Made by a program: the position numbers and the translations under genes. DNA of 64,000 bases. Source: Rubricella aquisinus (lineage in GTDB: Bacteria > Pseudomonadota > Alphaproteobacteria > Rhodobacterales > Rhodobacteraceae). How positions within the stretch are numbered: the first letter of the stretch is position 1; the number at the start of each line of letters is the position of its first letter. Below, one piece after another: positions 1 to 64,000 of the stretch. Below the pieces are notes generated by a model. It saw nothing but the letters and a program-made list of their open reading frames with translations. It was not told the origin of the DNA and made no database searches. Location: the NCBI RefSeq assembly GCF_014199445.1, contig NZ_JACIJS010000010.1, forward strand, positions 1 to 64,000, read 5' to 3'.

Positions 1-170
1 GACCTGGTACTTCAGTACCTCGCGACGCACAGCCCAGATGCTACCGACGTAAGTCGGTAGTGGTTCACTTTCTTCAAATAGTCCCCGCCGGAGGCACCGC
101 CGCGCCGCAAGGCGCGGCGCCCGGCCCAAAGGGAGCGGCCCGAAGGGCCAGCGACGTGCGGGAGCGCGCC
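1..170. repeat. Structured intergenic DNA with extended dispersed-repeat copy 1
   Basis: No gene is visible here. The stretch is a string of perfect hairpins: GGTAC/GTACC at 6-19, CTACCGAC/GTCGGTAG with a GTAA loop at 41-60, GCCGCGCC/GGCGCGGC with a GCAA loop at 99-118, and GGCCC/GGGCC near 138-150. Positions 64-104 hold the core of a repeat (TTCACTTTCTTCAAATA followed by CCCCGCCGGAGGCA) that recurs at five other places in the window. Similarity to the 25.76 kb copy continues past the core to about position 160. It lies just downstream of the minus-strand gene ending at 171, so it could end that transcript. Confidence 0.7.
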
Positions 171-1094
171 CTAGCGTCTTGCACCACCAAAGCGGACAGT
201 GGCCAAGCGTCTGTCCCATTCGGCTTCTCGGGCAAAGCGGTATTCCGCAGCAGGGCGTCCGGCATGGCGTTGTGAGAGCGATCCTGTCGGCTCGATCAAC
301 CCGGATTTCGTGATCATCCGGCGGAAGTTTTGCTTGTGAAGCGATTGGCCGGTCACTGCCTCCGCCGCGTCCTGCAAATCGCCCAGCGTGAATGTATCTG
401 CCATCAATTCAAACAGAACCGGGCGATATTTCAGCTTGGCCCGCAACCGCCCGATACCCGTGGCCAAAATCCGGCGATGATCTACCGGCAATGCGCGGCC
501 AAAGGCGGGCAGCTCCTCAGGGATATCCGCGCCGCGATCCGTGAAATGTTCCGCCACCAGCCCCGCGCCATAAAGCAGTTCATACCGTTCAAGCACCAAC
601 TCGTCGCGCCACGGATACCCGTCCAGCCCGAAGGCAAGGCGCACGCGATCCTGAAATGACGCTCCACGGTTCACCTTGCGCAGGCGCGGCAGCAGGTCGT
701 CCTCCAGCATCTGTGGGATGCCATCGCGCCGATCCTCCCATGGGAAGAATTGCCCCCATGGCCGCCAGTCGGAGCCGGGTTTGCGCTCTGCCTGCATCGA
801 CACGATCGCCAAATATCCGATGGACACGGTATGCGCCGCCCGTGCCGCAATCCGAGCCTCCCGCGCGCTGTCGCCAAAGGTATAGAGCTGTTCGACAAAG
901 CCAAGGCGCAGCCCGGTCGTTCCTTCCACCCAGTCGCGCAGGGACAGTTCCAGCGTGCGGTGCTCATCGGGGTCAAAGGCGCGGGTGGGCAGGTCTGGCC
1001 CCGGCTGGGTCAGCACATAGGGCGTCGTCTCCCGCCCGGCTCCAGCAAGCCCCACCAACACGGCGGAGAGTTCGACCCGGATCGGGCGCGTCAT
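171..1094 (-). CDS. NrtR/NAD-regulator-like protein (degenerate Nudix domain plus winged helix)
   Basis: The 307-residue protein fits the alphaproteobacterial family often annotated as NAD regulator (COG4111-like). The N-terminal half resembles a Nudix fold, but the segment where the Nudix box should be (around LELSLRDWVEGTTGL) lacks the glutamate-rich catalytic signature, so a sensing role is more likely than hydrolysis. The C-terminal third (from about residue 215) looks like a winged helix-turn-helix ending in a basic tail. NrtR-type proteins bind ADP-ribose or related nucleotides and repress NAD biosynthesis genes; that role is inferred. The ATG at 1094 overlaps the stop of the upstream HD-domain gene as ATGA, so the two are probably translationally coupled. 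No NAD biosynthesis gene is nearby. Confidence 0.72.
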   Translation of the reverse strand: MTRPIRVELSAVLVGLAGAGRETTPYVLTQPGPDLPTRAFDPDEHRTLELSLRDWVEGTTGLRLGFVEQLYTFGDSAREARIAARAAHTVSIGYLAIVSMQAERKPGSDWRPWGQFFPWEDRRDGIPQMLEDDLLPRLRKVNRGASFQDRVRLAFGLDGYPWRDELVLERYELLYGAGLVAEHFTDRGADIPEELPAFGRALPVDHRRILATGIGRLRAKLKYRPVLFELMADTFTLGDLQDAAEAVTGQSLHKQNFRRMITKSGLIEPTGSLSQRHAGRPAAEYRFAREAEWDRRLATVRFGGARR

Positions 1095-1690
1095 GGTGCG
1101 TGCTCATTGAGCAATGTCTCGAACCGGGCGATGAAGTCGGCCTTTACCTCCATCGGCGGGCGGGGGGACAGGCGGATCGCGCCTGCCCCGTCATGGCGTG
1201 GCGCGCCAAAGAGCTTGTTCGCCTCTGTCACTGAAAACCCGGCGATCTGTGTCGCCTCAAGCCATGCGGAAATCCGATCCGCCCGCTTGATCTGTTTCTT
1301 CACATGCGCGGGGATCGTCGCGGGCAGGCCAAACCGCAGATGTACCGCGGCCATCAGCCGGTCATCCAGCGCCCGATAGCCCGGCCCGACCGCCGCCTTG
1401 ACCGGCGAAATCATGTCCCCGATGACGTATTCCGGCGCATCATGCAAAAGGGCGGCCAATCGCCATTTCACCGGCGCGTTCGGGGCGATCTGGCCGAACA
1501 GGCCCTCCACCAGCAAGGAATGCTCCGCCACCGAATAAGGATAGGCGCCATAGGTCTGCCCATTCCAGCGCGCGACAAAGGCGAGGCCATGGGCGATGTC
1601 CTCGATCTCGACATCCAGCGGGGATGGGTCCAGCAGATCAAGCCGCCGGCCAGACAACATCCGCTGCCATGCGCGGGGGGGAGGGGGCAT
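1091..1690 (-). CDS. HD-domain phosphohydrolase (YfbR-like)
   Basis: A 199-residue HD-superfamily hydrolase. The metal ligands are visible: His in AEHSLLVEG, the HD pair in ALLHDAPEY, and a later Asp in KRADRISAW. This pattern matches the COG1896/YfbR group, whose characterised members dephosphorylate 5'-deoxyribonucleoside monophosphates; the substrate here is unproven. The N-terminus (MPPPPRAWQRMLSGRRLDLL) is typical of the alphaproteobacterial branch. A GAAGGAG-like ribosome site sits just upstream of the start. Its stop codon overlaps the start of the NrtR-like regulator, making a two-gene operon that hints at a shared role in nucleotide or NAD turnover. Confidence 0.85.
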   Translation of the reverse strand: MPPPPRAWQRMLSGRRLDLLDPSPLDVEIEDIAHGLAFVARWNGQTYGAYPYSVAEHSLLVEGLFGQIAPNAPVKWRLAALLHDAPEYVIGDMISPVKAAVGPGYRALDDRLMAAVHLRFGLPATIPAHVKKQIKRADRISAWLEATQIAGFSVTEANKLFGAPRHDGAGAIRLSPRPPMEVKADFIARFETLLNEHAP

Positions 1691-1812
1691 TTCGTGGCTC
1701 CTTCTCGGTATTAAAGCGCTGGAACATAAGGCGCCAATTCCGATCCATAGTAAACTGTCAGTTGATTATGGGGGCAGTTTGAGCTCTATGTGTAATTTGA
1801 CATACATAAGCC

Positions 1813-2967
1813 ATGGACCATGTCATGCAACGTTCTGCTGGAAGATTTATCACGCAACTACAAGGCTATAAGGCTTTTCTTCCTAGTCATCTCCCTGTTG
1901 ATCCGCCGCTTAACATCGATAGTGAAATGCAAATGCTGTTGTCGCGGGCAGATCGCGCTCTGGGGCGGCTTGATGGATCAGTGCAATCGCTGCCAAATGC
2001 CGATCTGTTTGTGTTTATGTATGTCCGCAAAGAGGCGGTTCTCTCGTCGCAAATCGAAGGAACGCAAGCGTCAATAGGCGATGTGCTCGAAGTCGAAGCG
2101 CAAGTTTTTGATCCCGAGCGACCCGATGATGTTGGGGAAGTGCTCAACTACGTAAACGCCCTAAACTATGGTCTGGAACGGCTGGATACGCTCCCACTAT
2201 CGATGCGGCTTATCCGTGAAATTCATGCGCATCTGATGCAAGGGGTGCGAGGACAACATGCGACGCCAGGTGAGTTTCGACAAACACAAAACTGGATTGG
2301 TCCTTCAGGGGCTACGCTAAAGACTGCGACTTTTATACCACCGCCACCCGATGCGCTCCCAGATCTTCTGACCAATTTGGAGCGATATATTCACCAAAAA
2401 GACACCATTCCATTATTGATTAAGATCGGCATAGCACATGCGCAATTCGAAACTCTGCATCCATTTATAGACGGAAATGGAAGGACTGGGCGCCTTCTCA
2501 TTACATTACTTCTTTGTGAGAGGGAAACGCTCATCAAGCCTGTTTTATACTTGTCTTACTATCTGAAGCGTAATCGCCAGCAATACTATGATCTCTTACA
2601 GGCAATCCGGCATAGCGGACATTGGGAAGAGTGGATCAAGTTCTTTCTATGTGGTGTTGCGGAAGTCGCGAACGAAGCGACGGAGACCGCACGCCGTATC
2701 GTTGATCTGAGAGAGGCCCATCGCGATCTGATTGTGTCCCATTTGGATCGCGGCGCGGCAAACGGCTTAAAATTGCTCGAGTCACTGTACCAGCGCCCAA
2801 TCTTTGCCGTTGCTGATGTTGCTGAGATATTATCGATAACGCCTCAGGCTGCCAACAAGTTAACCGAAAAGTTGCTTGGTCTTGGGCTGATTGTGGAAAT
2901 AACGGGTCATAAGAGAAACCGTCGGTTTAGATATCAGCCATACATCGCTTTGTTTACCGAGGATTAA
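1813..2967 (+). CDS. Fic family protein (AMPylase-type) with C-terminal winged helix
   Basis: The 384-residue protein contains the Fic core motif HPFIDGNGRTGR (around residues 217-228), with the catalytic His and the anion-binding loop intact. An N-terminal helix carries SSQIEGTQAS, matching the inhibitory S/T-x3-E-G/N motif of class II Fic proteins, so the enzyme is probably auto-inhibited and needs no separate antitoxin; none is seen beside it. The last ~70 residues look like a winged helix, a common add-on in this subfamily. Fic enzymes usually transfer AMP to protein hydroxyls; the target is unknown. A second in-frame ATG at 1825 is an equally good start, and no clear Shine-Dalgarno is present. 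The gene is visibly more AT-rich than its neighbours, suggesting transfer. Confidence 0.9.
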   Translation: MDHVMQRSAGRFITQLQGYKAFLPSHLPVDPPLNIDSEMQMLLSRADRALGRLDGSVQSLPNADLFVFMYVRKEAVLSSQIEGTQASIGDVLEVEAQVFDPERPDDVGEVLNYVNALNYGLERLDTLPLSMRLIREIHAHLMQGVRGQHATPGEFRQTQNWIGPSGATLKTATFIPPPPDALPDLLTNLERYIHQKDTIPLLIKIGIAHAQFETLHPFIDGNGRTGRLLITLLLCERETLIKPVLYLSYYLKRNRQQYYDLLQAIRHSGHWEEWIKFFLCGVAEVANEATETARRIVDLREAHRDLIVSHLDRGAANGLKLLESLYQRPIFAVADVAEILSITPQAANKLTEKLLGLGLIVEITGHKRNRRFRYQPYIALFTED

Positions 2968-3058
2968 TCCGTGTCCGTCAATCCCTGCCATACATTGCCG
3001 GACGGGACCAGTGGTGCTATGTGCGCAGCAAGCAATGAGCATTCTTAAGGGTTAAACC

Positions 3059-4444
3059 ATGACAACCGACTATATCGTGAAGGATATCAACCTTGCTGAA
3101 TTCGGACGCAAGGAACTGGATATCGCGGAAACGGAAATGCCGGGCCTGATGGCGCTGCGCGAGGAGTTTGGCGCGGCAAAGCCGCTCAAGGGCGCGCGCA
3201 TCGTGGGCTCCCTGCATATGACGATCCAGACTGCCGTTCTGATTGAGACGCTGAATGCGTTGGGCGCGGATGTGCGCTGGGCGTCCTGCAACATCTACTC
3301 CACACAGGATCACGCCGCTGCCGCAATCGCTGCGGGCGGCACGCCCGTTTTCGCGATCAAAGGCCAAACGCTTGAAGAGCATTGGGACTACCTCGACCGG
3401 TCGTTCCAGTTCCCCGAGGGGCCGAACCTGATCCTCGACGATGGCGGCGACGCGACGCTCTATATCCTTCTGGGTGCACGCATCGAAGGGGGTGAGGCGT
3501 TCGGCGTCCCGACCTCCGAAGAAGAGGAAGTGATCCAGAAGCAGATCCAAAAGCGGATGGAAGCCTCCCCCGGTTGGTTCACCAAGATGAAAGCCCAGAT
3601 CAAGGGCGTGTCGGAGGAAACGACGACCGGTGTTCACCGCCTTTATGAATTGCAGCGTGAGGGTGCACTGCCCTTCCCCGCGATCAACGTGAACGATTCT
3701 GTCACCAAGTCGAAATTCGACAACAAATACGGCTGTAAAGAGAGCCTCGTTGACGGTATCCGCCGCGCGACCGACACGATGATGGCCGGCAAAACCGCCG
3801 TTGTCTGTGGCTATGGCGATGTGGGCAAAGGCTCCGCCGCGTCCCTGCGTGGCGCGGGCGCGCGTGTGAAGGTGACCGAAGTCGATCCGATCTGCGCGCT
3901 TCAGGCCGCGATGGACGGTTTTGAGGTGACCACCCTTGAGGACACCGTGAAGGACGCGGATATCTTCATCACCACCACCGGCAACAAGGACGTGATCCGC
4001 ATCGAGCATATGCGCGAGATGAAGGACATGGCGATTGTTGGCAATATCGGCCATTTCGACAACGAAATTCAGGTCGCAGCCCTCAAGAACCACAAATGGA
4101 CCAACATCAAGGATCAGGTCGATATGATCGAGATGCCCTCGGGCAACCGCATGATCCTTCTGTCCCAGGGCCGTTTGCTCAACCTTGGCAACGCCACCGG
4201 GCACCCGTCCTTTGTGATGTCCGCGTCCTTCACCAATCAGGTGCTGGCGCAGATGGAACTGTGGGAGCGGGGCGAGCAGTACAAGAACGAAGTCTACGTT
4301 CTGCCCAAGCATCTTGATGAGAAAGTGGCGCGTCTGCACCTCGCCAAGATCGGCGTGAAACTGACCGAACTGTCCAAGGATCAGGCCGACTATATCGGCG
4401 TGACCACCGAAGGCCCGTTCAAGCCGGACACCTATCGGTACTAA
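3059..4444 (+). CDS. ahcY: Adenosylhomocysteinase
   Basis: S-adenosyl-L-homocysteine hydrolase, 461 residues, full length. It splits SAH to adenosine and homocysteine, removing the inhibitor left by methyltransferases and feeding methionine recycling. The NAD-binding Rossmann motif ([18 protein letters not shown]) is present, as are the substrate-site segment [12 protein letters not shown], the [13 protein letters not shown] stretch and the C-terminal KPDTYRY that completes the neighbouring active site in the tetramer. The insert of about 40 residues after ARIEGGEA is typical of the bacterial/plant form. The 91-base leader (2968-3058) showed no SAH or SAM riboswitch core by eye. A strong terminator follows at 4471. 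Confidence 0.98.
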
Positions 4445-4470
4445 TCCGCTCAAAAGACGGATGACCTTCA

Positions 4471-4497
4471 CCCCCGGTGCGCTGCGCCGGGGGTTTT
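4471..4497 (+). terminator. Rho-independent terminator after ahcY
   Basis: A 10-bp stem (CCCCCGGTGC with GCGCCGGGGG, one G-U pair) with a GCT loop is followed directly by TTTTT. It sits 27 bases after the ahcY stop and separates it from the extensin-like gene. Confidence 0.9.
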
Positions 4498-4560
4498 TCG
4501 TGCCTGCGGCTGGCCCTCTCAACCCATTGATCCTAGGACGGAAGCGAAGGGGAGAGGATC

Positions 4561-5265
4561 ATGCGCCGTGCCATCTTAACACTTTGCGTTTTGGGTGCCG
4601 TCGGGTTTGCCGGATGGCAAGGGTTGACCCATCCCAAGACCCCCTTGCCCGATCACTGGAACCCGCTGACACCGCTGAACGTCGCAGCTCCGGTGACGCC
4701 GTTTACGGGCATGAAATTGCGCGGCGCGCTCACCGATGGGGCGCTGTGCGCAACGGTGACCGCCCCCGCCGCGCAGTTGACGCAGTTGGAGGACAGGGTG
4801 GTCAGCGATCAATGCGGGATCGTGGATCGGGTGTCGCTTTCCGCAGTCGGCGATAGTCAGATCACCCCGGTGGAGACCCGCTGCCAGATCGCGCTGCGCA
4901 TGGCGATGTGGGAGGTCCATAGCCTCCAGCCCGCCGCCCTTGCGCATCTGGGAGAGCCGCTTTCCCGGATCGACCATATGTCGAGCTATTCCTGCCGCCC
5001 CATTCGAACCACGGGTGGCAAGGGACAGCGGATGAGCACCCATTCCACAGCCGACGCCATCGACATCGCAGGGTTCGTCACCCAGTCAGGGCGCCGTATC
5101 ACGCTGCTCGAAGGCTGGAGCGGCACGCCCGATGAAGCCGCGTTTCTGCGCGCGGCGCGGGACGGGGCCTGTGACTGGTTCAGGACCGTGCTTGGCCCTG
5201 AGTATAACAGGCTCCATGCCGATCATTTCCATTTGCAGAATGTCGGCTGGGGCACCTGCCGCTAG
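4561..5265 (+). CDS. Extensin-like family protein, exported
   Basis: The 234-residue protein has an N-terminal hydrophobic segment (residues 4-20) and then a domain matching the bacterial extensin-like C-terminal family (Pfam PF06904). Conserved blocks are MSSYSCRP, the STHSTADAIDIAGF segment and HADHFHLQ near the end. The His/Asp pattern resembles LAS-type zinc peptidases acting on peptidoglycan, so a periplasmic cell-wall peptidase role is plausible but inferred. A GGGGAGAGG Shine-Dalgarno precedes the ATG. The stop codon overlaps the end of the convergent DUF1761 gene by four bases. Confidence 0.85.
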   Translation: MRRAILTLCVLGAVGFAGWQGLTHPKTPLPDHWNPLTPLNVAAPVTPFTGMKLRGALTDGALCATVTAPAAQLTQLEDRVVSDQCGIVDRVSLSAVGDSQITPVETRCQIALRMAMWEVHSLQPAALAHLGEPLSRIDHMSSYSCRPIRTTGGKGQRMSTHSTADAIDIAGFVTQSGRRITLLEGWSGTPDEAAFLRAARDGACDWFRTVLGPEYNRLHADHFHLQNVGWGTCR

Positions 5266-5669
5266 ACCCCGAACAGCGCCAGCACCAACCCCATCAGCCC
5301 GCTGCCGATGGTGGCATAGCCGCCGTCAATCACCGTTAGTCGTATCGGACGCATGGCGAAGGTGTAATTCGTCAACAGCCACGGTGTTGCGATAAACAGG
5401 CCAAGTCCGAGCCCCGTGATCAGCCCGCTGACCGCCCCCTCCACGCCGGAGGCCACCATGATATGCCGAACCATCCCTGCCGCAATCAGCGTGGCCGCGA
5501 AGGTGATGACATAGGGCATGGCAGAGCCGCTTTGCGGTCCGCCGGGTTGTTTGAGCTTTTCCACCGTCAGGCCCGCTGCCGCCTGCCACGGCTTGGCCAA
5601 GACGCCATACCAGATGGCACCAAAGATGTATGATGCGACCGCCGCCGCGATGACCGCAATGAAGTCCAT
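5262..5669 (-). CDS. DUF1761 family membrane protein
   Basis: A 135-residue protein with about four membrane helices. It begins with the family-typical MDFIAVIAAAVASYIFGAIWYG segment, in which the GxxWYG pattern is characteristic of DUF1761. The loop after helix one (KPWQAAAGLTVEKLK) is also conserved in the family. No biochemical function is established. It is a single-gene minus-strand unit between two plus-strand envelope genes. Confidence 0.85.
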   Translation of the reverse strand: MDFIAVIAAAVASYIFGAIWYGVLAKPWQAAAGLTVEKLKQPGGPQSGSAMPYVITFAATLIAAGMVRHIMVASGVEGAVSGLITGLGLGLFIATPWLLTNYTFAMRPIRLTVIDGGYATIGSGLMGLVLALFGV

Positions 5670-5751
5670 TATCTCGCTCCCATTTCTGCTAGGTGGAAAG
5701 GATGCGCGATGCTAGGTTTGAAATCCACAGATTTGAAAGATGAGGCGGATC

Positions 5752-6234
5752 ATGGGCAGGTTTCTCAAAATCGCGATACCGGTGTTTCTGGTCGGGTTTG
5801 TGGCCGGGAACGCGTTTTGGTATCTGGCCTCCCCGCTTTGGATCGACGATGTGGTGTCAGAGGCCCTGCCGGATGAATTGATGGTGCAAGAGGTCGCGCG
5901 CGGGCAATTCCGCGACGCTGATCGCAGCCATCAGGGCACGGGCATCGCGCAAATCCTGGAAACCGGGGGCGGGGCAAAGCTGCTGCGCCTGACGGAATTT
6001 CAGGTGACCAATGGCCCAGACCTTGAAGTGTGGCTTTCCGCGCATCCTGATCCTGTCCGCTCAGCGGATGTGGCCGGGGCAGCGTGGCTGTCGCTTGGGC
6101 AGCTCAAGGGCAATATCGGGGATCAGACCTATATCATCCCCGACGACGCGGACCTCTCCGCCTACCAATCGGTCGTGATCTGGTGTGAGCAGTTCGGCGT
6201 GTTGTTCAGCCCGGCTGCGCTAACGGGCGGCTAA
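5752..6234 (+). CDS. DM13-domain protein, membrane-anchored
   Basis: A 160-residue protein with one N-terminal membrane anchor (about residues 5-25) and a DM13 domain covering the rest: RGQFRDADRSHQGTG, the LRLTEFQVTNGPDLEVWLS stretch and the terminal VVIWCEQFGVLFSPAAL with its conserved Cys. DM13 domains have been proposed to act in extracytoplasmic redox reactions; that is inferred from the family. The ATG at 5752 is preferred over the one at 5740 because GAGG lies six bases before it. The 3' end overlaps the stop of the convergent EVE gene. Confidence 0.85.
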   Translation: MGRFLKIAIPVFLVGFVAGNAFWYLASPLWIDDVVSEALPDELMVQEVARGQFRDADRSHQGTGIAQILETGGGAKLLRLTEFQVTNGPDLEVWLSAHPDPVRSADVAGAAWLSLGQLKGNIGDQTYIIPDDADLSAYQSVVIWCEQFGVLFSPAALTGG

Positions 6235-6644
6235 AGCCCGGCCATTTTGCAGATGATGGCCCATTCCGCGTCCGTCACGGGCTGCACCGACAGGCGGGAG
6301 GATTTCACCAGCGCCATGTCCGACAAATCCGGTGTCGCCTTGATCTGATCGAGGGTGACGGGGTTTGGCACCGGCTCAATCGCTTTGATATCGACGCATT
6401 CCCAGCGCGGGTCATCGGTTGTGCTGTCGGGATGGGCCTCCGCGATCACTTCGACGATCCCCACGATCCGCTTTTCCTTGACCGAATGATAGAAAAAGCC
6501 CCGGTCGCCCACGCGCATCTCCCGCATGAAATTGCGGGCCTGATAGTTGCGCACGCCGTCCCATTCCTCACCAGCATCGCCCTTGGCGACCTGTTTGTCC
6601 CAGCCCCATGTTTCCGGCTCGCTCTTGAACAGCCAGTAGCGCAT
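6231..6644 (-). CDS. EVE-domain protein
   Basis: A 137-residue protein consisting of one EVE domain (PUA-like fold). Visible family marks are the start MRYWLFKSEPETW, then WDGVRNYQARNFMR, VGDRGFFYHS and the terminal WAIICKMAGL. EVE domains are thought to bind modified bases in nucleic acids; the ligand here is unknown. The ATG at 6644 shares one base with the stop of the YciI gene (TGATG), so the two form a coupled pair. Confidence 0.9.
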   Translation of the reverse strand: MRYWLFKSEPETWGWDKQVAKGDAGEEWDGVRNYQARNFMREMRVGDRGFFYHSVKEKRIVGIVEVIAEAHPDSTTDDPRWECVDIKAIEPVPNPVTLDQIKATPDLSDMALVKSSRLSVQPVTDAEWAIICKMAGL

Positions 6645-6916
6645 CAGCCGATCACCCGGTTCCACGCCTCGATCCGCACATCGGAAAAGAGGCCCGCCTT
6701 GGCGTAGGGATCATTCGCGGCCCATGCTTCTGCTGCGGCACGGTCCGCCACGTCGAGGATCACGAGCGATCCGCGCATGTCGCCCGCGTCATTCAGGAAC
6801 GGGCCAGCCTGCTGCACCACGCCGCTTTCCTTGAGATAAGCCACATGGGCCGGACGGTTTTCCTGCCGCACGGGCAGGGCGCCGGGTTTGTCGGTACAGA
6901 TCAGGGCAAACAGCAT
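6644..6916 (-). CDS. YciI family protein
   Basis: A 90-residue YciI-like protein. It keeps the conserved His of RPAHVAYL and the Asp in ANDPYAKAGLF that define the putative active site. The family has a ferredoxin-like fold and no firmly assigned reaction. The start MLFALICTDKPGA at 6916 fits the family N-terminus better than an upstream ATG. It is the first gene of a pair with the EVE-domain gene. Confidence 0.88.
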   Translation of the reverse strand: MLFALICTDKPGALPVRQENRPAHVAYLKESGVVQQAGPFLNDAGDMRGSLVILDVADRAAAEAWAANDPYAKAGLFSDVRIEAWNRVIG

Positions 6917-6978
6917 GGGGCCTCCATCAATCACAATTGCGCGGAGCATATCCGAGCCGCGCGCGCGGGGCCAGAGGA

Positions 6979-9900
6979 TCAGAAGTCGATGCTATAGGTC
7001 ACACCGACGGAGTTGCCTTCGGTCTGGCTGGCCTCACCGTCAATGACGACATTGTCGAAAATGTCGATCTCCACCCGCACGGCGCCGGTTTCCGATCCGG
7101 CCAATCCCTGTTCTGCTGCGATAAAGACGCCATCGGCAATCGTCCGTCCGACAGTGACGGTGGCGTCGCCATCTTCGCCCGGATCAATCTGCAACACGTC
7201 AACGCCAAGGGCCGAGCGGGCCACATCCAGCGGCCCGGCATTGCCCGATAACAGCGTCGCAAGACCAGAGGCAAGCGTCAGTGTCTGCCCGGCGGTCAGT
7301 GATTGCTGCGAGCGCCCGAATAACAGCTGCGGCAGCACTTCTTCTTCCGGCAAAACCGGGACCGAGGACAGGCTGATGGTCGGGGCTGATGCCGTGCCTT
7401 CGATGATGATAAGACCGGTCAGGTCATTGGTTTCGCGTTGCAGGACGACCCGGATGATCGGATCAATGACCAGCCCACCGTTGAACGTGGCGACCCCTTC
7501 GGTGATCTCGAACCGCTTACCGATCAGGGTGAAGCTGCCGCGCTGCTCCGTCACGGTGCCAAGCACACGCGGCGTGCGCGTGGTGCCGGAGATTTGCAAA
7601 TCCGCGCCCCATTCGGAATCCAACCCGCGTCCGCGCGCATAAATCCGCCCCGGTGCCGTCACCCGAATATCCAGCGTGATGTTAGACGGATCATCGCGCG
7701 CCTGCACGATGGTGGGCTGCCCCACGATGCGAATGGGCCCAAGCGTTTCCACATCCGCCGCGCCTGCCGTGACGAGCCGCACTTCGGCCCGGTCAATCGT
7801 GATGTCGCCAGAGGCCAACAGATCGGCCTGCGTGCCGTCCAACACCAGATCGGCAGAGATTTGGGCCGTGATGTCATCCCGCCGGATCAGCACCGCATCC
7901 CGCGCCGTGATCGTGCCATCAATATTGAGCGCGCCATCCCCCGCCCTGAGGGAAACGCGCGCGGCGACCGTGCCCGCCCCACCATCGCTGCTGTTCGCGA
8001 CGATGCTTAGCTCCGTCAGGCTCTCGGCAGAGGCGCGCAGGCTCACATCCCGCAGGATCACACCGGCGGGCAGGTTTTCGTATCGGCCATTCTCCAGCGT
8101 TGCGGCCCCCGAAAATTCGGGTGCGCCAACCGTGCCCGCGACCCGCAGCGCGATGACTGTTTCACCGGACAATACTTGATCGGGGATCGGTAGGGCCTCC
8201 CAGATGCGCCCGATATCGCCGTCCCAGTTGATTTCCCCGTCGATCGGGGCGCCCTGCTCGATCAGGGGAATGGGACCATTGCGGTTTGGCCGCAGGGGCA
8301 GGACGACGCGCGCGCGCAATGGGCGCTCGAACCCGCCCAGCACGGTTGCCTCTGTGCGCAGGTTGGTCCCGTCCCAGAGGCTGCTGGCGGTGATGTCGAG
8401 CGCGCCCGTCTCTGGCGGGACATTCTGCGCCACGATGCCACTGCCGACAAAATCCACACGCGCCGATGCGCTGCCGGGGGTCGTGTCGAAATCCGCGACC
8501 GTGGTGATCCGGCCCGCACGGAACGGAATATCGGCCAGTTCGCCAACAAAAGCGAGGTCCAGACCCGTTACAGCCACCTGACCCTGCGCGCCACGTTCAG
8601 TGACCGTAGCATCCGCCGTCAGTTGCCCGTCGCGCGGCAGGTTGAGCGACAGGCCCGATACCGCCTGCCCCCCCGCGCCAGAGCGCAGCGTGAAGGGCTG
8701 CGCAATGGCGAACACCTCTCCCGACACCACCGCATCAAGGGAGCTCATTTGCACCTCAACACCATTCTGGAGCGCCATCACCCCGCCTGCGTTGAACACC
8801 AACGGATCGCGCAGCACCGTGCCTTGCGCATTGGTCGTGAACCGCAGCGCCGTGAGCGGGCCATTGGCGGAGAGGTCAAGCCGGTCAAGCTCGGTGCCAT
8901 TGGCAATCGCCACCGTGTCCATCCCCAGATCAAGCGTCACGCCCCGCGCGCCGAACGCATCCTCAATCACCAGATCAAGCACGCCGCTTTCCACATAAAC
9001 CCCTGACGCGGTCAGGTCGCGCACGTCGAAATCAAGCCGCACGCCCTGTTGGCCCGTCCGCGCGTCAAAGCTCAGAACGCCATTCGCCCCACCCTGTAGG
9101 CCGGCCGCCGGGATGAATTGTCGGCCCAATGGCGCAAGGTTGGATTGGGAAACCTGAAACTGACCGGTGGCCAAGGGCTGCCCGCCCGCAGGCAGTGCGA
9201 TATCCGCATCACCGCTCAATTCCAGCCCGAGGATATTGCCCGTAAGCCCGGTGATCCGCCCACGCTCATTCCCGAACCCAAAGCCAAGCGCGAAATTGCT
9301 GTTATTGAGCAGCCCGCCCTCGCCATCGACGCGCACTCGGCCCGTGATCTCTTCCGCCAGCAGGACGGTATGATCCACCGTCACCGTGCCGAAAGTCTGG
9401 CCAAAGCCCGCTGCATTCGCAAGCTGGGCATAGCCCGTCAGGCGCCGCTCCTCCGGGCCGGTGGTCTCTAGCCGTCCTTCGGCGAACAAGCGGCCCGACA
9501 GGTCAAGCCCATAGGCGCGCGCCACCGGGCGCAGTCCCGGCGTCTCCACCCGGTAGACAAGGTCATCCGCGCCCGCGCCGATCTCACCGCTCGCTTCAAG
9601 GGTCAGCAGGGGCGCGTCGAGGAACACCTCACGCAGCAACAGCCGACCCGGCTCTTGCATCAGCGCGATGCGCAGATCGACCTGATCCAATATCTCCGGC
9701 CCGATCCGGTCCAGCCGCAGGCGATCCGCGCGGCCCCCGGCGGTCACTTCGATCTGTTGGGTTTCGGGATCGCGGGTCATGCGGCCCGACAGAACGGCAC
9801 GTCCAACATCGGCAAGCGGGGTTTCGATGCCCTGAAGCGTCGTCTCCGCCGTGGCGTCCAGAAAACCAGCGTCCAATGTGGCATTCAGGGTCAGCCGTGC

Positions 9901-11385
9901 GGCCCCATCGGCCTCCTGTCCGTAGGTGCGCGCCAATTGGCCCAGATCAGCGACAGCGGCCTCTGCCGTCATGGTGCCGTTCTGGAAATCCATCGCGACA
10001 GAGCCGGACGCATCCGCGACAAGGATATTCGACCGCAACGCCAGCCGATCAAGCGTCAGCCGCTCCGCCGTGGCTGATCCGTCAAGCGACAGGGTCGCGT
10101 TGGGGATCAAAAACCGGTCAAGCCGCAGGTCCGTGGCCGCGCCTTGTATCACGCCGCGCCCGGTGGTGCCGTCATATCCGCCTTCGAGCGTGAGGTTGAA
10201 CGCCTCCGCTCCCACGAATGCGGTCTCAAGCGCGCGCAGGGTGCCGAACCCGTCCAGTTCGAAATCTCGGGTCGCACCGCGCATCGTCGCATCAAAGGAA
10301 AAGCCGTCGAAATCCACCGCAGGCGAGAGCGCGGCAAGGGTCGCCTCCCCATTCAGGTTCAGCCGCAGGTCAAGCGCCCCGCTGGCCCGATCCACCGTGC
10401 CATCGGCGGTCATCTGCAACGCGGGGGAGGTCAGTTCTGCCGCGTCAATCGCAATCAGGCCATCGGCATTTTCGCTGATCGCGACCTCCAGAATGGCTGC
10501 GTCCCCCAACACGGTGCGCGCGGCCTCTCCCATCTGCGCGCCGGGAAAGAGCGCGAAATCCGCCTGAACGGAGAGCGGCGCGACATAGGAAATCCCGGCG
10601 GAGCCTTGGGCCAGCACGACGTTTTCCGCCTCGGCCTCCAGTTCCAAAAGCCAGTCGTCCTGTGGCCCGCGCCCGGAAAGGTCCAGCCGCACGGGGCTGT
10701 CCTCCGGCAGGCCAGTATAGGCCGCAACCATCCCGCCGGGTGCCTCTGCCGCGTCAATGTCGAGCGTCAGGGTGTTGCTGTCGAACAGCCGTTCAAGGAA
10801 TAGCGCGATATTGCCCTCCACCCCGTCGCGGCGGTTGATTTGAAGGGAAACCCGCTGCACATCGCCCTCGTCCCGCACCTGCCCCGTAGCGTCAAAGCGA
10901 ATGGCCTGCGCCAGCACCGTATCCGCGATGAAAATATCGCGCAGCGTCAGATCGTTGACGATCAGCCCAATGGGGCTGCGTGGCCATGCGAAGGGCGAAA
11001 AGGAGCCGGACACAGCCGCATCATCCGCGATCTCTGGCGCTTCGGCGGCAGGATCGGGCAGGCGCGTCATGCGCATCCCGGTGATTTGCAGCGCCTCGAT
11101 CTCCAACTGACCGCGCAAAAGCCGCGCTGCGTTCCATCTGACGGAGAGCGCGTCAATCTCGATCCAAGTGCCACGCCCATCGGACACGCGCACGCCGCGA
11201 AGGCGGGTTTCCCCTTCGGTCGGTTCATCCACCTCATCGGCGGTCACTTCAAACGAGCCGGGGGTGGAGACTTGCTCCAACGCGAATTGAACAATCCCGC
11301 TGCGCAGATTGAAAATCGACGTTTGCGCCTGCGATGGTCCTGCCAACAGCGTCAGGATCAGCGTTATGAGTGCCAGAGCACGCAT
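6979..11385 (-). CDS. tamB: TamB, inner-membrane component of the translocation and assembly module
   Basis: A 1468-residue protein with an N-terminal signal/anchor (MRALALITLILTLLAG), a long beta-rich repetitive middle and a C-terminal DUF490/TamB domain (from about residue 1150, ending in VGVTYSIDF). TamB proteins form a periplasm-spanning hydrophobic groove that, with TamA, helps outer-membrane protein insertion or phospholipid transport. The ATG at 11385 overlaps the tamA stop by one base (TGATG); an in-frame TTG one codon earlier is less likely. Length and domain order are normal for the family. Confidence 0.95.
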   Translation of the reverse strand: MRALALITLILTLLAGPSQAQTSIFNLRSGIVQFALEQVSTPGSFEVTADEVDEPTEGETRLRGVRVSDGRGTWIEIDALSVRWNAARLLRGQLEIEALQITGMRMTRLPDPAAEAPEIADDAAVSGSFSPFAWPRSPIGLIVNDLTLRDIFIADTVLAQAIRFDATGQVRDEGDVQRVSLQINRRDGVEGNIALFLERLFDSNTLTLDIDAAEAPGGMVAAYTGLPEDSPVRLDLSGRGPQDDWLLELEAEAENVVLAQGSAGISYVAPLSVQADFALFPGAQMGEAARTVLGDAAILEVAISENADGLIAIDAAELTSPALQMTADGTVDRASGALDLRLNLNGEATLAALSPAVDFDGFSFDATMRGATRDFELDGFGTLRALETAFVGAEAFNLTLEGGYDGTTGRGVIQGAATDLRLDRFLIPNATLSLDGSATAERLTLDRLALRSNILVADASGSVAMDFQNGTMTAEAAVADLGQLARTYGQEADGAARLTLNATLDAGFLDATAETTLQGIETPLADVGRAVLSGRMTRDPETQQIEVTAGGRADRLRLDRIGPEILDQVDLRIALMQEPGRLLLREVFLDAPLLTLEASGEIGAGADDLVYRVETPGLRPVARAYGLDLSGRLFAEGRLETTGPEERRLTGYAQLANAAGFGQTFGTVTVDHTVLLAEEITGRVRVDGEGGLLNNSNFALGFGFGNERGRITGLTGNILGLELSGDADIALPAGGQPLATGQFQVSQSNLAPLGRQFIPAAGLQGGANGVLSFDARTGQQGVRLDFDVRDLTASGVYVESGVLDLVIEDAFGARGVTLDLGMDTVAIANGTELDRLDLSANGPLTALRFTTNAQGTVLRDPLVFNAGGVMALQNGVEVQMSSLDAVVSGEVFAIAQPFTLRSGAGGQAVSGLSLNLPRDGQLTADATVTERGAQGQVAVTGLDLAFVGELADIPFRAGRITTVADFDTTPGSASARVDFVGSGIVAQNVPPETGALDITASSLWDGTNLRTEATVLGGFERPLRARVVLPLRPNRNGPIPLIEQGAPIDGEINWDGDIGRIWEALPIPDQVLSGETVIALRVAGTVGAPEFSGAATLENGRYENLPAGVILRDVSLRASAESLTELSIVANSSDGGAGTVAARVSLRAGDGALNIDGTITARDAVLIRRDDITAQISADLVLDGTQADLLASGDITIDRAEVRLVTAGAADVETLGPIRIVGQPTIVQARDDPSNITLDIRVTAPGRIYARGRGLDSEWGADLQISGTTRTPRVLGTVTEQRGSFTLIGKRFEITEGVATFNGGLVIDPIIRVVLQRETNDLTGLIIIEGTASAPTISLSSVPVLPEEEVLPQLLFGRSQQSLTAGQTLTLASGLATLLSGNAGPLDVARSALGVDVLQIDPGEDGDATVTVGRTIADGVFIAAEQGLAGSETGAVRVEIDIFDNVVIDGEASQTEGNSVGVTYSIDF

Positions 11386-13199
11386 CAAAAGGCCTGACCG
11401 ATAGAAAGGTAGAATTGATAGCGGTCCTCATTGGGGCGACGGTCCAGCGGCACGGCGATATCCGCGCGGATCGGCCCCACGGGGGAGAAATACCGCAGGC
11501 CAAGGCCCGCAGCCTCCCGCACATCGCCAACAGCGTCCGGAATGGGCGAATCGTTCACGATGCCCGCTTCGGCAAATCCGACGCCACCGATTGTGTCGGT
11601 AAAGCGCAGGCGGACTTCCGCGCCCGCCTCCAGGACCGAAAGGCCGCCGCGCGGATCACCCTGTGCGTCCCGAGGGCCGATCCCATCACTGACAAAGCCG
11701 CGCACGGACCCGCCGCCCCCCGCAAACAGGCGCAAGGGCGCTGGCACATTGTTCACGTCATCGGCAAGGATGGAGCCGACGCGGAACCGGGTGGCAAAGA
11801 TAAACCCGCCATCATCATCCAGCCGCCGGTAGAACGAAATCTTGGCATCCGAGCGCAGGAACTGCACGTCGCGATTGTTGACCTCCCCGATATAGGGCGT
11901 GACCTCAGCCGTCAGGCGCGCGCCATTGCGCGGGTCGAACTTGTCCCGCACGCTGTCATAGCTTGCGGTGATGGGCAGGCCATAAACCAGTGAGTTTTGG
12001 GTGACGCCACTGTCCACCAGATTTGCCGTTTCCAGTGACAGGCCAACCCCGCCGCGCCAGCGGTCGTCAATCTGCCGTTCCAACCCGATCTCGGCAGAGG
12101 CGGTTTGGCCGTCAAACGCGTCCTCCGACGTGTCCCGAAATTCGATGGAGGCCACCAGATCCTGACCGGAGCGGCGGTATTGCGGGATTTTTCCGTCAAA
12201 GCCAACGACGGTGTTGCGCTCATTCACCTCACCACGAATGCCCACCGTCTCGTTTTGTCCCAGAAGGTTGCGGTGAACGACCGATGAGCCGACCTCAAGC
12301 CCAAGGTCGGTATTGAGCCGCACACCGACGGAGAACGTACGCGGTTTGCGCTCTTCAACCCGGACCAGAACGGGCAATTCGCCGCCCTCGGGCGCGTCCT
12401 CCGGGCGGTCAACGGAGACGGAGGTGAAAAGCTCCGTCCGCGCCAGATCCTGCTGGAGCGCGCGGATTTTGGCCCCGTCGAAAATCTCCCCCCGGTCCCA
12501 GTCGATATAGGTGCGCAGGTAATCCAACTCGACCGTTTCCACCCCCTCGAACAGAGTTTCTCCGAATGTGTATTGGGTGCCTGCATCAATCTGCGATGTG
12601 ACCGTCAGCGTGGCCTGTTCAGGATTGGCCAGCACATCGCGCCGCAAAAAGCGGGCATAAGCATAGCCGTCCCGCTGAAGTGACGCGACGGCCGCGTCTT
12701 CGGCTGAGATGATCGGGCTGGCAAGTGCGGCCTTCCCCACGGGCGAGCCATAAACCGCCCCGCTGATATCATCCCGCACGGGCGATGAATTGAGCAATTC
12801 GATCTGATGCGTTTCTAGGATGAACTGCCGCCCCGGTTCGATCTGGAGCCGCACATTCGCGCGGCTGTCAGGGTCATCCTCGGTCGGAGGTGTCACCAGA
12901 ACCGTGATCTCGGGCAGGATATAACCATCGGCGCGCAGCACGCTTTCCAGCACGTCCACGTCACCTTCCGCCCGCCGCCGCAAGAAGGCAAGCGACGGCG
13001 CGCCATCTTCCTGCTCGACAAATAGGGCGAGGCTATCCTCTGCCACCTCCTCGACGCGTTCATCCGGGGCACCGACGATCTCAATGTCATAGCGGACGGG
13101 GGTGGTCACGTCGGGCACGGTCAGAAACGCGGCCTCCTCCCCACATGCCGCAAGCATGAAGAGCGCACAGATCGCGGCAGGTTTCCTAAGTGACATCAT
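11385..13199 (-). CDS. tamA: TamA/BamA-type outer-membrane protein with a lipoprotein signal
   Basis: A 604-residue Omp85 protein: POTRA-type periplasmic repeats in the first ~250 residues, then a 16-strand-type barrel with the VRGF motif (GGGGSVRGFVSDG) and a terminal Phe in YLSIGQAF. It partners TamB, encoded next. The odd part is the N-terminus: MMSLRKPAAICALFMLAACG has a basic n-region, hydrophobic core and a textbook lipobox LAAC with Gly at +2, so the protein may be lipidated at Cys19. Omp85 proteins normally have an ordinary Sec signal. The ATG at 13199 is chosen because the signal starts there. Confidence 0.92.
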   Translation of the reverse strand: MMSLRKPAAICALFMLAACGEEAAFLTVPDVTTPVRYDIEIVGAPDERVEEVAEDSLALFVEQEDGAPSLAFLRRRAEGDVDVLESVLRADGYILPEITVLVTPPTEDDPDSRANVRLQIEPGRQFILETHQIELLNSSPVRDDISGAVYGSPVGKAALASPIISAEDAAVASLQRDGYAYARFLRRDVLANPEQATLTVTSQIDAGTQYTFGETLFEGVETVELDYLRTYIDWDRGEIFDGAKIRALQQDLARTELFTSVSVDRPEDAPEGGELPVLVRVEERKPRTFSVGVRLNTDLGLEVGSSVVHRNLLGQNETVGIRGEVNERNTVVGFDGKIPQYRRSGQDLVASIEFRDTSEDAFDGQTASAEIGLERQIDDRWRGGVGLSLETANLVDSGVTQNSLVYGLPITASYDSVRDKFDPRNGARLTAEVTPYIGEVNNRDVQFLRSDAKISFYRRLDDDGGFIFATRFRVGSILADDVNNVPAPLRLFAGGGGSVRGFVSDGIGPRDAQGDPRGGLSVLEAGAEVRLRFTDTIGGVGFAEAGIVNDSPIPDAVGDVREAAGLGLRYFSPVGPIRADIAVPLDRRPNEDRYQFYLSIGQAF

Positions 13200-13332
13200 A
13201 CGTCCCACATGTGGTGCCACTCTTGATCGCATGGCCCATCCTCTGCATCAACCGGATCACCGGTTTCCAAGCCGCCGGAGCATCGGGTGTCATGATCCAA
13301 CCAAGAGATCGGCGGCTATCCGCCACCTCCGC

Positions 13333-14685
13333 TCAAAACGTTACCCGCACCAGCCACAGTGACAAACCGGGCGCGGCGATCAGAACGATCACCCGCACCA
13401 GATCGCTCAGCACGAAAGGGGCCACCCCGCGATAGGTCGTCTGGATCGGCACCCCTTTGGCTAACGCGTTGATGATAAAAAGGTTCATTCCCACGGGCGG
13501 CGTGATCAGCCCCACTTCGACCACGATCAGGACAATGATCCCGAACCAAATCGCGGTTTCCTCAGGCGTTAGCCCGAAATCGAGCGCCATGACGATGGGA
13601 AAGAAGATGGGAATGGTCAAAAGGATCATCGACAGGCTGTCCATCACGCAGCCGAAAATCAGATAAGTGACCAGCATCAGCAAAAGCACCGTCATCGGCG
13701 CAAAACCTTGGGTCGTGACCCAATCCGCCAGCAATTGCGGCGTCTGGGTGAAGGCAAGGAACATGTTGAACAATGCGGCCCCAAACAGGATGAAATAGAT
13801 CATCGCCGTCGCCTTGGCGGTTTCCAGCACGCAATCGACAATGGCCCGGCGCCCGAGGCTCCGGGTCGCAAGCCCGTAGAGCCCGGTGGCAACGGCCCCG
13901 ACAGCCGCGCCCTCAATCGGGGTGAACAGGGCCTGACGCCCATCACGAAACCAGTTCCAGTCCCCCGCGATCCCGCCAATCACAAGGACAAAGATCATCA
14001 CAACCGGCCACACCCCGCCAAGGCTGCGCATCCGCTGGGCAAGGGCGACCTTGGGCTGCGCGGTCGCGGCATCGGGCTTGAGCCGGACATACAGCGCCAC
14101 GACAAGCATATAACCAAGGGCTGCAATAATGCCGGGGATGATCGCGGCGGCGAACATCTTTTCGATATTCTGCTCGGTCTGGATCGCATAGATCACAAGG
14201 ATCACCGAAGGCGGGATGAGGATGCCCAGCGTCCCGCCTGCCGCCAGCGCACCGGTGGAGAGCGCATCAGAATAGCCATATTTCTTCATCTCCGGCAGGG
14301 CGACCTGACCCATCGTCGATGCGGTGGCCAGCGATGAGCCGGAGACAGCGCCAAACCCGGCGCAGGCCCCCACGGACGCCATCGCGATGCCACCCTTGCG
14401 GTGGCCCATCCAGTCAGCCGCCGCGCGAAACAGCTTGGCCGACATGCCCGATTTCGATGCGAATTGCCCCATCAGCAGGAACAGCGGAATGATCGACAGC
14501 GAATAGCTGGAGAATGTGTCGAAGGTTACGGATTTCAGTTGGTTGAGCGCCGGATCGGGTCGCCCCAGCGTGACCCAGACACCAATGAACCCTGTGACGG
14601 CCATCGCCACCGCGATCGGCACGCGCAGCGCGATCATCGTTAGCATCCCGGCAAAACCGTAGAGGGTCAGTTCAATTCCACTCAC
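13333..14685 (-). CDS. TRAP transporter large permease (DctM family)
   Basis: A 450-residue polytopic protein of the DctM family, with about 12 membrane helices. Family segments include SIIPLFLLMGQFASKSG, GFGAVSGSSLATASTMGQVALPEM, GTLGILIPPSVILVIYAI and ITPPVGMNLFIINALAKG. It is the ion-coupled import subunit of a tripartite carboxylate carrier. The GTG at 14685 is the likely start because it overlaps the dctQ stop as GTGA; the family N-terminus also begins there. No DctP binding-protein gene is adjacent. Confidence 0.93.
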   Translation of the reverse strand: MSGIELTLYGFAGMLTMIALRVPIAVAMAVTGFIGVWVTLGRPDPALNQLKSVTFDTFSSYSLSIIPLFLLMGQFASKSGMSAKLFRAAADWMGHRKGGIAMASVGACAGFGAVSGSSLATASTMGQVALPEMKKYGYSDALSTGALAAGGTLGILIPPSVILVIYAIQTEQNIEKMFAAAIIPGIIAALGYMLVVALYVRLKPDAATAQPKVALAQRMRSLGGVWPVVMIFVLVIGGIAGDWNWFRDGRQALFTPIEGAAVGAVATGLYGLATRSLGRRAIVDCVLETAKATAMIYFILFGAALFNMFLAFTQTPQLLADWVTTQGFAPMTVLLLMLVTYLIFGCVMDSLSMILLTIPIFFPIVMALDFGLTPEETAIWFGIIVLIVVEVGLITPPVGMNLFIINALAKGVPIQTTYRGVAPFVLSDLVRVIVLIAAPGLSLWLVRVTF

Positions 14686-15278
14686 AGGCCATCCCCCCGG
14701 ATCGTCTCGTTCAGGCTGCGCCACACGGTGTAGAGGCATACGAGCGCGAACACCCACGCCCCCACGGTAGCGAGCGCATAGCCCCACCATGCAGGGATTT
14801 GCAATTCATAGGTCGCCTCGACCCAGCAATACTGATCCGCGATCCCGAGTGCGGACCAAAGCCAGCCCACAACCGGGTCTTTCGGATCGGCGCAAAATTT
14901 GTCGAGCATCCCGAACCACAGCATTCGCGCCACGATCACGGATACGATGGCCAAAAGGACATTGCCCAAAAAGCCAAGGGCGGATTTCACACGGGGGGAG
15001 AATTGATCGGCCAGCAGGTCCACCGTCACATGGCCACGGTTGATCTGACACCATGGCAGAAAGCTGAACACCGCAATGGCGCAGCCCAATTGGACCAACT
15101 CAAAATCACCCTTCACGGGGCTAAAGCCATAGGCGACCAGCGCGCGGCCCACCACCGACACGACCGTGACCAGCGCGATCGCGGCGAGCAGAACGCCGCC
15201 AAACAGCGCCAACAATTTTGCCCCGGTTTTCAGAATTGCGCCTGCGCGGGCCTCCGCCCCGGGCAAAATCCCCTGCAT
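14682..15278 (-). CDS. TRAP transporter small permease (DctQ family)
   Basis: A 198-residue protein with four membrane helices. The DctQ signature is seen in VVGRALVAYGFSPVKGDFELVQLG and FLPWCQINRGHVTVDLL. It pairs with the DctM-type subunit encoded immediately downstream (four-base overlap). A somewhat long insert (CADPKDPVVGWLWSALGIADQY) sits before the last helix. The upstream side is a 430-base gene-free stretch, so the usual solute-binding subunit must be encoded elsewhere or is missing. The substrate is unknown. Confidence 0.9.
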   Translation of the reverse strand: MQGILPGAEARAGAILKTGAKLLALFGGVLLAAIALVTVVSVVGRALVAYGFSPVKGDFELVQLGCAIAVFSFLPWCQINRGHVTVDLLADQFSPRVKSALGFLGNVLLAIVSVIVARMLWFGMLDKFCADPKDPVVGWLWSALGIADQYCWVEATYELQIPAWWGYALATVGAWVFALVCLYTVWRSLNETIRGDGL

Positions 15279-15709
15279 CGCCGCCTCCCCATAACTCGCG
15301 GTGATTTAGCGATGTGGCGCGCGCGGTGTAAAGGGATGTGGTGAGTTTATCGGCGCGGCCCCGCTTGGCCCGACCTGAGCCGACCCAGCGGTCGCCCGAG
15401 GGGGCCGCGGACCGGCATGTGCTATCGCGGTTTATGGTTCAATATATGAGACCTGCCGTGCTCAGCGTAACCGGCGTAAAGCGGCCGCCTGGGGGCGGGC
15501 GGCCGCTGGGCCGGCGCCTTCGGCTTGAATCCGGCCCGGTAAAGGATGGCGTTGTTCCGCCTGAATTGCTTTCCTTTGCTCCGGGCCATTTGCATGCGCG
15601 GGAGGTGCTGCACCTGTCATTTGCCGACCAACATGAGCCTTGGCCCAAAAACGGTCGCCCGACCGCGCGCTGTTCCGGCGCGGGCCGGAACCTCCGCGCT
15701 TTGCCTTGC
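15279..15709. other. Gene-free stretch containing structured repeat copy A
   Basis: No convincing gene is present in these 431 bases. Positions 15378-15538 hold copy A of a ~160-bp structured element described separately. Downstream of it is a perfect GTTCCGGC/GCCGGAAC hairpin with a GCGG loop (15672-15691), just past the end of the GFA gene; it has no U-tract, so it is at best a weak terminator. Open frames here look like by-products of high GC content. Confidence 0.7.
15378..15538 (+). repeat. Structured ~160-bp element, copy A
   Basis: This copy matches the reverse complement of 17471-17630. Two blocks are nearly identical: a CAGCGGTCGCCCGAGGGGGC block near 15386, and a ~60-base block from 15478 starting with a GCGGCCGCC/GGCGGCCGC hairpin. 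The second block ends with GGGCCGG...CCGGCCC enclosing GCC-TTC-GGC. In the other copy these stems read GGACCGG...CCGGTCC and GGC-TTC-GCC, so the differences keep base pairing. The element lies in intergenic sequence. Confidence 0.85.
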
Positions 15710-16096
15710 TCACCGGGCGTTCTGCGGCAGCCCGTCATTGATCTCGTAATAATCGCCCTTTTCCTCGACGAAGATATGCCCGGCAATCTGGGTGCCGGTG
15801 GGCGTGTCGAACGCTCCCATCGCAATCGCCGTCCAGTCGCGAAAGATCGGATCCCAGAACAGGGTCGAGCCGCATGTTTTGCAGAACCCACGCCGGACTT
15901 TTTCTGACGATTGGAACCAGCCGACGGCCTCCGCGCCCGTCACCGTCACCCAGCTTTCTGGCACATCGACGGAGGCTTCCAGATGGCCCGAGTGTTTACG
16001 GCATTCCCGGCAATGGCAGACGGATGGCCGGGGCAAATCGCCCTCCACCGTGATCTGCACCGCACCGCAGAGGCAGGAGGCTTTATGCGTTGGCAT
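15710..16096 (-). CDS. GFA-family zinc protein
   Basis: A 128-residue protein of the GFA (glutathione-dependent formaldehyde-activating enzyme-like) family. Zinc-ligand Cys residues are visible in ASCLCGAVQ, VCHCRECRKHSG and FCKTCGSTLFW. Most family members have unknown substrates, and true formaldehyde activation is doubtful. The ATG at 16096 has AAGGACA upstream and overlaps the 3' end of the P1 peptidase gene by 14 bases, so the two are co-transcribed. Confidence 0.92.
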   Translation of the reverse strand: MPTHKASCLCGAVQITVEGDLPRPSVCHCRECRKHSGHLEASVDVPESWVTVTGAEAVGWFQSSEKVRRGFCKTCGSTLFWDPIFRDWTAIAMGAFDTPTGTQIAGHIFVEEKGDYYEINDGLPQNAR

Positions 16097-17075
16097 CGAA
16101 CTGTCCTTTCCATGTCGGCACCAGATCGCCCGGCGCGCTGTCCGCCAGATAGACCGCTCGCGCGGTGGCCCGCGCAAGGCAGATCGCGGCGGCGTGGCCC
16201 AGGGTCATGAGGGCCTCCGGCCCCGCTTCGCCTGTGCCGGTGCTGATGGCAAAGGTCAGATCGCCATCCATTGGCGTATGGCTCGGCACAATCGCGCGCG
16301 CCAACCCGTCATGCGCGGCGGTGGCCAGACGGGTGCAGCCCGCTTTGTCGAGTTTGGCGTCGGTGGCGACAATGGCGATGGTGGTGTTGCCCCGCTCCAT
16401 CGCGTCAAGTTTGGTCTGGAACGTGTCACTCAGGGTCGCGTGGCCCGCCCCGCAATGGCCGAACTCGCCGTCCACCTCAAAGGGATTGGCCCAGAATTCC
16501 GGCCCGTCCCCCATCGTGGTGTTGCCAAGGCTGTTGACCGCGACAAGCGCCCCGACCGTGATGCCGCCAACGACCAAAGAGGCAGAGCCAAGCCCGCCCT
16601 TCAGCCGCCCCGCAATCGCGCCCGTCCCCGCCCCGGCAGTGCCAAGCGCGAACACCTCTCCGGCGGCGGCAACCGCCTCTACCCCCAAGGCGCGGTAGGG
16701 GTTCACGCCCCATGCCTTGTCCCCGCCATTGATGAGATCGAACAGGATCGCCGCAGGCACAATCGGCACCCGGTGCGGGCCGACCTGAAACCCGCGCCCC
16801 TGTGCCGCGAGCGCATCCATCACGCCTGACGCGGCATCCAGCCCAAAGGCAGACCCGCCCGACAGCACCAGCGCATCCACTGCCTGCACGCTTTTGTCCG
16901 GTGCCAAAAGGTCCGTCTCCCGCGTGCCGGGCGCGCCGCCCATCACATGCGCGCCGCAGGTCAGCGGGCTGTCTGCGGTCAGGACGGTGACGCCCGTCTT
17001 GATGGCATGGTCCTCCGCATTGCCGACACGCAGCCCGGCGACATCGGTGATGAGGTTGCGCGCGCCCGGTGTCAT
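16083..17075 (-). CDS. P1 (DmpA-type) N-terminal nucleophile aminopeptidase
   Basis: A 330-residue member of peptidase family S58/P1 (DmpA, L-aminopeptidase/D-esterase). Visible blocks are NLITDVAGLRVGNAED at the start, LSGGSAFGLDAASGVM, the KGGLGSASLVV segment and GALVAVNSLGNTT, where such enzymes cleave themselves to expose the nucleophile. It probably hydrolyses short or unusual peptides; substrate unknown. The ATG at 17075 begins one base after the cupin stop codon. It is the middle gene of cupin-P1-GFA. Confidence 0.9.
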   Translation of the reverse strand: MTPGARNLITDVAGLRVGNAEDHAIKTGVTVLTADSPLTCGAHVMGGAPGTRETDLLAPDKSVQAVDALVLSGGSAFGLDAASGVMDALAAQGRGFQVGPHRVPIVPAAILFDLINGGDKAWGVNPYRALGVEAVAAAGEVFALGTAGAGTGAIAGRLKGGLGSASLVVGGITVGALVAVNSLGNTTMGDGPEFWANPFEVDGEFGHCGAGHATLSDTFQTKLDAMERGNTTIAIVATDAKLDKAGCTRLATAAHDGLARAIVPSHTPMDGDLTFAISTGTGEAGPEALMTLGHAAAICLARATARAVYLADSAPGDLVPTWKGQFDANA

Positions 17076-17076
17076 C

Positions 17077-17427
17077 TCAAATCTCCGGCTTATGCACGGC
17101 GGTATCCGCATCGCCCGTGTTGGGTGTGCCGCGCGGCTCAATCAGCAAAAGATGCGCCTCCCCGCGTGCGACGGGCCGATGCTCGACGCCCGCGGGCACG
17201 ACGTAAAGCTCCCCCGCGTCTAGATGGATCACCTCATCGCGCAATTCGATATCGACGGAGCCAGCGAGGCACAAAAAGAAATCATCCGTTTCCGGGTGGT
17301 CATGCCAGACGAATTCGCCCTCAACCTTCACCACCATGATATCGTTGTCGTTATACCGCCCGATGATGCGGGGCGACCAATGTTCGGTGAAGCTGCTTAG
17401 CTTTTCCGCTAGGTTGATGGCGGTCAT
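17077..17427 (-). CDS. Small cupin protein
   Basis: A 116-residue single-domain cupin. Motif 1 is seen as VWHDHPETDDFFLCLAGSVDIE and motif 2 as LDAGELYVVPAGVEHRPVA, giving the usual His/His/Glu/His-type metal site. Likely an isomerase, a dioxygenase or a binding protein of unknown ligand. GGAAAGGACGCGACA precedes the ATG. It leads the cupin-P1-GFA operon, which starts just after structured element copy B. Confidence 0.9.
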   Translation of the reverse strand: MTAINLAEKLSSFTEHWSPRIIGRYNDNDIMVVKVEGEFVWHDHPETDDFFLCLAGSVDIELRDEVIHLDAGELYVVPAGVEHRPVARGEAHLLLIEPRGTPNTGDADTAVHKPEI

Positions 17428-17470
17428 TGTCGCGTCCTTTCCAGTTGCAACAGATACTGTCCAAGACTTT

Positions 17471-17630
17471 GGACCGGAATCAAGGCGAAGCCGCCGGTCC
17501 AGCGGCCGCCCGCCCCCAGGCGGCCGCTTTTTGACGTTTCAAGCCGCGGGCTGCGGGGGATGATGCGCTGAGATAAATCGCATAGCGTCGCCCGGTCGTG
17601 CGGCCCCCTCGGGCGACCGCTGGACCGGCT
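17471..17630 (-). repeat. Structured ~160-bp element, copy B (inverted)
   Basis: Reverse complement of the element at 15378-15538, with the same two GC-rich blocks and a more diverged ~60-base middle. Stem differences from copy A are compensatory: an A-T pair replaces a G-C pair in GGACCGG/CCGGTCC, and the inner GGC/GCC stem is flipped. It fills most of the gap between the cupin and SDR genes. Confidence 0.85.
17502..17532 (+). terminator. Terminator-like hairpin inside element copy B
   Basis: A 9-bp stem GCGGCCGCC/GGCGGCCGC with an 8-base loop is followed by TTTTT on the plus strand. It would stop plus-strand transcription, yet both flanking genes are on the minus strand, so its direct use is unclear. 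The equivalent in copy A ends in TTTACG on its matching strand. Confidence 0.6.
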
Positions 17631-17638
17631 CCCCGTCT

Positions 17639-18379
17639 TTAGATACACCGCCCGCCATCGACCTCCATCGCGACACCCGTAACCATGCTCGCCTCGTCCG
17701 AGCATAGGAAACAGGCCGCGTTGCCCATATCCTCGGGCGTGGAGAAACGGCCCAGCGGGATTGTGGACAGGAATTTCGCGCGGATTTCCGGCGTGTCCTC
17801 CCCCATGAAGCTTTTGAGAAGCGGGGTCTCCCCTGCCACGGGGTTGATCGCGTTGACGCGGATGCCGAACGGGGCGAGTTCCACCGCCATCGCCTTGGTC
17901 GCGGTGATCATCCAGCCTTTGGAGGCATTGTACCAATTGAGCCGGGGCCGGGGGCTGACCCCAGCGGTGGAGGCGACGTTCAGGATCGCCCCGGTGCCGC
18001 GCCCCTTCATATGCGGGACCAGCGCCCGGGCGGTGAGGTAGACGGACTTCACATTCACGGCAAGCACCCGGTCGAAATCCTCCTCCGACACGTCCTCCAT
18101 CAGGCTCGGCAGATGGGTGATGCCCGCGTTGTTGATCAGGATATCGACTTGCCCGAAGGTATCGATGGCCGCATGCGCCATCGCGGTCACGCTGTCACCG
18201 TTTGACACATCGACCTGACAGGCCATGGCGTTTAGGTCACTTGCCGCTGTCGTAGCCGCATCGCCATTGATATCGGCCACCATGACGCGCGCGCCCTCGG
18301 CCGCGAATTTGCGCGCGATGCCAAGGCCGAAGCCCGACGCGCCCCCCGTGACAATCGCCGTTTTGCCCTCAAGCCTCAT
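17639..18379 (-). CDS. SDR family oxidoreductase
   Basis: A 246-residue classical short-chain dehydrogenase. The cofactor motif TGGASGFGLG, the NNAG motif and the catalytic WYNASK are intact, and Asp in MVADINGD after strand 2 suggests NAD(H). The C-terminus (TGVAMEVDGGRCI) is standard. It is the last gene of the six-gene minus-strand operon and overlaps the GNAT gene (ATGA). It probably oxidises a hydroxy-acid or similar intermediate; the substrate cannot be read from the sequence. Confidence 0.93.
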   Translation of the reverse strand: MRLEGKTAIVTGGASGFGLGIARKFAAEGARVMVADINGDAATTAASDLNAMACQVDVSNGDSVTAMAHAAIDTFGQVDILINNAGITHLPSLMEDVSEEDFDRVLAVNVKSVYLTARALVPHMKGRGTGAILNVASTAGVSPRPRLNWYNASKGWMITATKAMAVELAPFGIRVNAINPVAGETPLLKSFMGEDTPEIRAKFLSTIPLGRFSTPEDMGNAACFLCSDEASMVTGVAMEVDGGRCI

Positions 18380-18894
18380 GCTGTCCTCCCGTTCAAATCG
18401 TGCCGCATCACATGGCGGGTATGCCCGTCCCCATCAGGCGGGGATGGCACGGTTTTTTCAAGGGCAAAGCCTTCGCGCGCCCAAAATCGGCGGCCTGCCG
18501 GGTTCGCCTCCAGCACCGCGATGCGCAGGGTATGACCGCCCTCCTTGCGGGCAAGGCGGCGGATATGATCCACCGCCCGTGCACCCAGCCCGCGCCCGCG
18601 CGCCAAAGGGTCAATCAGCAGAAGGCCGATATACCACTCACCAGCGTCATAATACCCGTCCAGCGCACAGATGATCCCGGCAAGCGTGCCGCCCCTCCGC
18701 TCTATCCCGATCAGGTGGACCTGATCAGCGGGTATCTGTGGCGGGCGATCCGTCAGCGTTTCGGTGACATAGGCATCATCCGGCGCGCGCCCGGTTTCAA
18801 GCCGCACATAATCCGCCGCCCGGTCCATCAGGTCACGCACACGAGAGTGGTCCGCGTCAGATGTGAGCCGGATGAACGCCGTCTTGTCAGCCAT
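18376..18894 (-). CDS. GNAT family N-acetyltransferase
   Basis: A 172-residue GNAT protein. The acetyl-CoA-binding motif A is seen in IGLLLIDPLARGRGLGARAVDHI, followed by the family pattern LEANPAGRRFWAREGF. The start MADKTAFIRL at 18894 overlaps the end of the aldehyde dehydrogenase gene by eight bases. Substrate unknown; being inside a catabolic operon, it may acetylate an amino intermediate or detoxify one. Confidence 0.88.
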   Translation of the reverse strand: MADKTAFIRLTSDADHSRVRDLMDRAADYVRLETGRAPDDAYVTETLTDRPPQIPADQVHLIGIERRGGTLAGIICALDGYYDAGEWYIGLLLIDPLARGRGLGARAVDHIRRLARKEGGHTLRIAVLEANPAGRRFWAREGFALEKTVPSPPDGDGHTRHVMRHDLNGRTA

Positions 18895-20326
18895 GCAGTG
18901 CCGCAACAGTCTTTAGGGTGGTGAAGCCATACATGGCTTCAAAGCCTTTCTCCCGCCCGTGACCAGAGGCACCAACCCCGCCAAAGGGCAATTCGACCCC
19001 GCCCGCAGCGCCGTAATTGTTAAGAAACACCTGCCCCGCGCGTAGCCGCCGGACCATCCGCATCTGTCGGCCCGCATCGCGGGTCCAGACCCCGGCGACA
19101 AGGCCGTAAGCTGTGCCATTGGCGATCCGCACAGCCTCTGCGTCATCGTCAAAGGGCAGGATTACCTGAACCGGCCCGAAAATTTCGTCCTGCGCCAGTG
19201 TATGATCGGGCGTCGCCCCCGAAATCAGCGCTGGGGCGACATAGGCGCCGCCCGCCGGGGCGTCCGCCACGATCTGCCCGCGCACCATCTCAAGCCCATC
19301 AGCCTTGGCGAGGAAGCCCTCCACGATCTCTTTCTGCCGGGCAGAAATCAGCGGCCCGACATTCAAATCGGCCATCGCCGGGCCAACGCGCAGCGCGGCG
19401 TAGCGGTCTGCCATCCTGTCTGTCACCTCGGCAAGGCGGGAGCGGTGCACAAGTATGCGCGACGCGGCGGAGCAGGTCTGCCCCGCGTTCTGGATGCCCG
19501 CATTGACCAAAAATGGCAGGGCGGCGTCCACATCCGCATCCTCAAACACAAGCTGCGGGGATTTTCCGCCCAATTCCAATGTCACCGGGATCGTGTTGTC
19601 CGCCGCCGCCGATTGCACCAGCTTGCCGGTTCCGACAGAACCGGTGAAGCTGACATGATGAACCCCGGGATGGGCGGTCAGCGCCGCGCCTGCCTCCGCC
19701 CCAAGCCCCGGCACGACGTTCAGCGCACCCGGCGGCAATCCCGCCTCCCGCGCGATATCGGCAAAGGCGAGCGCAGTCAGGCACGCTTCCTCCGCCGGTT
19801 TCAGGACGCAGGCGTTTCCGGTGGCGAGCGCCGCGCCCACGGACCGCCCGATGATCTGCATCGGATAATTCCATGGGATGATATGCCCGGTCACGCCATG
19901 CGGTTCCCGCAAGGTATAAACGGTGTATCCAGCCAGAAACGGGATCGTCTCCCCATGCAGTTTATCCGCGGCACCTGCGTAGAACTCCATGTAGCGGGCC
20001 AGTGCGATGGCATCCGCGCGGGCTTGGGTGAGGGGTTTGCCCACATCGCGCGCTTCGATCCGGGCGAGCAGCTCCACCCGCTCCATCACCAATGCACCGA
20101 TCCGGTTGAGGATGCGGCCCCGCTCGAATGCGGGCATATCGCCCCATGGGCCACTCAGCGCGTCCTCCGCCGCTGTCACTGCCGCGTCAATCTCCGCCCG
20201 TCCGCCGCGGGCGATCTGGCAAATCTCCGTGCCATCAGACGGGTCGATCAGCGGCAGCGTGGCGGGGGCAGGGTGCCATGCGCCCGCGATGAAGGTCTGC
20301 GATGGGTCGAACCAGAGGTCATCCAT
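18887..20326 (-). CDS. NAD(P)-dependent aldehyde dehydrogenase
   Basis: A 479-residue ALDH-superfamily enzyme. Visible are the cofactor segment IIPWNYPM, FTGSVGTGKLV, the general-base Glu in LELGGKSPQ, the catalytic Cys in GQTCSAASR, and EIFGPV. It oxidises an aldehyde to the acid; the nearest functional classes are betaine-aldehyde or gamma-aminobutyraldehyde-type enzymes. The ATG at 20326 is preferred since GAGG lies nine bases before it; a GTG at 20341 overlapping the previous stop is an alternative. Confidence 0.92.
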   Translation of the reverse strand: MDDLWFDPSQTFIAGAWHPAPATLPLIDPSDGTEICQIARGGRAEIDAAVTAAEDALSGPWGDMPAFERGRILNRIGALVMERVELLARIEARDVGKPLTQARADAIALARYMEFYAGAADKLHGETIPFLAGYTVYTLREPHGVTGHIIPWNYPMQIIGRSVGAALATGNACVLKPAEEACLTALAFADIAREAGLPPGALNVVPGLGAEAGAALTAHPGVHHVSFTGSVGTGKLVQSAAADNTIPVTLELGGKSPQLVFEDADVDAALPFLVNAGIQNAGQTCSAASRILVHRSRLAEVTDRMADRYAALRVGPAMADLNVGPLISARQKEIVEGFLAKADGLEMVRGQIVADAPAGGAYVAPALISGATPDHTLAQDEIFGPVQVILPFDDDAEAVRIANGTAYGLVAGVWTRDAGRQMRMVRRLRAGQVFLNNYGAAGGVELPFGGVGASGHGREKGFEAMYGFTTLKTVAALHG

Positions 20327-20337
20327 GGGTGTCATCC

Positions 20338-21426
20338 TCACATATCTAGCTGGGCCAATGCCGTGAGCGCGGCTGTGATGTCCGCCTCACTGCAATAGGC
20401 GTGAAAGGAAAGCCGCAGGTATCCTCCCGAAGCCGTCACGCGGATGCCCTGCGCGGCAAGGGCGGCCTTAACGTCCGCTGCATCAGCGCGCGGGAATACC
20501 GCGATGCCGGACTGGCCCGGCGGTGTGATGGGCGCGGGCAGGTCAAGCCGTGCTATTTCGGCCCGCAAATGCGCATCAAGGGCCGCGATCCGGGGCCACA
20601 CGCCGTCAAAACCCAGCGTCTCCTCCAGATGCGTCAAGGCACCGCCAAGGCACAGGATCGGCGCGAAGGGCGGATGCCCCATCTCTAGCCGGACGGCACT
20701 GGGCGTTGCGTCTACGCGGGTTTCGTCCAGCCCGTATGGCTCCACCGCGCTGCGCCAGCCGAACACGGGGGAGGGGCGGTCGCGCAGCCGGGGCGAGAGG
20801 TACACCACCCCCGCGCCATATCCCGCGCATAACCATTTGTAGCAACTCGCCACAACCGCATCCGCCCCGCAGCCCACATCCAGCGGCACGGCCCCCATGC
20901 TTTGCGTCGCATCGACCAAAAGAAGCGCGCCGCGCGCATGGGCGATCCGGGCCAAAGCGGCAAGGTCCAGCCGCCGACCGGAGCGGAATTGCACATGGCT
21001 GACGACAATCGCGCCAGTGTTGGCGCGCATCGCATCGGCAATCGCGTCAGGCGTAGGCTCCGCGAATGTCACCTCATCCCGGCGCGTCAGAAACGGCTGG
21101 GTGACGGAAGGAAACTCGTCCACCACGCTCACGATATGCGCCCCCGGCGCGACATAGCCCGCAAGGATGTTCATCCCCGCCGAGGCGGAGCCGACAAAGG
21201 CGATGTCATTGGGGCTTGCGTGGATCAGTTTTGCGACCTGAGCGCGCACCGCGTCCACCTCCCCCAGCCAGCGGGCGAAAGGCGCGTCGCCTTCCCGCAG
21301 CGTGTCGTCGAAATAGGCACGGCCCGCTGCGGCCGCGCGATCCGATATCGGTGCGCCCCCAGCCGTGGCGAGGTAAGCGCCCTCCGCCAGCATGGGAAAG
21401 CCCGCGCGGAATGCCTCCCATCCCAT
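20338..21426 (-). CDS. Class V aminotransferase (PLP-dependent)
   Basis: A 362-residue fold-type I PLP enzyme. The cofactor Lys lies in VASCYKWLCAGYGAG, the Asp that contacts the pyridine nitrogen in LLVDATQSMGAV, and the N-terminal YLATAGGAP segment resembles the cysteine desulfurase-like/class V family. It could be an aminotransferase, lyase or epimerase. The ATG at 21426 shares one base with the stop of the DenD-like gene (TGATG). In context it probably converts an amino substrate into the oxo compound oxidised by the ALDH or SDR. Confidence 0.88.
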   Translation of the reverse strand: MGWEAFRAGFPMLAEGAYLATAGGAPISDRAAAAGRAYFDDTLREGDAPFARWLGEVDAVRAQVAKLIHASPNDIAFVGSASAGMNILAGYVAPGAHIVSVVDEFPSVTQPFLTRRDEVTFAEPTPDAIADAMRANTGAIVVSHVQFRSGRRLDLAALARIAHARGALLLVDATQSMGAVPLDVGCGADAVVASCYKWLCAGYGAGVVYLSPRLRDRPSPVFGWRSAVEPYGLDETRVDATPSAVRLEMGHPPFAPILCLGGALTHLEETLGFDGVWPRIAALDAHLRAEIARLDLPAPITPPGQSGIAVFPRADAADVKAALAAQGIRVTASGGYLRLSFHAYCSEADITAALTALAQLDM

Positions 21427-22349
21427 CAAAGATGCGCTTTCGAGAGGGTGAGCAACTCGGCAAAATCCGCATCGGCGGTAAAGCCGAGCGCCTCTGCCCG
21501 GGGCGTGTCGATCCCGCCGGGCCAGCTTTCCACGACCTTCGCGATCGCGGCATCCGGCACCTCCTTGACCAGGGCGCGCTGATCGGGCGTGAGGGCGGCG
21601 AGCATGTCAGACACCGCAACACTGATCCCCGGCAGGGTGATCGTCGTGGCTCCATCGAGCGCGTCCTGCGGCAGATCAAGCGCATGAGCCATCGCCGCCA
21701 CCGCCCCATCGGGGGACATCAGATGCAGCCGCAGATCGGGGGAGACCGGCAGGATCGCCTCCTCCCCATTCAGCGGTTCGCGAATGATGGACGAGGCGAA
21801 AGAGCTTGCCGCCTTGTTCGGTTTGCCCGGCCGGATCGCGATGGTTGGAAAGCGCAGCGACCGCCCCCGGATGATCCCCTTGCGCGACAGATCGCGGACG
21901 AGGATTTCCCCGATCAGCTTTTGCGCACCATAGGAGGAGCGGGGCGTCGGCTCCGTCCGGTCGGTCAGCCGCTCATTCGATTGGGCGGCGAACACGGCGA
22001 CGGAACTGGCGAACAGGAAAATCGGCACCGTCCCCCAATCGCGCGCGGCCATCAAAAGGCGGCGCGTCGCGTCAAGGTTCACGGCGAGCCCCTTGTCGAG
22101 ATCGGCCTCCGCCTCCGCGCTCACCACAGCGGCGAGGTGGATCACCGCGTCATGCGGCTCCAACGATGCGGCCATCAGATCGCCCGCGTGGCAGGTGACG
22201 GGAAACGGGGCGTCGGGGGGTGTCGGCTCCACCATGTCGATCAGGGTCATCGCGGTGATGGATTGGCCCGATATGGAGCCTGTCGCGACCAGTCGGCCCA
22301 CGATCAAACGCCCCAGAAATCCCTGTGCTCCGGTGATCAGAACGCGCAT
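21426..22349 (-). CDS. DenD-like NAD-dependent epimerase/dehydratase
   Basis: A 307-residue extended SDR with an N-terminal ITGAQGFLG nucleotide motif, LAAVVS, and the catalytic SYGAQK. The overall pattern (SPDLRLHLMSPDGAVAAMAHAL) matches the D-erythronate dehydrogenase (DenD) family, which oxidises a C4 sugar acid at C2. The other erythronate genes (OtnK, OtnC, OtnI) are absent, so the true substrate may differ. It lies second in the operon, 39 bases after the carrier gene. Confidence 0.85.
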   Translation of the reverse strand: MRVLITGAQGFLGRLIVGRLVATGSISGQSITAMTLIDMVEPTPPDAPFPVTCHAGDLMAASLEPHDAVIHLAAVVSAEAEADLDKGLAVNLDATRRLLMAARDWGTVPIFLFASSVAVFAAQSNERLTDRTEPTPRSSYGAQKLIGEILVRDLSRKGIIRGRSLRFPTIAIRPGKPNKAASSFASSIIREPLNGEEAILPVSPDLRLHLMSPDGAVAAMAHALDLPQDALDGATTITLPGISVAVSDMLAALTPDQRALVKEVPDAAIAKVVESWPGGIDTPRAEALGFTADADFAELLTLSKAHL

Positions 22350-22388
22350 CTTATCCTCCCTCGTTTTGGCGGGCAGGATGACATGCGC

Positions 22389-23315
22389 TCAGCGGCGCGC
22401 AAGGGGCAATGCGCTCAGGATCAGGGGCGTGGCCAGCATCGGTATCTGGTAGAGCGCCACAGCAAGGCTAAAGGCCGGATCATAGGGAAGGGCCGCGAAA
22501 TAAAGCGCCACGTTGCGATTGCCCCAGATCAAGCCGAGCGTCCCGGCGGTTTCGGGCGCGGTGATCCGACCGGCCAGTGGGCGCACCGCGAATAGCGTAC
22601 CGAGGTTCACGCAGGTGACCAGCAGCATGACGCGCGCGGCCTCTGCCGGGTCGGTGCGGATCGTGTCTGTCACCCCGTCAAAGAGCGGGATCACGAAGGT
22701 TAAAAGTGCCAGCGCCGCAATCCCATCAAGCGCCTTTGCCCGCCTCTGGATCCGCTCTGTCCCGATCACGCGGCGCAGGATCAGCGCCAGCCCCACCGCG
22801 CCAAGGATGATCGCGGCCAGTCGCTGCGCCATATCCAGCGCCGGAATGTCGAGCGCGCCGGGCGCAAGCATGGCCACGGTCACTGGCCCGATCACCGGGG
22901 TCAGGAGCGTGGCAATCACCGTGATCTGCACCGCGCGGGCCGCGTCAAACCGCAAGATCAGCGCGAGCGCGCCAGAGGACGCAATCGGCGGGGCCACGCA
23001 AAATGCGATCAGAAACGCCCGGTCCCCCGTCGGCAGGCCGAGAAGCGCGTGCAACCCCAGCATCAGACCCATCATGCCGGGCATCAGCAGCGCCAGCAGC
23101 ACCAGCGATCCGGCCATCTGGCGCGGGCGCAGCGCCTGTCGCGCGGTGGCCATCATGTCGATCCGCATCATCGCCAAAGCAAGGATGCCAGCAACCAGCG
23201 CGGGCAGAACGGGGCGCAGCACCCGCGATGCGTCTGGCAGCAGAAAGGCCAGCAGCACACCCACCGCCAGCACCCACCGCGCCCGCGCGCCCACCCATTC
23301 CAAGATCCGTATCAT
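22389..23315 (-). CDS. Bile acid:sodium symporter-like membrane protein
   Basis: A 308-residue membrane protein with about nine to ten helices. Segments such as FCVAPPIASSGALALILRF and GLIWGNRNVALYFAAL resemble the BASS/arsenite permease fold, in which broken helices form a sodium-dependent site. It begins with MIRILEWVGARARW at 23315. As first gene of the catabolic operon it is likely the importer of the operon's substrate. The family call rests on overall pattern, not a unique motif. Confidence 0.7.
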   Translation of the reverse strand: MIRILEWVGARARWVLAVGVLLAFLLPDASRVLRPVLPALVAGILALAMMRIDMMATARQALRPRQMAGSLVLLALLMPGMMGLMLGLHALLGLPTGDRAFLIAFCVAPPIASSGALALILRFDAARAVQITVIATLLTPVIGPVTVAMLAPGALDIPALDMAQRLAAIILGAVGLALILRRVIGTERIQRRAKALDGIAALALLTFVIPLFDGVTDTIRTDPAEAARVMLLVTCVNLGTLFAVRPLAGRITAPETAGTLGLIWGNRNVALYFAALPYDPAFSLAVALYQIPMLATPLILSALPLARR

Positions 23316-23424
23316 GCCGCTCACTTGGCCCGATCTTGTTGCAAAGTGCAATTCGGCTGTCGCACCCGATGCTTGACCATGGGGCGGCTCCTGCGCAACG
23401 CTCAGGCAAAAGGGAGCCGCACGC

Positions 23425-24180
23425 ATGAAACGCATACTCATCACTGGCGCTTCAAGCGGTGTCGGCATGGCTGCCGCGCGGCGGTTTGTGAAAGCCGGGC
23501 ACCGGGTAGCACTCGTCGCCCGATCCGGCGATGTCTTGCAAACGCTGGCGGATGAGCTTGGTGCCCAAGCGCTTCCTTTTCCCTGCGATGCGTCGGATGG
23601 CGAGGCCGTGGCCCTTATGGCCGATCAGGTCCGCGCCGCGATGGGCGTTCCGGATGTGATCATCAATTCCGCAGGGGCCGGGCATTGGAAACCGGTGCAG
23701 GACACCACGCCCATTGAGGCCGTGGAGATGATGGGCGCGCCTTATTTCGCGGCGTTCAATGTCACCCAAGCCTTTTTGGCGGAGATGCTTGCGCGCGGCA
23801 GCGGCACGCTCATTCACATGAACTCCCCCGCGGCCATCGCCGCGTGGCCATCAAGTGCGGGATATGCAGCGGCGCGGGGCGCGCTGCGGTCCTTTCATGA
23901 AGCCTTGGCGCAGGATTTGGTCGGCACCGGGGTGACCACGACCAATGTTTATATGGGCCAGATCGACAGCCCCTATTTTGAGACCAACGCGGTGGATGTG
24001 GCCCGCTTGCCCAAGGCTGGTCGCCTGATCCGCGTGTTGACGGTGGATGAGGCGGCTGAGGTGTTGCACGCGGCGATGATCAATCCGCGCCATCAGATCA
24101 GTCATCCCCCGATGCTGACCGCGACGATCATGGCCCATCGGCTCTTTCCCGCCGCGATGCGGTGGGTACTGCGAAAGTAG
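23425..24180 (+). CDS. SDR family protein with Arg in place of the catalytic Lys
   Basis: A 251-residue classical SDR. The cofactor motif TGASSGVG is intact. Ser134 and Tyr147 are at the usual spacing, but the residue four after Tyr is Arg151 (YAAAR) rather than the catalytic Lys. NSAGAG replaces NNAG. Such changes usually weaken or alter catalysis, so the protein may have a shifted reaction or a non-enzymatic role. AAAGGGAG precedes the ATG. It is divergent from the BASS operon and leads to the M20 gene. Confidence 0.88.
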   Translation: MKRILITGASSGVGMAAARRFVKAGHRVALVARSGDVLQTLADELGAQALPFPCDASDGEAVALMADQVRAAMGVPDVIINSAGAGHWKPVQDTTPIEAVEMMGAPYFAAFNVTQAFLAEMLARGSGTLIHMNSPAAIAAWPSSAGYAAARGALRSFHEALAQDLVGTGVTTTNVYMGQIDSPYFETNAVDVARLPKAGRLIRVLTVDEAAEVLHAAMINPRHQISHPPMLTATIMAHRLFPAAMRWVLRK

Positions 24181-24245
24181 GCCATGGCCCCCTTCCGCCC
24201 CGCGCCCTTTCCCGGCATGCTGCGCGCAACAGGGGAGGCGTGCGG

Positions 24246-25529
24246 ATGACCATCGCAAGACTTATGGCCGAAATCTCAGCGCGGGAGGCCGATCTGATCG
24301 CGCTGACACAGGACATGGTGCGGATGCCAACGCTCAACCCGCCGGGTCGGGGCTATCTGGAGATTTGCGAATATCTCGGCAATCGGTTGGCCAAACGTGG
24401 CTTCGACGTGCAGCTGATACGGGCCAAGGGCGCGCCGGGGGATAGCGACAAATATCCGCGCTGGAATGTCGTCGCGCGGCGCGAGGGCGCGCATCCGGGG
24501 GAGTGCGTGCATTTCAACGGGCATCATGATGTGGTGGAGGTAGGGCAAGGCTGGACAGTCGATCCATTCGGCGCGGAATTGCGCGACGGGCGCATCTATG
24601 GCCGCGGCACCTGCGACATGAAAGGCGGGATCGCCGCCAGCATCATCGCGGCAGAGGCGTTTATCGACACGTTTCCCGATTTCAGCGGGGCTGTGGAAAT
24701 CAGCGCCACGGCGGATGAGGAATCGGGCGGCTATGGCGGTGTGGCCTATCTGGCGGAACAGGGCGTTTTCGCACCGGACCGGGTGCAGCACGTCATCATC
24801 CCAGAGCCGTTGCACAAGGATCGCATCTGTTTGGGCCATCGCGGTGTCTGGTGGGCGGAGGTCGAGACGAAAGGCCATATCGCTCATGGCTCGATGCCGT
24901 TTCTGGGCGATTGCGCGGTGCGCCATATGTCCGCCCTGATCACGGAGATGGAAGAGAGCCTTTGGCCCGCGCTTGCAACCCGAGAGACCGCGATGCCAGT
25001 GATCCCCGAGGGCGCGCGCAATCCCACGCTCAACATCAACGCGATCCATGGCGGGGAGCCGGTGCAGGAGGCGGATTACACCGGCTTGCCTTCTGCCTGC
25101 GTGCCTGACCGCGCCCGCATGGTGATCGACCGCCGCTTCATCGCGGAAGAGCCACTGGATGAGGTGAAGGCCGAGTTCCACGCCCTGCTGGAGCGGGTCA
25201 AAAAAGACCGGGTGGGCTTTGACTACGCGGTGAAAGACCTGTTCGAAGTCCTGCCGTCGATGACGGCCAAGGACGCGCCGGTCGTGCAGGCGGTGTCAGG
25301 CGCGATCAGTGATGTGCTGGGGGCCGCGCCGGAATATGTGGCCTCCCCCGGGACTTATGACCAGAAACATATCGACCGGATTGGCCGGCTGAAGAACTGT
25401 ATCGCGTACGGGCCGGGCGTGCTGGACCTTGCCCACCAACCCGATGAATGGATCGGCGTGCAGGATATGCTGGACAGCGCGCAGGTGATGGCCCTGACAC
25501 TGACAAGGTTGCTGACAGATCAAGGGTAG
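24246..25529 (+). CDS. M20 family deacylase (ArgE/DapE-like)
   Basis: A 427-residue M20 zinc hydrolase. Metal and catalytic motifs are visible: GHHDVVEVGQGW, RGTCDMKGG, TADEESGG and the C-terminal HQPDEWI. A central dimerisation domain (from the GHIAHGSMPF segment) splits the catalytic domain as usual. It removes an N-acyl group from an amino acid or amide; the substrate is not defined. The ATG at 24246 has AGGGGAGG upstream. It may act with the preceding SDR. Confidence 0.92.
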   Translation: MTIARLMAEISAREADLIALTQDMVRMPTLNPPGRGYLEICEYLGNRLAKRGFDVQLIRAKGAPGDSDKYPRWNVVARREGAHPGECVHFNGHHDVVEVGQGWTVDPFGAELRDGRIYGRGTCDMKGGIAASIIAAEAFIDTFPDFSGAVEISATADEESGGYGGVAYLAEQGVFAPDRVQHVIIPEPLHKDRICLGHRGVWWAEVETKGHIAHGSMPFLGDCAVRHMSALITEMEESLWPALATRETAMPVIPEGARNPTLNINAIHGGEPVQEADYTGLPSACVPDRARMVIDRRFIAEEPLDEVKAEFHALLERVKKDRVGFDYAVKDLFEVLPSMTAKDAPVVQAVSGAISDVLGAAPEYVASPGTYDQKHIDRIGRLKNCIAYGPGVLDLAHQPDEWIGVQDMLDSAQVMALTLTRLLTDQG

Positions 25530-25531
25530 CC

Positions 25532-25863
25532 CTCCCGCCCGTCGTTCCGTCGCTGACGCTCCTTCCTCCCGTTTGGCGTGGCGCGGCTGCGCCGCGAGGG
25601 GGAAAGATTGCGCTGAGGTGTTTGAGGAACAGGTGTGTTCCTCAAATCACGCTTCCGATTGTGCGGCTACGGTTCGCCCGCGCGTCAAGGCCGCTCGTGC
25701 CTCGGACCTTGACCCACGGCCGAATCGCGGGAGCTTCTCTGGCAACACCAAGTCCAATTCACTTTCTTCAAATATACCCCGCCGGAGGCACCGCCGCGCC
25801 GACAGGCGTGGCGCCCAGCCAAACGGGAGGACGGAGCGCAAGCGACGGAACGACGGGCGGGAG
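25532..25863. repeat. Inverted-repeat element with 46-bp arms
   Basis: The left arm (25532-25577, starting CTCCCGCCCGTCGTTCCGTC) and right arm (25818-25863) are reverse complements with three mismatches. Between them is TTTGAGGAACA/TGTTCCTCAAA with a GGTG loop (25621-25646), then the 35-bp dispersed repeat. No transposase is present. The right half resembles the element at the window start, which lacks a visible left arm. A MITE-like element or a large structured RNA are both possible. Confidence 0.8.
25758..25798 (+). repeat. Dispersed intergenic repeat, copy 2
   Basis: TTCACTTTCTTCAAATATACC then CCGCCGGAGGCACCGCCGCG. It sits inside the inverted-repeat element upstream of the rhomboid gene and is nearly identical to the copies at 64 and, reversed, at 55081. 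Confidence 0.8.
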
Positions 25864-25919
25864 AGCTCCCCATTGTGAATATAGGCGATCTGCCCTGTTC
25901 GCGGGGCGCTAGGCGTATT

Positions 25920-26555
25920 ATGTCCCAAAATATGGAAACGTCTCGTCCCCGTCCGGCGCTTGTTCGCATGCCTGTTATCTGGGGCCTAGCCATCCTGATG
26001 GCGATTGTTGAAGGGGTGCTTTACCTCGGCGATATCGGCCTTGGGCCGGTTGGGCATCGCATGGCATTTGCTTATGGCGCGTTCTGGTCCCCGCTTCTGG
26101 GGGATGTCGTGCCGCTTTATCAGGGGCAGAAATACGTCATGTTCCTCAGCCACGCCTTCCTTCATGGCGGGCTTTTGCATCTGGCGATGAATGTTACGAT
26201 CCTGTTGAGTCTTGGCAGGCTAGGGGTTTTGGCTGTTGGCGAGCGGCGCACGCTCATCCTGTTTTTCCTGTCGGTCCTTGCGGGTGCTGTCGCGTTTGTT
26301 TTCCTTGGCCCGTCCGATCCGGTGCCGATGGTGGGTGCGTCGGGCGGATTGTTTGGGCTGATTGCCGCGTGGAAGCGGTGGGAATGGGATATGGTGCGCG
26401 CGCGCGGTCTGAGTCTCACGCCGCAATATCGGTTCCTGCTAGGTTTTCTCGCGATCAACATCGCGTTGGTGATTTTTATGCCGTCGATCGCATGGGAGGC
26501 GCATCTGGGCGGCTTTGTCCTTGGCTGGCTCCTTGCCCCGACCTTGCGCCGATAA
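25920..26555 (+). CDS. Rhomboid family intramembrane serine protease
   Basis: A 211-residue membrane protein with six helices. The catalytic Ser is in GASGGLFG, the His in the last helix segment AHLGGFVLG, and HGGLLHLAMN gives the second conserved His/Asn block. Rhomboids cleave within or next to membrane helices. The ATG at 25920 is favoured; one at 25932 would also work. It precedes hslV with a short gap and may share its transcript. Confidence 0.92.
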   Translation: MSQNMETSRPRPALVRMPVIWGLAILMAIVEGVLYLGDIGLGPVGHRMAFAYGAFWSPLLGDVVPLYQGQKYVMFLSHAFLHGGLLHLAMNVTILLSLGRLGVLAVGERRTLILFFLSVLAGAVAFVFLGPSDPVPMVGASGGLFGLIAAWKRWEWDMVRARGLSLTPQYRFLLGFLAINIALVIFMPSIAWEAHLGGFVLGWLLAPTLRR

Positions 26556-26612
26556 TTTGCGCATCGCAGGGTGGGTTCCTATATCGCCCTCAACACAGAT
26601 AAAGGGTTTCTT

Positions 26613-27173
26613 ATGAGCGAGAGCACGCAATTCCCCGGCTGGCACGGGACAACCATCGTTGCCGTTCGCAAGGGCGGGCAGGTGACCGTCGCGGGTGACG
26701 GGCAGGTTAGCCTTGGCCAGACGGTCATCAAGGGCTCCGCCAAGAAGGTTCGGCGGCTCAGCCCCGGCGGGCGCGATGTGGTCTGCGGCTTTGCCGGCTC
26801 CACTGCGGACGCGTTCACCCTGCTGGAGCGGTTGGAGGCAAAGCTCGAATCCGCCCCCGGTCAGCTTGCCCGTGCCTGCGTCGATCTGGCGAAGGATTGG
26901 CGCACCGACAAATACCTCAAAAACCTTGAGGCGATGCTGATCGTCACCGATGGCGCGGATCTGTTCATCGTCACAGGTGCTGGCGACGTGCTGGAGCCAG
27001 AGCATGACATCGCGGCAGTCGGATCGGGGGGCAATTATGCGCTCGCTGCTGCCCGCGCATTGGCAGAGACCGATCTTGACGCCGAAACCATCGCCCGCCG
27101 CGCGCTGACCATCGCCGCAGAAATCTGCGTCTATACCAACGGCAACATGACCGTGGAGACGATCAAAGCGTGA
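26613..27173 (+). CDS. hslV: HslV, ATP-dependent protease proteolytic subunit
   Basis: A 186-residue beta-type subunit of the HslUV (ClpQY) protease. After a short propeptide ending WHG, Thr13 (GTTIVAV) is the mature N-terminal nucleophile; [10 protein letters not shown] and [14 protein letters not shown] are standard. Twelve copies form the chamber fed by HslU. AAAGGG precedes the ATG at 26613. Unusually, hslU does not follow directly: a membrane-protein gene overlaps the stop codon by GTGA. Confidence 0.97.
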
Positions 27174-28246
27174 CCGATATCAGCCAAGATGACCTGCGCG
27201 CTGCCGTTGAGGCAGGCCGGATCAGTGAAGCGCAGGCCGCGTCGCTTATAGCCCTCGCACAGGCACGATCCGGTGCGCGCAGCGGTTTGCGGGATGCGGA
27301 AGAACCCTTTGAGCTATTTCGTGGCTTTAACGAAGTGTTCGTTGTGGTGGGGCTTTGCGTCTTGCTCGGTGGCTGGCTGGCGCTGGCACTTGGTGCCTTT
27401 TCAGTGGATGATGAGCCTTTGCTTGCTGTGTTTTCGACCATTCTTAGCGTCGCTGTCCTCTTTGTGCTTTCGCATTACTTCATCAAACGCCGCCGCATGG
27501 TCGGGCCTGCCCTCTTGTTGACTGTCAGCGTTGTTGTGTCGGGCCTGCTCCTGTCATCAAGCGTCATCTACATCTGGAACGATATGGAGGACCCGCTGGG
27601 TCAGCGTGATCTGTTGCTGCTCTTTGGGATTGGGCTTGCCGTGTCAGGTATTCATTGGTGGCAATTCCGCGTGCCGATCGCATTGGGTGCAATTGCGCTG
27701 CTGCTATATGGCTTTGCTGTCGCGATCCTGTCCCCCGGATGGGATGTCCTGAACGATCCAGGCGGCTTGTTCCTGCTTACCGGGCGCAGCTATGTCGGCG
27801 TCCTGACCTTGTTGTTTGGGATCGGCACGTTTGCAATGGCTATGCGATTTGACTTGAAAGACCGGTTTCGGGTGACGCGCAACACCGCAAACGCGTTCTG
27901 GCTGCATACCGTGGCCGCCACATTCATTGTGAGCACAATTGCCGTCAGTCTGATGCAATCGGGGGGTTGGGTTGCGTACGGCCTGCTCGCGCTTTTTCTG
28001 GTTTTCATGGCGACCGTGGCAATCGTTGTTGACCGCCGCAGCTTCATAATGGCCGGGATCGGGTATGTGATCGCATTGAGTTTCACTCTTTTTTCCGACG
28101 ACGGCGCGCCGTACTTCGTGCTCCTGCTGGGGATCGTTCTGACGCTCCTTGGCGCGAAATGGGCCGATTTACGCAGGGGCCTGATGGGCCTCCTGCCGCT
28201 TGGCGCTCTTGCCGACAAACTTCCTCCGACGAAGGATATGTTATGA
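27170..28246 (+). CDS. Polytopic membrane protein coupled between hslV and hslU
   Basis: A 358-residue protein. The first ~50 residues are soluble and start [20 protein letters not shown], resembling the N-terminal segment of DUF2157-type membrane proteins; about ten hydrophobic helices follow. The GTG at 27170 overlaps the hslV stop (GTGA), and its own stop overlaps the hslU ATG (ATGA), so all three are probably translationally coupled. Codon use is a little less GC-biased than in hslU. No function is known. A membrane factor tied to HslUV assembly or substrate delivery is a speculation from context. Confidence 0.85.
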
Positions 28247-29544
28247 CCGACCTCACCCCCCGCGAAATCGTCTCCGAACTGGATCGCTTCATCATCGGAC
28301 AGGCCAAGGCAAAGCGGGCCGTGGCCGTGGCCCTGCGCAATCGTTGGCGGCGGCAGCGGTTGGATGCCGCCATGGCTGAGGAAGTGTATCCCAAAAACAT
28401 CCTGATGATCGGCCCGACCGGCGTGGGTAAGACCGAAATCTCCCGCCGCCTTGCGAAACTCGCCCGCGCGCCCTTCATCAAGGTGGAGGCCACGAAATTC
28501 ACCGAAGTCGGCTATGTCGGGCGCGATGTGGAGCAGATCATCCGTGATCTCGTGGATGCCGCCATCGTCATGGTGCGCGAACATAAACGCGAGGATGTGG
28601 AAGCCAAGGCGCATGAAATGGCTGAAGAGCGCGTGATCGAGGCTCTCGCCGGGGAGGGCGCGCGCGAACAGACTCGGGAGATGTTCCGCAAGAAACTCCG
28701 CGATGGTCTGCTCGATGACACAGAGATTGAGTTGGAGGTTGCGGACACCCCGCCGCAAATGCCGATGCTCGATCTGCCGGGGATGCAGGGCAATATGGGC
28801 ATGGCCAATCTGGGCGATCTGTTTGGCAAGGCGTTCTCCGGGCGTACTGTGCGCCGCCGGATGAAAGTGGCCGACAGCTATGCAGTCCTTTTGGCGGAGG
28901 AGGCCGATAAGCTCGTCGATCAGGACACCGTGACCAAAGAAGCTGTTGAAGCGGTGGAGCAGGCCGGGATCGTGTTTCTCGATGAGATCGACAAGGTGGC
29001 GAAATCCAACGACCGGGGCGGCGATGTCAGCCGGGAAGGGGTGCAGCGCGATTTGCTGCCCCTGATCGAAGGCACCACCGTATCCACGAAGCATGGGCCG
29101 ATCAAAACCGACCATATCCTGTTCATCGCTTCGGGCGCGTTCCATGTTGCGAAACCGTCCGATCTGTTGCCGGAATTGCAGGGGCGGTTGCCGATCCGGG
29201 TGGAGTTAGACGCCCTGACGGAGGGCGATTTCGTGCGTATCCTGACGGAGACGGACAACGCGCTGACCTTGCAATACACCGCCCTCATGGGAACGGAGGA
29301 CGTGACCGTCACCTTCACGGAGGACGGCATCGCCGCCCTTGCGCGCCTCGCGGCGGAGGTGAACCGCAGTGTCGAGAATATCGGCGCGCGGCGGCTTTAT
29401 ACCGTGATGGAAAAGGTGTTTGAGGATCTGAGCTTTACCGCGCCCGATCAGGGTGGCGTGACCGTCAGTGTCGATGCCGCTTATGTGGAGGAGCGGCTGT
29501 CGGATTTGGCCGCGTCGGTCGATATCAGTCGCTATGTGCTCTGA
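28243..29544 (+). CDS. hslU: HslU, ATPase subunit of HslUV protease
   Basis: A 433-residue AAA+ unfoldase. The start [20 protein letters not shown] is family-typical; Walker A is GPTGVGKTE, Walker B VFLDEIDK, the pore motif is GYVG, and sensor 2 lies in [14 protein letters not shown]. It contains the expected I-domain and ends SRYVL, the C-terminal tail that docks into HslV. The ATG at 28243 overlaps the stop of the membrane-protein gene. The 3' end overlaps the convergent bchO gene by 13 bases. Confidence 0.98.
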
Positions 29545-30467
29545 ACCGGGCTGGACGCGGGAAGGCGATCAAGGATCGCGGCGCTGATCTGCTGCGGCAT
29601 TTCTTCGTGCAGGAGGTGGCCGCCCTCGGGATAATCCTCCAGCGTCGCGGCGGGCAGGCGGCGCGCGGCTCGGGCCGTCTCATCGGGGGGGACCGCGCGA
29701 TCGCGCAACCCTCGCATGAGGGTCACGTCATGGGCAATCCGGGGCAGCGCGGCCAACAAAGGCTCCAACTGCCAACGCGCCATCATGTCGAGTGTTGCGG
29801 CCACATGGGTCGGGCTGGCGACCAGCCGCTGGTAGAGGTCCAAACCCAAAGGATCAATCTGACTGCCGGTGCTGCCGATGATCCGCGCGACGGAGGCCGG
29901 ATCGCTCGCCGTGCGCGCGACGAGATGCGGTGTCAGCGGGTTGAGCGCCAAAAGCCGCGCCATCTGCGGAAACAGCATGCCCGCCAGCCCGCGAAACGGG
30001 GTCAGCGCGCCATTGATCCCGATCAGACCCGCCCCTTCGGCTGCACCGTCAAGCGCCATGCGCAGCGCAATCGCCGCGCCTGCTGAATGGCCCACGATCA
30101 GCGCCGGGCGCGCCTCCAGCGCTTCCATGAGCCGAGCCAGATCCGCCGCAATCGCCGGGAGCGTCAACCGGGCAGAGGCCGGGCGGGCGGTAAACCCATG
30201 CCCCGGCAGATCAACCGAGATCACATCTGCCCGCGCGGCCAGCAGCGGAAAGACATCGCGCCAGCTATGCCCGGACGCACCGGTGCCATGGATCAGCAGG
30301 ATCGCCGGGCCTGTCCCCGCCCGTTGCACATGCCAGCGCAGGTGAGCGGCCTCAACGAACCGGCTCGCTGTCCGGTTTGGCCAATCCGCGCCGTCCCGAT
30401 CCCAGTCAAGCGTGCTTCCGCCGGTCATCCGGCGCCACTCCGTCAAACCGGGTGTGGCCCCTGTCAT
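29532..30467 (-). CDS. bchO: BchO, alpha/beta hydrolase of bacteriochlorophyll synthesis
   Basis: A 311-residue alpha/beta hydrolase. The oxyanion motif [10 protein letters not shown], nucleophile elbow VGHSAGAA and terminal GGHLLHEE His are present. BchO is consistently encoded beside magnesium chelatase genes and is thought to assist Mg-chelation; its reaction is unproven. Two starts are possible: 30467 (ATGA overlap with bchD) or 30428 (GGAG upstream, N-terminus closer to known BchO). Last gene of crtA-bchI-bchD-bchO. Confidence 0.92.
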
Positions 30468-32239
30468 GGCGCGCTGTCCTTGGAAACGTTCTGCACGAGG
30501 GCGGAGAGTTCCTGCGCACCCGCGCGCGGCAGGGCGACATAGCGCGCGCCCATCTCCGCGCTCAGGCTTTCGGCGCTGCGTTGCGGGCGGTTTGCCGTGT
30601 CGATCAGCACCGCCGGGATACCCGTCGCGCGCAGGGCGCGGGCGGCGGCGGTCGCATCCTCCATCGCCTGCGGGCGACCGGGCTGGCCGTCCCGCCCGAT
30701 ATTCGCGCGGCCATCTGTGAGCACGGCAAGGAAGGGCGTCAGCCCCGCGCGCCGCGCGGACAGCGCCATTTCCGCCCCCATCAACAGGCCGGAAGCCAGC
30801 GGCGTGCCCCCGCCACCCGGCAATCCGCCCAGCCGCCGCTTGGCCTGCACCAGCGATTTGGTGAGCGGCAGGATCACCTCTGCCCCGTCGCCCCGAAACG
30901 CGATCAGGCCCACCTGTTCACGTCGCTTATAGGCATCCGCGAGCATCAACTCGACCGCGCCCTTCGCCTCCGCCAGCCGGGCCATTGCAGAAGAGCCGGA
31001 GGCATCGACCACAAAGATCAGCGCGCTTTCCTTCGTGCGGCGGAACCGGCGGATGCGGAAATCGTCAGGCCGGATCAGGAGGCCCGCCTTACCCGTCTGA
31101 CGACGGCGGAGCGGCTGCCACGGGGCCGCCGCGCGCAAGGTGGCGATCAGGTCGAGCCGCGCTTCCCCGCCCAGCCTTCCGGGGCGTGAGGCAAGGGGCC
31201 GCCCGCGCCGCAGGCTGACACTTTCCTCCCCAGCGCCGGTGCTGCCCTGGGACGTCGCGCGGCTGTTCCCGGCCAGCAGCTTCGCCAGCAGGTCCGGTGG
31301 CAGAACGGCGCGCGCGGCCTCTAACAGCAGATCGGGCGGGATGTCGGCCTCTGTCGGGGTTTCGGTGTCGGTCTCGGGACTGTCTTGCGGCGGTGTGTCG
31401 GGATCGGGGGGGGGCGGATCGTCCTGCGCCCGGTCATCCGGCGTGTCCTCCTCCACCTGTTCGGGCATCTGCCGGGCGCGCCATGCGAGCACCAATTGCG
31501 TGGCCAAGCGCGCCTCAATCTCCCCTGCCGTGTCGCTCTCTGACAGCGCGGTTGCGGCCCGTGCCGCCCGGACGGCGAGCAGTGGCGCGCGCAGCGATGG
31601 GATGCCAAGGGCCGCTGCCGTCGCGATCAGCGCATCGACCACATCTGGCGGCACCGTCACATCGGGCAAGCGCGCGCGGGCGGCCGTAACCTCCTCCGGC
31701 GTGAAGGCCGATGGGGCAAGGGCTGCCATCGCGATCCCGTCCAGCATCGGGCGAAAGGCCATGCGGTCCATCAGGGCGGCAGGGGGGGCTTCCTCGGTCG
31801 AGGCACCCTCATCCAGCCCGATCAGATAGCCCGGCCATGGCCCATCCCATGCAGCCCCGATCCGGGCGGCAAGCCCGGCTGTCGCGCGCTCGGCCATTGG
31901 CAGGATCAGGCCACGCCCGGCAGCCATTTCCAGCAATCCGGGCAGATGCACCGGGCGGCCAGCGGTCAGGGTCGCGGACAGGTCCAGCCCGCCAAGCAGC
32001 CGCTCATCCCCAATCGCCGGAGGCATCCGCAATGGCGCGGGCTGGTCCCCGATCAGGGTCCGATAATCGCTGAGCCACCTGTCACGGGCTGGGCCGGGGC
32101 GCGCGCGCAGCATCGCACCTCCCAAACCAACAGGATCGACGGCCAGAAGCGCGGCAGCCAACCCCGCTTCCTCCCAGACCTCCGCCGGGGGGCGGGTGAG
32201 GCCCTCTATCCGGCTTCCATCAGGCATGGCGGGCGGCAT
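30464..32239 (-). CDS. bchD: BchD, magnesium chelatase subunit D
   Basis: A 591-residue subunit with three parts: an N-terminal AAA-like domain that has lost the Walker motifs, a proline- and acid-rich linker (about residues 270-320), and a C-terminal von Willebrand A-type domain with the metal-site motif DASGSSA. It forms the platform on which BchI hexamers act to insert Mg into protoporphyrin IX with BchH. The bchH gene is not in the window. It starts three bases after the bchI stop; a second ATG at 32227 is possible. Confidence 0.95.
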   Translation of the reverse strand: MPPAMPDGSRIEGLTRPPAEVWEEAGLAAALLAVDPVGLGGAMLRARPGPARDRWLSDYRTLIGDQPAPLRMPPAIGDERLLGGLDLSATLTAGRPVHLPGLLEMAAGRGLILPMAERATAGLAARIGAAWDGPWPGYLIGLDEGASTEEAPPAALMDRMAFRPMLDGIAMAALAPSAFTPEEVTAARARLPDVTVPPDVVDALIATAAALGIPSLRAPLLAVRAARAATALSESDTAGEIEARLATQLVLAWRARQMPEQVEEDTPDDRAQDDPPPPDPDTPPQDSPETDTETPTEADIPPDLLLEAARAVLPPDLLAKLLAGNSRATSQGSTGAGEESVSLRRGRPLASRPGRLGGEARLDLIATLRAAAPWQPLRRRQTGKAGLLIRPDDFRIRRFRRTKESALIFVVDASGSSAMARLAEAKGAVELMLADAYKRREQVGLIAFRGDGAEVILPLTKSLVQAKRRLGGLPGGGGTPLASGLLMGAEMALSARRAGLTPFLAVLTDGRANIGRDGQPGRPQAMEDATAAARALRATGIPAVLIDTANRPQRSAESLSAEMGARYVALPRAGAQELSALVQNVSKDSAP

Positions 32240-32242
32240 GGG

Positions 32243-33256
32243 TCATGCCAGAACCGTATCCATCGCGCGGGTGACACGCGTGGTGCTGCCCGCCTCATCC
32301 AGCGGATCGCGGCGCAAACGGTGGCGCAGCGCGCTTGGGGCAACCTCGCGCAGGTGGTGGTCGGTCACTTCGCGCGCGCCATCAAGGGCGGCAAGCGCAC
32401 GGGCCGCCCGCATCAGCGTCAATTCCCCGCGCAAACCATCGGCCCCCAGCGCAAGGCAGAGTTCGGCCACATGCACCAACAGCGCGTCGGGCACGATGAC
32501 CTCCGGCAACAGATCGCGCGCGGTGGTGATGCGCGCCTGCTCTGCCGCTTCGGCCTCCGCCCAGGTGGCAAGGAAGGCCGCGCGGTCCCGCTCATACGCG
32601 TCGCGTCGGCGGATCACTTCGATCCGGTCCGCGACCACTTTGGGCGATGCAATCTCGACCGACAGGCCGAACCGATCCAAGAGCTGCGGGCGCAATTCGC
32701 CCTCCTCCGGGTTGCCGGAGCCGACAAGCACGAAGCGCGCGGGATGCCGCACAGAGAGCCCCTCCCGCTCCACCACATTCTCACCAGAGGCCGCGACATC
32801 CAGCAGCAAATCCACGAGGTAATCCTCCAGCAGGTTCACCTCATCAATGTAGAGAAATCCGCGATGCGCGCGCGCAAGCAGCCCCGGCTCAAACGCCTTT
32901 TCGCCCTTGGTCAACGCGCGTTCCAGATCGAGCGCGCCAACGACGCGATCCTCCGTCGCACCAAGGGGCAGGTCGATCACGGGTGTCGGGCGCTGGGCCA
33001 CCGTGTGGTGGTCCTGCGCTTTGCAATGGGGGCAGTCGGGATTGATCCGGTCGGGCGCGCAATTATAGGGGCAGCCGTCAACCACGGCGATCTCCGGCAA
33101 CAACCCGGCCAATGCCCGCACGGCGGTGCTTTTGCCGGTGCCCCGGTCACCAAACGCGAGAACACCGCCAATGCTGGGATCAATCGCCGTGATCATCAGC
33201 GCGCGCTTCATCTCTTCCTGTCCGACGATGGCGGAAAACGGAAAGGCATGGGCCAT
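32243..33256 (-). CDS. bchI: BchI, magnesium chelatase ATPase subunit
   Basis: A 337-residue AAA+ ATPase. Walker A is GDRGTGKST, Walker [10 protein letters not shown], and the characteristic insert [17 protein letters not shown] carries the conserved Cys residues. It powers Mg insertion, the first committed step to bacteriochlorophyll. The ATG at 33256 follows GGAAGGAG and lies two bases after the crtA stop. Confidence 0.97.
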
Positions 33257-33258
33257 GG

Positions 33259-34011
33259 TCAGGCTCCTTCCATATGGGATTTGTCCGCGCCGTTCAGGGC
33301 TGCGGTCGTCAACAGGTGCATGGCGATCGGATCGCCGCCCTGCCATGTGCCTTCGGTCCCCATAACGCGGAACCGGGCATATAGCTCCTCCTTGAAGAAG
33401 CCCCCGTCCCGGACATTGCGGATCGCGTTGCTATGATCAGCAGAGCGATAGGCGAAGCGGCTCATGGATTGCATGTCCGGCCAGACGGAGAAGGTAACCT
33501 GTTGCAGGCCCGGCAATTCGCCCATGCCCGCTTTGAACAGGACGTCCTCATTCTCCCCGATTGTGTTGGACACATGGGGCGCGTGCCGCCAGAACGCGCG
33601 CGCCCGGCGCGGCTTGATCGTGGCACGGGTGAGCACGGCGATGGGGGTGGGGCTTGCGTCCTCTGCGGTCACAGTGAAGGGCGATTGCCCGTCCCATTCC
33701 CCGCGGCTGGAATAGGGCCGCAGGAACAGTGAGAAATCCTCCGCCGCGCGCCGCCTGTATCCCACAAACACTTTTGATCCATTCACCTGGGCGCGCGCCG
33801 TTTCCAGATCGGGCCATGTGGCCAGCAGCGCCCAAAGCCCCGGATTGGGCTTTAAGGTGAACCCCTCGCCCGTGCCAGTGCCGAACATTTTGTGAAACCC
33901 GATAGAGGTCGTTTCCCGCAACGGCCGGCGGGCCAATGCCATCTGTGCAAACGCCCAGACCCGCGCCGTCCCCGGCTCAAACCTGAAATAACTGAGGCTC
34001 ACGATAGACAT
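33259..34011 (-). CDS. crtA: CrtA, spheroidene monooxygenase
   Basis: A 250-residue carotenoid ketolase. The start [13 protein letters not shown] and the blocks [21 protein letters not shown] and [16 protein letters not shown] are typical of CrtA. The enzyme introduces a keto group into spheroidene under oxic conditions, giving spheroidenone, which points to the spheroidene pathway. AAGGA precedes the ATG at 34011. First gene of the leftward operon with bchI-bchD-bchO, divergent from crtI. Confidence 0.95.
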
Positions 34012-34070
34012 GGTCGTTCCTTCGGCAGTCCTTTCAAACAACTTACAGTGTCCATTGTGAAATGTAACGC

Positions 34071-34098
34071 TTGTTGTCAGAAAAATCTGACATATGAT
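34071..34098 (+). promoter_or_regulatory. crtI promoter region with PpsR-type operator
   Basis: The palindrome TGTCAGAAAAATCTGACA (34075-34092) exactly fits the PpsR/CrtJ consensus TGT-N12-ACA. A candidate sigma-70 promoter, TTGTTG at 34071 and TATGAT at 34093 (16-base spacing), embraces it. Repressor bound here would block crtI and probably crtA. The -10 box ends only nine bases before the crtI ATG, so a transcript starting there would be nearly leaderless. Confidence 0.75.
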
Positions 34099-34107
34099 GG
34101 TCAGGAC

Positions 34108-35655
34108 ATGCTGACACGCACAGATATAGCCACTTTGATCGCTGAGGATGGGGATACCCGCCCGGTCGCGATCATCATCGGGGCAGGCTTTGGCGGCCTT
34201 GCTTCAGCGATTCGCCTTGGCGCAAAGGGGTATCGCTGCGTTGTGCTCGATAAGCTCGACAGCCCCGGCGGGCGCGGCACGGCGCATCATCAGGGCGGCT
34301 ATCGATTCGATCTGGGGCCGACAATTGTGACGGTCCCGCAAGCGTTTGAGGAGCTTTGGCGCGCCGCGGGCCGCGACTTTCACGCTGATGTCGATCTGCG
34401 CCACCTGAAAGACTATTACACGATCCGCTTTCCCGATGGGTCCGATTTCACGGTCACGGGCGATCAGGATCAGATGCGGGCGGAGGTCGCGAAACTCTCC
34501 CCCGGCGATGTGGCGGGCTATGACAAATTCATGGCCGATAGCGAGAAACGCTATTGGTTCGGGTTCGAAAATCTAGGCCGCCGCCCGATGCATCAGTTGT
34601 GGGAACTGATCAAGGTGCTGCCAACTTTCGCGTGGTTCCGGGCGGATACGTCCATCTATCAGCGCGCGGCAAAACGGTTCAAGGATGAGCGGTTACGCAT
34701 GGCGTTCAGCTTCCATCCGCTGTTTATCGGGGGCGATCCGTTCAACGTGACGTCGATTTACGCGCTGGTCAGCTACCTTGAGAAGGCGTTTGGCGTTCAT
34801 TACGCGATGGGCGGGGCAGCCGCGATCGCGCAGGGCATGGCGGACGTGATCGAAGGACAGGGCGGCCTCATCCGCTACAAAACGGATGTGGATCAGATCA
34901 TCGTTGAGAACGACACGGCCACGGGCGTGAAACTCTCCGATAGCAGCAGCATTCCCGCCGCTATTGTCGTGTCCAATGCTGACGCTGGTTTCACCCACTC
35001 GCACCTTTTGCGCAACCATCACAAGAAACGCTGGACGGACGCAAAGCTCAAACGCGCACGCTGGTCCATGAGCCTTTATGTCTGGTATTTCGGAACCAAG
35101 GGCACAGCCGACATGTGGCCCGATATCGGCCACCATACGATCATCAACGGCCCGCGCTATGAGGGGTTGGTGAAGGATATCTTCATCAATGGCAAACTTG
35201 CCGATGATATGTCGATCTACCTCCACCGCCCGAGCCAGACCGATCCAAGCTGCGCGCCGGATGGGTGCGATGCGTGGTATGCGCTCAGCCCGGTGCCGCA
35301 TCTGGGGCATGACAGTCCGGTCGATTGGGCGGCAGAGGCACCGGCCTACCATGCCAAGATGATCGCAGCGCTTGAGGAACACATCCCCGGTTTCGCAAAT
35401 CAGGTGGAGCAGTCCCATGTGATGACGCCGGAGGATTTCCGGGATCGCTACCATTCGCCTTATGGCGCGGGCTTCTCCATTGAGCCGCGCATCCTGCAAT
35501 CCGCGTGGTTCCGCCCCCATAACGTGAATGAAACGGTCAAAAACCTCTACCAAGTGGGCGCTGGCAGCCATCCCGGCGCGGGCCTTCCCGGTGTCGTATC
35601 GAGTGCTGAGGTTCTCGACAAACTCGTGCCAGAGGCCGCCCATGTGCGCCCCTGA
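34108..35655 (+). CDS. crtI: CrtI, phytoene desaturase
   Basis: A 515-residue FAD-dependent desaturase. The dinucleotide motif is IIIGAGFGGLASAIRLG near the N-terminus; the C-terminal GAGFSIEPRILQSAWFRPHN and GAGSHPGAGLPGVVSSAEV complete the family signature. It desaturates phytoene to neurosporene or lycopene. The N-terminus is about 12 residues longer than the Rhodobacter form. AGGA sits only one base before the ATG, a poor ribosome-site spacing. It is separated from crtB by an 80-base gap holding a dispersed repeat. Confidence 0.96.
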   Translation: MLTRTDIATLIAEDGDTRPVAIIIGAGFGGLASAIRLGAKGYRCVVLDKLDSPGGRGTAHHQGGYRFDLGPTIVTVPQAFEELWRAAGRDFHADVDLRHLKDYYTIRFPDGSDFTVTGDQDQMRAEVAKLSPGDVAGYDKFMADSEKRYWFGFENLGRRPMHQLWELIKVLPTFAWFRADTSIYQRAAKRFKDERLRMAFSFHPLFIGGDPFNVTSIYALVSYLEKAFGVHYAMGGAAAIAQGMADVIEGQGGLIRYKTDVDQIIVENDTATGVKLSDSSSIPAAIVVSNADAGFTHSHLLRNHHKKRWTDAKLKRARWSMSLYVWYFGTKGTADMWPDIGHHTIINGPRYEGLVKDIFINGKLADDMSIYLHRPSQTDPSCAPDGCDAWYALSPVPHLGHDSPVDWAAEAPAYHAKMIAALEEHIPGFANQVEQSHVMTPEDFRDRYHSPYGAGFSIEPRILQSAWFRPHNVNETVKNLYQVGAGSHPGAGLPGVVSSAEVLDKLVPEAAHVRP

Positions 35656-35695
35656 TTTCTTTTTTCTAAAAATACCTCCCGCCGGAGGCACCGCG
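35656..35695 (+). repeat. Dispersed intergenic repeat, copy 3, between crtI and crtB
   Basis: TTTCTTTTTTCTAAAAATACC followed by TCCCGCCGGAGGCACCGCG, starting one base after the crtI stop. The T-rich part has diverged from the other copies. It makes up half of the crtI-crtB gap. Confidence 0.75.
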
Positions 35696-35735
35696 CCCCG
35701 CGCGGTTTGTGCGCAGCACATTCTAGGAGCCACCC

Positions 35736-36773
35736 ATGCCGCATCGTGACATCGCCGAGTGCCGGGAGGCGATCCGCCATGGCTCACGCAGTTTCCACGC
35801 GGCCTCGCATCTCTTGCCAAAAGATGTGCGCGAAGCAGCCCTTGCACTTTATGCGTTCTGCCGCCTCGCGGATGACGCGGTGGACCTGCGCGATGACAAG
35901 GCGGCGGCTGTCCTGCGCCTGCGTGACCGGTTGGATCATATTTATGACGGCACGCCGATTGATGCGGCGGCGGATCGGGCGTTTTCCCGCGTGGTGCATC
36001 AATATGAAATGCCAAAGGCGCTTCCCGATGCCCTGATCGAAGGGCTCGCTTGGGACGCGACCGAGCGTGAATATGAAACCCTGTCCGATCTACGCGCCTA
36101 TTCCGCGCGCGTGGCCTCTGCCGTTGGGGCGATGATGTGCGTGATCATGAAGGTGCGCAATGGCGATGCGCTTGCGCGGGCCTGCGACATGGGTGTCGCG
36201 ATGCAACTGACCAATATCGCCCGCGATGTGGGGGAGGATGCGCGCATGGGCCGGGTTTATCTGCCGCTTGACTGGCTTGCGGAGGAGGGGATCGACAAGG
36301 CGGCCTTTCTTGCCGATCCCGTGGCAACACCCGCCATTCGCCGCCTCGTTGCCCGCCTTTTGCGGGAGGCAGAGCGGCTTTATCTGCGGTCGGAGGCTGG
36401 GATTGCGGCCCTTCCCGTGCGCTGCCGCCCCGCGATTTATGCCTGCCGCCACATCTATGCTGCCATCGGGGCGGAGGTCGCGCGGGCAGGATATGACAGT
36501 ATTTCGACCCGCGCTCATACCTCTACGGGGCGCAAACTTGCGTTGCTCGCGCAATCGGGGGTGAATGCGGGGGCGACTGTGCTGCTTGGTCGGCAGGCCA
36601 CGCTTTATGCCAATCCCCTGCCCGAAGTCGCCTTCCTGGTCGAAGCGGCCGCGCGGCGCGCGGATCGCCAAACCGTTGCCGACCGGGTGGACCGGATGAT
36701 GGACCTGTTTGCGGAACTCGAACGCCGCGACCGGGGCTATCCCGACCCGCGCGAGCAGACGCCCGCTGAATAG
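35736..36773 (+). CDS. crtB: CrtB, phytoene synthase
   Basis: A 345-residue squalene/phytoene synthase. The two Asp-rich motifs that bind Mg-diphosphate are DDAVD (residues 46-50) and DVGED, with NIARDVGEDARMGRVYLP fully typical. It condenses two geranylgeranyl diphosphates to phytoene. AGGAG precedes the ATG. It follows crtI and precedes tspO. Confidence 0.96.
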   Translation: MPHRDIAECREAIRHGSRSFHAASHLLPKDVREAALALYAFCRLADDAVDLRDDKAAAVLRLRDRLDHIYDGTPIDAAADRAFSRVVHQYEMPKALPDALIEGLAWDATEREYETLSDLRAYSARVASAVGAMMCVIMKVRNGDALARACDMGVAMQLTNIARDVGEDARMGRVYLPLDWLAEEGIDKAAFLADPVATPAIRRLVARLLREAERLYLRSEAGIAALPVRCRPAIYACRHIYAAIGAEVARAGYDSISTRAHTSTGRKLALLAQSGVNAGATVLLGRQATLYANPLPEVAFLVEAAARRADRQTVADRVDRMMDLFAELERRDRGYPDPREQTPAE

Positions 36774-36843
36774 GCCCCCACCCGCTGCCATTGACCTTCC
36801 TTGCGCAGACCCCACTTGATGGGGTGGACCAAGCGACGGGTGA

Positions 36844-37320
36844 ATGATGTTTGAATGGCTTGTAATGGCTGGATTTGGCGCGGCTGCGATGGCGGCGGCA
36901 TCGACCGGTGCGCTGTTTCAGCCCGGCGATTGGTATGAGGCGCTCGATAAGCCAAGCTGGACGCCCCCGAACTGGCTGTTCCCGGTGGCGTGGATGGTCC
37001 TCTATATCGCGATGGTGGTGGCGGCGTGGCGCATGGCCCTGTCCGGGCATCCTTTGGCCCCGCTTGGTGTGGCGCTGTGGGCGGCACAAATGACATTCAA
37101 CGCGCTCTGGTCGCCAGTGTTTTTCGGATTGCAGAGGCTCGGGGCTGCTTTTGGCGTTATCGTTGGGCTCTGGATCAGCGTTGCGCTCACCCTGCTGCTG
37201 GCAGTGATGATCGACAGCATCGCGGCATGGCTGCTTGCGCCATATCTTGTGTGGGTCAGCTATGCGGCTGCGCTCAATTTGCGTATCTGGCGCACGAATG
37301 AGCTTCGCCAGCCGTCCTAA
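36844..37320 (+). CDS. tspO: TspO/MBR family tryptophan-rich sensory protein
   Basis: A 158-residue protein with five membrane helices. Family marks are KPSWTPPNWLFPVAWMVLYI and AQMTFNALWSPVFFG, and the late segment YLVWVSYAAALNLRIWRTN. In Rhodobacter sphaeroides TspO sits in the outer membrane and lowers photosynthesis gene expression in oxygen, probably through tetrapyrrole export or turnover. Its place after crtIB matches that organism. A small ACCCCA/TGGGGT hairpin lies upstream. Confidence 0.95.
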   Translation: MMFEWLVMAGFGAAAMAAASTGALFQPGDWYEALDKPSWTPPNWLFPVAWMVLYIAMVVAAWRMALSGHPLAPLGVALWAAQMTFNALWSPVFFGLQRLGAAFGVIVGLWISVALTLLLAVMIDSIAAWLLAPYLVWVSYAAALNLRIWRTNELRQPS

Positions 37321-37398
37321 AACTGTTGCCAGCTTGGCCCACCTTGTGCAGTATTTCGCGGGATTACTGTGCACAATCAACCAAGAGGGGTGGAGCAG

Positions 37399-37710
37399 AT
37401 GGCAGGCGAGAACGACAAGTTTGAAGTCTATCAGGATAAAAAGGGCGAATGGCGCTGGCGGCGCAAGGCGTCCAATGGGCAGATCGTCGGTGCGGCGTCC
37501 GAAGGATACAAATCCAAATCCGATTGCGAGGCCAACATGAACCGTGGCCCGAAAGACAGCGACAAATGGGAATTCTACGAGGATAAGCGCGGCGAATACC
37601 GCTGGCGGCGGAAGGCCAGCAATGGCCAGATCGTCGGCGCATCCTCCGAAGGCTACAAGAAGAAATCCGACGCAGAGGCCAATGCCGCGCGTCAGGGATA
37701 TACGGGCTAA
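37399..37710 (+). CDS. DUF1508/YegP family protein, two repeats
   Basis: A 103-residue protein made of two near-identical DUF1508 repeats: FEVYQDKKGEWRWRRKASNG and FEFYEDKRGEYRWR-type, each followed by QIVGA(A/S)SEGYKSKSD. The fold is a small beta sheet with a helix; the function is unknown. GAGGGGTGGAG lies just before the ATG at 37399. A strong terminator follows. Confidence 0.92.
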   Translation: MAGENDKFEVYQDKKGEWRWRRKASNGQIVGAASEGYKSKSDCEANMNRGPKDSDKWEFYEDKRGEYRWRRKASNGQIVGASSEGYKKKSDAEANAARQGYTG

Positions 37711-37730
37711 TCAAGACCAAACGCAGAGAG

Positions 37731-37756
37731 ACGCCCGGCCTGCGCCGGGCGTTTTT
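37731..37756 (+). terminator. Rho-independent terminator after the DUF1508 gene
   Basis: A perfect 9-bp stem ACGCCCGGC/GCCGGGCGT with a CTGC loop is followed by TTTT. It abuts copy 4 of the dispersed repeat, between two convergent genes. Confidence 0.9.
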
Positions 37757-37791
37757 GCCTCCGGCGGGAGGTATTTAGGGAAAAAAGAAAC
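37755..37791 (-). repeat. Dispersed intergenic repeat, copy 4
   Basis: TGCCTCCGGCGGGAGGTATTT followed by an A/G-rich tail (AGGGAAAAAAGAAAC). It lies directly between the DUF1508 terminator and the end of purK. Confidence 0.8.
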
Positions 37792-37793
37792 GA

Positions 37794-38870
37794 TCAGGCG
37801 CGCGGGGTGATCCGGTTCACATGGCCCATTTTGCGGCCCGGTTTGGCGTCAGCCTTGCCATAGAGGTGGATCGCGGTGCCGGGTTCTTTCGCAAGGGCTT
37901 CCCAGGTATCCGCATCCGTGCCGATCAGGTTTTCCATCACCACATCCGAATGCCGCTGCCCATCCCCGAGCGGCCATCCGGCGACGGCGCGGATATGCTG
38001 CTCAAACTGATCGACGGGGCAGGCGTTCTGGGTCCAGTGGCCGGAATTGTGCACGCGCGGCGCGATCTCGTTCACGATCAGGCCCTGCGGTGTGACAAAT
38101 AATTCCACCCCCATCACGCCAACATAGTCGAGCGCGTTGAGGATCCGGCCCGCGAGCAGAACAGCATCCGTCTGGCGGCTACGCGGGATGCGGGCAGGGA
38201 TCGTGGTCGTGTGCAGGATGCCGTCCTTATGGACGTTCTCGCCCGGGTCGAAACAGGCGATCTGGCCATCGGGCCCACGCGCGGCGATCACGCTCACCTC
38301 ATGGGTGAAGGTCACGAAGCCCTCAAGCACGGCAGGCGCGCCCGCCATCGCGGCGAATGCCTCCTCCGCCTGTGCTGGATCAGTGATCCGGGCCTGTCCT
38401 TTGCCGTCATAGCCAAAGCGGCGGGTTTTGAGGATCGCGGGCGTGCCGATCTGTGCCAATGCCGCGGTAAGATCGTCGAGCGTGTCGATCTGTGCATAGG
38501 GCGCAGGGGTAAGGCCAAGGCCAGACAGGAAATCCTTTTCCGTCATCCGGTCCTGACTGATCCGCAACGCCTCTCGCCCCGGGCGGACGGGGCGGATCGC
38601 CTCAAGGATATCGAGCGCGTCGGTCGGGATATTCTCGAACTCATAGGTGATGACATCCACGCTCTGGGCAAACCGGCGGAGCGCGTCCGCGTCGTCATAA
38701 GCCGCTTGCAGGTGGAAATTCGCGACATGGGAGGCCGGGCAATCGCCGCCCGGCTCATACACGCAGGTCTTGAAGCCAAGGCGCGCGGCGGCGACAGACA
38801 GCATCCGGCCCAACTGCCCCCCGCCGAGAATGCCAATCGTGGCGCCGGGTTTAAGCATCGGACGGCTCAT
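37794..38870 (-). CDS. purK: PurK, 5-(carboxyamino)imidazole ribonucleotide synthase
   Basis: A 358-residue ATP-grasp enzyme. It starts with [14 protein letters not shown], and has [28 protein letters not shown] and [15 protein letters not shown] blocks. It carboxylates AIR with bicarbonate and ATP, giving N5-CAIR for PurE. The start at 38870 overlaps purE by 20 bases; an ATG at 38858 is an alternative. Confidence 0.97.
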
Positions 38871-39339
38871 CAGGGATCGACACGGACAGGGCCGCGCGCC
38901 ATGCGTCCAGCCGGGCGGCTAGGGCTGCGTCCTCATTGGCGAGGATCGCGACGGCCATCAGGCCCGCATTCGCCGCCCCCGCCGCCCCGATGGCCATGGT
39001 CGCCACAGGGAAGCCTTTGGGCATCTGCACGATGGAATAGAGGCTATCAACACCAGAGAGCGCCTTTGTCTGCACCGGCACGCCGATCACCGGCACGCGA
39101 GTTTTCGAGGCCATCATGCCGGGCAGATGTGCCGCCCCGCCCGCGCCCGCGATGATCGCTTTCAGGCCCCGCCCGGCAGCAGCGCGGCCATATTCCCAGA
39201 GCCGATCCGGCGTGCGATGCGCCGATACGATCTTGGCCTCATGGGGCACGCCCAATTCGTCAAGGATCGCTGCGGCCTCTTTCATCGTGGGCCAATCAGA
39301 CTGGCTGCCCATGATGATACCGACGAGAGGAGATGTCAT
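38851..39339 (-). CDS. purE: PurE, N5-CAIR mutase
   Basis: A 162-residue class I PurE. Family marks are [13 protein letters not shown], the catalytic His in SAHRTPDRL, and [12 protein letters not shown]. It converts N5-CAIR to CAIR. GAGAGGAG lies before the ATG at 39339. It is coupled to purK. Confidence 0.97.
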
Positions 39340-39405
39340 GCGCGGCCCTCCGAGCGCTGGGGTCATTTGGCGCGCACTATAGCCACGCGCGCCCCTCAGG
39401 CAAGG

Positions 39406-39624
39406 TCAGGCGATGATGTCCGGGGTCATCTGATCCTCAAGCGCTGAAATCCGGTCCTTCAGCGCGAGTTTCTGCTTTTTCAGGCGGCGGATGGTGAAGG
39501 GATCGGCGGTGCCTTTTTCCTCAAGGGCGGCAATCGCTTCGTCCAGATCGCGGTGATCTTGCATGAGCGCATCCCGTTTCACGCGCAGGATTTCCCGACG
39601 TTCCATCCGGCTCATATCGTTCAT
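39406..39624 (-). CDS. YdcH family (DUF465) small protein
   Basis: A 72-residue, highly charged helical protein. Two predicted helices (HRDLDEAIAALEEKG and IRRLKKQKLALKDRISALE) form the antiparallel coiled hairpin of the DUF465/YdcH family. The function is unknown. GAGAGGA precedes the ATG at 39624. Confidence 0.88.
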   Translation of the reverse strand: MNDMSRMERREILRVKRDALMQDHRDLDEAIAALEEKGTADPFTIRRLKKQKLALKDRISALEDQMTPDIIA

Positions 39625-39727
39625 GGGGTGTCCTCTCCGCCTGTGACGGGGGGATGCTAGCAAATCCGTTGGGCCAGCGGAAGCCGCGTGCTTGTTCTAT
39701 GGTATGTGAAACCCTACCTGTGCAGGC

Positions 39728-40540
39728 ATGAAACAGTTTCCGATACCTGCCCGCCTGCGCCATGTGCGCAAACCCGTTGTTCCCGTGATCCGACTGCAAG
39801 GCGCGATCGGTGCCATGGGGCGTGCGGGGCTGAGTGATGCGCGATTGGCCCCCGTGATCGAGCGGGCCTTTCGCAAGGGAAAACCTGCCGCAGTGGCGCT
39901 CAACATCAACTCGCCCGGCGGCTCCCCGGTGCAAAGCGCGCTGATCGCAGCGCGTATTCGCAGGCTGGCTGATGAGCTGGACATGCCGGTCCATGCCTTT
40001 TGCGAAGATATTGCGGCCTCGGGCGGGTATTGGCTCGCCTGTGCGGGGGATGACATTCATGTGGACCCAAGCACGATGATCGGCTCCATCGGGGTGATCT
40101 CCTCCGGCTTTGGGTTTCAGGAATTGATCGCGCAATACGGGATCGAACGGCGGGTGCACACATCGGGCAAGCAAAAGAACAAGCTGGACCCGTTCCTGCC
40201 TGAACAGGCGGAGGATGTGGACTGGCTCCTTGGTATGCAGTCCACCATCCATGAGAATTTCAAGGCCCATGTTCGCGCCCGGCGGGGTGATCGGCTCAAG
40301 GGCGATGAGGAGGATCTGTTCAACGCGCAGGTCTGGATCGGACAGGCGGCGGTGGATAATGGCATCGCGGATGGTATCGGCCATCTCGTTCCCGTGCTAA
40401 AAGACCGCTATGGCGACAAGGTGCGCATCATCACGTCGGCCCCAAAGAAAGGGTTGTTCCAGAAACTCGGATTGCCGGGGGCGGATGCGGTGGTGAGCGC
40501 GGTGGAAGAGCGCGCCCTTTGGCAACGATACGGACTGTAA
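39728..40540 (+). CDS. S49 family peptidase (SppA/SohB-like)
   Basis: A 270-residue short S49 protease. The nucleophile Ser is in EDIAASGGYWLACAG, preceded by LNINSPGGSPVQSA; the general-base Lys is in the SGKQKNKLDPF segment. It lacks an obvious N-terminal membrane anchor, unlike many SppA proteins, so it may be cytoplasmic or loosely membrane-associated. The small gene 40541-40729 starts on the base after its stop. Confidence 0.92.
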   Translation: MKQFPIPARLRHVRKPVVPVIRLQGAIGAMGRAGLSDARLAPVIERAFRKGKPAAVALNINSPGGSPVQSALIAARIRRLADELDMPVHAFCEDIAASGGYWLACAGDDIHVDPSTMIGSIGVISSGFGFQELIAQYGIERRVHTSGKQKNKLDPFLPEQAEDVDWLLGMQSTIHENFKAHVRARRGDRLKGDEEDLFNAQVWIGQAAVDNGIADGIGHLVPVLKDRYGDKVRIITSAPKKGLFQKLGLPGADAVVSAVEERALWQRYGL

Positions 40541-40729
40541 ATGATCCTCAAGATTATCAGCCTTTTCCTGATCGGAATGCTCGTGCTGGGCATGTTTGGC
40601 AAATTGCGCGTGGGTGGCTTTGGCAAGCTGCCGCGCTGGAAGCGCACCCGCGTTGCCGAGGCGCGCAAATGCCCCCACTGCCAAGCCTATCTGATTGGCG
40701 ATACGCCCTGCGCGTGTTCCGACAGGTGA
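40541..40729 (+). CDS. Small membrane-anchored zinc-ribbon-like protein
   Basis: A 62-residue protein with one hydrophobic helix (about residues 2-20) and a short C-terminal cysteine motif, CPHC then CAC, which could bind a metal. The ATG follows the S49 peptidase stop with no gap, implying coupled expression. The family is conserved among related bacteria as far as I can tell, but no function is known. Confidence 0.75.
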   Translation: MILKIISLFLIGMLVLGMFGKLRVGGFGKLPRWKRTRVAEARKCPHCQAYLIGDTPCACSDR

Positions 40730-40804
40730 AAACGTATCCCCTTTTGAAATCGCGGGCGCATCCCTATATGGCGAAGCTGTGACAGGGCAGGAAAAGGCAG
40801 GTCC

Positions 40805-41737
40805 ATGGATTTGATATTGGCTGGCGCGGGCCTTTTGCTGCTTGTCTTTGCGGGTGACGTGCTGGTGCGCGGCGCTGTGGCACTTGCGCTGAAGCTCGGG
40901 ATTTCCGCGCTTGTCGTCAGCCTGACGGTCGTGGCCTTTGGAACCTCCGCCCCTGAGCTTTTGATCGCGATTGAGGCGGCCCTTGCCGATGCCGATGGCA
41001 TTGCGTTCGGGAATGTTGTTGGGTCCAACATCGCCAATGTGCTTTTGGTGATCGGGTTGCCCGCGCTGATTGCCACGATCCGCACCAAGGAGTGTCACAT
41101 CGGGCGCAATTATGCGCTGATGATTGGCGCCTCCGTCCTGTTTATCGCGCTTTGTTTCCTTGGCCCGCTCACCTATTGGCATGGCGTGCTGATGCTCGTC
41201 GTGCTGTGCCTGATCCTGTTTGACGCGTATCGCAAGGCGCGCCTGAGTGGGGAGGGGGACAGCATCGACGAGTTGGACGATGCCGATCCCGACATGCCGG
41301 TTTGGAAGATCGCGCTGTTCCTTGTGCTGGGCCTCATTGGTCTGCCGCTGGGTGCGAACCTGCTTATTGATGGCGCGCGGGGTGTGGCGGTGGCCTTTGG
41401 CGTGTCGGATGCGGTGATCGGGCTGACGCTGGTGGCGATTGGCACGTCCTTGCCGGAGCTTGCAACGACCGTGATGGCCACGATCCGGGGCAAGGCGGAT
41501 GTGGTGTTGGGCAATGTCGTCGGCTCCAACCTCTTTAACCTGTTGGCAATCATGGGCGTGGCCTCCTTTTTCGGCCCGCTGGATGTGCCGCTCGAATTCC
41601 TCACTTTCGATCTGTGGGTGATGTTGGCGGCCTCGTTGATCCTGATCCCATTTGTGTTGCACTGGACGAATGTGACCCGGCTGTGGGGAATTGGATTTGT
41701 CGCGCTATATGCCGGGTATGTCTGGTTGCTGGTCTGA
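40805..41737 (+). CDS. Calcium/sodium antiporter (CaCA family, YrbG-like)
   Basis: A 310-residue exchanger with ten membrane helices in two inverted halves. The alpha repeats that bind the ions are VVAFGTSAPELLIAI with GNVVGSNIANVLLVIG, and LVAIGTSLPELATTV with GNVVGSNLFNLLAIMG. An acidic loop (EGDSIDELDDADPD) joins the halves. It probably exports Ca2+. Confidence 0.94.
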   Translation: MDLILAGAGLLLLVFAGDVLVRGAVALALKLGISALVVSLTVVAFGTSAPELLIAIEAALADADGIAFGNVVGSNIANVLLVIGLPALIATIRTKECHIGRNYALMIGASVLFIALCFLGPLTYWHGVLMLVVLCLILFDAYRKARLSGEGDSIDELDDADPDMPVWKIALFLVLGLIGLPLGANLLIDGARGVAVAFGVSDAVIGLTLVAIGTSLPELATTVMATIRGKADVVLGNVVGSNLFNLLAIMGVASFFGPLDVPLEFLTFDLWVMLAASLILIPFVLHWTNVTRLWGIGFVALYAGYVWLLV

Positions 41738-41752
41738 TCAAAGGAATATCGT

Positions 41753-42535
41753 ATGACACCGGGAAACGCGCTGATCACCGGGGCAGGGCGGCGGGTTGGC
41801 CGCGCCATGGCGCTCGACCTTGCGGCTCAGGGGTGGAACGTCGCGATCCACTACAACTCCAGTGAGGATGAGGCGCAGGCCGTCGCGGCAGAGGCCCGCA
41901 CCCATGGCGTGCAGGCGATTGCGGTCGGGGCCAATCTGCTCGACTGGGCAGAGACGGAGGCGCTGATCCCAAAGGTGACGGCCTCCCTCGGCCCGCTGAC
42001 ACTGCTGATCAACAACGCCTCCATTTTCGAATATGACCGGATCGACACCGCGACACAGGAAAGCTGGGATCGGCATATCGGCTCCAACCTGCGCGCGCCG
42101 CTGCAATTGACCCAAGCCTTCGCCGCGCAGGCACCGCAGGCGCGGATCGACGACGCGGGAGAGCCGGTGGCGCAAGCCGCAATCGTCAATCTGATCGACA
42201 TGCGTGTCAAAAAGCCAACGCCGGAATTCCTGACCTATTCTGTGGCGAAACGCGGACTTTGGGCCCTGACAGAGATGACGGCGCAGGGTCTCGCGCCCCA
42301 TATCCGCGTGAATGCCATTGGCCCCGGCCCGACGATGCAAGGTGAACGCCAGACCGCTGAACACTTCAAAAAGCAACGTGCCGCGACCATTTTGGAGCGT
42401 GGATCCGACCCGTCTGAGATCTGCGCGGCGCTGCGATTTATCCTGTCTGTTGATGGTTTTACAGGGCAACTCTTATGTATGGATGGAGGCCAGCATCTGG
42501 GCTGGGAAACCCCTGATGTGTTGGGCGTTGAGTAA
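41753..42535 (+). CDS. SDR with pteridine reductase (PTR1/FolM) features
   Basis: A 260-residue SDR. The cofactor motif TGAGRRVG has the TGxxxRxG form of pteridine reductases that bind NADPH. The catalytic set is Asp149, Tyr162 and Lys166 (NLIDM and YSVAK), where Asp replaces the usual Ser, as in PTR1 and FolM. It may reduce dihydro- or biopterin substrates and back up folate reduction. It lies 15 bases after the antiporter gene. Confidence 0.88.
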   Translation: MTPGNALITGAGRRVGRAMALDLAAQGWNVAIHYNSSEDEAQAVAAEARTHGVQAIAVGANLLDWAETEALIPKVTASLGPLTLLINNASIFEYDRIDTATQESWDRHIGSNLRAPLQLTQAFAAQAPQARIDDAGEPVAQAAIVNLIDMRVKKPTPEFLTYSVAKRGLWALTEMTAQGLAPHIRVNAIGPGPTMQGERQTAEHFKKQRAATILERGSDPSEICAALRFILSVDGFTGQLLCMDGGQHLGWETPDVLGVE

Positions 42536-42592
42536 GAAAATTACGAGTCCAACCAACACTTTTCCACTTGACACTTTTCCTTCACATTCCTG

Positions 42593-42607
42593 TTAAGATT
42601 CTCTTAA
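42593..42607. promoter_or_regulatory. CtrA-type binding site with embedded CcrM site
   Basis: TTAAGATTCTCTTAA is a complete TTAA-N7-TTAA palindrome; the spacer contains GATTC, a CcrM methylation site. Only the match to the consensus is seen; binding is inferred. Confidence 0.7.
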
Positions 42608-42748
42608 GGATTCCAATCGCCTAGCCCCGGAAAACTTTTTTATCCAATAAAATCAATGCCCTGCTAGTGCTGTTCAAAAAATAGGCAATCCGTATGAACC
42701 CTTTGTCGATAAGGCTTTTTTCCAAGGGGCGCGGTTTTCCTCACAGAG

Positions 42749-42757
42749 TTATCCACA
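42749..42757 (+). promoter_or_regulatory. DnaA box
   Basis: TTATCCACA is an exact match to the DnaA consensus, with a GATTC site beginning one base after it. Confidence 0.65.
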
Positions 42758-42834
42758 GATTCCGTGGATGCCTTTTTCCTTGAACACCACAGCACACCGT
42801 TGCAGCCAAGACAGAGAATCACGAGACTGTCACA

Positions 42835-44745
42835 ATGACCGAAACGCCATCACCACCGACCTATGATGAAGAGGGCAAAAGTGCCGCCACAGCGCAGGCC
42901 GTCCCGACAGGCGTGGAGGTGATCCGTAGCTATCTGAAATCTTTGGATGATCGGCCCGGCGTCTACCGGATGCTCAATGAGAAGTCGGAGGTGCTCTATG
43001 TCGGGAAGGCGCGGTCGCTGCGCAAACGGGTGGCGAATTACGCGAAGCTGACCGGGCATTCGGGCCGGATCGCCCGGATGATCGACGCAACCGCCTCGAT
43101 GATGTTCCTGACAACGGAGACGGAGACAGAGGCGCTTCTGCTAGAGCAGAACCTCATCAAACAGCTCAAGCCGAAATACAACGTGCTGCTGAGGGACGAC
43201 AAAAGTTTCCCCGACATCATGGTCACGACCGCGCATGGCTTCCCCCAGATCAAGAAACATCGCGGGGCGCGCAAGGATAAGGCGCTCTATTTCGGCCCCT
43301 TCGCGAGTGCCGGGGCGGTGAACCGCACGCTCAATCAGTTGCAAAAGGCGTTTTTGCTGCGCAACTGCTCTGACGCGATGTTTGACAGCCGGACGCGCCC
43401 CTGCCTGTTGCACCAGATCAAACGGTGCAGCGCGCCCTGTGTCGGCAAGATCAGCGAGGAGGAGTATGGCGCGCTGGTCAAGGACGCGACGCGCTTTCTG
43501 ACCGGCAAATCCACCAAGGTGCAGGAGCAGTTACAGCAGCAGATGGCCGAGGCATCCGCCGCGATGGAGTTTGAACGCGCCGCCGCCCTGCGCGACCGCA
43601 TCCGCGCCATGGCCCATGTGCAGGGCACGCAGAACATCAACCCGCGCACGGTGACGGAGGCGGACGTGATCGCGCTCCACCAGCAGGACGGGCAGGCCTG
43701 CGTCGAGGTGTTCTTCATTCGCGCGAACCAGAACTGGGGCAACCGCGCCTATTTCCCGCGCACCGGCGGGGCGGAGGATCCGGCGGAGGTGCTGGAGGCA
43801 TTCATGGGCCAGTTTTACGGCACGAAGGAGCCTGCGCGCCTGATCCTGATGTCTCATCCCTTGGAAACGCCAGAGCTGATGGCCGAGGCTTTGACGGAAA
43901 AGCTGGGCCGCAAGGTCGATATCGCCGTTCCCTTGCGCGGGGAGCGGCATTTTCTGGTCGAGCAGGCGGCCCGCAACGCGCGGGAGGCGCTGGCGCGGCG
44001 GATGTCGGAAAGTGCGACACAGGCCAAGCTGTTGCAGGGGCTGGCCGATGCGTTCGACCTTGATGGTCCGCCACAGCGGATCGAGGTCTATGACAACTCG
44101 CATATTCAGGGCACCGATGCGGTGGGCGGCATGATCGTGGCGGGGCCGGACGGGTTTCTGAAATCGAGCTATCGCAAGTTCAACATCAAGGGTGACAGCA
44201 TCACGCCCGGCGATGATTTCGGGATGATGAAAGAAGTGCTGGATCGCCGCTTTTCCCGGCTGATGAAGGAAGACCCGGATCGCAAGACCGACCAATGGCC
44301 CGACGTGATCCTGATCGACGGTGGTGCGGGGCAGGTGTCTGCGACCGTCGCAGCACTTGGTGAATTGGGCGTCGAGGATGTGGAGATCATCGGCGTCGCG
44401 AAAGGGGAACAGCGGGACGCGGGCAAGGAAATTTTCCACCGCCCCGGTATGCCGCCAAAGGCGCTGCCGTTCCGCGATCCGGTGCTCTATTTCCTGCAAC
44501 GCCTGCGGGACGAGGCGCACCGATTTGCCATTGGCACCCACCGTGCGAAACGCGCGAAGGCCACGACGCGCACGCCGCTTGACGAGATACCGGGCGTGGG
44601 GGCAGGGCGCAAACGCGCGCTGCTGGCGCATTTCGGCTCGGCCAAGGCGGTGAGCCGCGCGGGGCTCGCCGACCTGAAGGCCGTGCCGGGCATATCGCAG
44701 GCGCTCGCGGAAACGATCTACGCCTTCTTCCATGGGGAGCGGTGA
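42835..44745 (+). CDS. uvrC: UvrC, excinuclease ABC subunit C
   Basis: A 636-residue nucleotide-excision repair nuclease. In order: GIY-YIG domain ([20 protein letters not shown], around residue 45), Cys-rich [16 protein letters not shown] helix, the RNase H-like second nuclease ([21 protein letters not shown]) and a C-terminal helix-hairpin-helix pair ([21 protein letters not shown]). It makes both incisions around DNA lesions. The first ~30 residues are a low-complexity extension. Leads uvrC-pgsA-moaD-moaE. Confidence 0.98.
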
Positions 44746-44758
44746 CAGTGTAGGAGGA

Positions 44759-44823
44759 AGCGTCGGATCGGGCCCCCGCTAATGCGGGAGCACCTCACCC
44801 GACGCTGTTGGGCGCAGCCCAAC
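44759..44823 (+). other. Structured leader between uvrC and pgsA
   Basis: Three stems follow one another: AGCGTCGG/CCGACGCT (44759-44766 with 44799-44806), an inner CCCGC/GCGGG hairpin (44775-44788), and GTTGGGC/GCCCAAC with a GCA loop (44807-44823). No U-tract follows, so it is not a standard terminator; the pgsA start is 18 bases on. It may be an mRNA processing or translation-control element. Confidence 0.6.
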
Positions 44824-44841
44824 GTGAGAGCGGAGAAGCTG

Positions 44842-45420
44842 ATGCGCTGGACCATCCCGAATATCCTGACCATCGCGCGAGTGATCGCGGCCCCGATGAT
44901 CGGGCTGATCTATGTGCTGTTCGACCGCCCTGCTGCGGACTGGATTGCGCTGGCGCTGTTCATCGGGGCATCGCTGACGGACTTCGTGGATGGCTATATC
45001 GCGCGCCGGTTCAATCAGGGATCGGCTTTTGGCAAGATGCTCGACCCGATTGCGGATAAGGCGATGGTGATCATCACCTGCGCTGTGGTGCTCGGCCTGT
45101 TTGGCCTGACGGTCTGGATCGTGCTGCCGCTGATGATCATCCTCCTGCGCGAAGTACTGGTGAGCGGGTTGCGTGAATTTCTGGGTGAGGTGAAACTCGA
45201 CGTCACACAATTGGCCAAGTGGAAAACCACCGCGCAGATGGTGGCGCTGTCGGTGCTGCTTGGCGCATCGGCGCTTGATGCCGGGGGATCTGATCTGGCG
45301 GGGATGGTCATGGGCGGCGGTCTGGCGCTTTTGTGGCTCGCCGCTGTGCTGACGGCAGTGACCGGCTGGGACTATTTCGCCAAGGCGCTGCCGGTGCTGA
45401 CCGAGCGTGACAAGGGGTAA
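44842..45420 (+). CDS. pgsA: PgsA, CDP-diacylglycerol-glycerol-3-phosphate phosphatidyltransferase
   Basis: A 192-residue membrane enzyme. The CDP-alcohol phosphotransferase motif D-G-x2-A-R-x8-G-x3-D-x3-D is complete in DGYIARRFNQGSAFGKMLDP. It makes phosphatidylglycerol phosphate, the precursor of PG and cardiolipin. The start MRWTIPNILTIAR at 44842 has CGGAGAA upstream. Confidence 0.96.
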   Translation: MRWTIPNILTIARVIAAPMIGLIYVLFDRPAADWIALALFIGASLTDFVDGYIARRFNQGSAFGKMLDPIADKAMVIITCAVVLGLFGLTVWIVLPLMIILLREVLVSGLREFLGEVKLDVTQLAKWKTTAQMVALSVLLGASALDAGGSDLAGMVMGGGLALLWLAAVLTAVTGWDYFAKALPVLTERDKG

Positions 45421-45424
45421 GGCG

Positions 45425-45670
45425 ATGCAAGTGCTCTATTTCGCATGGGTGCGGGAGCGGATCGGGATACCGCGCGAGGAGGTCGAAACCTCCGCCAAAA
45501 CGGTGATGGACCTGATCGAGGAATTGCGCGCGCGCGAGGAACGCTACGCCGCGGCCTTTGCCGATCTGCGCGCGCTGAAAGTGGCGGTAGATCAGGATGT
45601 CACGGATTTCGACGCCGATATCACCGGCGCGCGCGAAATCGCGTTTTTCCCGCCGATGACAGGGGGCTGA
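45425..45670 (+). CDS. moaD: MoaD, molybdopterin synthase small subunit
   Basis: An 81-residue ubiquitin-fold sulfur carrier. It begins MQVLYFAWVRERIG and ends in the required Gly-Gly (MTGG), which is thiocarboxylated to supply sulfur to precursor Z. It starts four bases after pgsA and abuts moaE. Confidence 0.95.
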   Translation: MQVLYFAWVRERIGIPREEVETSAKTVMDLIEELRAREERYAAAFADLRALKVAVDQDVTDFDADITGAREIAFFPPMTGG

Positions 45671-46123
45671 ATGTCCGTCTCCGTTCAGACAGAGGATTTT
45701 GACATTGGCGCGGAGATGGCCGCGTTGACCCACGGACGAACGGATATCGGTGCGGTGGTCAGCTTCACCGGGCTTGTGCGCGATATGGGGGGCGGACGGC
45801 CGATCACGGCGATGGAGCTGGAACATTATCCCGGCATGACCGAGCGGGCGTTGAGCGCAATCGTAGCTGAGGCAGAAGCGCGCTGGCCGCTACAGGGCGT
45901 GCGGGTCATCCACCGCTTTGGCCCGCTTGCCCCCGGCGCGCAGATCGTACTGGTGCTGACCGCTTCCCCCCACCGTCAGGCGGCGTTTGAGGCGGCGGAA
46001 TTCATCATGGATTACCTCAAGACCCGCGCGCCGTTCTGGAAGAAGGAAACGGGTGCCGATGGCGGTGCATGGGTCGATGCGCGCGAAGAGGATGACGCGG
46101 CGGAGGCGCGCTGGGCGCGCTGA
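45671..46123 (+). CDS. moaE: MoaE, molybdopterin synthase catalytic subunit
   Basis: A 150-residue catalytic subunit. Family blocks include AVVSFTGLVRDMGGG, LEHYPGMTERAL, VIHRFGPLAPGAQIV and the active-site Lys residues in LKTRAPFWKKE. It converts precursor Z to molybdopterin with MoaD. The ATG directly follows the moaD stop. Confidence 0.97.
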   Translation: MSVSVQTEDFDIGAEMAALTHGRTDIGAVVSFTGLVRDMGGGRPITAMELEHYPGMTERALSAIVAEAEARWPLQGVRVIHRFGPLAPGAQIVLVLTASPHRQAAFEAAEFIMDYLKTRAPFWKKETGADGGAWVDAREEDDAAEARWAR

Positions 46124-46129
46124 CTTTTA

Positions 46130-46162
46130 TGCCTCCGGCGGGGATATTTCAGGAAAGTGAAA
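46130..46162 (-). repeat. Dispersed intergenic repeat, copy 5
   Basis: TGCCTCCGGCGGGGATATTT followed by CAGGAAAGTGAA. It starts seven bases after the moaE stop and overlaps the last codons and stop of the convergent EamA gene. Confidence 0.8.
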
Positions 46163-47057
46163 CGGGTTTGGGCCGTGCCTTACGGCGCCGGTTCACGCAA
46201 TAGATGCCCGTGCCGACAAGTGCGAGGGCGATCAGGATGTCCGCCGTAATCGGCTCATTCAGGATCGCCCAAGCAAAGATCACGCCAAAGACCGGTGCGA
46301 GGAAGCTAAAGCTCGCCATATCTGACGCGGGATAGATCGACAGCACCCAAAACCATGTGACAAAGCCGAAAGCGACCACCACGAGCACCTGAAATGCAAA
46401 GAGTGCGGCGATGGTGCCGGTCATTTCCCGGATCAGGGGGCCGAAAAGAGGGGCCAAGACCAGCATGATCGGGGCGGAGACCGCAAGCTGGTAGAGAAGC
46501 TGCATCTCCGGGCAGGCGCGGCTAAGCTTGGTCGTGCGGGCCAAGAGCGCAATCGCTGCCCAGCAGGCCGCAGCGCCAAGGGCCATCATATCCCCCCTAA
46601 GGCTGCCGGTTGCTGGGTCGCGGGACAGAAGTGCGACGCCGACGCCAAGCACCGCCATCACAAGGCCCATGACACGCAGAGGCGTCAGCCGCTCACCCGG
46701 GATCAGCCAGTGGGCGGCAAGGGCGACGATCACCGGCATGGTGTAGAACAGGACGGACACGCGCGCGACGCTGGTAAACTCCACCGCCTGAAACAAAAGG
46801 ATAAACTCCAGCGCGAAAATCACGCCTGCGATGATCCCGGCGGGCAGGCTGCCATCCTTGAGCGTCAGCGGGCGGCGCATGATCCACGCAAAGAGCAGCA
46901 CGGGCAGAAACGCGCAGGCCGACCGCATCCCGGCCTGAAATACGGGCGACATGCCCGCGTTGATCAGCTTCATCAGCACTTGGTTCAGGCCGAGCAGCGC
47001 CGATATCCCGATCAGGAAGGCCGCGCCGGTCGCATCAATCCGATCCTTGCGGGTCAT
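46149..47057 (-). CDS. EamA/DMT family transporter
   Basis: A 302-residue drug/metabolite-type transporter with ten helices in two EamA halves; ALEFILLFQAVEFTSVARVSVLFYT and SFLAPVFGVIFAWAILNEPI are the conserved ends of each half. The substrate is unknown. Its last residues (KPVSLS) are encoded within a dispersed repeat copy. The ATG overlaps the MscS stop (ATGA). Confidence 0.92.
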   Translation of the reverse strand: MTRKDRIDATGAAFLIGISALLGLNQVLMKLINAGMSPVFQAGMRSACAFLPVLLFAWIMRRPLTLKDGSLPAGIIAGVIFALEFILLFQAVEFTSVARVSVLFYTMPVIVALAAHWLIPGERLTPLRVMGLVMAVLGVGVALLSRDPATGSLRGDMMALGAAACWAAIALLARTTKLSRACPEMQLLYQLAVSAPIMLVLAPLFGPLIREMTGTIAALFAFQVLVVVAFGFVTWFWVLSIYPASDMASFSFLAPVFGVIFAWAILNEPITADILIALALVGTGIYCVNRRRKARPKPVSLS

Positions 47058-47929
47058 TCAGGCGTCACCGGGTTGGTGCCCGCGAATTGCCAAGGCTGGG
47101 CTTCCACCCAGCCGATCCATGCGGCGATGGCGATCTGCTCCATTTCTGCCGCTTTCTCGCGCGGGCAGAACACCTTGACCGTGTAACGAAACTTCCCGAA
47201 TTCGGCGGTGCGCAAGTGCACCTCTGGCGCGGGGTCGGGCAGGACGATGCCGGACCTTTGCCCGATCATCGCGGCATAGCGTTCGGCCACGTCCTTCAGA
47301 TCAGCCCATGCGACATCCATCGCGGATTGGATCACTTCTTGTGCCTCCAGCGCCCGTGGCACCGGTTCGGAATGGATGGTGAATTCGTGATAGATATAGC
47401 GTTTGCGGAACGTGTGATTGACCACCGGCGTGGTCAGAAACAGGGAATTGGGCAGTGTGATCAGCCGCCCGGTATATTGAAACTCGACGCGGTCGAATTC
47501 CTGTAATTTGGTGGTGAAGGCATCGCGGTCGACGACCTCCCCGGTGTGGGGACCAATCTCGATCCAGTCACCCGTGGCGAACGCGCCCGACAGGCCGCGC
47601 ACCAGCCCGCCGCCAAGGCAAAGGATCAGTTCCTTTGTCGCGATCACGATGGCCACGGCGAAGGCCGCGATGGAGAAAGCGAAATTCTCGATTTCAGGAA
47701 GCCAATAGCCGATCAATCCCAGCGCGATGGCAATCGTCGTCGACGAGCGCGCGATGGACATGCGCTGCCGCTGCGCGTCGCTGAGATAGCCGCCCTTGCC
47801 CCGGATCACCCGCAGTGACACCCAGCGGACCAGCAGAACCAGCAGCACAAAGCCAACCGTGATCGCGACCTTTTCGTTCACGATCCATGCCGTGAGGTCA
47901 GATTTCACGCCATAGACTTCGGGATTCAT
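47054..47929 (-). CDS. Mechanosensitive channel (MscS family)
   Basis: A 291-residue MscS-type channel. Three helices occupy residues 20-120, with the pore helix in [28 protein letters not shown]; the beta domain follows at [16 protein letters not shown] and [18 protein letters not shown]. It is expected to release solutes on osmotic downshock. Coupled on both sides by ATGA overlaps with rlmN and the EamA gene. Confidence 0.93.
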
Positions 47930-49098
47930 GCGCTGCCGGTTTCCGCCGCGATCTGGGCGCGGGATTTGCGGGCGCGCTCGGTTGCCGATTTGAGCTGTCC
48001 GCAGGCGGCCATGATGTCCTCCCCACGGGGGCGGCGCACGGGGCTGGCATAGCCGGCATTGTTCACGATATCGCCAAACGCCTCGATCCGTTTGCGGGTG
48101 GACCGCTCATAGGGGGAGCCGGGCCATGGGTTGAACGGGATGAGGTTGATCTTGGCCGGGATGCCTTCGATCAGTTTCACAAGGCGGCGGGCGTCCTCAT
48201 CGCTGTCGTTCACATCTTTCAGCATCACATACTCAAACGTGATCCGTTCCGAATTGCTCAGGCGCGGGTAATCGCGGCAGGCCTGCAACAACGCCTCGAT
48301 ATTCCATTTCTTGTTGATCGGGACGAGTTTGTCGCGCACCTCATCCGTCGTCGCGTGGAAGGAAATAGCGAGCATACAGCCGATCTCTTCACCTGCGCGG
48401 ATGATCTCTGGCACGACACCGGAGGTGGACAGGGTGATGCGGCGGCGGCTGAGGGAGATGCCTTCGCCGTCCATCGCGATCTTCATCGCGTCGCGCACAT
48501 TGTCGGTGTTGTAGAGCGGCTCCCCCATGCCCATCAGCACGATATTGGACACCAGCCGCTTGTCATCTGCGGGTTTGCCCCATTCCTCAAGGTCGTCGCG
48601 GGCAACGAGGATTTGGCCCACGATCTCCGCCGGGGTCAGGTTGCGCACCAGTTTTTGCGTGCCCGTGTGGCAGAAAGAGCAGGTCAGCGTGCACCCCACC
48701 TGGGAGGAGATACAGAGCGTGCCGCGATCCGTTTCAGGGATATAGACCGTTTCCACCTCATGCCCGCCATCAATGCGCAGCAGATACTTGCGGGTGCCAT
48801 CCTCAGAGATTTGGCGGGTCACGACCTCTGGCCGGGCGATGCGGAAATGCTCCTCCAGCATGGAACGGTAGGGTTTGGCGAGGTTCGTCATCGCCTCGAA
48901 ATCCTGCACGCCCTTTTGATAGAGCCAGCCCCAGACTTGGCCCGTGCGCATCTTCACCTGTTTGTCGGGCGTGCCAGCAGCGCGCAGCGCCTCTGCGAGC
49001 TTTTCTCGGGTCATGCCGATCAGGTTCGGTTTCAGCCCCTCCGGCAATTTGCGCGGAATGGTCAGCATGTCTTGCGTCACGGGTGCGGTCGCGGTCAT
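47926..49098 (-). CDS. rlmN: RlmN, 23S rRNA A2503 / tRNA A37 methyltransferase
   Basis: A 390-residue radical-SAM enzyme. The cluster-binding CxxxCxxC is CTLTCSFC ([12 protein letters not shown]), with [15 protein letters not shown] and the catalytic Cys near the C-terminus in MAACGQL. It methylates C2 of adenine. The ATG at 49098 is chosen because GAGGAA is eight bases upstream. It is first of an rlmN-MscS-EamA operon. Confidence 0.97.
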
Positions 49099-49121
49099 GG
49101 GCATCTTCCTCACGAATAAAG

Positions 49122-49151
49122 ACGCCCCCCGGAATGCGAGGGGCGTTTTTT
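49122..49151. terminator. Hairpin terminator between the PPC-protein gene and rlmN
   Basis: The stem ACGCCCC/GGGGCGT has TTTTTT on the plus side and CTTTATT on the minus side. On the minus strand it follows the PPC-protein gene, which is its likely use. Confidence 0.75.
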
Positions 49152-49201
49152 GGAGCCTATAGCAGATGATCGGGCAACGCGCCAGATCAGGCTGTCATGG
49201 G

Positions 49202-50452
49202 TCAGCGGGCGGCGACGTACCGTTGCACGGCGATGCGCGTGCGCTGGGGGCTGTCGCTGTTGAGGTCGGTGACAGCCAGAAGGTACTGACCCGCGCCAAC
49301 CTTGGCCGCGAGTTGCGAATTCAGATCGCCACCGCTGTCATCATCCTCCCCGACCGAGCGGCCGAAATCGTCGAACAGGCGGATATAGGGATCGCCGCCA
49401 GTGACCGACACGGCCTCGATCAGAACAAGTCCCGGCTCGGGTACTTCGAACACCACCCATTGCGCGTCACTGGTGACCCGCAATTCGCTGCGCTGGCGCG
49501 TCTCCAAGAGGCCAAGATCGGCCACCGGATAGCTGCCATCAAGCGGCGGGGTCGTTTCGCCGCGCGCATAGAGGCTGTTGAGATAAGCCTGCTCGTCATA
49601 GGCGCTCAGGGACACGGTGATCGGTGCGTTGGTATCGCTGAGGGCCGCGACATTGACGCAATAGGTGCCTGCTGGCAGCGGATCAGCAAGGTCAATGCGG
49701 GAGTTCAACCCGTCAGAATCGTCATTCTCCGCCAATTGCGCACCGGTGTTGTCAAACACGCGCAATACCGGATCGGCATCTTCATTCTGCGCGGTCAGCG
49801 TGATCGGCATCGGCTCCATCAAGGAGAACCGATAAAAGGGCGTGTCCGCGGCACTGGCCGTCAGGATAACGGGCGCATCCGACAGATCGCTGCCAATCGC
49901 CCCGATGGAAAGCGCGTCTGTCTCTGGCGTGCAGGTCACCTCATCCTCAAAGAAGGTGCCTTCGGTCAGGGCCGCATGGCCCATATCCGCCAGCCCGACC
50001 CGGATGGTTGCGTCAAACACTTCCGTGCCAAAGCCGCTGGCCTCAACGCAATAGGTGCCGGGGGCAAGGTCCATCTCCAACCGCGAATTGAGCGCCCCGC
50101 CGCCGTCATCATCGCTGTTCAGAAAGGCGCCGGCCTCATCAAAAAGAGTGATCACCGGATCGCCGTCGAAATTGGTCGCGGCGGCTTCGAGCCGGACAAG
50201 GCCCGCATTGGACAGCTCGAAAATGGCGGTATAGGTGCGCTGCTCTGACACGGTTTGGATCGTATCGACATAATCGCCCACCATCCCCGGATCAGACGCC
50301 GCGCGGGTGCCGCCAACCCAGCCAATCGCACCGTTCGTCACACCGCAAACACCAAGCGGCACGGCATCCTGCGCAGCCGCACCCGTGGCGCAGAGGGCGA
50401 CCATGGCGCTCCCAAGCCCCGCTGCGAGTTGTGTTCTCTTTGTCCGGGTCAT
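49202..50452 (-). CDS. Exported protein with three PPC-like repeats
   Basis: A 416-residue protein with a Sec signal (ending TGAAAQ). Three similar beta modules each carry an xGDP(V/Y)IxLFD strand, an acidic D-D-D-S/G-G turn, LNSxL and a GTY/QYCV ending, spaced about 130 residues apart, like bacterial pre-peptidase C-terminal (PPC) domains. No catalytic domain is attached. The acidic turns could bind calcium. GGAGAGCGACC precedes the ATG. Possibly surface or periplasmic; function unknown. Confidence 0.75.
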   Translation of the reverse strand: MTRTKRTQLAAGLGSAMVALCATGAAAQDAVPLGVCGVTNGAIGWVGGTRAASDPGMVGDYVDTIQTVSEQRTYTAIFELSNAGLVRLEAAATNFDGDPVITLFDEAGAFLNSDDDGGGALNSRLEMDLAPGTYCVEASGFGTEVFDATIRVGLADMGHAALTEGTFFEDEVTCTPETDALSIGAIGSDLSDAPVILTASAADTPFYRFSLMEPMPITLTAQNEDADPVLRVFDNTGAQLAENDDSDGLNSRIDLADPLPAGTYCVNVAALSDTNAPITVSLSAYDEQAYLNSLYARGETTPPLDGSYPVADLGLLETRQRSELRVTSDAQWVVFEVPEPGLVLIEAVSVTGGDPYIRLFDDFGRSVGEDDDSGGDLNSQLAAKVGAGQYLLAVTDLNSDSPQRTRIAVQRYVAAR

Positions 50453-50483
50453 GGTCGCTCTCCTTTTCATTTGGTCTGCGTGC

Positions 50484-51026
50484 TTAGCTACAGCGCCGCC
50501 GGGCGTCGTTGAACGCGTTGGTGAAACCGATGGCTGAGATTACGTCGCGGGTCTGGGTGCCGCGGTTCGATGTGCCGGTCACGATTGCCCGCGCGCCGGC
50601 GCGCATCGCGGCAACCAGCGCCTGATCGTCAGCGGGGCGGGCGGGCCATGCCCATTCGCCCTCTGTGAACAGATCGAAATTGGTATCCCCAATGGCGACG
50701 CGCACGCGGCTGTCCTCCTGAAAGGTGTACCCGCCGGTATAGCTCACCTCACCCTCGACATTGGAGCCGGGGCGGAAGGTCACCATCATGCGAATCTCCC
50801 CCCGGCGCACGGTCACCGTTTGCCCGCCGCGGGATGCGGTCGATTCGGTGGGTGCGGACGCGATCCAGCACTCTTTCGCGCCGCTTGTGGTTTCAAAAAC
50901 GCTCCAGTCGTCAAAACCGGCCACGCTCGGCACGGTCTGTTGCGCGATGGCTGCTGAAGGCAGGCTGAGTGTCGCAACACCCATGCCCACAGCCATATAA
51001 AGCGATTTCAAGATATTGGTTTGCAT
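50484..51026 (-). CDS. IalB family exported protein
   Basis: A 180-residue protein with a Sec signal (ending AAIAQ) and a domain of the invasion-associated locus B family: DDWSVFETTSGAKECWIAS, VTFRPGSNVEGEVSYTGGY and the terminal FTNAFNDARRRCS with paired Cys. In other alphaproteobacteria these are envelope proteins of uncertain role. GAGAGG precedes the ATG at 51026. It is upstream of the PPC-protein gene on the same strand. Confidence 0.9.
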   Translation of the reverse strand: MQTNILKSLYMAVGMGVATLSLPSAAIAQQTVPSVAGFDDWSVFETTSGAKECWIASAPTESTASRGGQTVTVRRGEIRMMVTFRPGSNVEGEVSYTGGYTFQEDSRVRVAIGDTNFDLFTEGEWAWPARPADDQALVAAMRAGARAIVTGTSNRGTQTRDVISAIGFTNAFNDARRRCS

Positions 51027-51223
51027 TTGCCTCTCCGCTCGGATCGCCCGCCTCACGCGGCTAACATTTTGAATCACAACTATTTTAGCCAAGCTGTGAC
51101 TTGTTCTGTTTTCATTTTACCCTGATAATGTAGCCAATCTTAAGGGGTGTTCGCTACCCCCTTTCGCAGCGCGATTGGCGCGAATTTGGCGAAGCTGCGA
51201 GTGTCGAATTGGATCAGGTCGAA

Positions 51224-51823
51224 ATGACAGATGCACAGGACGAACGCCCCGATGGGGCGGACCTGTCCGATGCGGCCCTGATCCAGCGGATCGCGGCGGC
51301 GCAGGATCGTGCGGCCTTTGCTGATCTGTTCGGGCGATATGCCGGGCGGGTGAAGGGATTCCTGATGCGCTGGGGCATGGCCGCCGATCAGGCCGAGGAA
51401 GCCGCGCAAGAGGTCATGGTGTCCGTCTGGCGCCGCGCGGGCAGCTTTGACGCAGACAAGGCAGCGGTCAGCACATGGATCTTTGCCATCGCCCGGAACC
51501 GCCGGATCGACATGATCCGCAAAGCCTCCCGCCGGGAGCTAGACCCGGATGATCCCCTTTGGGAGCGTGACCCGGAGCCAGACAGCGCCGAAATACTGAG
51601 CGTGGAGCAGCGCGCGGCCCTTGTGCGTGCGGCCCTCAATGAATTGCCCGCAGCACAGGCCGATCTTTTGCGCCTCTCCTTCTATGAGGGGCTGAGCCAT
51701 GGCGAATGCGCAGAGCGGCTTTCCCTGCCGCTTGGCACCGTGAAATCCCGGATCAGACTGGCATTTGCCAAACTACGCGATACCCTCGGCGATGGAATCG
51801 TCGAGGAGTTATGGGATGACTGA
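51224..51823 (+). CDS. ECF-type RNA polymerase sigma factor
   Basis: A 199-residue sigma-70 family protein with regions 2 and 4 only. Region 2 is seen in FGRYAGRVKGFLMRWG and VMVSVWRRAGSFDADKAAVSTWIFAIARNRRIDMIRK; region 4 in LPAAQADLLRLSFYEGLSHGECAERLSLPLGTVKSRIRLAFAKLR. It resembles RpoE of Rhodobacter, but no ChrR-type anti-sigma gene follows. The ATG at 51224 is the best start. The asparaginase gene starts inside its last codons. Confidence 0.9.
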   Translation: MTDAQDERPDGADLSDAALIQRIAAAQDRAAFADLFGRYAGRVKGFLMRWGMAADQAEEAAQEVMVSVWRRAGSFDADKAAVSTWIFAIARNRRIDMIRKASRRELDPDDPLWERDPEPDSAEILSVEQRAALVRAALNELPAAQADLLRLSFYEGLSHGECAERLSLPLGTVKSRIRLAFAKLRDTLGDGIVEELWDD

Positions 51824-52841
51824 GAGTTCTGATCGCGCGGTTGAGTTGGTGCAGACATGGCGCGGGGAGTTTCCTGAATCGAGCCATCGCGGCCATGCGG
51901 TCATCGTGGATGAGACCGGGCAGGTCGTCGCGTCATGGGGTGATGAGAACGCGGTGATGCTGCCCCGATCCGCCTGCAAGATGCTTCAGGCCCTGCCCCT
52001 TGTCGAAAGTGGGGCGGCGGATGCGGCGGGGCTCGGGTCAGAGCAGTTGGCCTTGGCCTGTGCGTCCCATCAGGGCAGCGCGATCCATACCGAACGCGTC
52101 GAGAAGTGGACCAGCAGCCTTGGCCTGCGGGAAGCGGATTTTCGCTGTGGCGCCCATTATCCCTATGACACGGACCGCGCGACCGAGATGCGGATCGACG
52201 GGGAGGAGCCGTGTCAGTTTCACAACAACTGTTCGGGCAAGCATTCCGGCTTTTTGACGCTCAACCGTCATCTTGGCGGCGGGGCGGAGTATGTCGAGGC
52301 GGACCACCCAGTGCAGCAGTCCGTGCGCGCCGCCCATGATGAGATGACGGAGGATACCTCCCCCGGTTACGGGATCGACGGATGCTCGGCCCCGAATTTC
52401 GCCACGACGATGAAAGGGTTTGCGACCGCCTTGGCCAAGATGGCGCGGCCCGAAACCCTTGGCCCCACCCGAGGGCGCGCGGCGTCCCGGCTGGTGGAGG
52501 CGATGATGGCGCATCCCGAGCTTGTCGCCGGAGAAGGGCGCGCCTGCACCCAGATGATGCGCGCGATGCCCGGGCGCGCCGCGATCAAAACGGGGGCGGA
52601 GGCAGTGTTCTCTGCCATTCTGCCGGAGCATGGCTTCGGGATCGCGATCAAGATTGAGGATGGTGCCACCCGTGCCTCCGAATGTGTTATCGCGGCCCTT
52701 CTGGTGCGGCTCGGTGTTGCCCATGCGGATGATCCGGTGATCCAACGCTATCTGGCGGCAGAAGAACGCAACCGGCGCGGCATCCTGACCGGCCATATCC
52801 GCCCGACAGAGGCGTTTTATGCGGGCGGTGCGGCACTCTAA
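51816..52841 (+). CDS. Asparaginase (thermolabile, L-asparaginase II family)
   Basis: A 341-residue protein of PF06089. Family blocks: ESSHRGHAVIVDETGQVVASWGD at the start, SACKMLQALPLVESGAAD, CASHQGSAIHTE, NNCSGKHSGFL and GYGIDGCSAPNF. It hydrolyses asparagine to aspartate. GAGGAG precedes the ATG at 51816, which overlaps the sigma-factor stop by eight bases. The link with a stress sigma factor is unusual. Confidence 0.9.
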   Translation: MTESSDRAVELVQTWRGEFPESSHRGHAVIVDETGQVVASWGDENAVMLPRSACKMLQALPLVESGAADAAGLGSEQLALACASHQGSAIHTERVEKWTSSLGLREADFRCGAHYPYDTDRATEMRIDGEEPCQFHNNCSGKHSGFLTLNRHLGGGAEYVEADHPVQQSVRAAHDEMTEDTSPGYGIDGCSAPNFATTMKGFATALAKMARPETLGPTRGRAASRLVEAMMAHPELVAGEGRACTQMMRAMPGRAAIKTGAEAVFSAILPEHGFGIAIKIEDGATRASECVIAALLVRLGVAHADDPVIQRYLAAEERNRRGILTGHIRPTEAFYAGGAAL

Positions 52842-53005
52842 CCCGACCCTGCTCCATTCTGTGGAAAGAGCCGCCGATTGGTCGCATGACGCAACGAAAT
52901 GGGGCGTTTTCCCACAGTTTTGCGCTTGCAACCGTCAATGTCTTAGGGATTTGATACGGCCAGACAAATTCGTGCGGACAACCCGCACCAACATGGGAGA
53001 AGACA

Positions 53006-54202
53006 ATGAAGAAGCTTTTGGCAGGGGCCGCGATCAGCGCGCTCACCGCGACATCTGCATTCGGCATGGGCCATGGCGCACCGGTCACGATCGGTGTGAT
53101 CCTTGGGTTCACGGGCCCGATTGAATCGCTGACCCCCGACATGGCCGCAGGCGCAGAGCTTGCCGTGGCTGAGGCGAACGCCTCCGGCAACTTCCTGATG
53201 GGCAAGGAAATCCTGACCGAGCGTGCGGACAGCACCTGCGTCGATGCTTCCGCTGCGACCGCCGCGGCAGAGCGTCTGATCACCGCGAGCGAAGTTGTGG
53301 CGATCATGGGCGCGGATTGCTCCGGCGTGACCACGGCAGTGGCGAACAACGTGGCGATCCCGAATGGCGTCGTGATGGTGTCGCCATCCGCGACTTCGCC
53401 TGCCCTGTCGGAGATTGACGATAACGGCCTTTTCTTCCGCACCGCACCGTCTGACGCGCGTCAGGGTCAGGTAATCGCGGAAATTCTGGGCGAGCGTGGC
53501 GTGACCGACATCGCGGTGACCTACACCAACAATGACTACGGCAAGGGTCTTGCCGATGCGTTCGAGGCGGCGTTCACCGCTGCGGGCGGCTCCGTGTCGA
53601 TCACGGCGGCGCATGAGGACGGCAAGGGCGACTATTCCGCTGAAGTGGGTGCATTGTCCGCCGCCGGGTCCGACACGTTGGCCGTGTTCGGCTATGTCGA
53701 TCAGGGTGGTCGCGGGATCATCCAATCCTCCCTCGACAGCGGCGCGTTCGACACGTTCGTGCTGGGCGACGGCATGATCGGGGACAGCCTGACCGAGGCG
53801 CTTGGCTCCGACATCGACGGAACCTATGGCACCGCGCCAGGTGCGACGGGCGATGCGTTCACCTTCTTTGACGCGATGGCAAAAGCGAACGGGATCGAAG
53901 GCGATGGCCCCTATCGTGGTGAAAGCTATGACGCGGCAGCATTGATCATTCTGGCGATGCAGGCGGGTGGCGAAGCAACCCGTGAGGCCGTGGCGCAGAA
54001 CCTCCTCAACGTCGCGAACGCGCCGGGTGTTCCGATTGGCCCCGGCCAGCTTGGTGTTGCACTGCAACTGCTCGAAGCGGGTGTGAACATCAACTATCAG
54101 GGCGCGACCGGCGTGGAACTGATCGGCCCGGGCGAAGCGGCTGGCGCCTATATCGAGTATGAGGTGATCGGTGGCGTTCTGACGCCCATCGGCAACCGCT
54201 GA
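53006..54202 (+). CDS. livK: Branched-chain amino acid ABC transporter binding protein
   Basis: A 398-residue periplasmic binding protein with a Sec signal (MKKLLAGAAISALTATSAFG). The family start is VTIGVILGFTGPIESLTPDMAAGAELAV, with GADCSGVTTAVANN and YTNNDYGKGLADAF. It delivers branched-chain or related amino acids to LivHMGF. GGGAGAAG precedes the ATG. A hairpin just downstream may lower readthrough into livG. Confidence 0.93.
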   Translation: MKKLLAGAAISALTATSAFGMGHGAPVTIGVILGFTGPIESLTPDMAAGAELAVAEANASGNFLMGKEILTERADSTCVDASAATAAAERLITASEVVAIMGADCSGVTTAVANNVAIPNGVVMVSPSATSPALSEIDDNGLFFRTAPSDARQGQVIAEILGERGVTDIAVTYTNNDYGKGLADAFEAAFTAAGGSVSITAAHEDGKGDYSAEVGALSAAGSDTLAVFGYVDQGGRGIIQSSLDSGAFDTFVLGDGMIGDSLTEALGSDIDGTYGTAPGATGDAFTFFDAMAKANGIEGDGPYRGESYDAAALIILAMQAGGEATREAVAQNLLNVANAPGVPIGPGQLGVALQLLEAGVNINYQGATGVELIGPGEAAGAYIEYEVIGGVLTPIGNR

Positions 54203-54226
54203 TCCGTTTTCAACTTTACCAATCAG

Positions 54227-54255
54227 GCGGCCCGGGATAATTCCCGGGCCGCTTT
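54227..54255 (+). terminator. Attenuator-like hairpin between livK and livG
   Basis: A perfect 11-bp stem (GCGGCCCGGGA/TCCCGGGCCGC) with a TAAT loop is followed by only TTT. It probably stabilises the livK message and limits expression of the other subunits. Confidence 0.75.
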
Positions 54256-54269
54256 GCAAGGGGGTGCCC

Positions 54270-55049
54270 ATGATCCGCGTTGAAAACCTGCATATGCATT
54301 TTGGTGGGATCCGTGCCGTGAACGGTGCGAGCATCGAAATCGCGAGCGGCTCCATCACCGGGCTGATCGGCCCGAATGGCGCGGGCAAGACGACATTGTT
54401 CAACGTGATTGCCGGTCACTATCAGCCGACATCCGGGCATGTATATCTGGACGGGCAGGAGATCACCGGCCTGCCGCCGCATGAACTGTTCCACCGGGGG
54501 CTGTTGCGGACCTTTCAGATCGCCCATGAGTTTTCGACCCTGACGGTACGCGACAACCTGATGATGGTGCCCGGCGGGCAGATGGGCGAGGGCCTGCTCA
54601 ACGCATGGCTGCGCCCCGGTCAGGTCGCCGCTCAAGAGGCTGATCTGCGGCGCAAAGCCGATGAGGTGATCGAATTTCTGGAGATTTCCCATGTGGCCGA
54701 CGAATTGGCCGGGAACCTGTCGGGCGGGCAGAAAAAGCTGCTGGAGCTTGGCCGCACAATGATGGTGGACGCCAAGATCGTGTTTCTTGATGAGGTCGGC
54801 GCGGGTGTGAACCGGACGCTGTTAAACACCATCGGCGATGCGATCCTGCGGCTTAACAAGGAGCGCGGCTACACGTTCTGCATGATCGAGCATGACATGG
54901 ATTTCATCTCTCGACTGTGTGACCCGGTGATCGTGATGGCGGAAGGCGCGGTTCTGGCCGAAGGCACGGCAGAGGCCGTGAAATCCGACGAGCGCGTGAT
55001 CGAAGCCTATCTCGGGACCGGATTGAAGAATAAGGAGCCTACGGCATGA
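54270..55049 (+). CDS. livG: Branched-chain amino acid ABC transporter ATPase LivG
   Basis: A 259-residue ATP-binding subunit. Walker A is GPNGAGKTT, signature LSGGQKKLLEL, Walker B KIVFLDEV. The D-loop reads GAGVN and the C-terminal LivG extension ends in VIEAYLGTG. AAGGGGG precedes the ATG at 54270. A dispersed repeat separates it from livF. Confidence 0.95.
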   Translation: MIRVENLHMHFGGIRAVNGASIEIASGSITGLIGPNGAGKTTLFNVIAGHYQPTSGHVYLDGQEITGLPPHELFHRGLLRTFQIAHEFSTLTVRDNLMMVPGGQMGEGLLNAWLRPGQVAAQEADLRRKADEVIEFLEISHVADELAGNLSGGQKKLLELGRTMMVDAKIVFLDEVGAGVNRTLLNTIGDAILRLNKERGYTFCMIEHDMDFISRLCDPVIVMAEGAVLAEGTAEAVKSDERVIEAYLGTGLKNKEPTA

Positions 55050-55080
55050 TTATTCTTGGTTTTCCCCTGCGGGCAAAACA

Positions 55081-55114
55081 TGCCTCCGGCGGGGTATATT
55101 TGAAGAAAGTGAAT
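55081..55114 (-). repeat. Dispersed intergenic repeat, copy 6, inside the liv operon
   Basis: TGCCTCCGGCGGGGTATATTT followed by GAAGAAAGTGAAT. It occupies about half of the 70-base gap between livG and livF; its GAAGAAAG tail ends about nine bases before the livF ATG, where a ribosome-binding site would be. Confidence 0.8.
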
Positions 55115-55119
55115 TGGGC

Positions 55120-55824
55120 ATGAGTTTCCTCATCGGCGACGGCATGACCGGCGGCTATGGCAGTGCCGATATTCTGCATGACTGCACCATCGCAGTGGAG
55201 AAGGGAGAGATCGCGGTGATCGTCGGGCCGAACGGGGCCGGGAAATCCACCGCGATGAAGGCCGTGTTCGGGATGCTGCCCTTGCGGCTCGGACACGTGC
55301 GGCTGGAGGGCGAGGATATCACGGCGCTGACGCCTCAGGCGCGGGTCGCCAAGGGCATGGCTTTTGTCCCGCAGACGCAGAATGTGTTCACCTCCCTGAC
55401 CGTGCAGGAAAATCTGGAAATGGGCGCTTATCTGCGCCGCGATGATATTCGGGGAACGATGGAGCAGGTGTTCGATCTGTTTCCGATCCTCGGGGAGAAG
55501 CGGCGGCAACCCGCGGGGGAGCTATCCGGGGGGCAGCGTCAGCAGGTGGCCGTGGGCCGCGCGCTGATGACGCAACCGAGTGTCCTGATGCTCGATGAGC
55601 CGACCGCGGGTGTCAGCCCCATCGTCATGGATGAACTCTTTGACCGGATCATCGAGGTTGCCCGCACCGGGATCGCCATTCTGATGGTGGAGCAGAACGC
55701 GCGCCAGGCGCTCAACATCGCGGATCGCGGCTATGTTCTGGTGCAGGGTGAGAACAGATACACCGACACGGGCGAGGCGCTGCTGGCGAACCCCGATGTG
55801 CGGCGCAGTTTCTTGGGGGGTTGA
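55120..55824 (+). CDS. livF: Branched-chain amino acid ABC transporter ATPase LivF
   Basis: A 234-residue ATPase. Walker A GPNGAGKST, signature LSGGQRQQVAVGRAL and Walker B VLMLDEPTAG are intact. The start MSFLIGDGMTGGYGSADIL at 55120 is preferred over an upstream TTG. It is followed three bases later by livH. Confidence 0.95.
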   Translation: MSFLIGDGMTGGYGSADILHDCTIAVEKGEIAVIVGPNGAGKSTAMKAVFGMLPLRLGHVRLEGEDITALTPQARVAKGMAFVPQTQNVFTSLTVQENLEMGAYLRRDDIRGTMEQVFDLFPILGEKRRQPAGELSGGQRQQVAVGRALMTQPSVLMLDEPTAGVSPIVMDELFDRIIEVARTGIAILMVEQNARQALNIADRGYVLVQGENRYTDTGEALLANPDVRRSFLGG

Positions 55825-55827
55825 GGG

Positions 55828-56841
55828 ATGGTGGATATTCTCAACGCATTGGTCTTGTTCTCGAATTTCGTGCTGATCCCGGGCCTTGCCTATGGGGCGC
55901 AACTGGCGCTCGGGGCGCTGGGGGTCACGTTGATTTATGCGGTGTTGCGGTTCTCCAACTTCGCGCATGGTGATTTGATGGCCTTTGGCACCATGGCGAC
56001 GATCCTTGTCACATGGTGGTTTCAGAGCATGGGGATCAGTTTCGGGGTGCTGCCGACAGCACTCCTTGCGCTGCCCTTCGGGATCGCGATTGCGGCTGTG
56101 ATGTCGCTGTTCATGGATCGCGCGGTCTATAGCTTTTACCGCAAGAAGCGGGCGGCGCCGGTTACCTTTGTGATCGCGTCGGTCGGTGTGATGTTCATCC
56201 TCAACGGTGTCGTGCGCCTGATCATCGGGCCGGATGACCAGCGGTTTGCCGATGGGGAACGGTTCATCGTGCGGGCGCGCGATTTTGAGGCATGGAGCGG
56301 GCTGTCCGAAGGGTTGGCGCTGCGCTCCACTCAGGCGATCACGCTGGTGGTTGCCATCCTGATCGTGATCGCCCTGTTCTGGTTTTTGAACCGCACACGG
56401 ATGGGCAAGGCGATGCGCGCCTATTCCGACAATGAGGATCTGGCACTGTTGTCCGGGATTGATCCGGCGCGGGTTGTGATGGTGACATGGATCATCGCCG
56501 CCGCGCTCGCCACGATTGCGGGTGTGCTTTACGGGTTGGATAAATCATTCAAACCGTTCACCTATTTCCAGCTTTTGCTGCCGATATTCGCCGCCGCGAT
56601 TGTGGGGGGCATCGGCAATCCGGTGGGGGCGATTGCCGGTGGGTTCGTGATCGCGTTCTCAGAAGTGACCGTGACCTATGCCTATAAACGCTTCCTTGGG
56701 CATTTGTTGCCCGAAAACCTTGCGCCTGATGGATTGGTGCAGCTTCTGTCCACCGATTACAAATTCGCGGTGAGTTTCGTCATTCTAGTGGTGGTGCTGC
56801 TGTTCCGACCGACCGGCCTGTTCCGGGGGAAGGTGATCTGA
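55828..56841 (+). CDS. livH: Branched-chain amino acid ABC transporter permease LivH
   Basis: A 337-residue permease with about eight to nine membrane helices. Family segments are GAQLALGALGVTLIYAVLRFSNFAHGDLMAFG near the start and AAIVGGIGNPVGAIAGGFVIAFSE, the loop that contacts the ATPase. Its stop overlaps the livM ATG by one base. Confidence 0.95.
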   Translation: MVDILNALVLFSNFVLIPGLAYGAQLALGALGVTLIYAVLRFSNFAHGDLMAFGTMATILVTWWFQSMGISFGVLPTALLALPFGIAIAAVMSLFMDRAVYSFYRKKRAAPVTFVIASVGVMFILNGVVRLIIGPDDQRFADGERFIVRARDFEAWSGLSEGLALRSTQAITLVVAILIVIALFWFLNRTRMGKAMRAYSDNEDLALLSGIDPARVVMVTWIIAAALATIAGVLYGLDKSFKPFTYFQLLLPIFAAAIVGGIGNPVGAIAGGFVIAFSEVTVTYAYKRFLGHLLPENLAPDGLVQLLSTDYKFAVSFVILVVVLLFRPTGLFRGKVI

Positions 56842-58142
56842 TGCGCAATATCCTTCTGTTTGCCGCGATGTTCGCGGCGCTTGCGGCGGTCGCGGTGTTT
56901 CAAAGCCCGACGCTGGCCATCTCAATCATCAACCTGTGCCTGATCTCGGCGATCATGGCGCTGGGCGTGAACATGCAGTGGGGATATGGCGGGCTGTTCA
57001 ATGTGGGCATCATGGGGTTTGCCGCGTTGGGCGGTGTCGCTGCCGTGCTTGTCAGCCTGCCGCCCCGACCCGAGGCATGGAGCGCGGGTGGGCTTGGCCT
57101 GTTGTCCTCCGGGCTGGCGCTGGTGGTCACCGGGGTGATCGTCGCGCAGATCCGCAAGCGCCTGCCCGCGAGCCGGATGCGTGGTCTCATCACGCTGTTG
57201 GCCGTTATCATCGGGTTTTTCACGATCCGCGCGTTTTTCGATCCGGCAACGGATGCGATCGAGGCGCTTGATCCGGCGCAGTTTGGCAATATCGGGGGCT
57301 TGGGCCTGCCGATCATTCTGAGCTGGCTGGTGGGCGGGCTTTTCGCGGCGGGGGCCGCGTGGGTCGTGGCCAAGATCGCGCTCGGCCTGCGGTCCGACTA
57401 CCTTGCCATCGCGACGCTTGGCATTTCGGAGATCGTCATTGCCGTGCTGAAAAACGAGGATTGGCTCGCGCGTGGCGTGAAGAACGTGTCGGGCCTGTCG
57501 CGCCCTGTCCCCTATGAAGTGGATTTGCAGGAGGCGCCTTGGTTGATCGACCTTGCCAATACGCTCAGCATGTCGGTCAATGAATTGTCGTCAATTGTTG
57601 TGCGGGGCGGCTATGCCGCGCTGTTCCTCATTGTGCTGATCGTGCTGACTTGGGCGGCGGAGCGAGCGTTACGCTCCCCATGGGGGCGGATGATGCGCGC
57701 CATTCGCGACAATCGCGATGCGGCGGCTGCAATGGGTAAGGACGTGACCGCGCGGCATATCCAGATTTTCGTGCTTGGCTCTGCGATTGTCGGCGTGGCA
57801 GGGGCGATGCTCACTACCTTGGAAGGGCAATTCACGCCCGGCAGCTATCAGCCTTTGCGCTTTACCTTCCTGATCTGGGTGATGGTGATCGTCGGCGGAT
57901 CGGGGAACAACTGGGGTTCGATCCTTGGCGGGTTCCTGATCTGGTTTGTCTGGGTGCAGGCGGAGCCAGCGGGCCTGTTGATCATGGATGCCGTCACCGC
58001 TGGGTTCGGTGAGGACAGCGCGATCCGCGCGCATCTGCTGGATGCCGCGCCCCATATGCGCCTCCTGTTGATGGGGTTGATCCTGCTCACGGTCATGCGG
58101 TTCAGCCCGCGCGGTCTGATCCCCGAAGTCATCCGCCGCTAA
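56841..58142 (+). CDS. livM: Branched-chain amino acid ABC transporter permease LivM
   Basis: A 433-residue permease. LGVNMQWGYGGLFNVGIMGFAALGG and IRDNRDAAAAMGKDVTARHIQIFVLGSAIVGVAGAML are diagnostic. It is longer than average for the family through an extra loop around residues 60-140. Last gene of livK-G-F-H-M; a long hairpin follows. Confidence 0.95.
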   Translation: MRNILLFAAMFAALAAVAVFQSPTLAISIINLCLISAIMALGVNMQWGYGGLFNVGIMGFAALGGVAAVLVSLPPRPEAWSAGGLGLLSSGLALVVTGVIVAQIRKRLPASRMRGLITLLAVIIGFFTIRAFFDPATDAIEALDPAQFGNIGGLGLPIILSWLVGGLFAAGAAWVVAKIALGLRSDYLAIATLGISEIVIAVLKNEDWLARGVKNVSGLSRPVPYEVDLQEAPWLIDLANTLSMSVNELSSIVVRGGYAALFLIVLIVLTWAAERALRSPWGRMMRAIRDNRDAAAAMGKDVTARHIQIFVLGSAIVGVAGAMLTTLEGQFTPGSYQPLRFTFLIWVMVIVGGSGNNWGSILGGFLIWFVWVQAEPAGLLIMDAVTAGFGEDSAIRAHLLDAAPHMRLLLMGLILLTVMRFSPRGLIPEVIRR

Positions 58143-58150
58143 ACGGCAAA

Positions 58151-58180
58151 GGGCCACGCAATCGCTGCGTGGCCCTGTTG
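58151..58180. terminator. Bidirectional hairpin between livM and the enoyl-CoA hydratase gene
   Basis: GGGCCACGCA/TGCGTGGCCC is a perfect 10-bp stem with an ATCGC loop, extended on both sides by AAACG and CGTTT. There is no U-run, but it lies between convergent genes. Confidence 0.75.
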
Positions 58181-58197
58181 CGTTTGGCTTTCCCGCC

Positions 58198-58962
58198 TTA
58201 GCCGAGGGTCGGATCGTCGAATTTCGGCGTGCGTTTCTCTTTGAGCGCGGCAAGCCCCTCCTTATGCTCGGCGGAGGAGAAGCTGCGCATCATTTTCTCA
58301 ATGGATGCGGCGGTATCAAGGTGCTGATGCTCTGCCTGAAGGATCGCCATCTTCATGCCCTGCACAGCATCGGGCGCGAGGCTCGCGATGTGGTGGGCCG
58401 CGGTGACGGTCTTTTCCGACAGTTGATCCAATGGCACGATGGAGGTCAGGAACCGGCTTTGCAAAAGGTCCATATCGCCCAGCGTATCGGCGGCAAGGAA
58501 CAGGCGCCGTGCCACTTCCGGGCCAAGCCGGTTGACCACCCGCTCGATCCCGTCGGGCGGGTAGTAGATGCCGAGCCGGGCTGCTGGGATGCTCGCCTTC
58601 ATCCCCCGCACGCCAAAGCGGAAATCGCAGGCCAGCGCCAGATCGAAGCCCGCGCCATAGACCCCGCCATTGAGGGCCGCAATCGTTGGCTGGCGCACGT
58701 TCTCCAGCCGGTCGATGAATTTCGCATAAGGATTCTCGGTGAGCTTGCCCGCGCGGATCGTGCCGAAATCGGCCCCCGCGCAGAAAGATTTGCCACTGCT
58801 GCCGATCACGATCACCCGGATCGCCGGATCGGCCTCGAATGTATCGAGGGCGCGGCCCATCACCGCCAGCATGTCCATGGTCAACGCGTTGTGCCGCTTG
58901 GGCGCGTTCATGATGATATGGCCGATGGGGCCATCGGTAAGCACGCGTACTTCGTCTGTCAT
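58198..58962 (-). CDS. Enoyl-CoA hydratase/isomerase family protein
   Basis: A 254-residue crotonase-fold protein. The oxyanion-hole motifs are GSSGKSFCAGADF and LNGGVYGAGFDLALACDFRFG; YYPPDGIERVVNRLG follows. The second catalytic Glu of true hydratases is not obvious, so it may be an isomerase or a thioesterase-like member. The ATG overlaps the xthA stop (ATGA). Confidence 0.88.
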   Translation of the reverse strand: MTDEVRVLTDGPIGHIIMNAPKRHNALTMDMLAVMGRALDTFEADPAIRVIVIGSSGKSFCAGADFGTIRAGKLTENPYAKFIDRLENVRQPTIAALNGGVYGAGFDLALACDFRFGVRGMKASIPAARLGIYYPPDGIERVVNRLGPEVARRLFLAADTLGDMDLLQSRFLTSIVPLDQLSEKTVTAAHHIASLAPDAVQGMKMAILQAEHQHLDTAASIEKMMRSFSSAEHKEGLAALKEKRTPKFDDPTLG

Positions 58963-59747
58963 TCGTGAAACTCCGCAAAAACGGGGGCATGGTCAGATGG
59001 TTTTTCCCAGCCGCGCGCGTCGCGCAGAATGCGGGAGGAGCCGTCAACGGCCCGCATATCGGGGGTGGCCCAGATGTGATCGAGCCTGCGGCCCTTATCC
59101 GCGGCGGACCAGTCCTTCGCCCGGTACGACCACCAGGAATAAACCTTTCCCTCGGGCATATGCTGGCGGGTGATGTCCTGCCAATTGGCGGCGGCCTGCA
59201 CAGCGGCAAGGTGGTCCACTTCAATCGGGGTGTGCGACACGACCTTAAGAAGCTGTTTGTGGGACCAGACGTCATCCTCCAAAGGGGCGATGTTCAGATC
59301 GCCCACCAATACCGCCCGCGTGGGAGGCTCTGCCGTGAACCAGTCGCGCATTTCTGATAGGAAATCGAGCTTGTGGCCGAATTTGACGTTCTTGTCCCGG
59401 TCCGGCTCATCCCCGCCCGCAGGGACGTAGAAATTGTGGATGGTCATCCCGTTTTGCAGGCGGGCGGCAACATGACGGGCATCGCCCTTGCCGCAGAAAT
59501 CATGCGATCCGGCATCCTCAATCTGCAGGCGCGACAGGATCGCGACGCCATTATAGCCCTTCTCCCCCCGGGCAACGATATGGGCATAGCCCGCATCCGC
59601 GAACACTTCGACGGGGATTTTATCGACCGGCGATTTGGTTTCCTGCAAGCACAGGACATCGGGCGCTTCGTCGCGCAGGAGCCGCTCCACAATCGGCGCG
59701 CGCAACCGCACGGAGTTGATGTTCCAGGTGCAGACTTTAATCGACAT
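58959..59747 (-). CDS. xthA: Exodeoxyribonuclease III
   Basis: A 262-residue AP endonuclease/exonuclease. Motifs: WNINSVRLR, the metal-binding Glu in LCLQETK, VLVGDLNIAP, WWSYR, GRRLDHIWATP and the terminal SDHAPVFAEF. It cuts at abasic sites in base-excision repair. Coupled to the downstream hydratase gene. Confidence 0.96.
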   Translation of the reverse strand: MSIKVCTWNINSVRLRAPIVERLLRDEAPDVLCLQETKSPVDKIPVEVFADAGYAHIVARGEKGYNGVAILSRLQIEDAGSHDFCGKGDARHVAARLQNGMTIHNFYVPAGGDEPDRDKNVKFGHKLDFLSEMRDWFTAEPPTRAVLVGDLNIAPLEDDVWSHKQLLKVVSHTPIEVDHLAAVQAAANWQDITRQHMPEGKVYSWWSYRAKDWSAADKGRRLDHIWATPDMRAVDGSSRILRDARGWEKPSDHAPVFAEFHE

Positions 59748-59841
59748 GAGCTCCCCCTCTTGGTCGCCGCAAGATTGGCCCGTGCGCCCATGCGGTACAA
59801 GCCCGAATTATGCGGAAAACCTACCCCCTGAAAAGGAACCA

Positions 59842-59948
59842 CCTGACCCCGGGGGAGGGGCCAGGCGGAAATCCCAGAGGGATAGCCACTTTGGAGGGGG
59901 GATAAAGTGGCGTTCAGTCGGTTGCGGTAATTGGGGGGTCCCAACCGA
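59842..59948 (-). ncRNA. Candidate small RNA with three C-rich loops
   Basis: Three stem-loops follow one another on the minus strand: TCGGTTG/CAACCGA (59948-59918), CCACTTT/AAAGTGG (59910-59886) and CCTGGCCCC/GGGGTCAGG (59865-59842). Each loop has a C-run: ACCCCCCA, CCCCCCTCC and TCCCCC. In the last stem one pair is G-U on this strand but A-C on the other, favouring minus-strand RNA. The loops could pair with Shine-Dalgarno sequences, as in known alphaproteobacterial CcsR or ar14-type RNAs. A weak CTTTTC tail lies downstream. No transcript evidence exists. Confidence 0.55.
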
Positions 59949-60032
59949 CATCTTCACTCTATTGCGTCGCAGCACTCAGCGCAACAAAAGTTCGCCTCAA
60001 TCTGTCAATTTACGCCTTATTTCACTCAAAAC

Positions 60033-60719
60033 TCACGCTACAAGCCGATATCCGCCGGATTCAGTGACGAGTAGGGTTGCATTGGAGGGATCAGATTCAA
60101 TCTTTTGGCGAAGTCGGTAGATATGCGTTTCAAGGGTATGAGTCGTTACAGCCGAATTGTAACCCCAGACCTCATGTAACAGAACGTCCCGCGGAACGAC
60201 CCCATCATTGGCCCGATAGAGGAATTTGAGGATGTTCGTTTCCTTCTCCGTCAGGCGGATTTTGCGGTCTGCATCGTCCACCAGCATCTTGGCCGATGGT
60301 TTGAACGTGTATTGGCCGACGGTGAACACCGCGTCCTCGCTCTGTTCATGTTGGCGCAGTTGCGCGCGGATGCGGGCGAGCAGGACCGGGAATTTGAACG
60401 GCTTGGACACATAGTCATTCGCGCCGCTATCGAGCCCGAGGATCGTGTCGCTGTCCGTGGAATGGCCGGTCAGCATCATCACGGGGCTTTTCACCCCTTG
60501 CTTGCGCATCAGGCGGCACAATTCGCGACCATCCATGTCGGGCAAACCCACATCAAGGATGATCAGGTCGTAATGTCCCGATTTCACCTTGGCGAGGCCA
60601 TCCGCCCCGTCGCCCGCCTCAAAAACATCGAACTCATCCGTAAGGACAAGCTGATCGGCAAGCACTTCGCGCAGATCTTCGTCATCATCCACGAGGAGGA
60701 TTTTGCGTAATGTGCTCAT
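60033..60719 (-). CDS. OmpR/PhoB-family response regulator
   Basis: A 228-residue regulator. The receiver domain has DDDED, phosphorylation site Asp56 (LIILDVGLPDMDG) and the conserved Lys in YVSKPFK; the C-terminal winged helix ends THTLETHIYRLRQKIESDPSNATLLVTESGGYRLVA. No sensor kinase is nearby. The ATG at 60719 has GGAG seven bases upstream. Two direct repeats in the upstream gap could be its own sites. Confidence 0.94.
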   Translation of the reverse strand: MSTLRKILLVDDDEDLREVLADQLVLTDEFDVFEAGDGADGLAKVKSGHYDLIILDVGLPDMDGRELCRLMRKQGVKSPVMMLTGHSTDSDTILGLDSGANDYVSKPFKFPVLLARIRAQLRQHEQSEDAVFTVGQYTFKPSAKMLVDDADRKIRLTEKETNILKFLYRANDGVVPRDVLLHEVWGYNSAVTTHTLETHIYRLRQKIESDPSNATLLVTESGGYRLVA

Positions 60720-60736
60720 GACAGGCTCCATGTTGA

Positions 60737-60780
60737 GTTTGTGTTCAACCGGATTTGAGCGGGAAGCTGTTTGTGTTCAA
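60737..60780. promoter_or_regulatory. Direct repeat in the regulator-ribA intergenic region
   Basis: GTTTGTGTTCAA occurs at 60737-60748 and again at 60769-60780, exactly 32 bases apart, about three helical turns. It lies between the divergent regulator and ribA genes. A tandem operator is plausible but unproven. Confidence 0.55.
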
Positions 60781-60870
60781 GTCTGTGTGTCATCCGCTCA
60801 CGCCCCTGTGTTGCATTCCCGGTCAATGTTACATATCCGGGCTGATAGGAAGGCTGGAAAAGGGGCGCGC

Positions 60871-61962
60871 ATGGCTATCGGTCCGACACAGGAGGAGCAG
60901 ATCGCCCGCGCACGGGCAGAGATGCGGATGGGTGTTCCTGTCGTGCTTGCAGCCCCTGATGGTAGCGGATTGCTTGCCCTGCCGATTGAAACGCTGAACA
61001 CCACGCGGTGGGACGAGTTGCGCCAGCTTGGCGCGCCCGTGCTGGTATTGACGGCCCGGCGGGCGGATACGCTGCGCGCGCGGGCCTATGATGGCGACAT
61101 TGCGCGCATCGCCCTGACGGGGGAGGAGAGCCTGACATGGCTTCAGGCGACAGCCGATCCCGCCGCCGATTTGCGCTATCCGATGAAAGGCCCCTATATC
61201 GCTCAGCGTGACGGCGATGCGGGGTTGCACCGCCATGCCGTCACCTTGGCCCGCCGGGCGCAGTTGTTGCCCGCGGTGCTCACCATCCCGCTGCCGGACG
61301 CGGGCCCGTTTGCTGACGAGAATGGCTTGCATCTGGTGTCACAGGCGACGCTAGACACTTACCTGTCCCATTGGAGCCCGTTTGAGGAAGTGTCCGCCGG
61401 GCGCGTGCCGTTGCATGTGGCCGAGGCTGGGCGCGTGCATGTGTTTCGCGCCCGGGACGGGGCAGAAGAGCATTATGTCATCGAAATCGGCACGCCAGAT
61501 CGCGCCGCGCCGGTTTTGACCCGGCTGCATTCGGCCTGTTTTACCGGCGATGTGGCCGGATCGCTGAAATGCGACTGTGGCCCGCAATTGCGCGCGGCAC
61601 TTGCACAGATGGCGGAGGAGGGCGCGGGGCTGCTCCTATATCTCAATCAGGAGGGCCGTGGCATCGGCCTTGCCAACAAGATGCGCGCCTATTCCTTGCA
61701 GGATGAAGGGTTTGATACGGTTGAGGCCAATCACCGGCTTGGCTTTGAGGATGATGAGCGGAATTTCCGTGTCGGGTCTGAGATTTTGCAGGCGATGGGC
61801 GTGCGTTCTGTCCGGCTGTTAACCAACAATCCCCGCAAGGTCCGCATGATGGACGAAGGCGGCGTCACCGTGGCGGAGCGCGTGCCGCTGCGCGTCGGCC
61901 AGACCGAGCAGAACCGCGCTTACCTCGCGACCAAGCGGGACAAGAGCGGTCACGACCTGTGA
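60871..61962 (+). CDS. ribA: GTP cyclohydrolase II (RibA)
   Basis: A 363-residue protein. The C-terminal half is GTP cyclohydrolase II with the zinc Cys set in HSACFTGDVAGSLKCDCGPQ and LNQEGRGIGLANKMRAYSLQ. The first ~170 residues are a degenerate extension common in alphaproteobacterial RibA, lacking clear RibB catalytic residues. It starts riboflavin synthesis. AAAAGGGG precedes the ATG at 60871. Confidence 0.93.
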   Translation: MAIGPTQEEQIARARAEMRMGVPVVLAAPDGSGLLALPIETLNTTRWDELRQLGAPVLVLTARRADTLRARAYDGDIARIALTGEESLTWLQATADPAADLRYPMKGPYIAQRDGDAGLHRHAVTLARRAQLLPAVLTIPLPDAGPFADENGLHLVSQATLDTYLSHWSPFEEVSAGRVPLHVAEAGRVHVFRARDGAEEHYVIEIGTPDRAAPVLTRLHSACFTGDVAGSLKCDCGPQLRAALAQMAEEGAGLLLYLNQEGRGIGLANKMRAYSLQDEGFDTVEANHRLGFEDDERNFRVGSEILQAMGVRSVRLLTNNPRKVRMMDEGGVTVAERVPLRVGQTEQNRAYLATKRDKSGHDL

Positions 61963-62456
61963 CCGACCTGATCGTGCAGAATGGGCGCGCGCGGTTTGGG
62001 CCGCGTGTTCTGCCCTGCGCCATGGGCAAGGGCGGTGTGACCCGTGCAAAGAGGGAAGGCGACGGAGCCACCCCTGCGGGTAGTCATCGGCTGCTCAAGG
62101 GATATTACCGCGCGGATCGTCTTGCCCCGCCGCGATCCTGCCTCCGGCTTCAACCGATTGGGCCGGGCGATCTGTGGTCCGACGATGCTGATGACCCCGA
62201 TTACAACAGGCGCGTGCGCCGTCCGCATCCCTACCGGCATGAGCGCCTGTTCAGGGCCGATCCGCTTTACGATCTTGTGCTGGTCACCGATTGGAACAGC
62301 GCGCTCGTGCGCCCCGGTGCTGGCTCTGCGATTTTTCTGCACATATGGCGCCGTCCCGGTTGGGCGACCGAAGGATGCGTTGCGTTCTGCCGCCGTGATC
62401 TGATTTGGCTGGCGGAGCGCTGGACACAGCAAAGCCGCCTGATCGTTCAGCCGTAG
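61959..62456 (+). CDS. L,D-transpeptidase (YkuD) family protein
   Basis: A 165-residue YkuD-domain protein. The catalytic motif is HIWRRPGWATEGCVAF with the nucleophile Cys. There is no signal peptide, unlike typical cell-wall enzymes, so a cytoplasmic or non-classical role is possible. The GTG at 61959 overlaps the ribA stop (GTGA); the 3' end overlaps the convergent YggS gene by ten bases. Confidence 0.88.
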   Translation: MTDLIVQNGRARFGPRVLPCAMGKGGVTRAKREGDGATPAGSHRLLKGYYRADRLAPPRSCLRLQPIGPGDLWSDDADDPDYNRRVRRPHPYRHERLFRADPLYDLVLVTDWNSALVRPGAGSAIFLHIWRRPGWATEGCVAFCRRDLIWLAERWTQQSRLIVQP

Positions 62457-63100
62457 TCGCGCGCACCGAAAATCGCGGAGCCAACGCGAATATGCGTGGC
62501 CCCGAGCGCAATCGCGCGTTCAAAATCGCCACTCATCCCCATCGACAAGCCCGTGATGCCGTTCCGTGCTGCGATCTTGCCCAACAGCGCGAAATGCAAG
62601 GAAGGCTCCTCATCAGCGGGCGGGATGCACATCAGCCCGGCAATCGGCAGGTCGAGCGCGCGTACGGTCGCAATGAACGCATCCGCGTCCGAGGGGATCA
62701 CACCCGCCTTTTGCGGCTCTTCGCCCGTGTTGATCTGTAAGAAAAGGTCGGGGCAGGTGCCGCGCTCCTGCGCCTGATCCGCGATCTTGCGCGCCAGCTT
62801 TTCCCGATCAACGGAGTGTATCGCCTCAAAAAGCTCCATCGCCTGTTTGACCTTGTTGGTCTGGAGCGGCCCGAGGAGGTGGACCGACACACCGTCATAG
62901 GTGTCGCGAAAAGCGGGCCATTTGCCTGCGGCCTCTTGCACCTTGTTCTCCCCAAACAGCCGGTGACCAGCCTCAAGCACGGCTTCAACCCGTTCGTTCG
63001 GTTGTACCTTTGAGACGGCGATCAGCTTCACGTCGCTGCGCGCGCGCCCTGCGGCGTCACAGGCGGCTTTTATCCGGTGTTCGATGTCAGAGAGGGACAT
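62447..63100 (-). CDS. YggS/PLPBP family PLP-binding protein
   Basis: A 217-residue PLP protein with the cofactor Lys in KLIAVSKVQP, then HRLFGENKVQEA, HLLGPLQTNKV, INTGEEPQKAG, LSMGMSGDFERAI and HIRVGSAIFGAR. It buffers PLP and affects amino-acid balance; no enzyme reaction is known. GGAGGCCCGC precedes the ATG. Confidence 0.95.
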   Translation of the reverse strand: MSLSDIEHRIKAACDAAGRARSDVKLIAVSKVQPNERVEAVLEAGHRLFGENKVQEAAGKWPAFRDTYDGVSVHLLGPLQTNKVKQAMELFEAIHSVDREKLARKIADQAQERGTCPDLFLQINTGEEPQKAGVIPSDADAFIATVRALDLPIAGLMCIPPADEEPSLHFALLGKIAARNGITGLSMGMSGDFERAIALGATHIRVGSAIFGARDYG

Positions 63101-63151
63101 GCGGGCCTCCGTTCAGGTCTGAAACTGCCCACTGTATGTAGCCCGTGGCCA

Positions 63152-63186
63152 CAAAAGAAAAGAGCGAGCCCGAAGGCCCGCTCTTC
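63152..63186 (-). terminator. Rho-independent terminator of the porin gene
   Basis: On the minus strand AGAGCGGGCC/GGCTCGCTCT (with a G-U pair) and a TTCG loop are followed by TTTTCTTTT, 24 bases past the porin stop. Confidence 0.9.
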
Positions 63187-63209
63187 CCGATCAAGTTCTA
63201 ATCCGAAGA

Positions 63210-64000
63210 TTAGAAGGAGAGGCCGATACCGCCGCCGAACTTGGATGCGCCGGCGTGGGTTTCACCAGCTGCAACCTTTGCAGTTGCGCCGCCGCCGAGG
63301 GAGTAGTCAACCCATGCGCCCCATGCGTCGGTGTCTGCGACTGCTTTGTTGTTCACGTCTTCGTATGCGACGCCGATGGTTGCTGCGCCTGCGCCGAAGG
63401 TTGCGGAGATACCAGTGGTGGTCTTGCCCTGGTCGCCTGCTGCTGCACCGAATGCAATGCCGGCCTGATCGTCAGTCACGGTTGCGTAGGAAACGGTCAC
63501 TTTTGCCGGGCCAACGCCTGCCTGAACGGAGAGACCAGAGATGGTGTCGCCGTCGTTCTGCTGGAAGCCGGTGCCGAGTGCGATGGAACCGAAGGAGAAC
63601 TTCGCGCCGAGGCCGATGGTCTGCTTGGTGGTCGCTGCTGCGGTGTTGCCGTTCTCCCAGGAAGCGGAGATCGTGGTGCCGCCGAACGCGATGTCATAAC
63701 GGACGAGCTGGGACGCGGTGCCTGCAGCTGCGGTGTCTGCTACGTTGTCGAGGTCGGAGTTGCCGGAGAAGTGGTCTGCTTCGCCTGCGAGGCCGCCGTT
63801 CTGGATGTCGTACATTGCGAAGTCGAATGCGCCGTCGGTGTCACCACCGGTCACGGTGCCGAATGCGCCGGACACGAACACTGCTGCGGATTCTTCAACA
63901 GGTGCTTCGTCGAAGTCGCCGGTTGCGCCGAAGGAGAGGCCGCCGTCGGTGGAGCCGGTGAAGGACCACACGATGTCGAAGTCGGTGTGCAGGGAGAGGT
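63210..64000 (-). CDS. Porin, 3' part (runs off the window)
   Basis: Only the C-terminal 262 residues are inside the window; the start is beyond 64000. The protein is Gly-, Ala- and Asp-rich with alternating beta strands and ends in SKFGGGIGLSF, the terminal Phe needed for BAM recognition. The pattern fits the general diffusion porins of Rhodobacter (Gram-negative porin family 4-like). The codon use is highly restricted, as in strongly expressed genes. Confidence 0.88.
   Translation of the reverse strand, partial: LSLHTDFDIVWSFTGSTDGGLSFGATGDFDEAPVEESAAVFVSGAFGTVTGGDTDGAFDFAMYDIQNGGLAGEADHFSGNSDLDNVADTAAAGTASQLVRYDIAFGGTTISASWENGNTAAATTKQTIGLGAKFSFGSIALGTGFQQNDGDTISGLSVQAGVGPAKVTVSYATVTDDQAGIAFGAAAGDQGKTTTGISATFGAGAATIGVAYEDVNNKAVADTDAWGAWVDYSLGGGATAKVAAGETHAGASKFGGGIGLSF

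Follow-up and report, generated by a model that had tools for sequence, protein, structure and literature searches.

The region upstream of uvrC contains a conserved element of about 140 bp which, judged by its sequence, is probably an alphaproteobacterial DnaA-reactivating sequence (DARS-like), a reading to which we assign a probability of roughly 0.65. The element occupies positions 42,637 to 42,774 of the 64-kb window, the whole stretch of DNA analyzed, and has a rigid internal layout. Its three DnaA boxes are arranged in the DARS-type geometry I-5 bp-II-3 bp-III and are accompanied by an IHF-type and a Fis-type site. This arrangement, which was missed by the original prediction, explains the conservation of the region. 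The original prediction correctly identified a DnaA-related control region rich in CcrM sites upstream of uvrC and assigned it to a candidate oriC or a cell-cycle promoter. The element and its neighbors are organized as follows:

41,753 to 42,535, plus strand: SDR oxidoreductase gene, pteridine-reductase-like (NCBIfam NF006597); the upstream neighbor, also in other families
42,560 to 42,568, plus strand: outer DnaA-like box TTTTCCACT (family form TTNTSCAC), about 188 bp before box II; position kept to within 2 bp in most family members
42,593 to 42,607, unstranded: TTAAGATTCTCTTAA, the CtrA site of the original prediction; relatives carry an 11-bp-spaced GYNA repeat instead
42,637 to 42,774, plus strand: whole conserved element (match to profile R1, 66.5 bits), with the IHF site, the Fis-type dyad and DnaA boxes III, II and I
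42,651 to 42,663, plus strand: IHF-type site AATCAATGCCCTG, which differs from WATCARNNNNTTR at one position; its CA and TT are near invariant
42,672 to 42,686, unstranded: Fis-type dyad GTTCAAAAAATAGGC, fitting GnnYAnnnnnTRnnC; family consensus GCCTAAAAATTAGGC
42,737 to 42,745, plus strand: DnaA box III, TTCCTCACA (6/9), 3 bp before box II
42,749 to 42,757, plus strand: DnaA box II, TTATCCACA (exact), near invariant in alignments A2 and A4
42,758 to 42,762, unstranded: GATTC, which takes up all 5 bp separating boxes II and I; a GANTC is found at this place in a minority of relatives
42,763 to 42,771, minus strand: DnaA box I, inverted, reading GCATCCACG (6/9), 5 bp after box II
42,816 to 42,820, unstranded: GANTC just before uvrC, +63 to +69 from box II in 28 of 30 family members
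42,835 to 44,745, plus strand: uvrC, excinuclease ABC subunit C (TIGR00194, 542 bits)

Motif content, conservation and box geometry

The interval between the SDR gene and uvrC is AT-rich and contains a cluster of GANTC sites. Its 299 bp (42,536 to 42,834) have a GC content of 43.8% compared with 62.4% for the window. A motif scan of the window located GANTC at 42,545, 42,597, 42,609, 42,758 and 42,816; these five sites are part of a total of 33 per 64 kb, the other 28 being spread over the remaining 63.7 kb. The cluster exceeds chance expectation (Poisson P of about 3e-7 at the local rate; 0.35% of composition-matched shuffles), which bears out the enrichment upstream of uvrC noted in the original prediction, and all motif positions given there (the CtrA-type site, the five GANTC sites and the DnaA boxes) were recovered. 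Among the proposed DnaA boxes, the exact TTATCCACA at 42,749 and the reverse-strand near match TTATCGACA at 42,704 stand; the match TTATCCAAT at 42,640 is present and weak. No other exact copy of the 42,749 box exists in the window, and the nine copies genome-wide are no more than the reversed-pattern control gives, so that context alone makes this box notable. The sequence TTAAGATTCTCTTAA represents the sole TTAA-N7-TTAA in the window. An Rfam scan of the window returned no match.

Conservation of these motifs is uneven. The original prediction had tied its proposal to conservation in related genera, and alignment of related genomes upheld this for the 42,749 box and the 42,816 GANTC; the full CtrA site is absent from the relatives. 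Alignment A2, comprising the uvrC upstream regions of 29 same-family relatives, contains conserved blocks whose mutual spacing is constant to within one or two bases. Relative to box II at position 0, these are the outer box TTNTSCAC at -188, IHF-type sites at -137 and -97, the dyad GCCTAAAAATTAGGC at about -77, an inverted GTGGA arm and the GANTC site downstream of the core. Most of the other alphaproteobacterial families that were sampled retain the inner blocks, in many cases with the same SDR gene preceding them. The GANTC, positioned 10-20 bp ahead of the uvrC start in 28 of 30 family members, suggests either a leader feature or a connection with CcrM/GcrA.

The DnaA boxes of the element occupy fixed offsets and orientations. 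When all offsets and both orientations around box II were scanned, the best three DnaA-box matches were found at 0 on the plus strand (box II), at -12 on the plus strand (second-best, box III) and at +14 on the minus strand (third-best, box I), and these offsets are the best ones separately in the family of this genome and in 12 other families. They correspond to III-3 bp-II-5 bp-I, exactly the positions found in DARS1 and DARS2. Written in one frame, the core in the window reads TTCCTCACA-gag-TTATCCACA-gattc-CGTGGATGC, with boxes I and III being degenerate.

IHF- and Fis-type motifs are found on the box III side of the core. A relaxed IHF-type site (WWWCARNNNNTTR) is present at a fixed position before the core in 34 of 41 aligned sequences and lies about 72 bp beyond box III, on the same side as the IHF sites of DARS2. 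The Fis-type dyad, defined by the Fis consensus GnnYAnnnnnTRnnC (PMC8682772), is found at the same place, likewise in 34 of 41, whereas shuffling gives a chance of about 2% per sequence. Four HU/IHF-family genes are present in this genome. HTH_8 (Fis-type) domains are confined to open frames of at least 190 aa, so that no Fis-sized protein is evident in Alphaproteobacteria from the HTH_8 domain search.

Comparison with E. coli DnaA-regulatory loci and profile searches

The core of the element has the layout of the two E. coli DARS loci. DARS1 is located between bioD and uvrB and DARS2 before mutH in the rppH-mutH region; these locations and the double boxes have been described (PMC11317965). 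The DARS core consists of three DnaA boxes, of which box I runs in the opposite orientation to the other two, and has identical spacing at both loci (PMC5742627), and the head-to-head pairing of boxes I and II is essential (PMC10380432). The primers used for deletion of DARS2 boxes I-III (PMC4585315) flank the boxes assigned to the DARS2 core in this analysis. In the same frame, the DARS1 core reads TAATACACA-tgg-TTATCCACA-ggaat-AGTGGATAA and the DARS2 core TTCTTCACA-act-CTATCCACA-gaaaa-GGTGAATAA. The element likewise possesses three DnaA boxes of which only box I is inverted, fixed spacings of 5 bp between I and II and of 3 bp between II and III, and a core similar in sequence to both loci, the similarity to DARS2 being barely above that of the first chance match.

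Each E. coli locus shares further features with the element and differs from it in others. DARS1, with its inverted box I and the same 5-bp and 3-bp gaps, also precedes a nucleotide-excision gene, uvrB in E. coli and uvrC here. In contrast to the element, DARS1 has no reported IHF or Fis requirement and another neighbor gene, and its boxes I and III are stronger. DARS2 has the same core geometry, a Fis-type site is part of both, and its IHF sites are found on the box III side at 58-74 bp beyond that box, compared with about 72 bp in the element. DARS2 is, however, 455 bp long instead of about 140 bp, and the host of the element is without an evident Fis protein. Both motif types are present, but IBS1-2 and FBS2-3 of DARS2 follow the order core-IHF-Fis whereas the element has the order core-Fis-type-IHF and is therefore not classed as DARS2.

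A profile of the element recovers both DARS loci from E. coli DNA. Profile R1 is sequence-only, was built from 41 alphaproteobacterial sequences and matches this genome only once, at the element. It has matches in 265 of 385 alphaproteobacterial genomes (about two thirds), with approximately 30% being without a match. The E. coli test covered 300 kb in six stretches picked to include oriC, datA, DARS1 and DARS2, so that the resulting order does not represent a blind genome-wide ranking: DARS1 is the top match at 22.6 bits, followed by oriC (18.5), datA (15.5) and DARS2 (12.9), the last exceeding the first chance match (12.3 bits) only slightly. Only the two DARS matches include box I, extending to profile positions 137-140, whereas those to oriC and datA break off short of it at 126-127. 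R1 matches occur in 301 of the 399 genomes of a sample spanning the phylum, with up to eight in some. Up to eight matches each, many of them full-length, are found in non-alphaproteobacterial genomes beside pyrD, recG, priA and other genes, possibly representing an expanded set of DARS-like sites. In the betaproteobacterium Aquabacterium, an R1 match precedes priA.

Alternative functions of the region

The region resembles a chromosomal origin in being AT-rich and in carrying DnaA boxes, an IHF-type site and many GANTC sites, motifs which, together with CtrA-like ones, are also found in Cori, but gene neighborhood and strand polarity put oriC elsewhere. The parAB and hemE/hemJ-ppsR-maf neighborhood is located on contig C1, in the order parB, parA, rsmG, mnmG, mnmE, rho, hemJ, AT-rich gap, ppsR, maf, aroE, coaE and dnaQ (ParB, ParA, HemJ and PpsR named by profile, the others read from translations), and matches the Caulobacter origin neighborhood. 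The AT-rich hemJ-ppsR gap contains one TTATCCACA and several DnaA-box near matches and is likely the oriC of this genome; it lies at about 511.0-511.4 kb of C1 within a neighborhood spanning 490-520 kb. The parAB genes are the recommended ori anchor in this class (PMC8116508), and uvrC is found approximately 0.40, 0.79, 0.95 and 1.04 Mb from chromosomal parB in four closed or near-closed relatives. In one closed relative (G003), the family's KOPS-like octamer GGGCAGGG occurs on the chromosome at nearly four times the reversed-control frequency and is strongly strand-biased. Read from 20-kb stretches, almost all copies between 0.01 and about 1.33 Mb are on the plus strand, and those between 1.69 and about 3.33 Mb are mostly on the minus strand. 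The polarity does not switch around uvrC (3.07 Mb), where minus copies are in the majority on both sides, which refutes an origin there. Gene neighborhood, parB distance and KOPS polarity thus rule out the original proposal of an oriC upstream of uvrC, to which we attach next to no probability. Only marginally more credible is a CtrA-controlled cell-cycle promoter as in Caulobacter, suggested by the full TTAA-N7-TTAA at 42,593. This site is private to this genome, being found in none of the uvrC upstream regions of 30 relatives, and an 11-bp-spaced GYNA repeat takes its position in 19 of the 30; CtrA control is consequently without comparative support, and the site was set aside for its lack of conservation. 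What is left of the cell-cycle promoter claim is that a cell-cycle promoter of uvrC is a possible second function of the region. At about 42,586 to 42,607, the 11-bp-spaced repeat of the relatives (CGTTACnnnnnCGTTAC) is degenerate or replaced by the CtrA-like site; in sequence, the repeat looks like a site for an OmpR-family response regulator.

A DnaA- and IHF-regulated uvrC promoter that ties nucleotide-excision repair to the cell cycle without contributing to DnaA recycling seems unlikely to us, although the link to uvrC is strong and a transcriptional role could account for much of the conservation. Both the element and uvrC are listed for 89 genomes, and in 83 of these the element precedes the uvrC match by 35-470 bp in the same orientation. 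The GANTC close to the uvrC start is kept in 28 of 30 family members, and uvrB of E. coli is given among the genes repressed by DnaA (PMC11317965). A DNA-pattern scan found the order SDR-element-uvrC in Ruegeria profundi and Magnetospirillum, with further pattern matches on Paracoccus, Roseomonas and Kordiimonas contigs. Yet the internal spacing is rigid despite a more than tenfold variation in the distance to uvrC, a promoter does not require an inverted box I at exactly 5 bp, and outside the Alphaproteobacteria the neighbors of the matches are different genes, priA and pyrD among them. The element also persists away from uvrC in the two of the six exceptions that were inspected (contig breaks may explain some of the other four). 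In G233, uvrC is 1.17 Mb away and the element is located directly behind the SDR gene with the next gene being convergent; in G131, where uvrC is also elsewhere, a FolB/SDR-like gene precedes it and a gene other than uvrC follows. These two genomes indicate that the element is not simply a uvrC promoter. Less probable still is a datA-like or titration site that would lower free or ATP-bound DnaA. datA also combines DnaA boxes with an IHF site (PMC10380432) in intergenic DNA and is weakly matched by R1, but its essential boxes all share one orientation around the IHF site (PMC5742627), whereas box I of the element is inverted, and the R1 match to datA ends before this box.

A proposed role in DnaA recycling

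To our knowledge, how active DnaA is restored after RIDA in Alphaproteobacteria is not settled. By analogy with E. coli, we infer that the element binds DnaA and IHF, supports nucleotide exchange and affects initiation. DnaA would bind boxes II and I in opposing orientation, with box III next to box II, yielding a head-to-head DnaA pair of the type known from DARS1 and DARS2. The flanking DNA next to box III would be bent by IHF and by a protein using the Fis-type dyad, both of which would also modulate the complex. Stimulated by box III and IHF bending, the head-to-head DnaA at boxes I and II would release ADP; the resulting apo-DnaA would be freed and take up ATP, raising the level of ATP-DnaA, which would then promote initiation at oriC, far away on the chromosome. 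Regulation of uvrC may be a second function of this DnaA complex, similar to what has been reported for uvrB in E. coli.

The DARS-like reading is supported by the identity, orientation, spacing and conservation of the boxes, by the IHF- and Fis-type motifs and by the recovery of E. coli DARS loci with R1. Counting against it are the 6/9 matches of boxes I and III, the order of IHF- and Fis-type sites unlike that in DARS2, the lack of an evident Fis-sized protein, the roughly 30% of genomes without a match and the small difference between DARS2 and the first chance match (12.9 vs 12.3 bits).

DARS have been described in gammaproteobacteria (PMC4451416, PMC4245941) and, in general terms, in 'many proteobacterial species' (PMC10380432). 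We found no published description in Alphaproteobacteria; an earlier mention in the original DARS paper (Fujimitsu 2009) is possible. At somewhat less than even odds, a DARS-type element would be ancestral and widespread in Alphaproteobacteria, usually located before uvrC, with a non-Fis protein acting at the Fis-type site and GANTC linking the element to CcrM methylation. If so, ADP-DnaA recycling by chromosomal sites would not be a gammaproteobacterial speciality. Being about 140 bp long, single-copy here and beside a fixed gene in most other genomes, the element makes DnaA recycling testable through deletion of one intergenic region, and profile R1 provides a means to find such sites across Proteobacteria.

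Elsewhere in the window, at 35,736 to 37,320, a Rhodobacter-type crtB is followed by tspO, genes often found in the photosynthesis gene cluster, and from this pair the source organism may be a phototroph.
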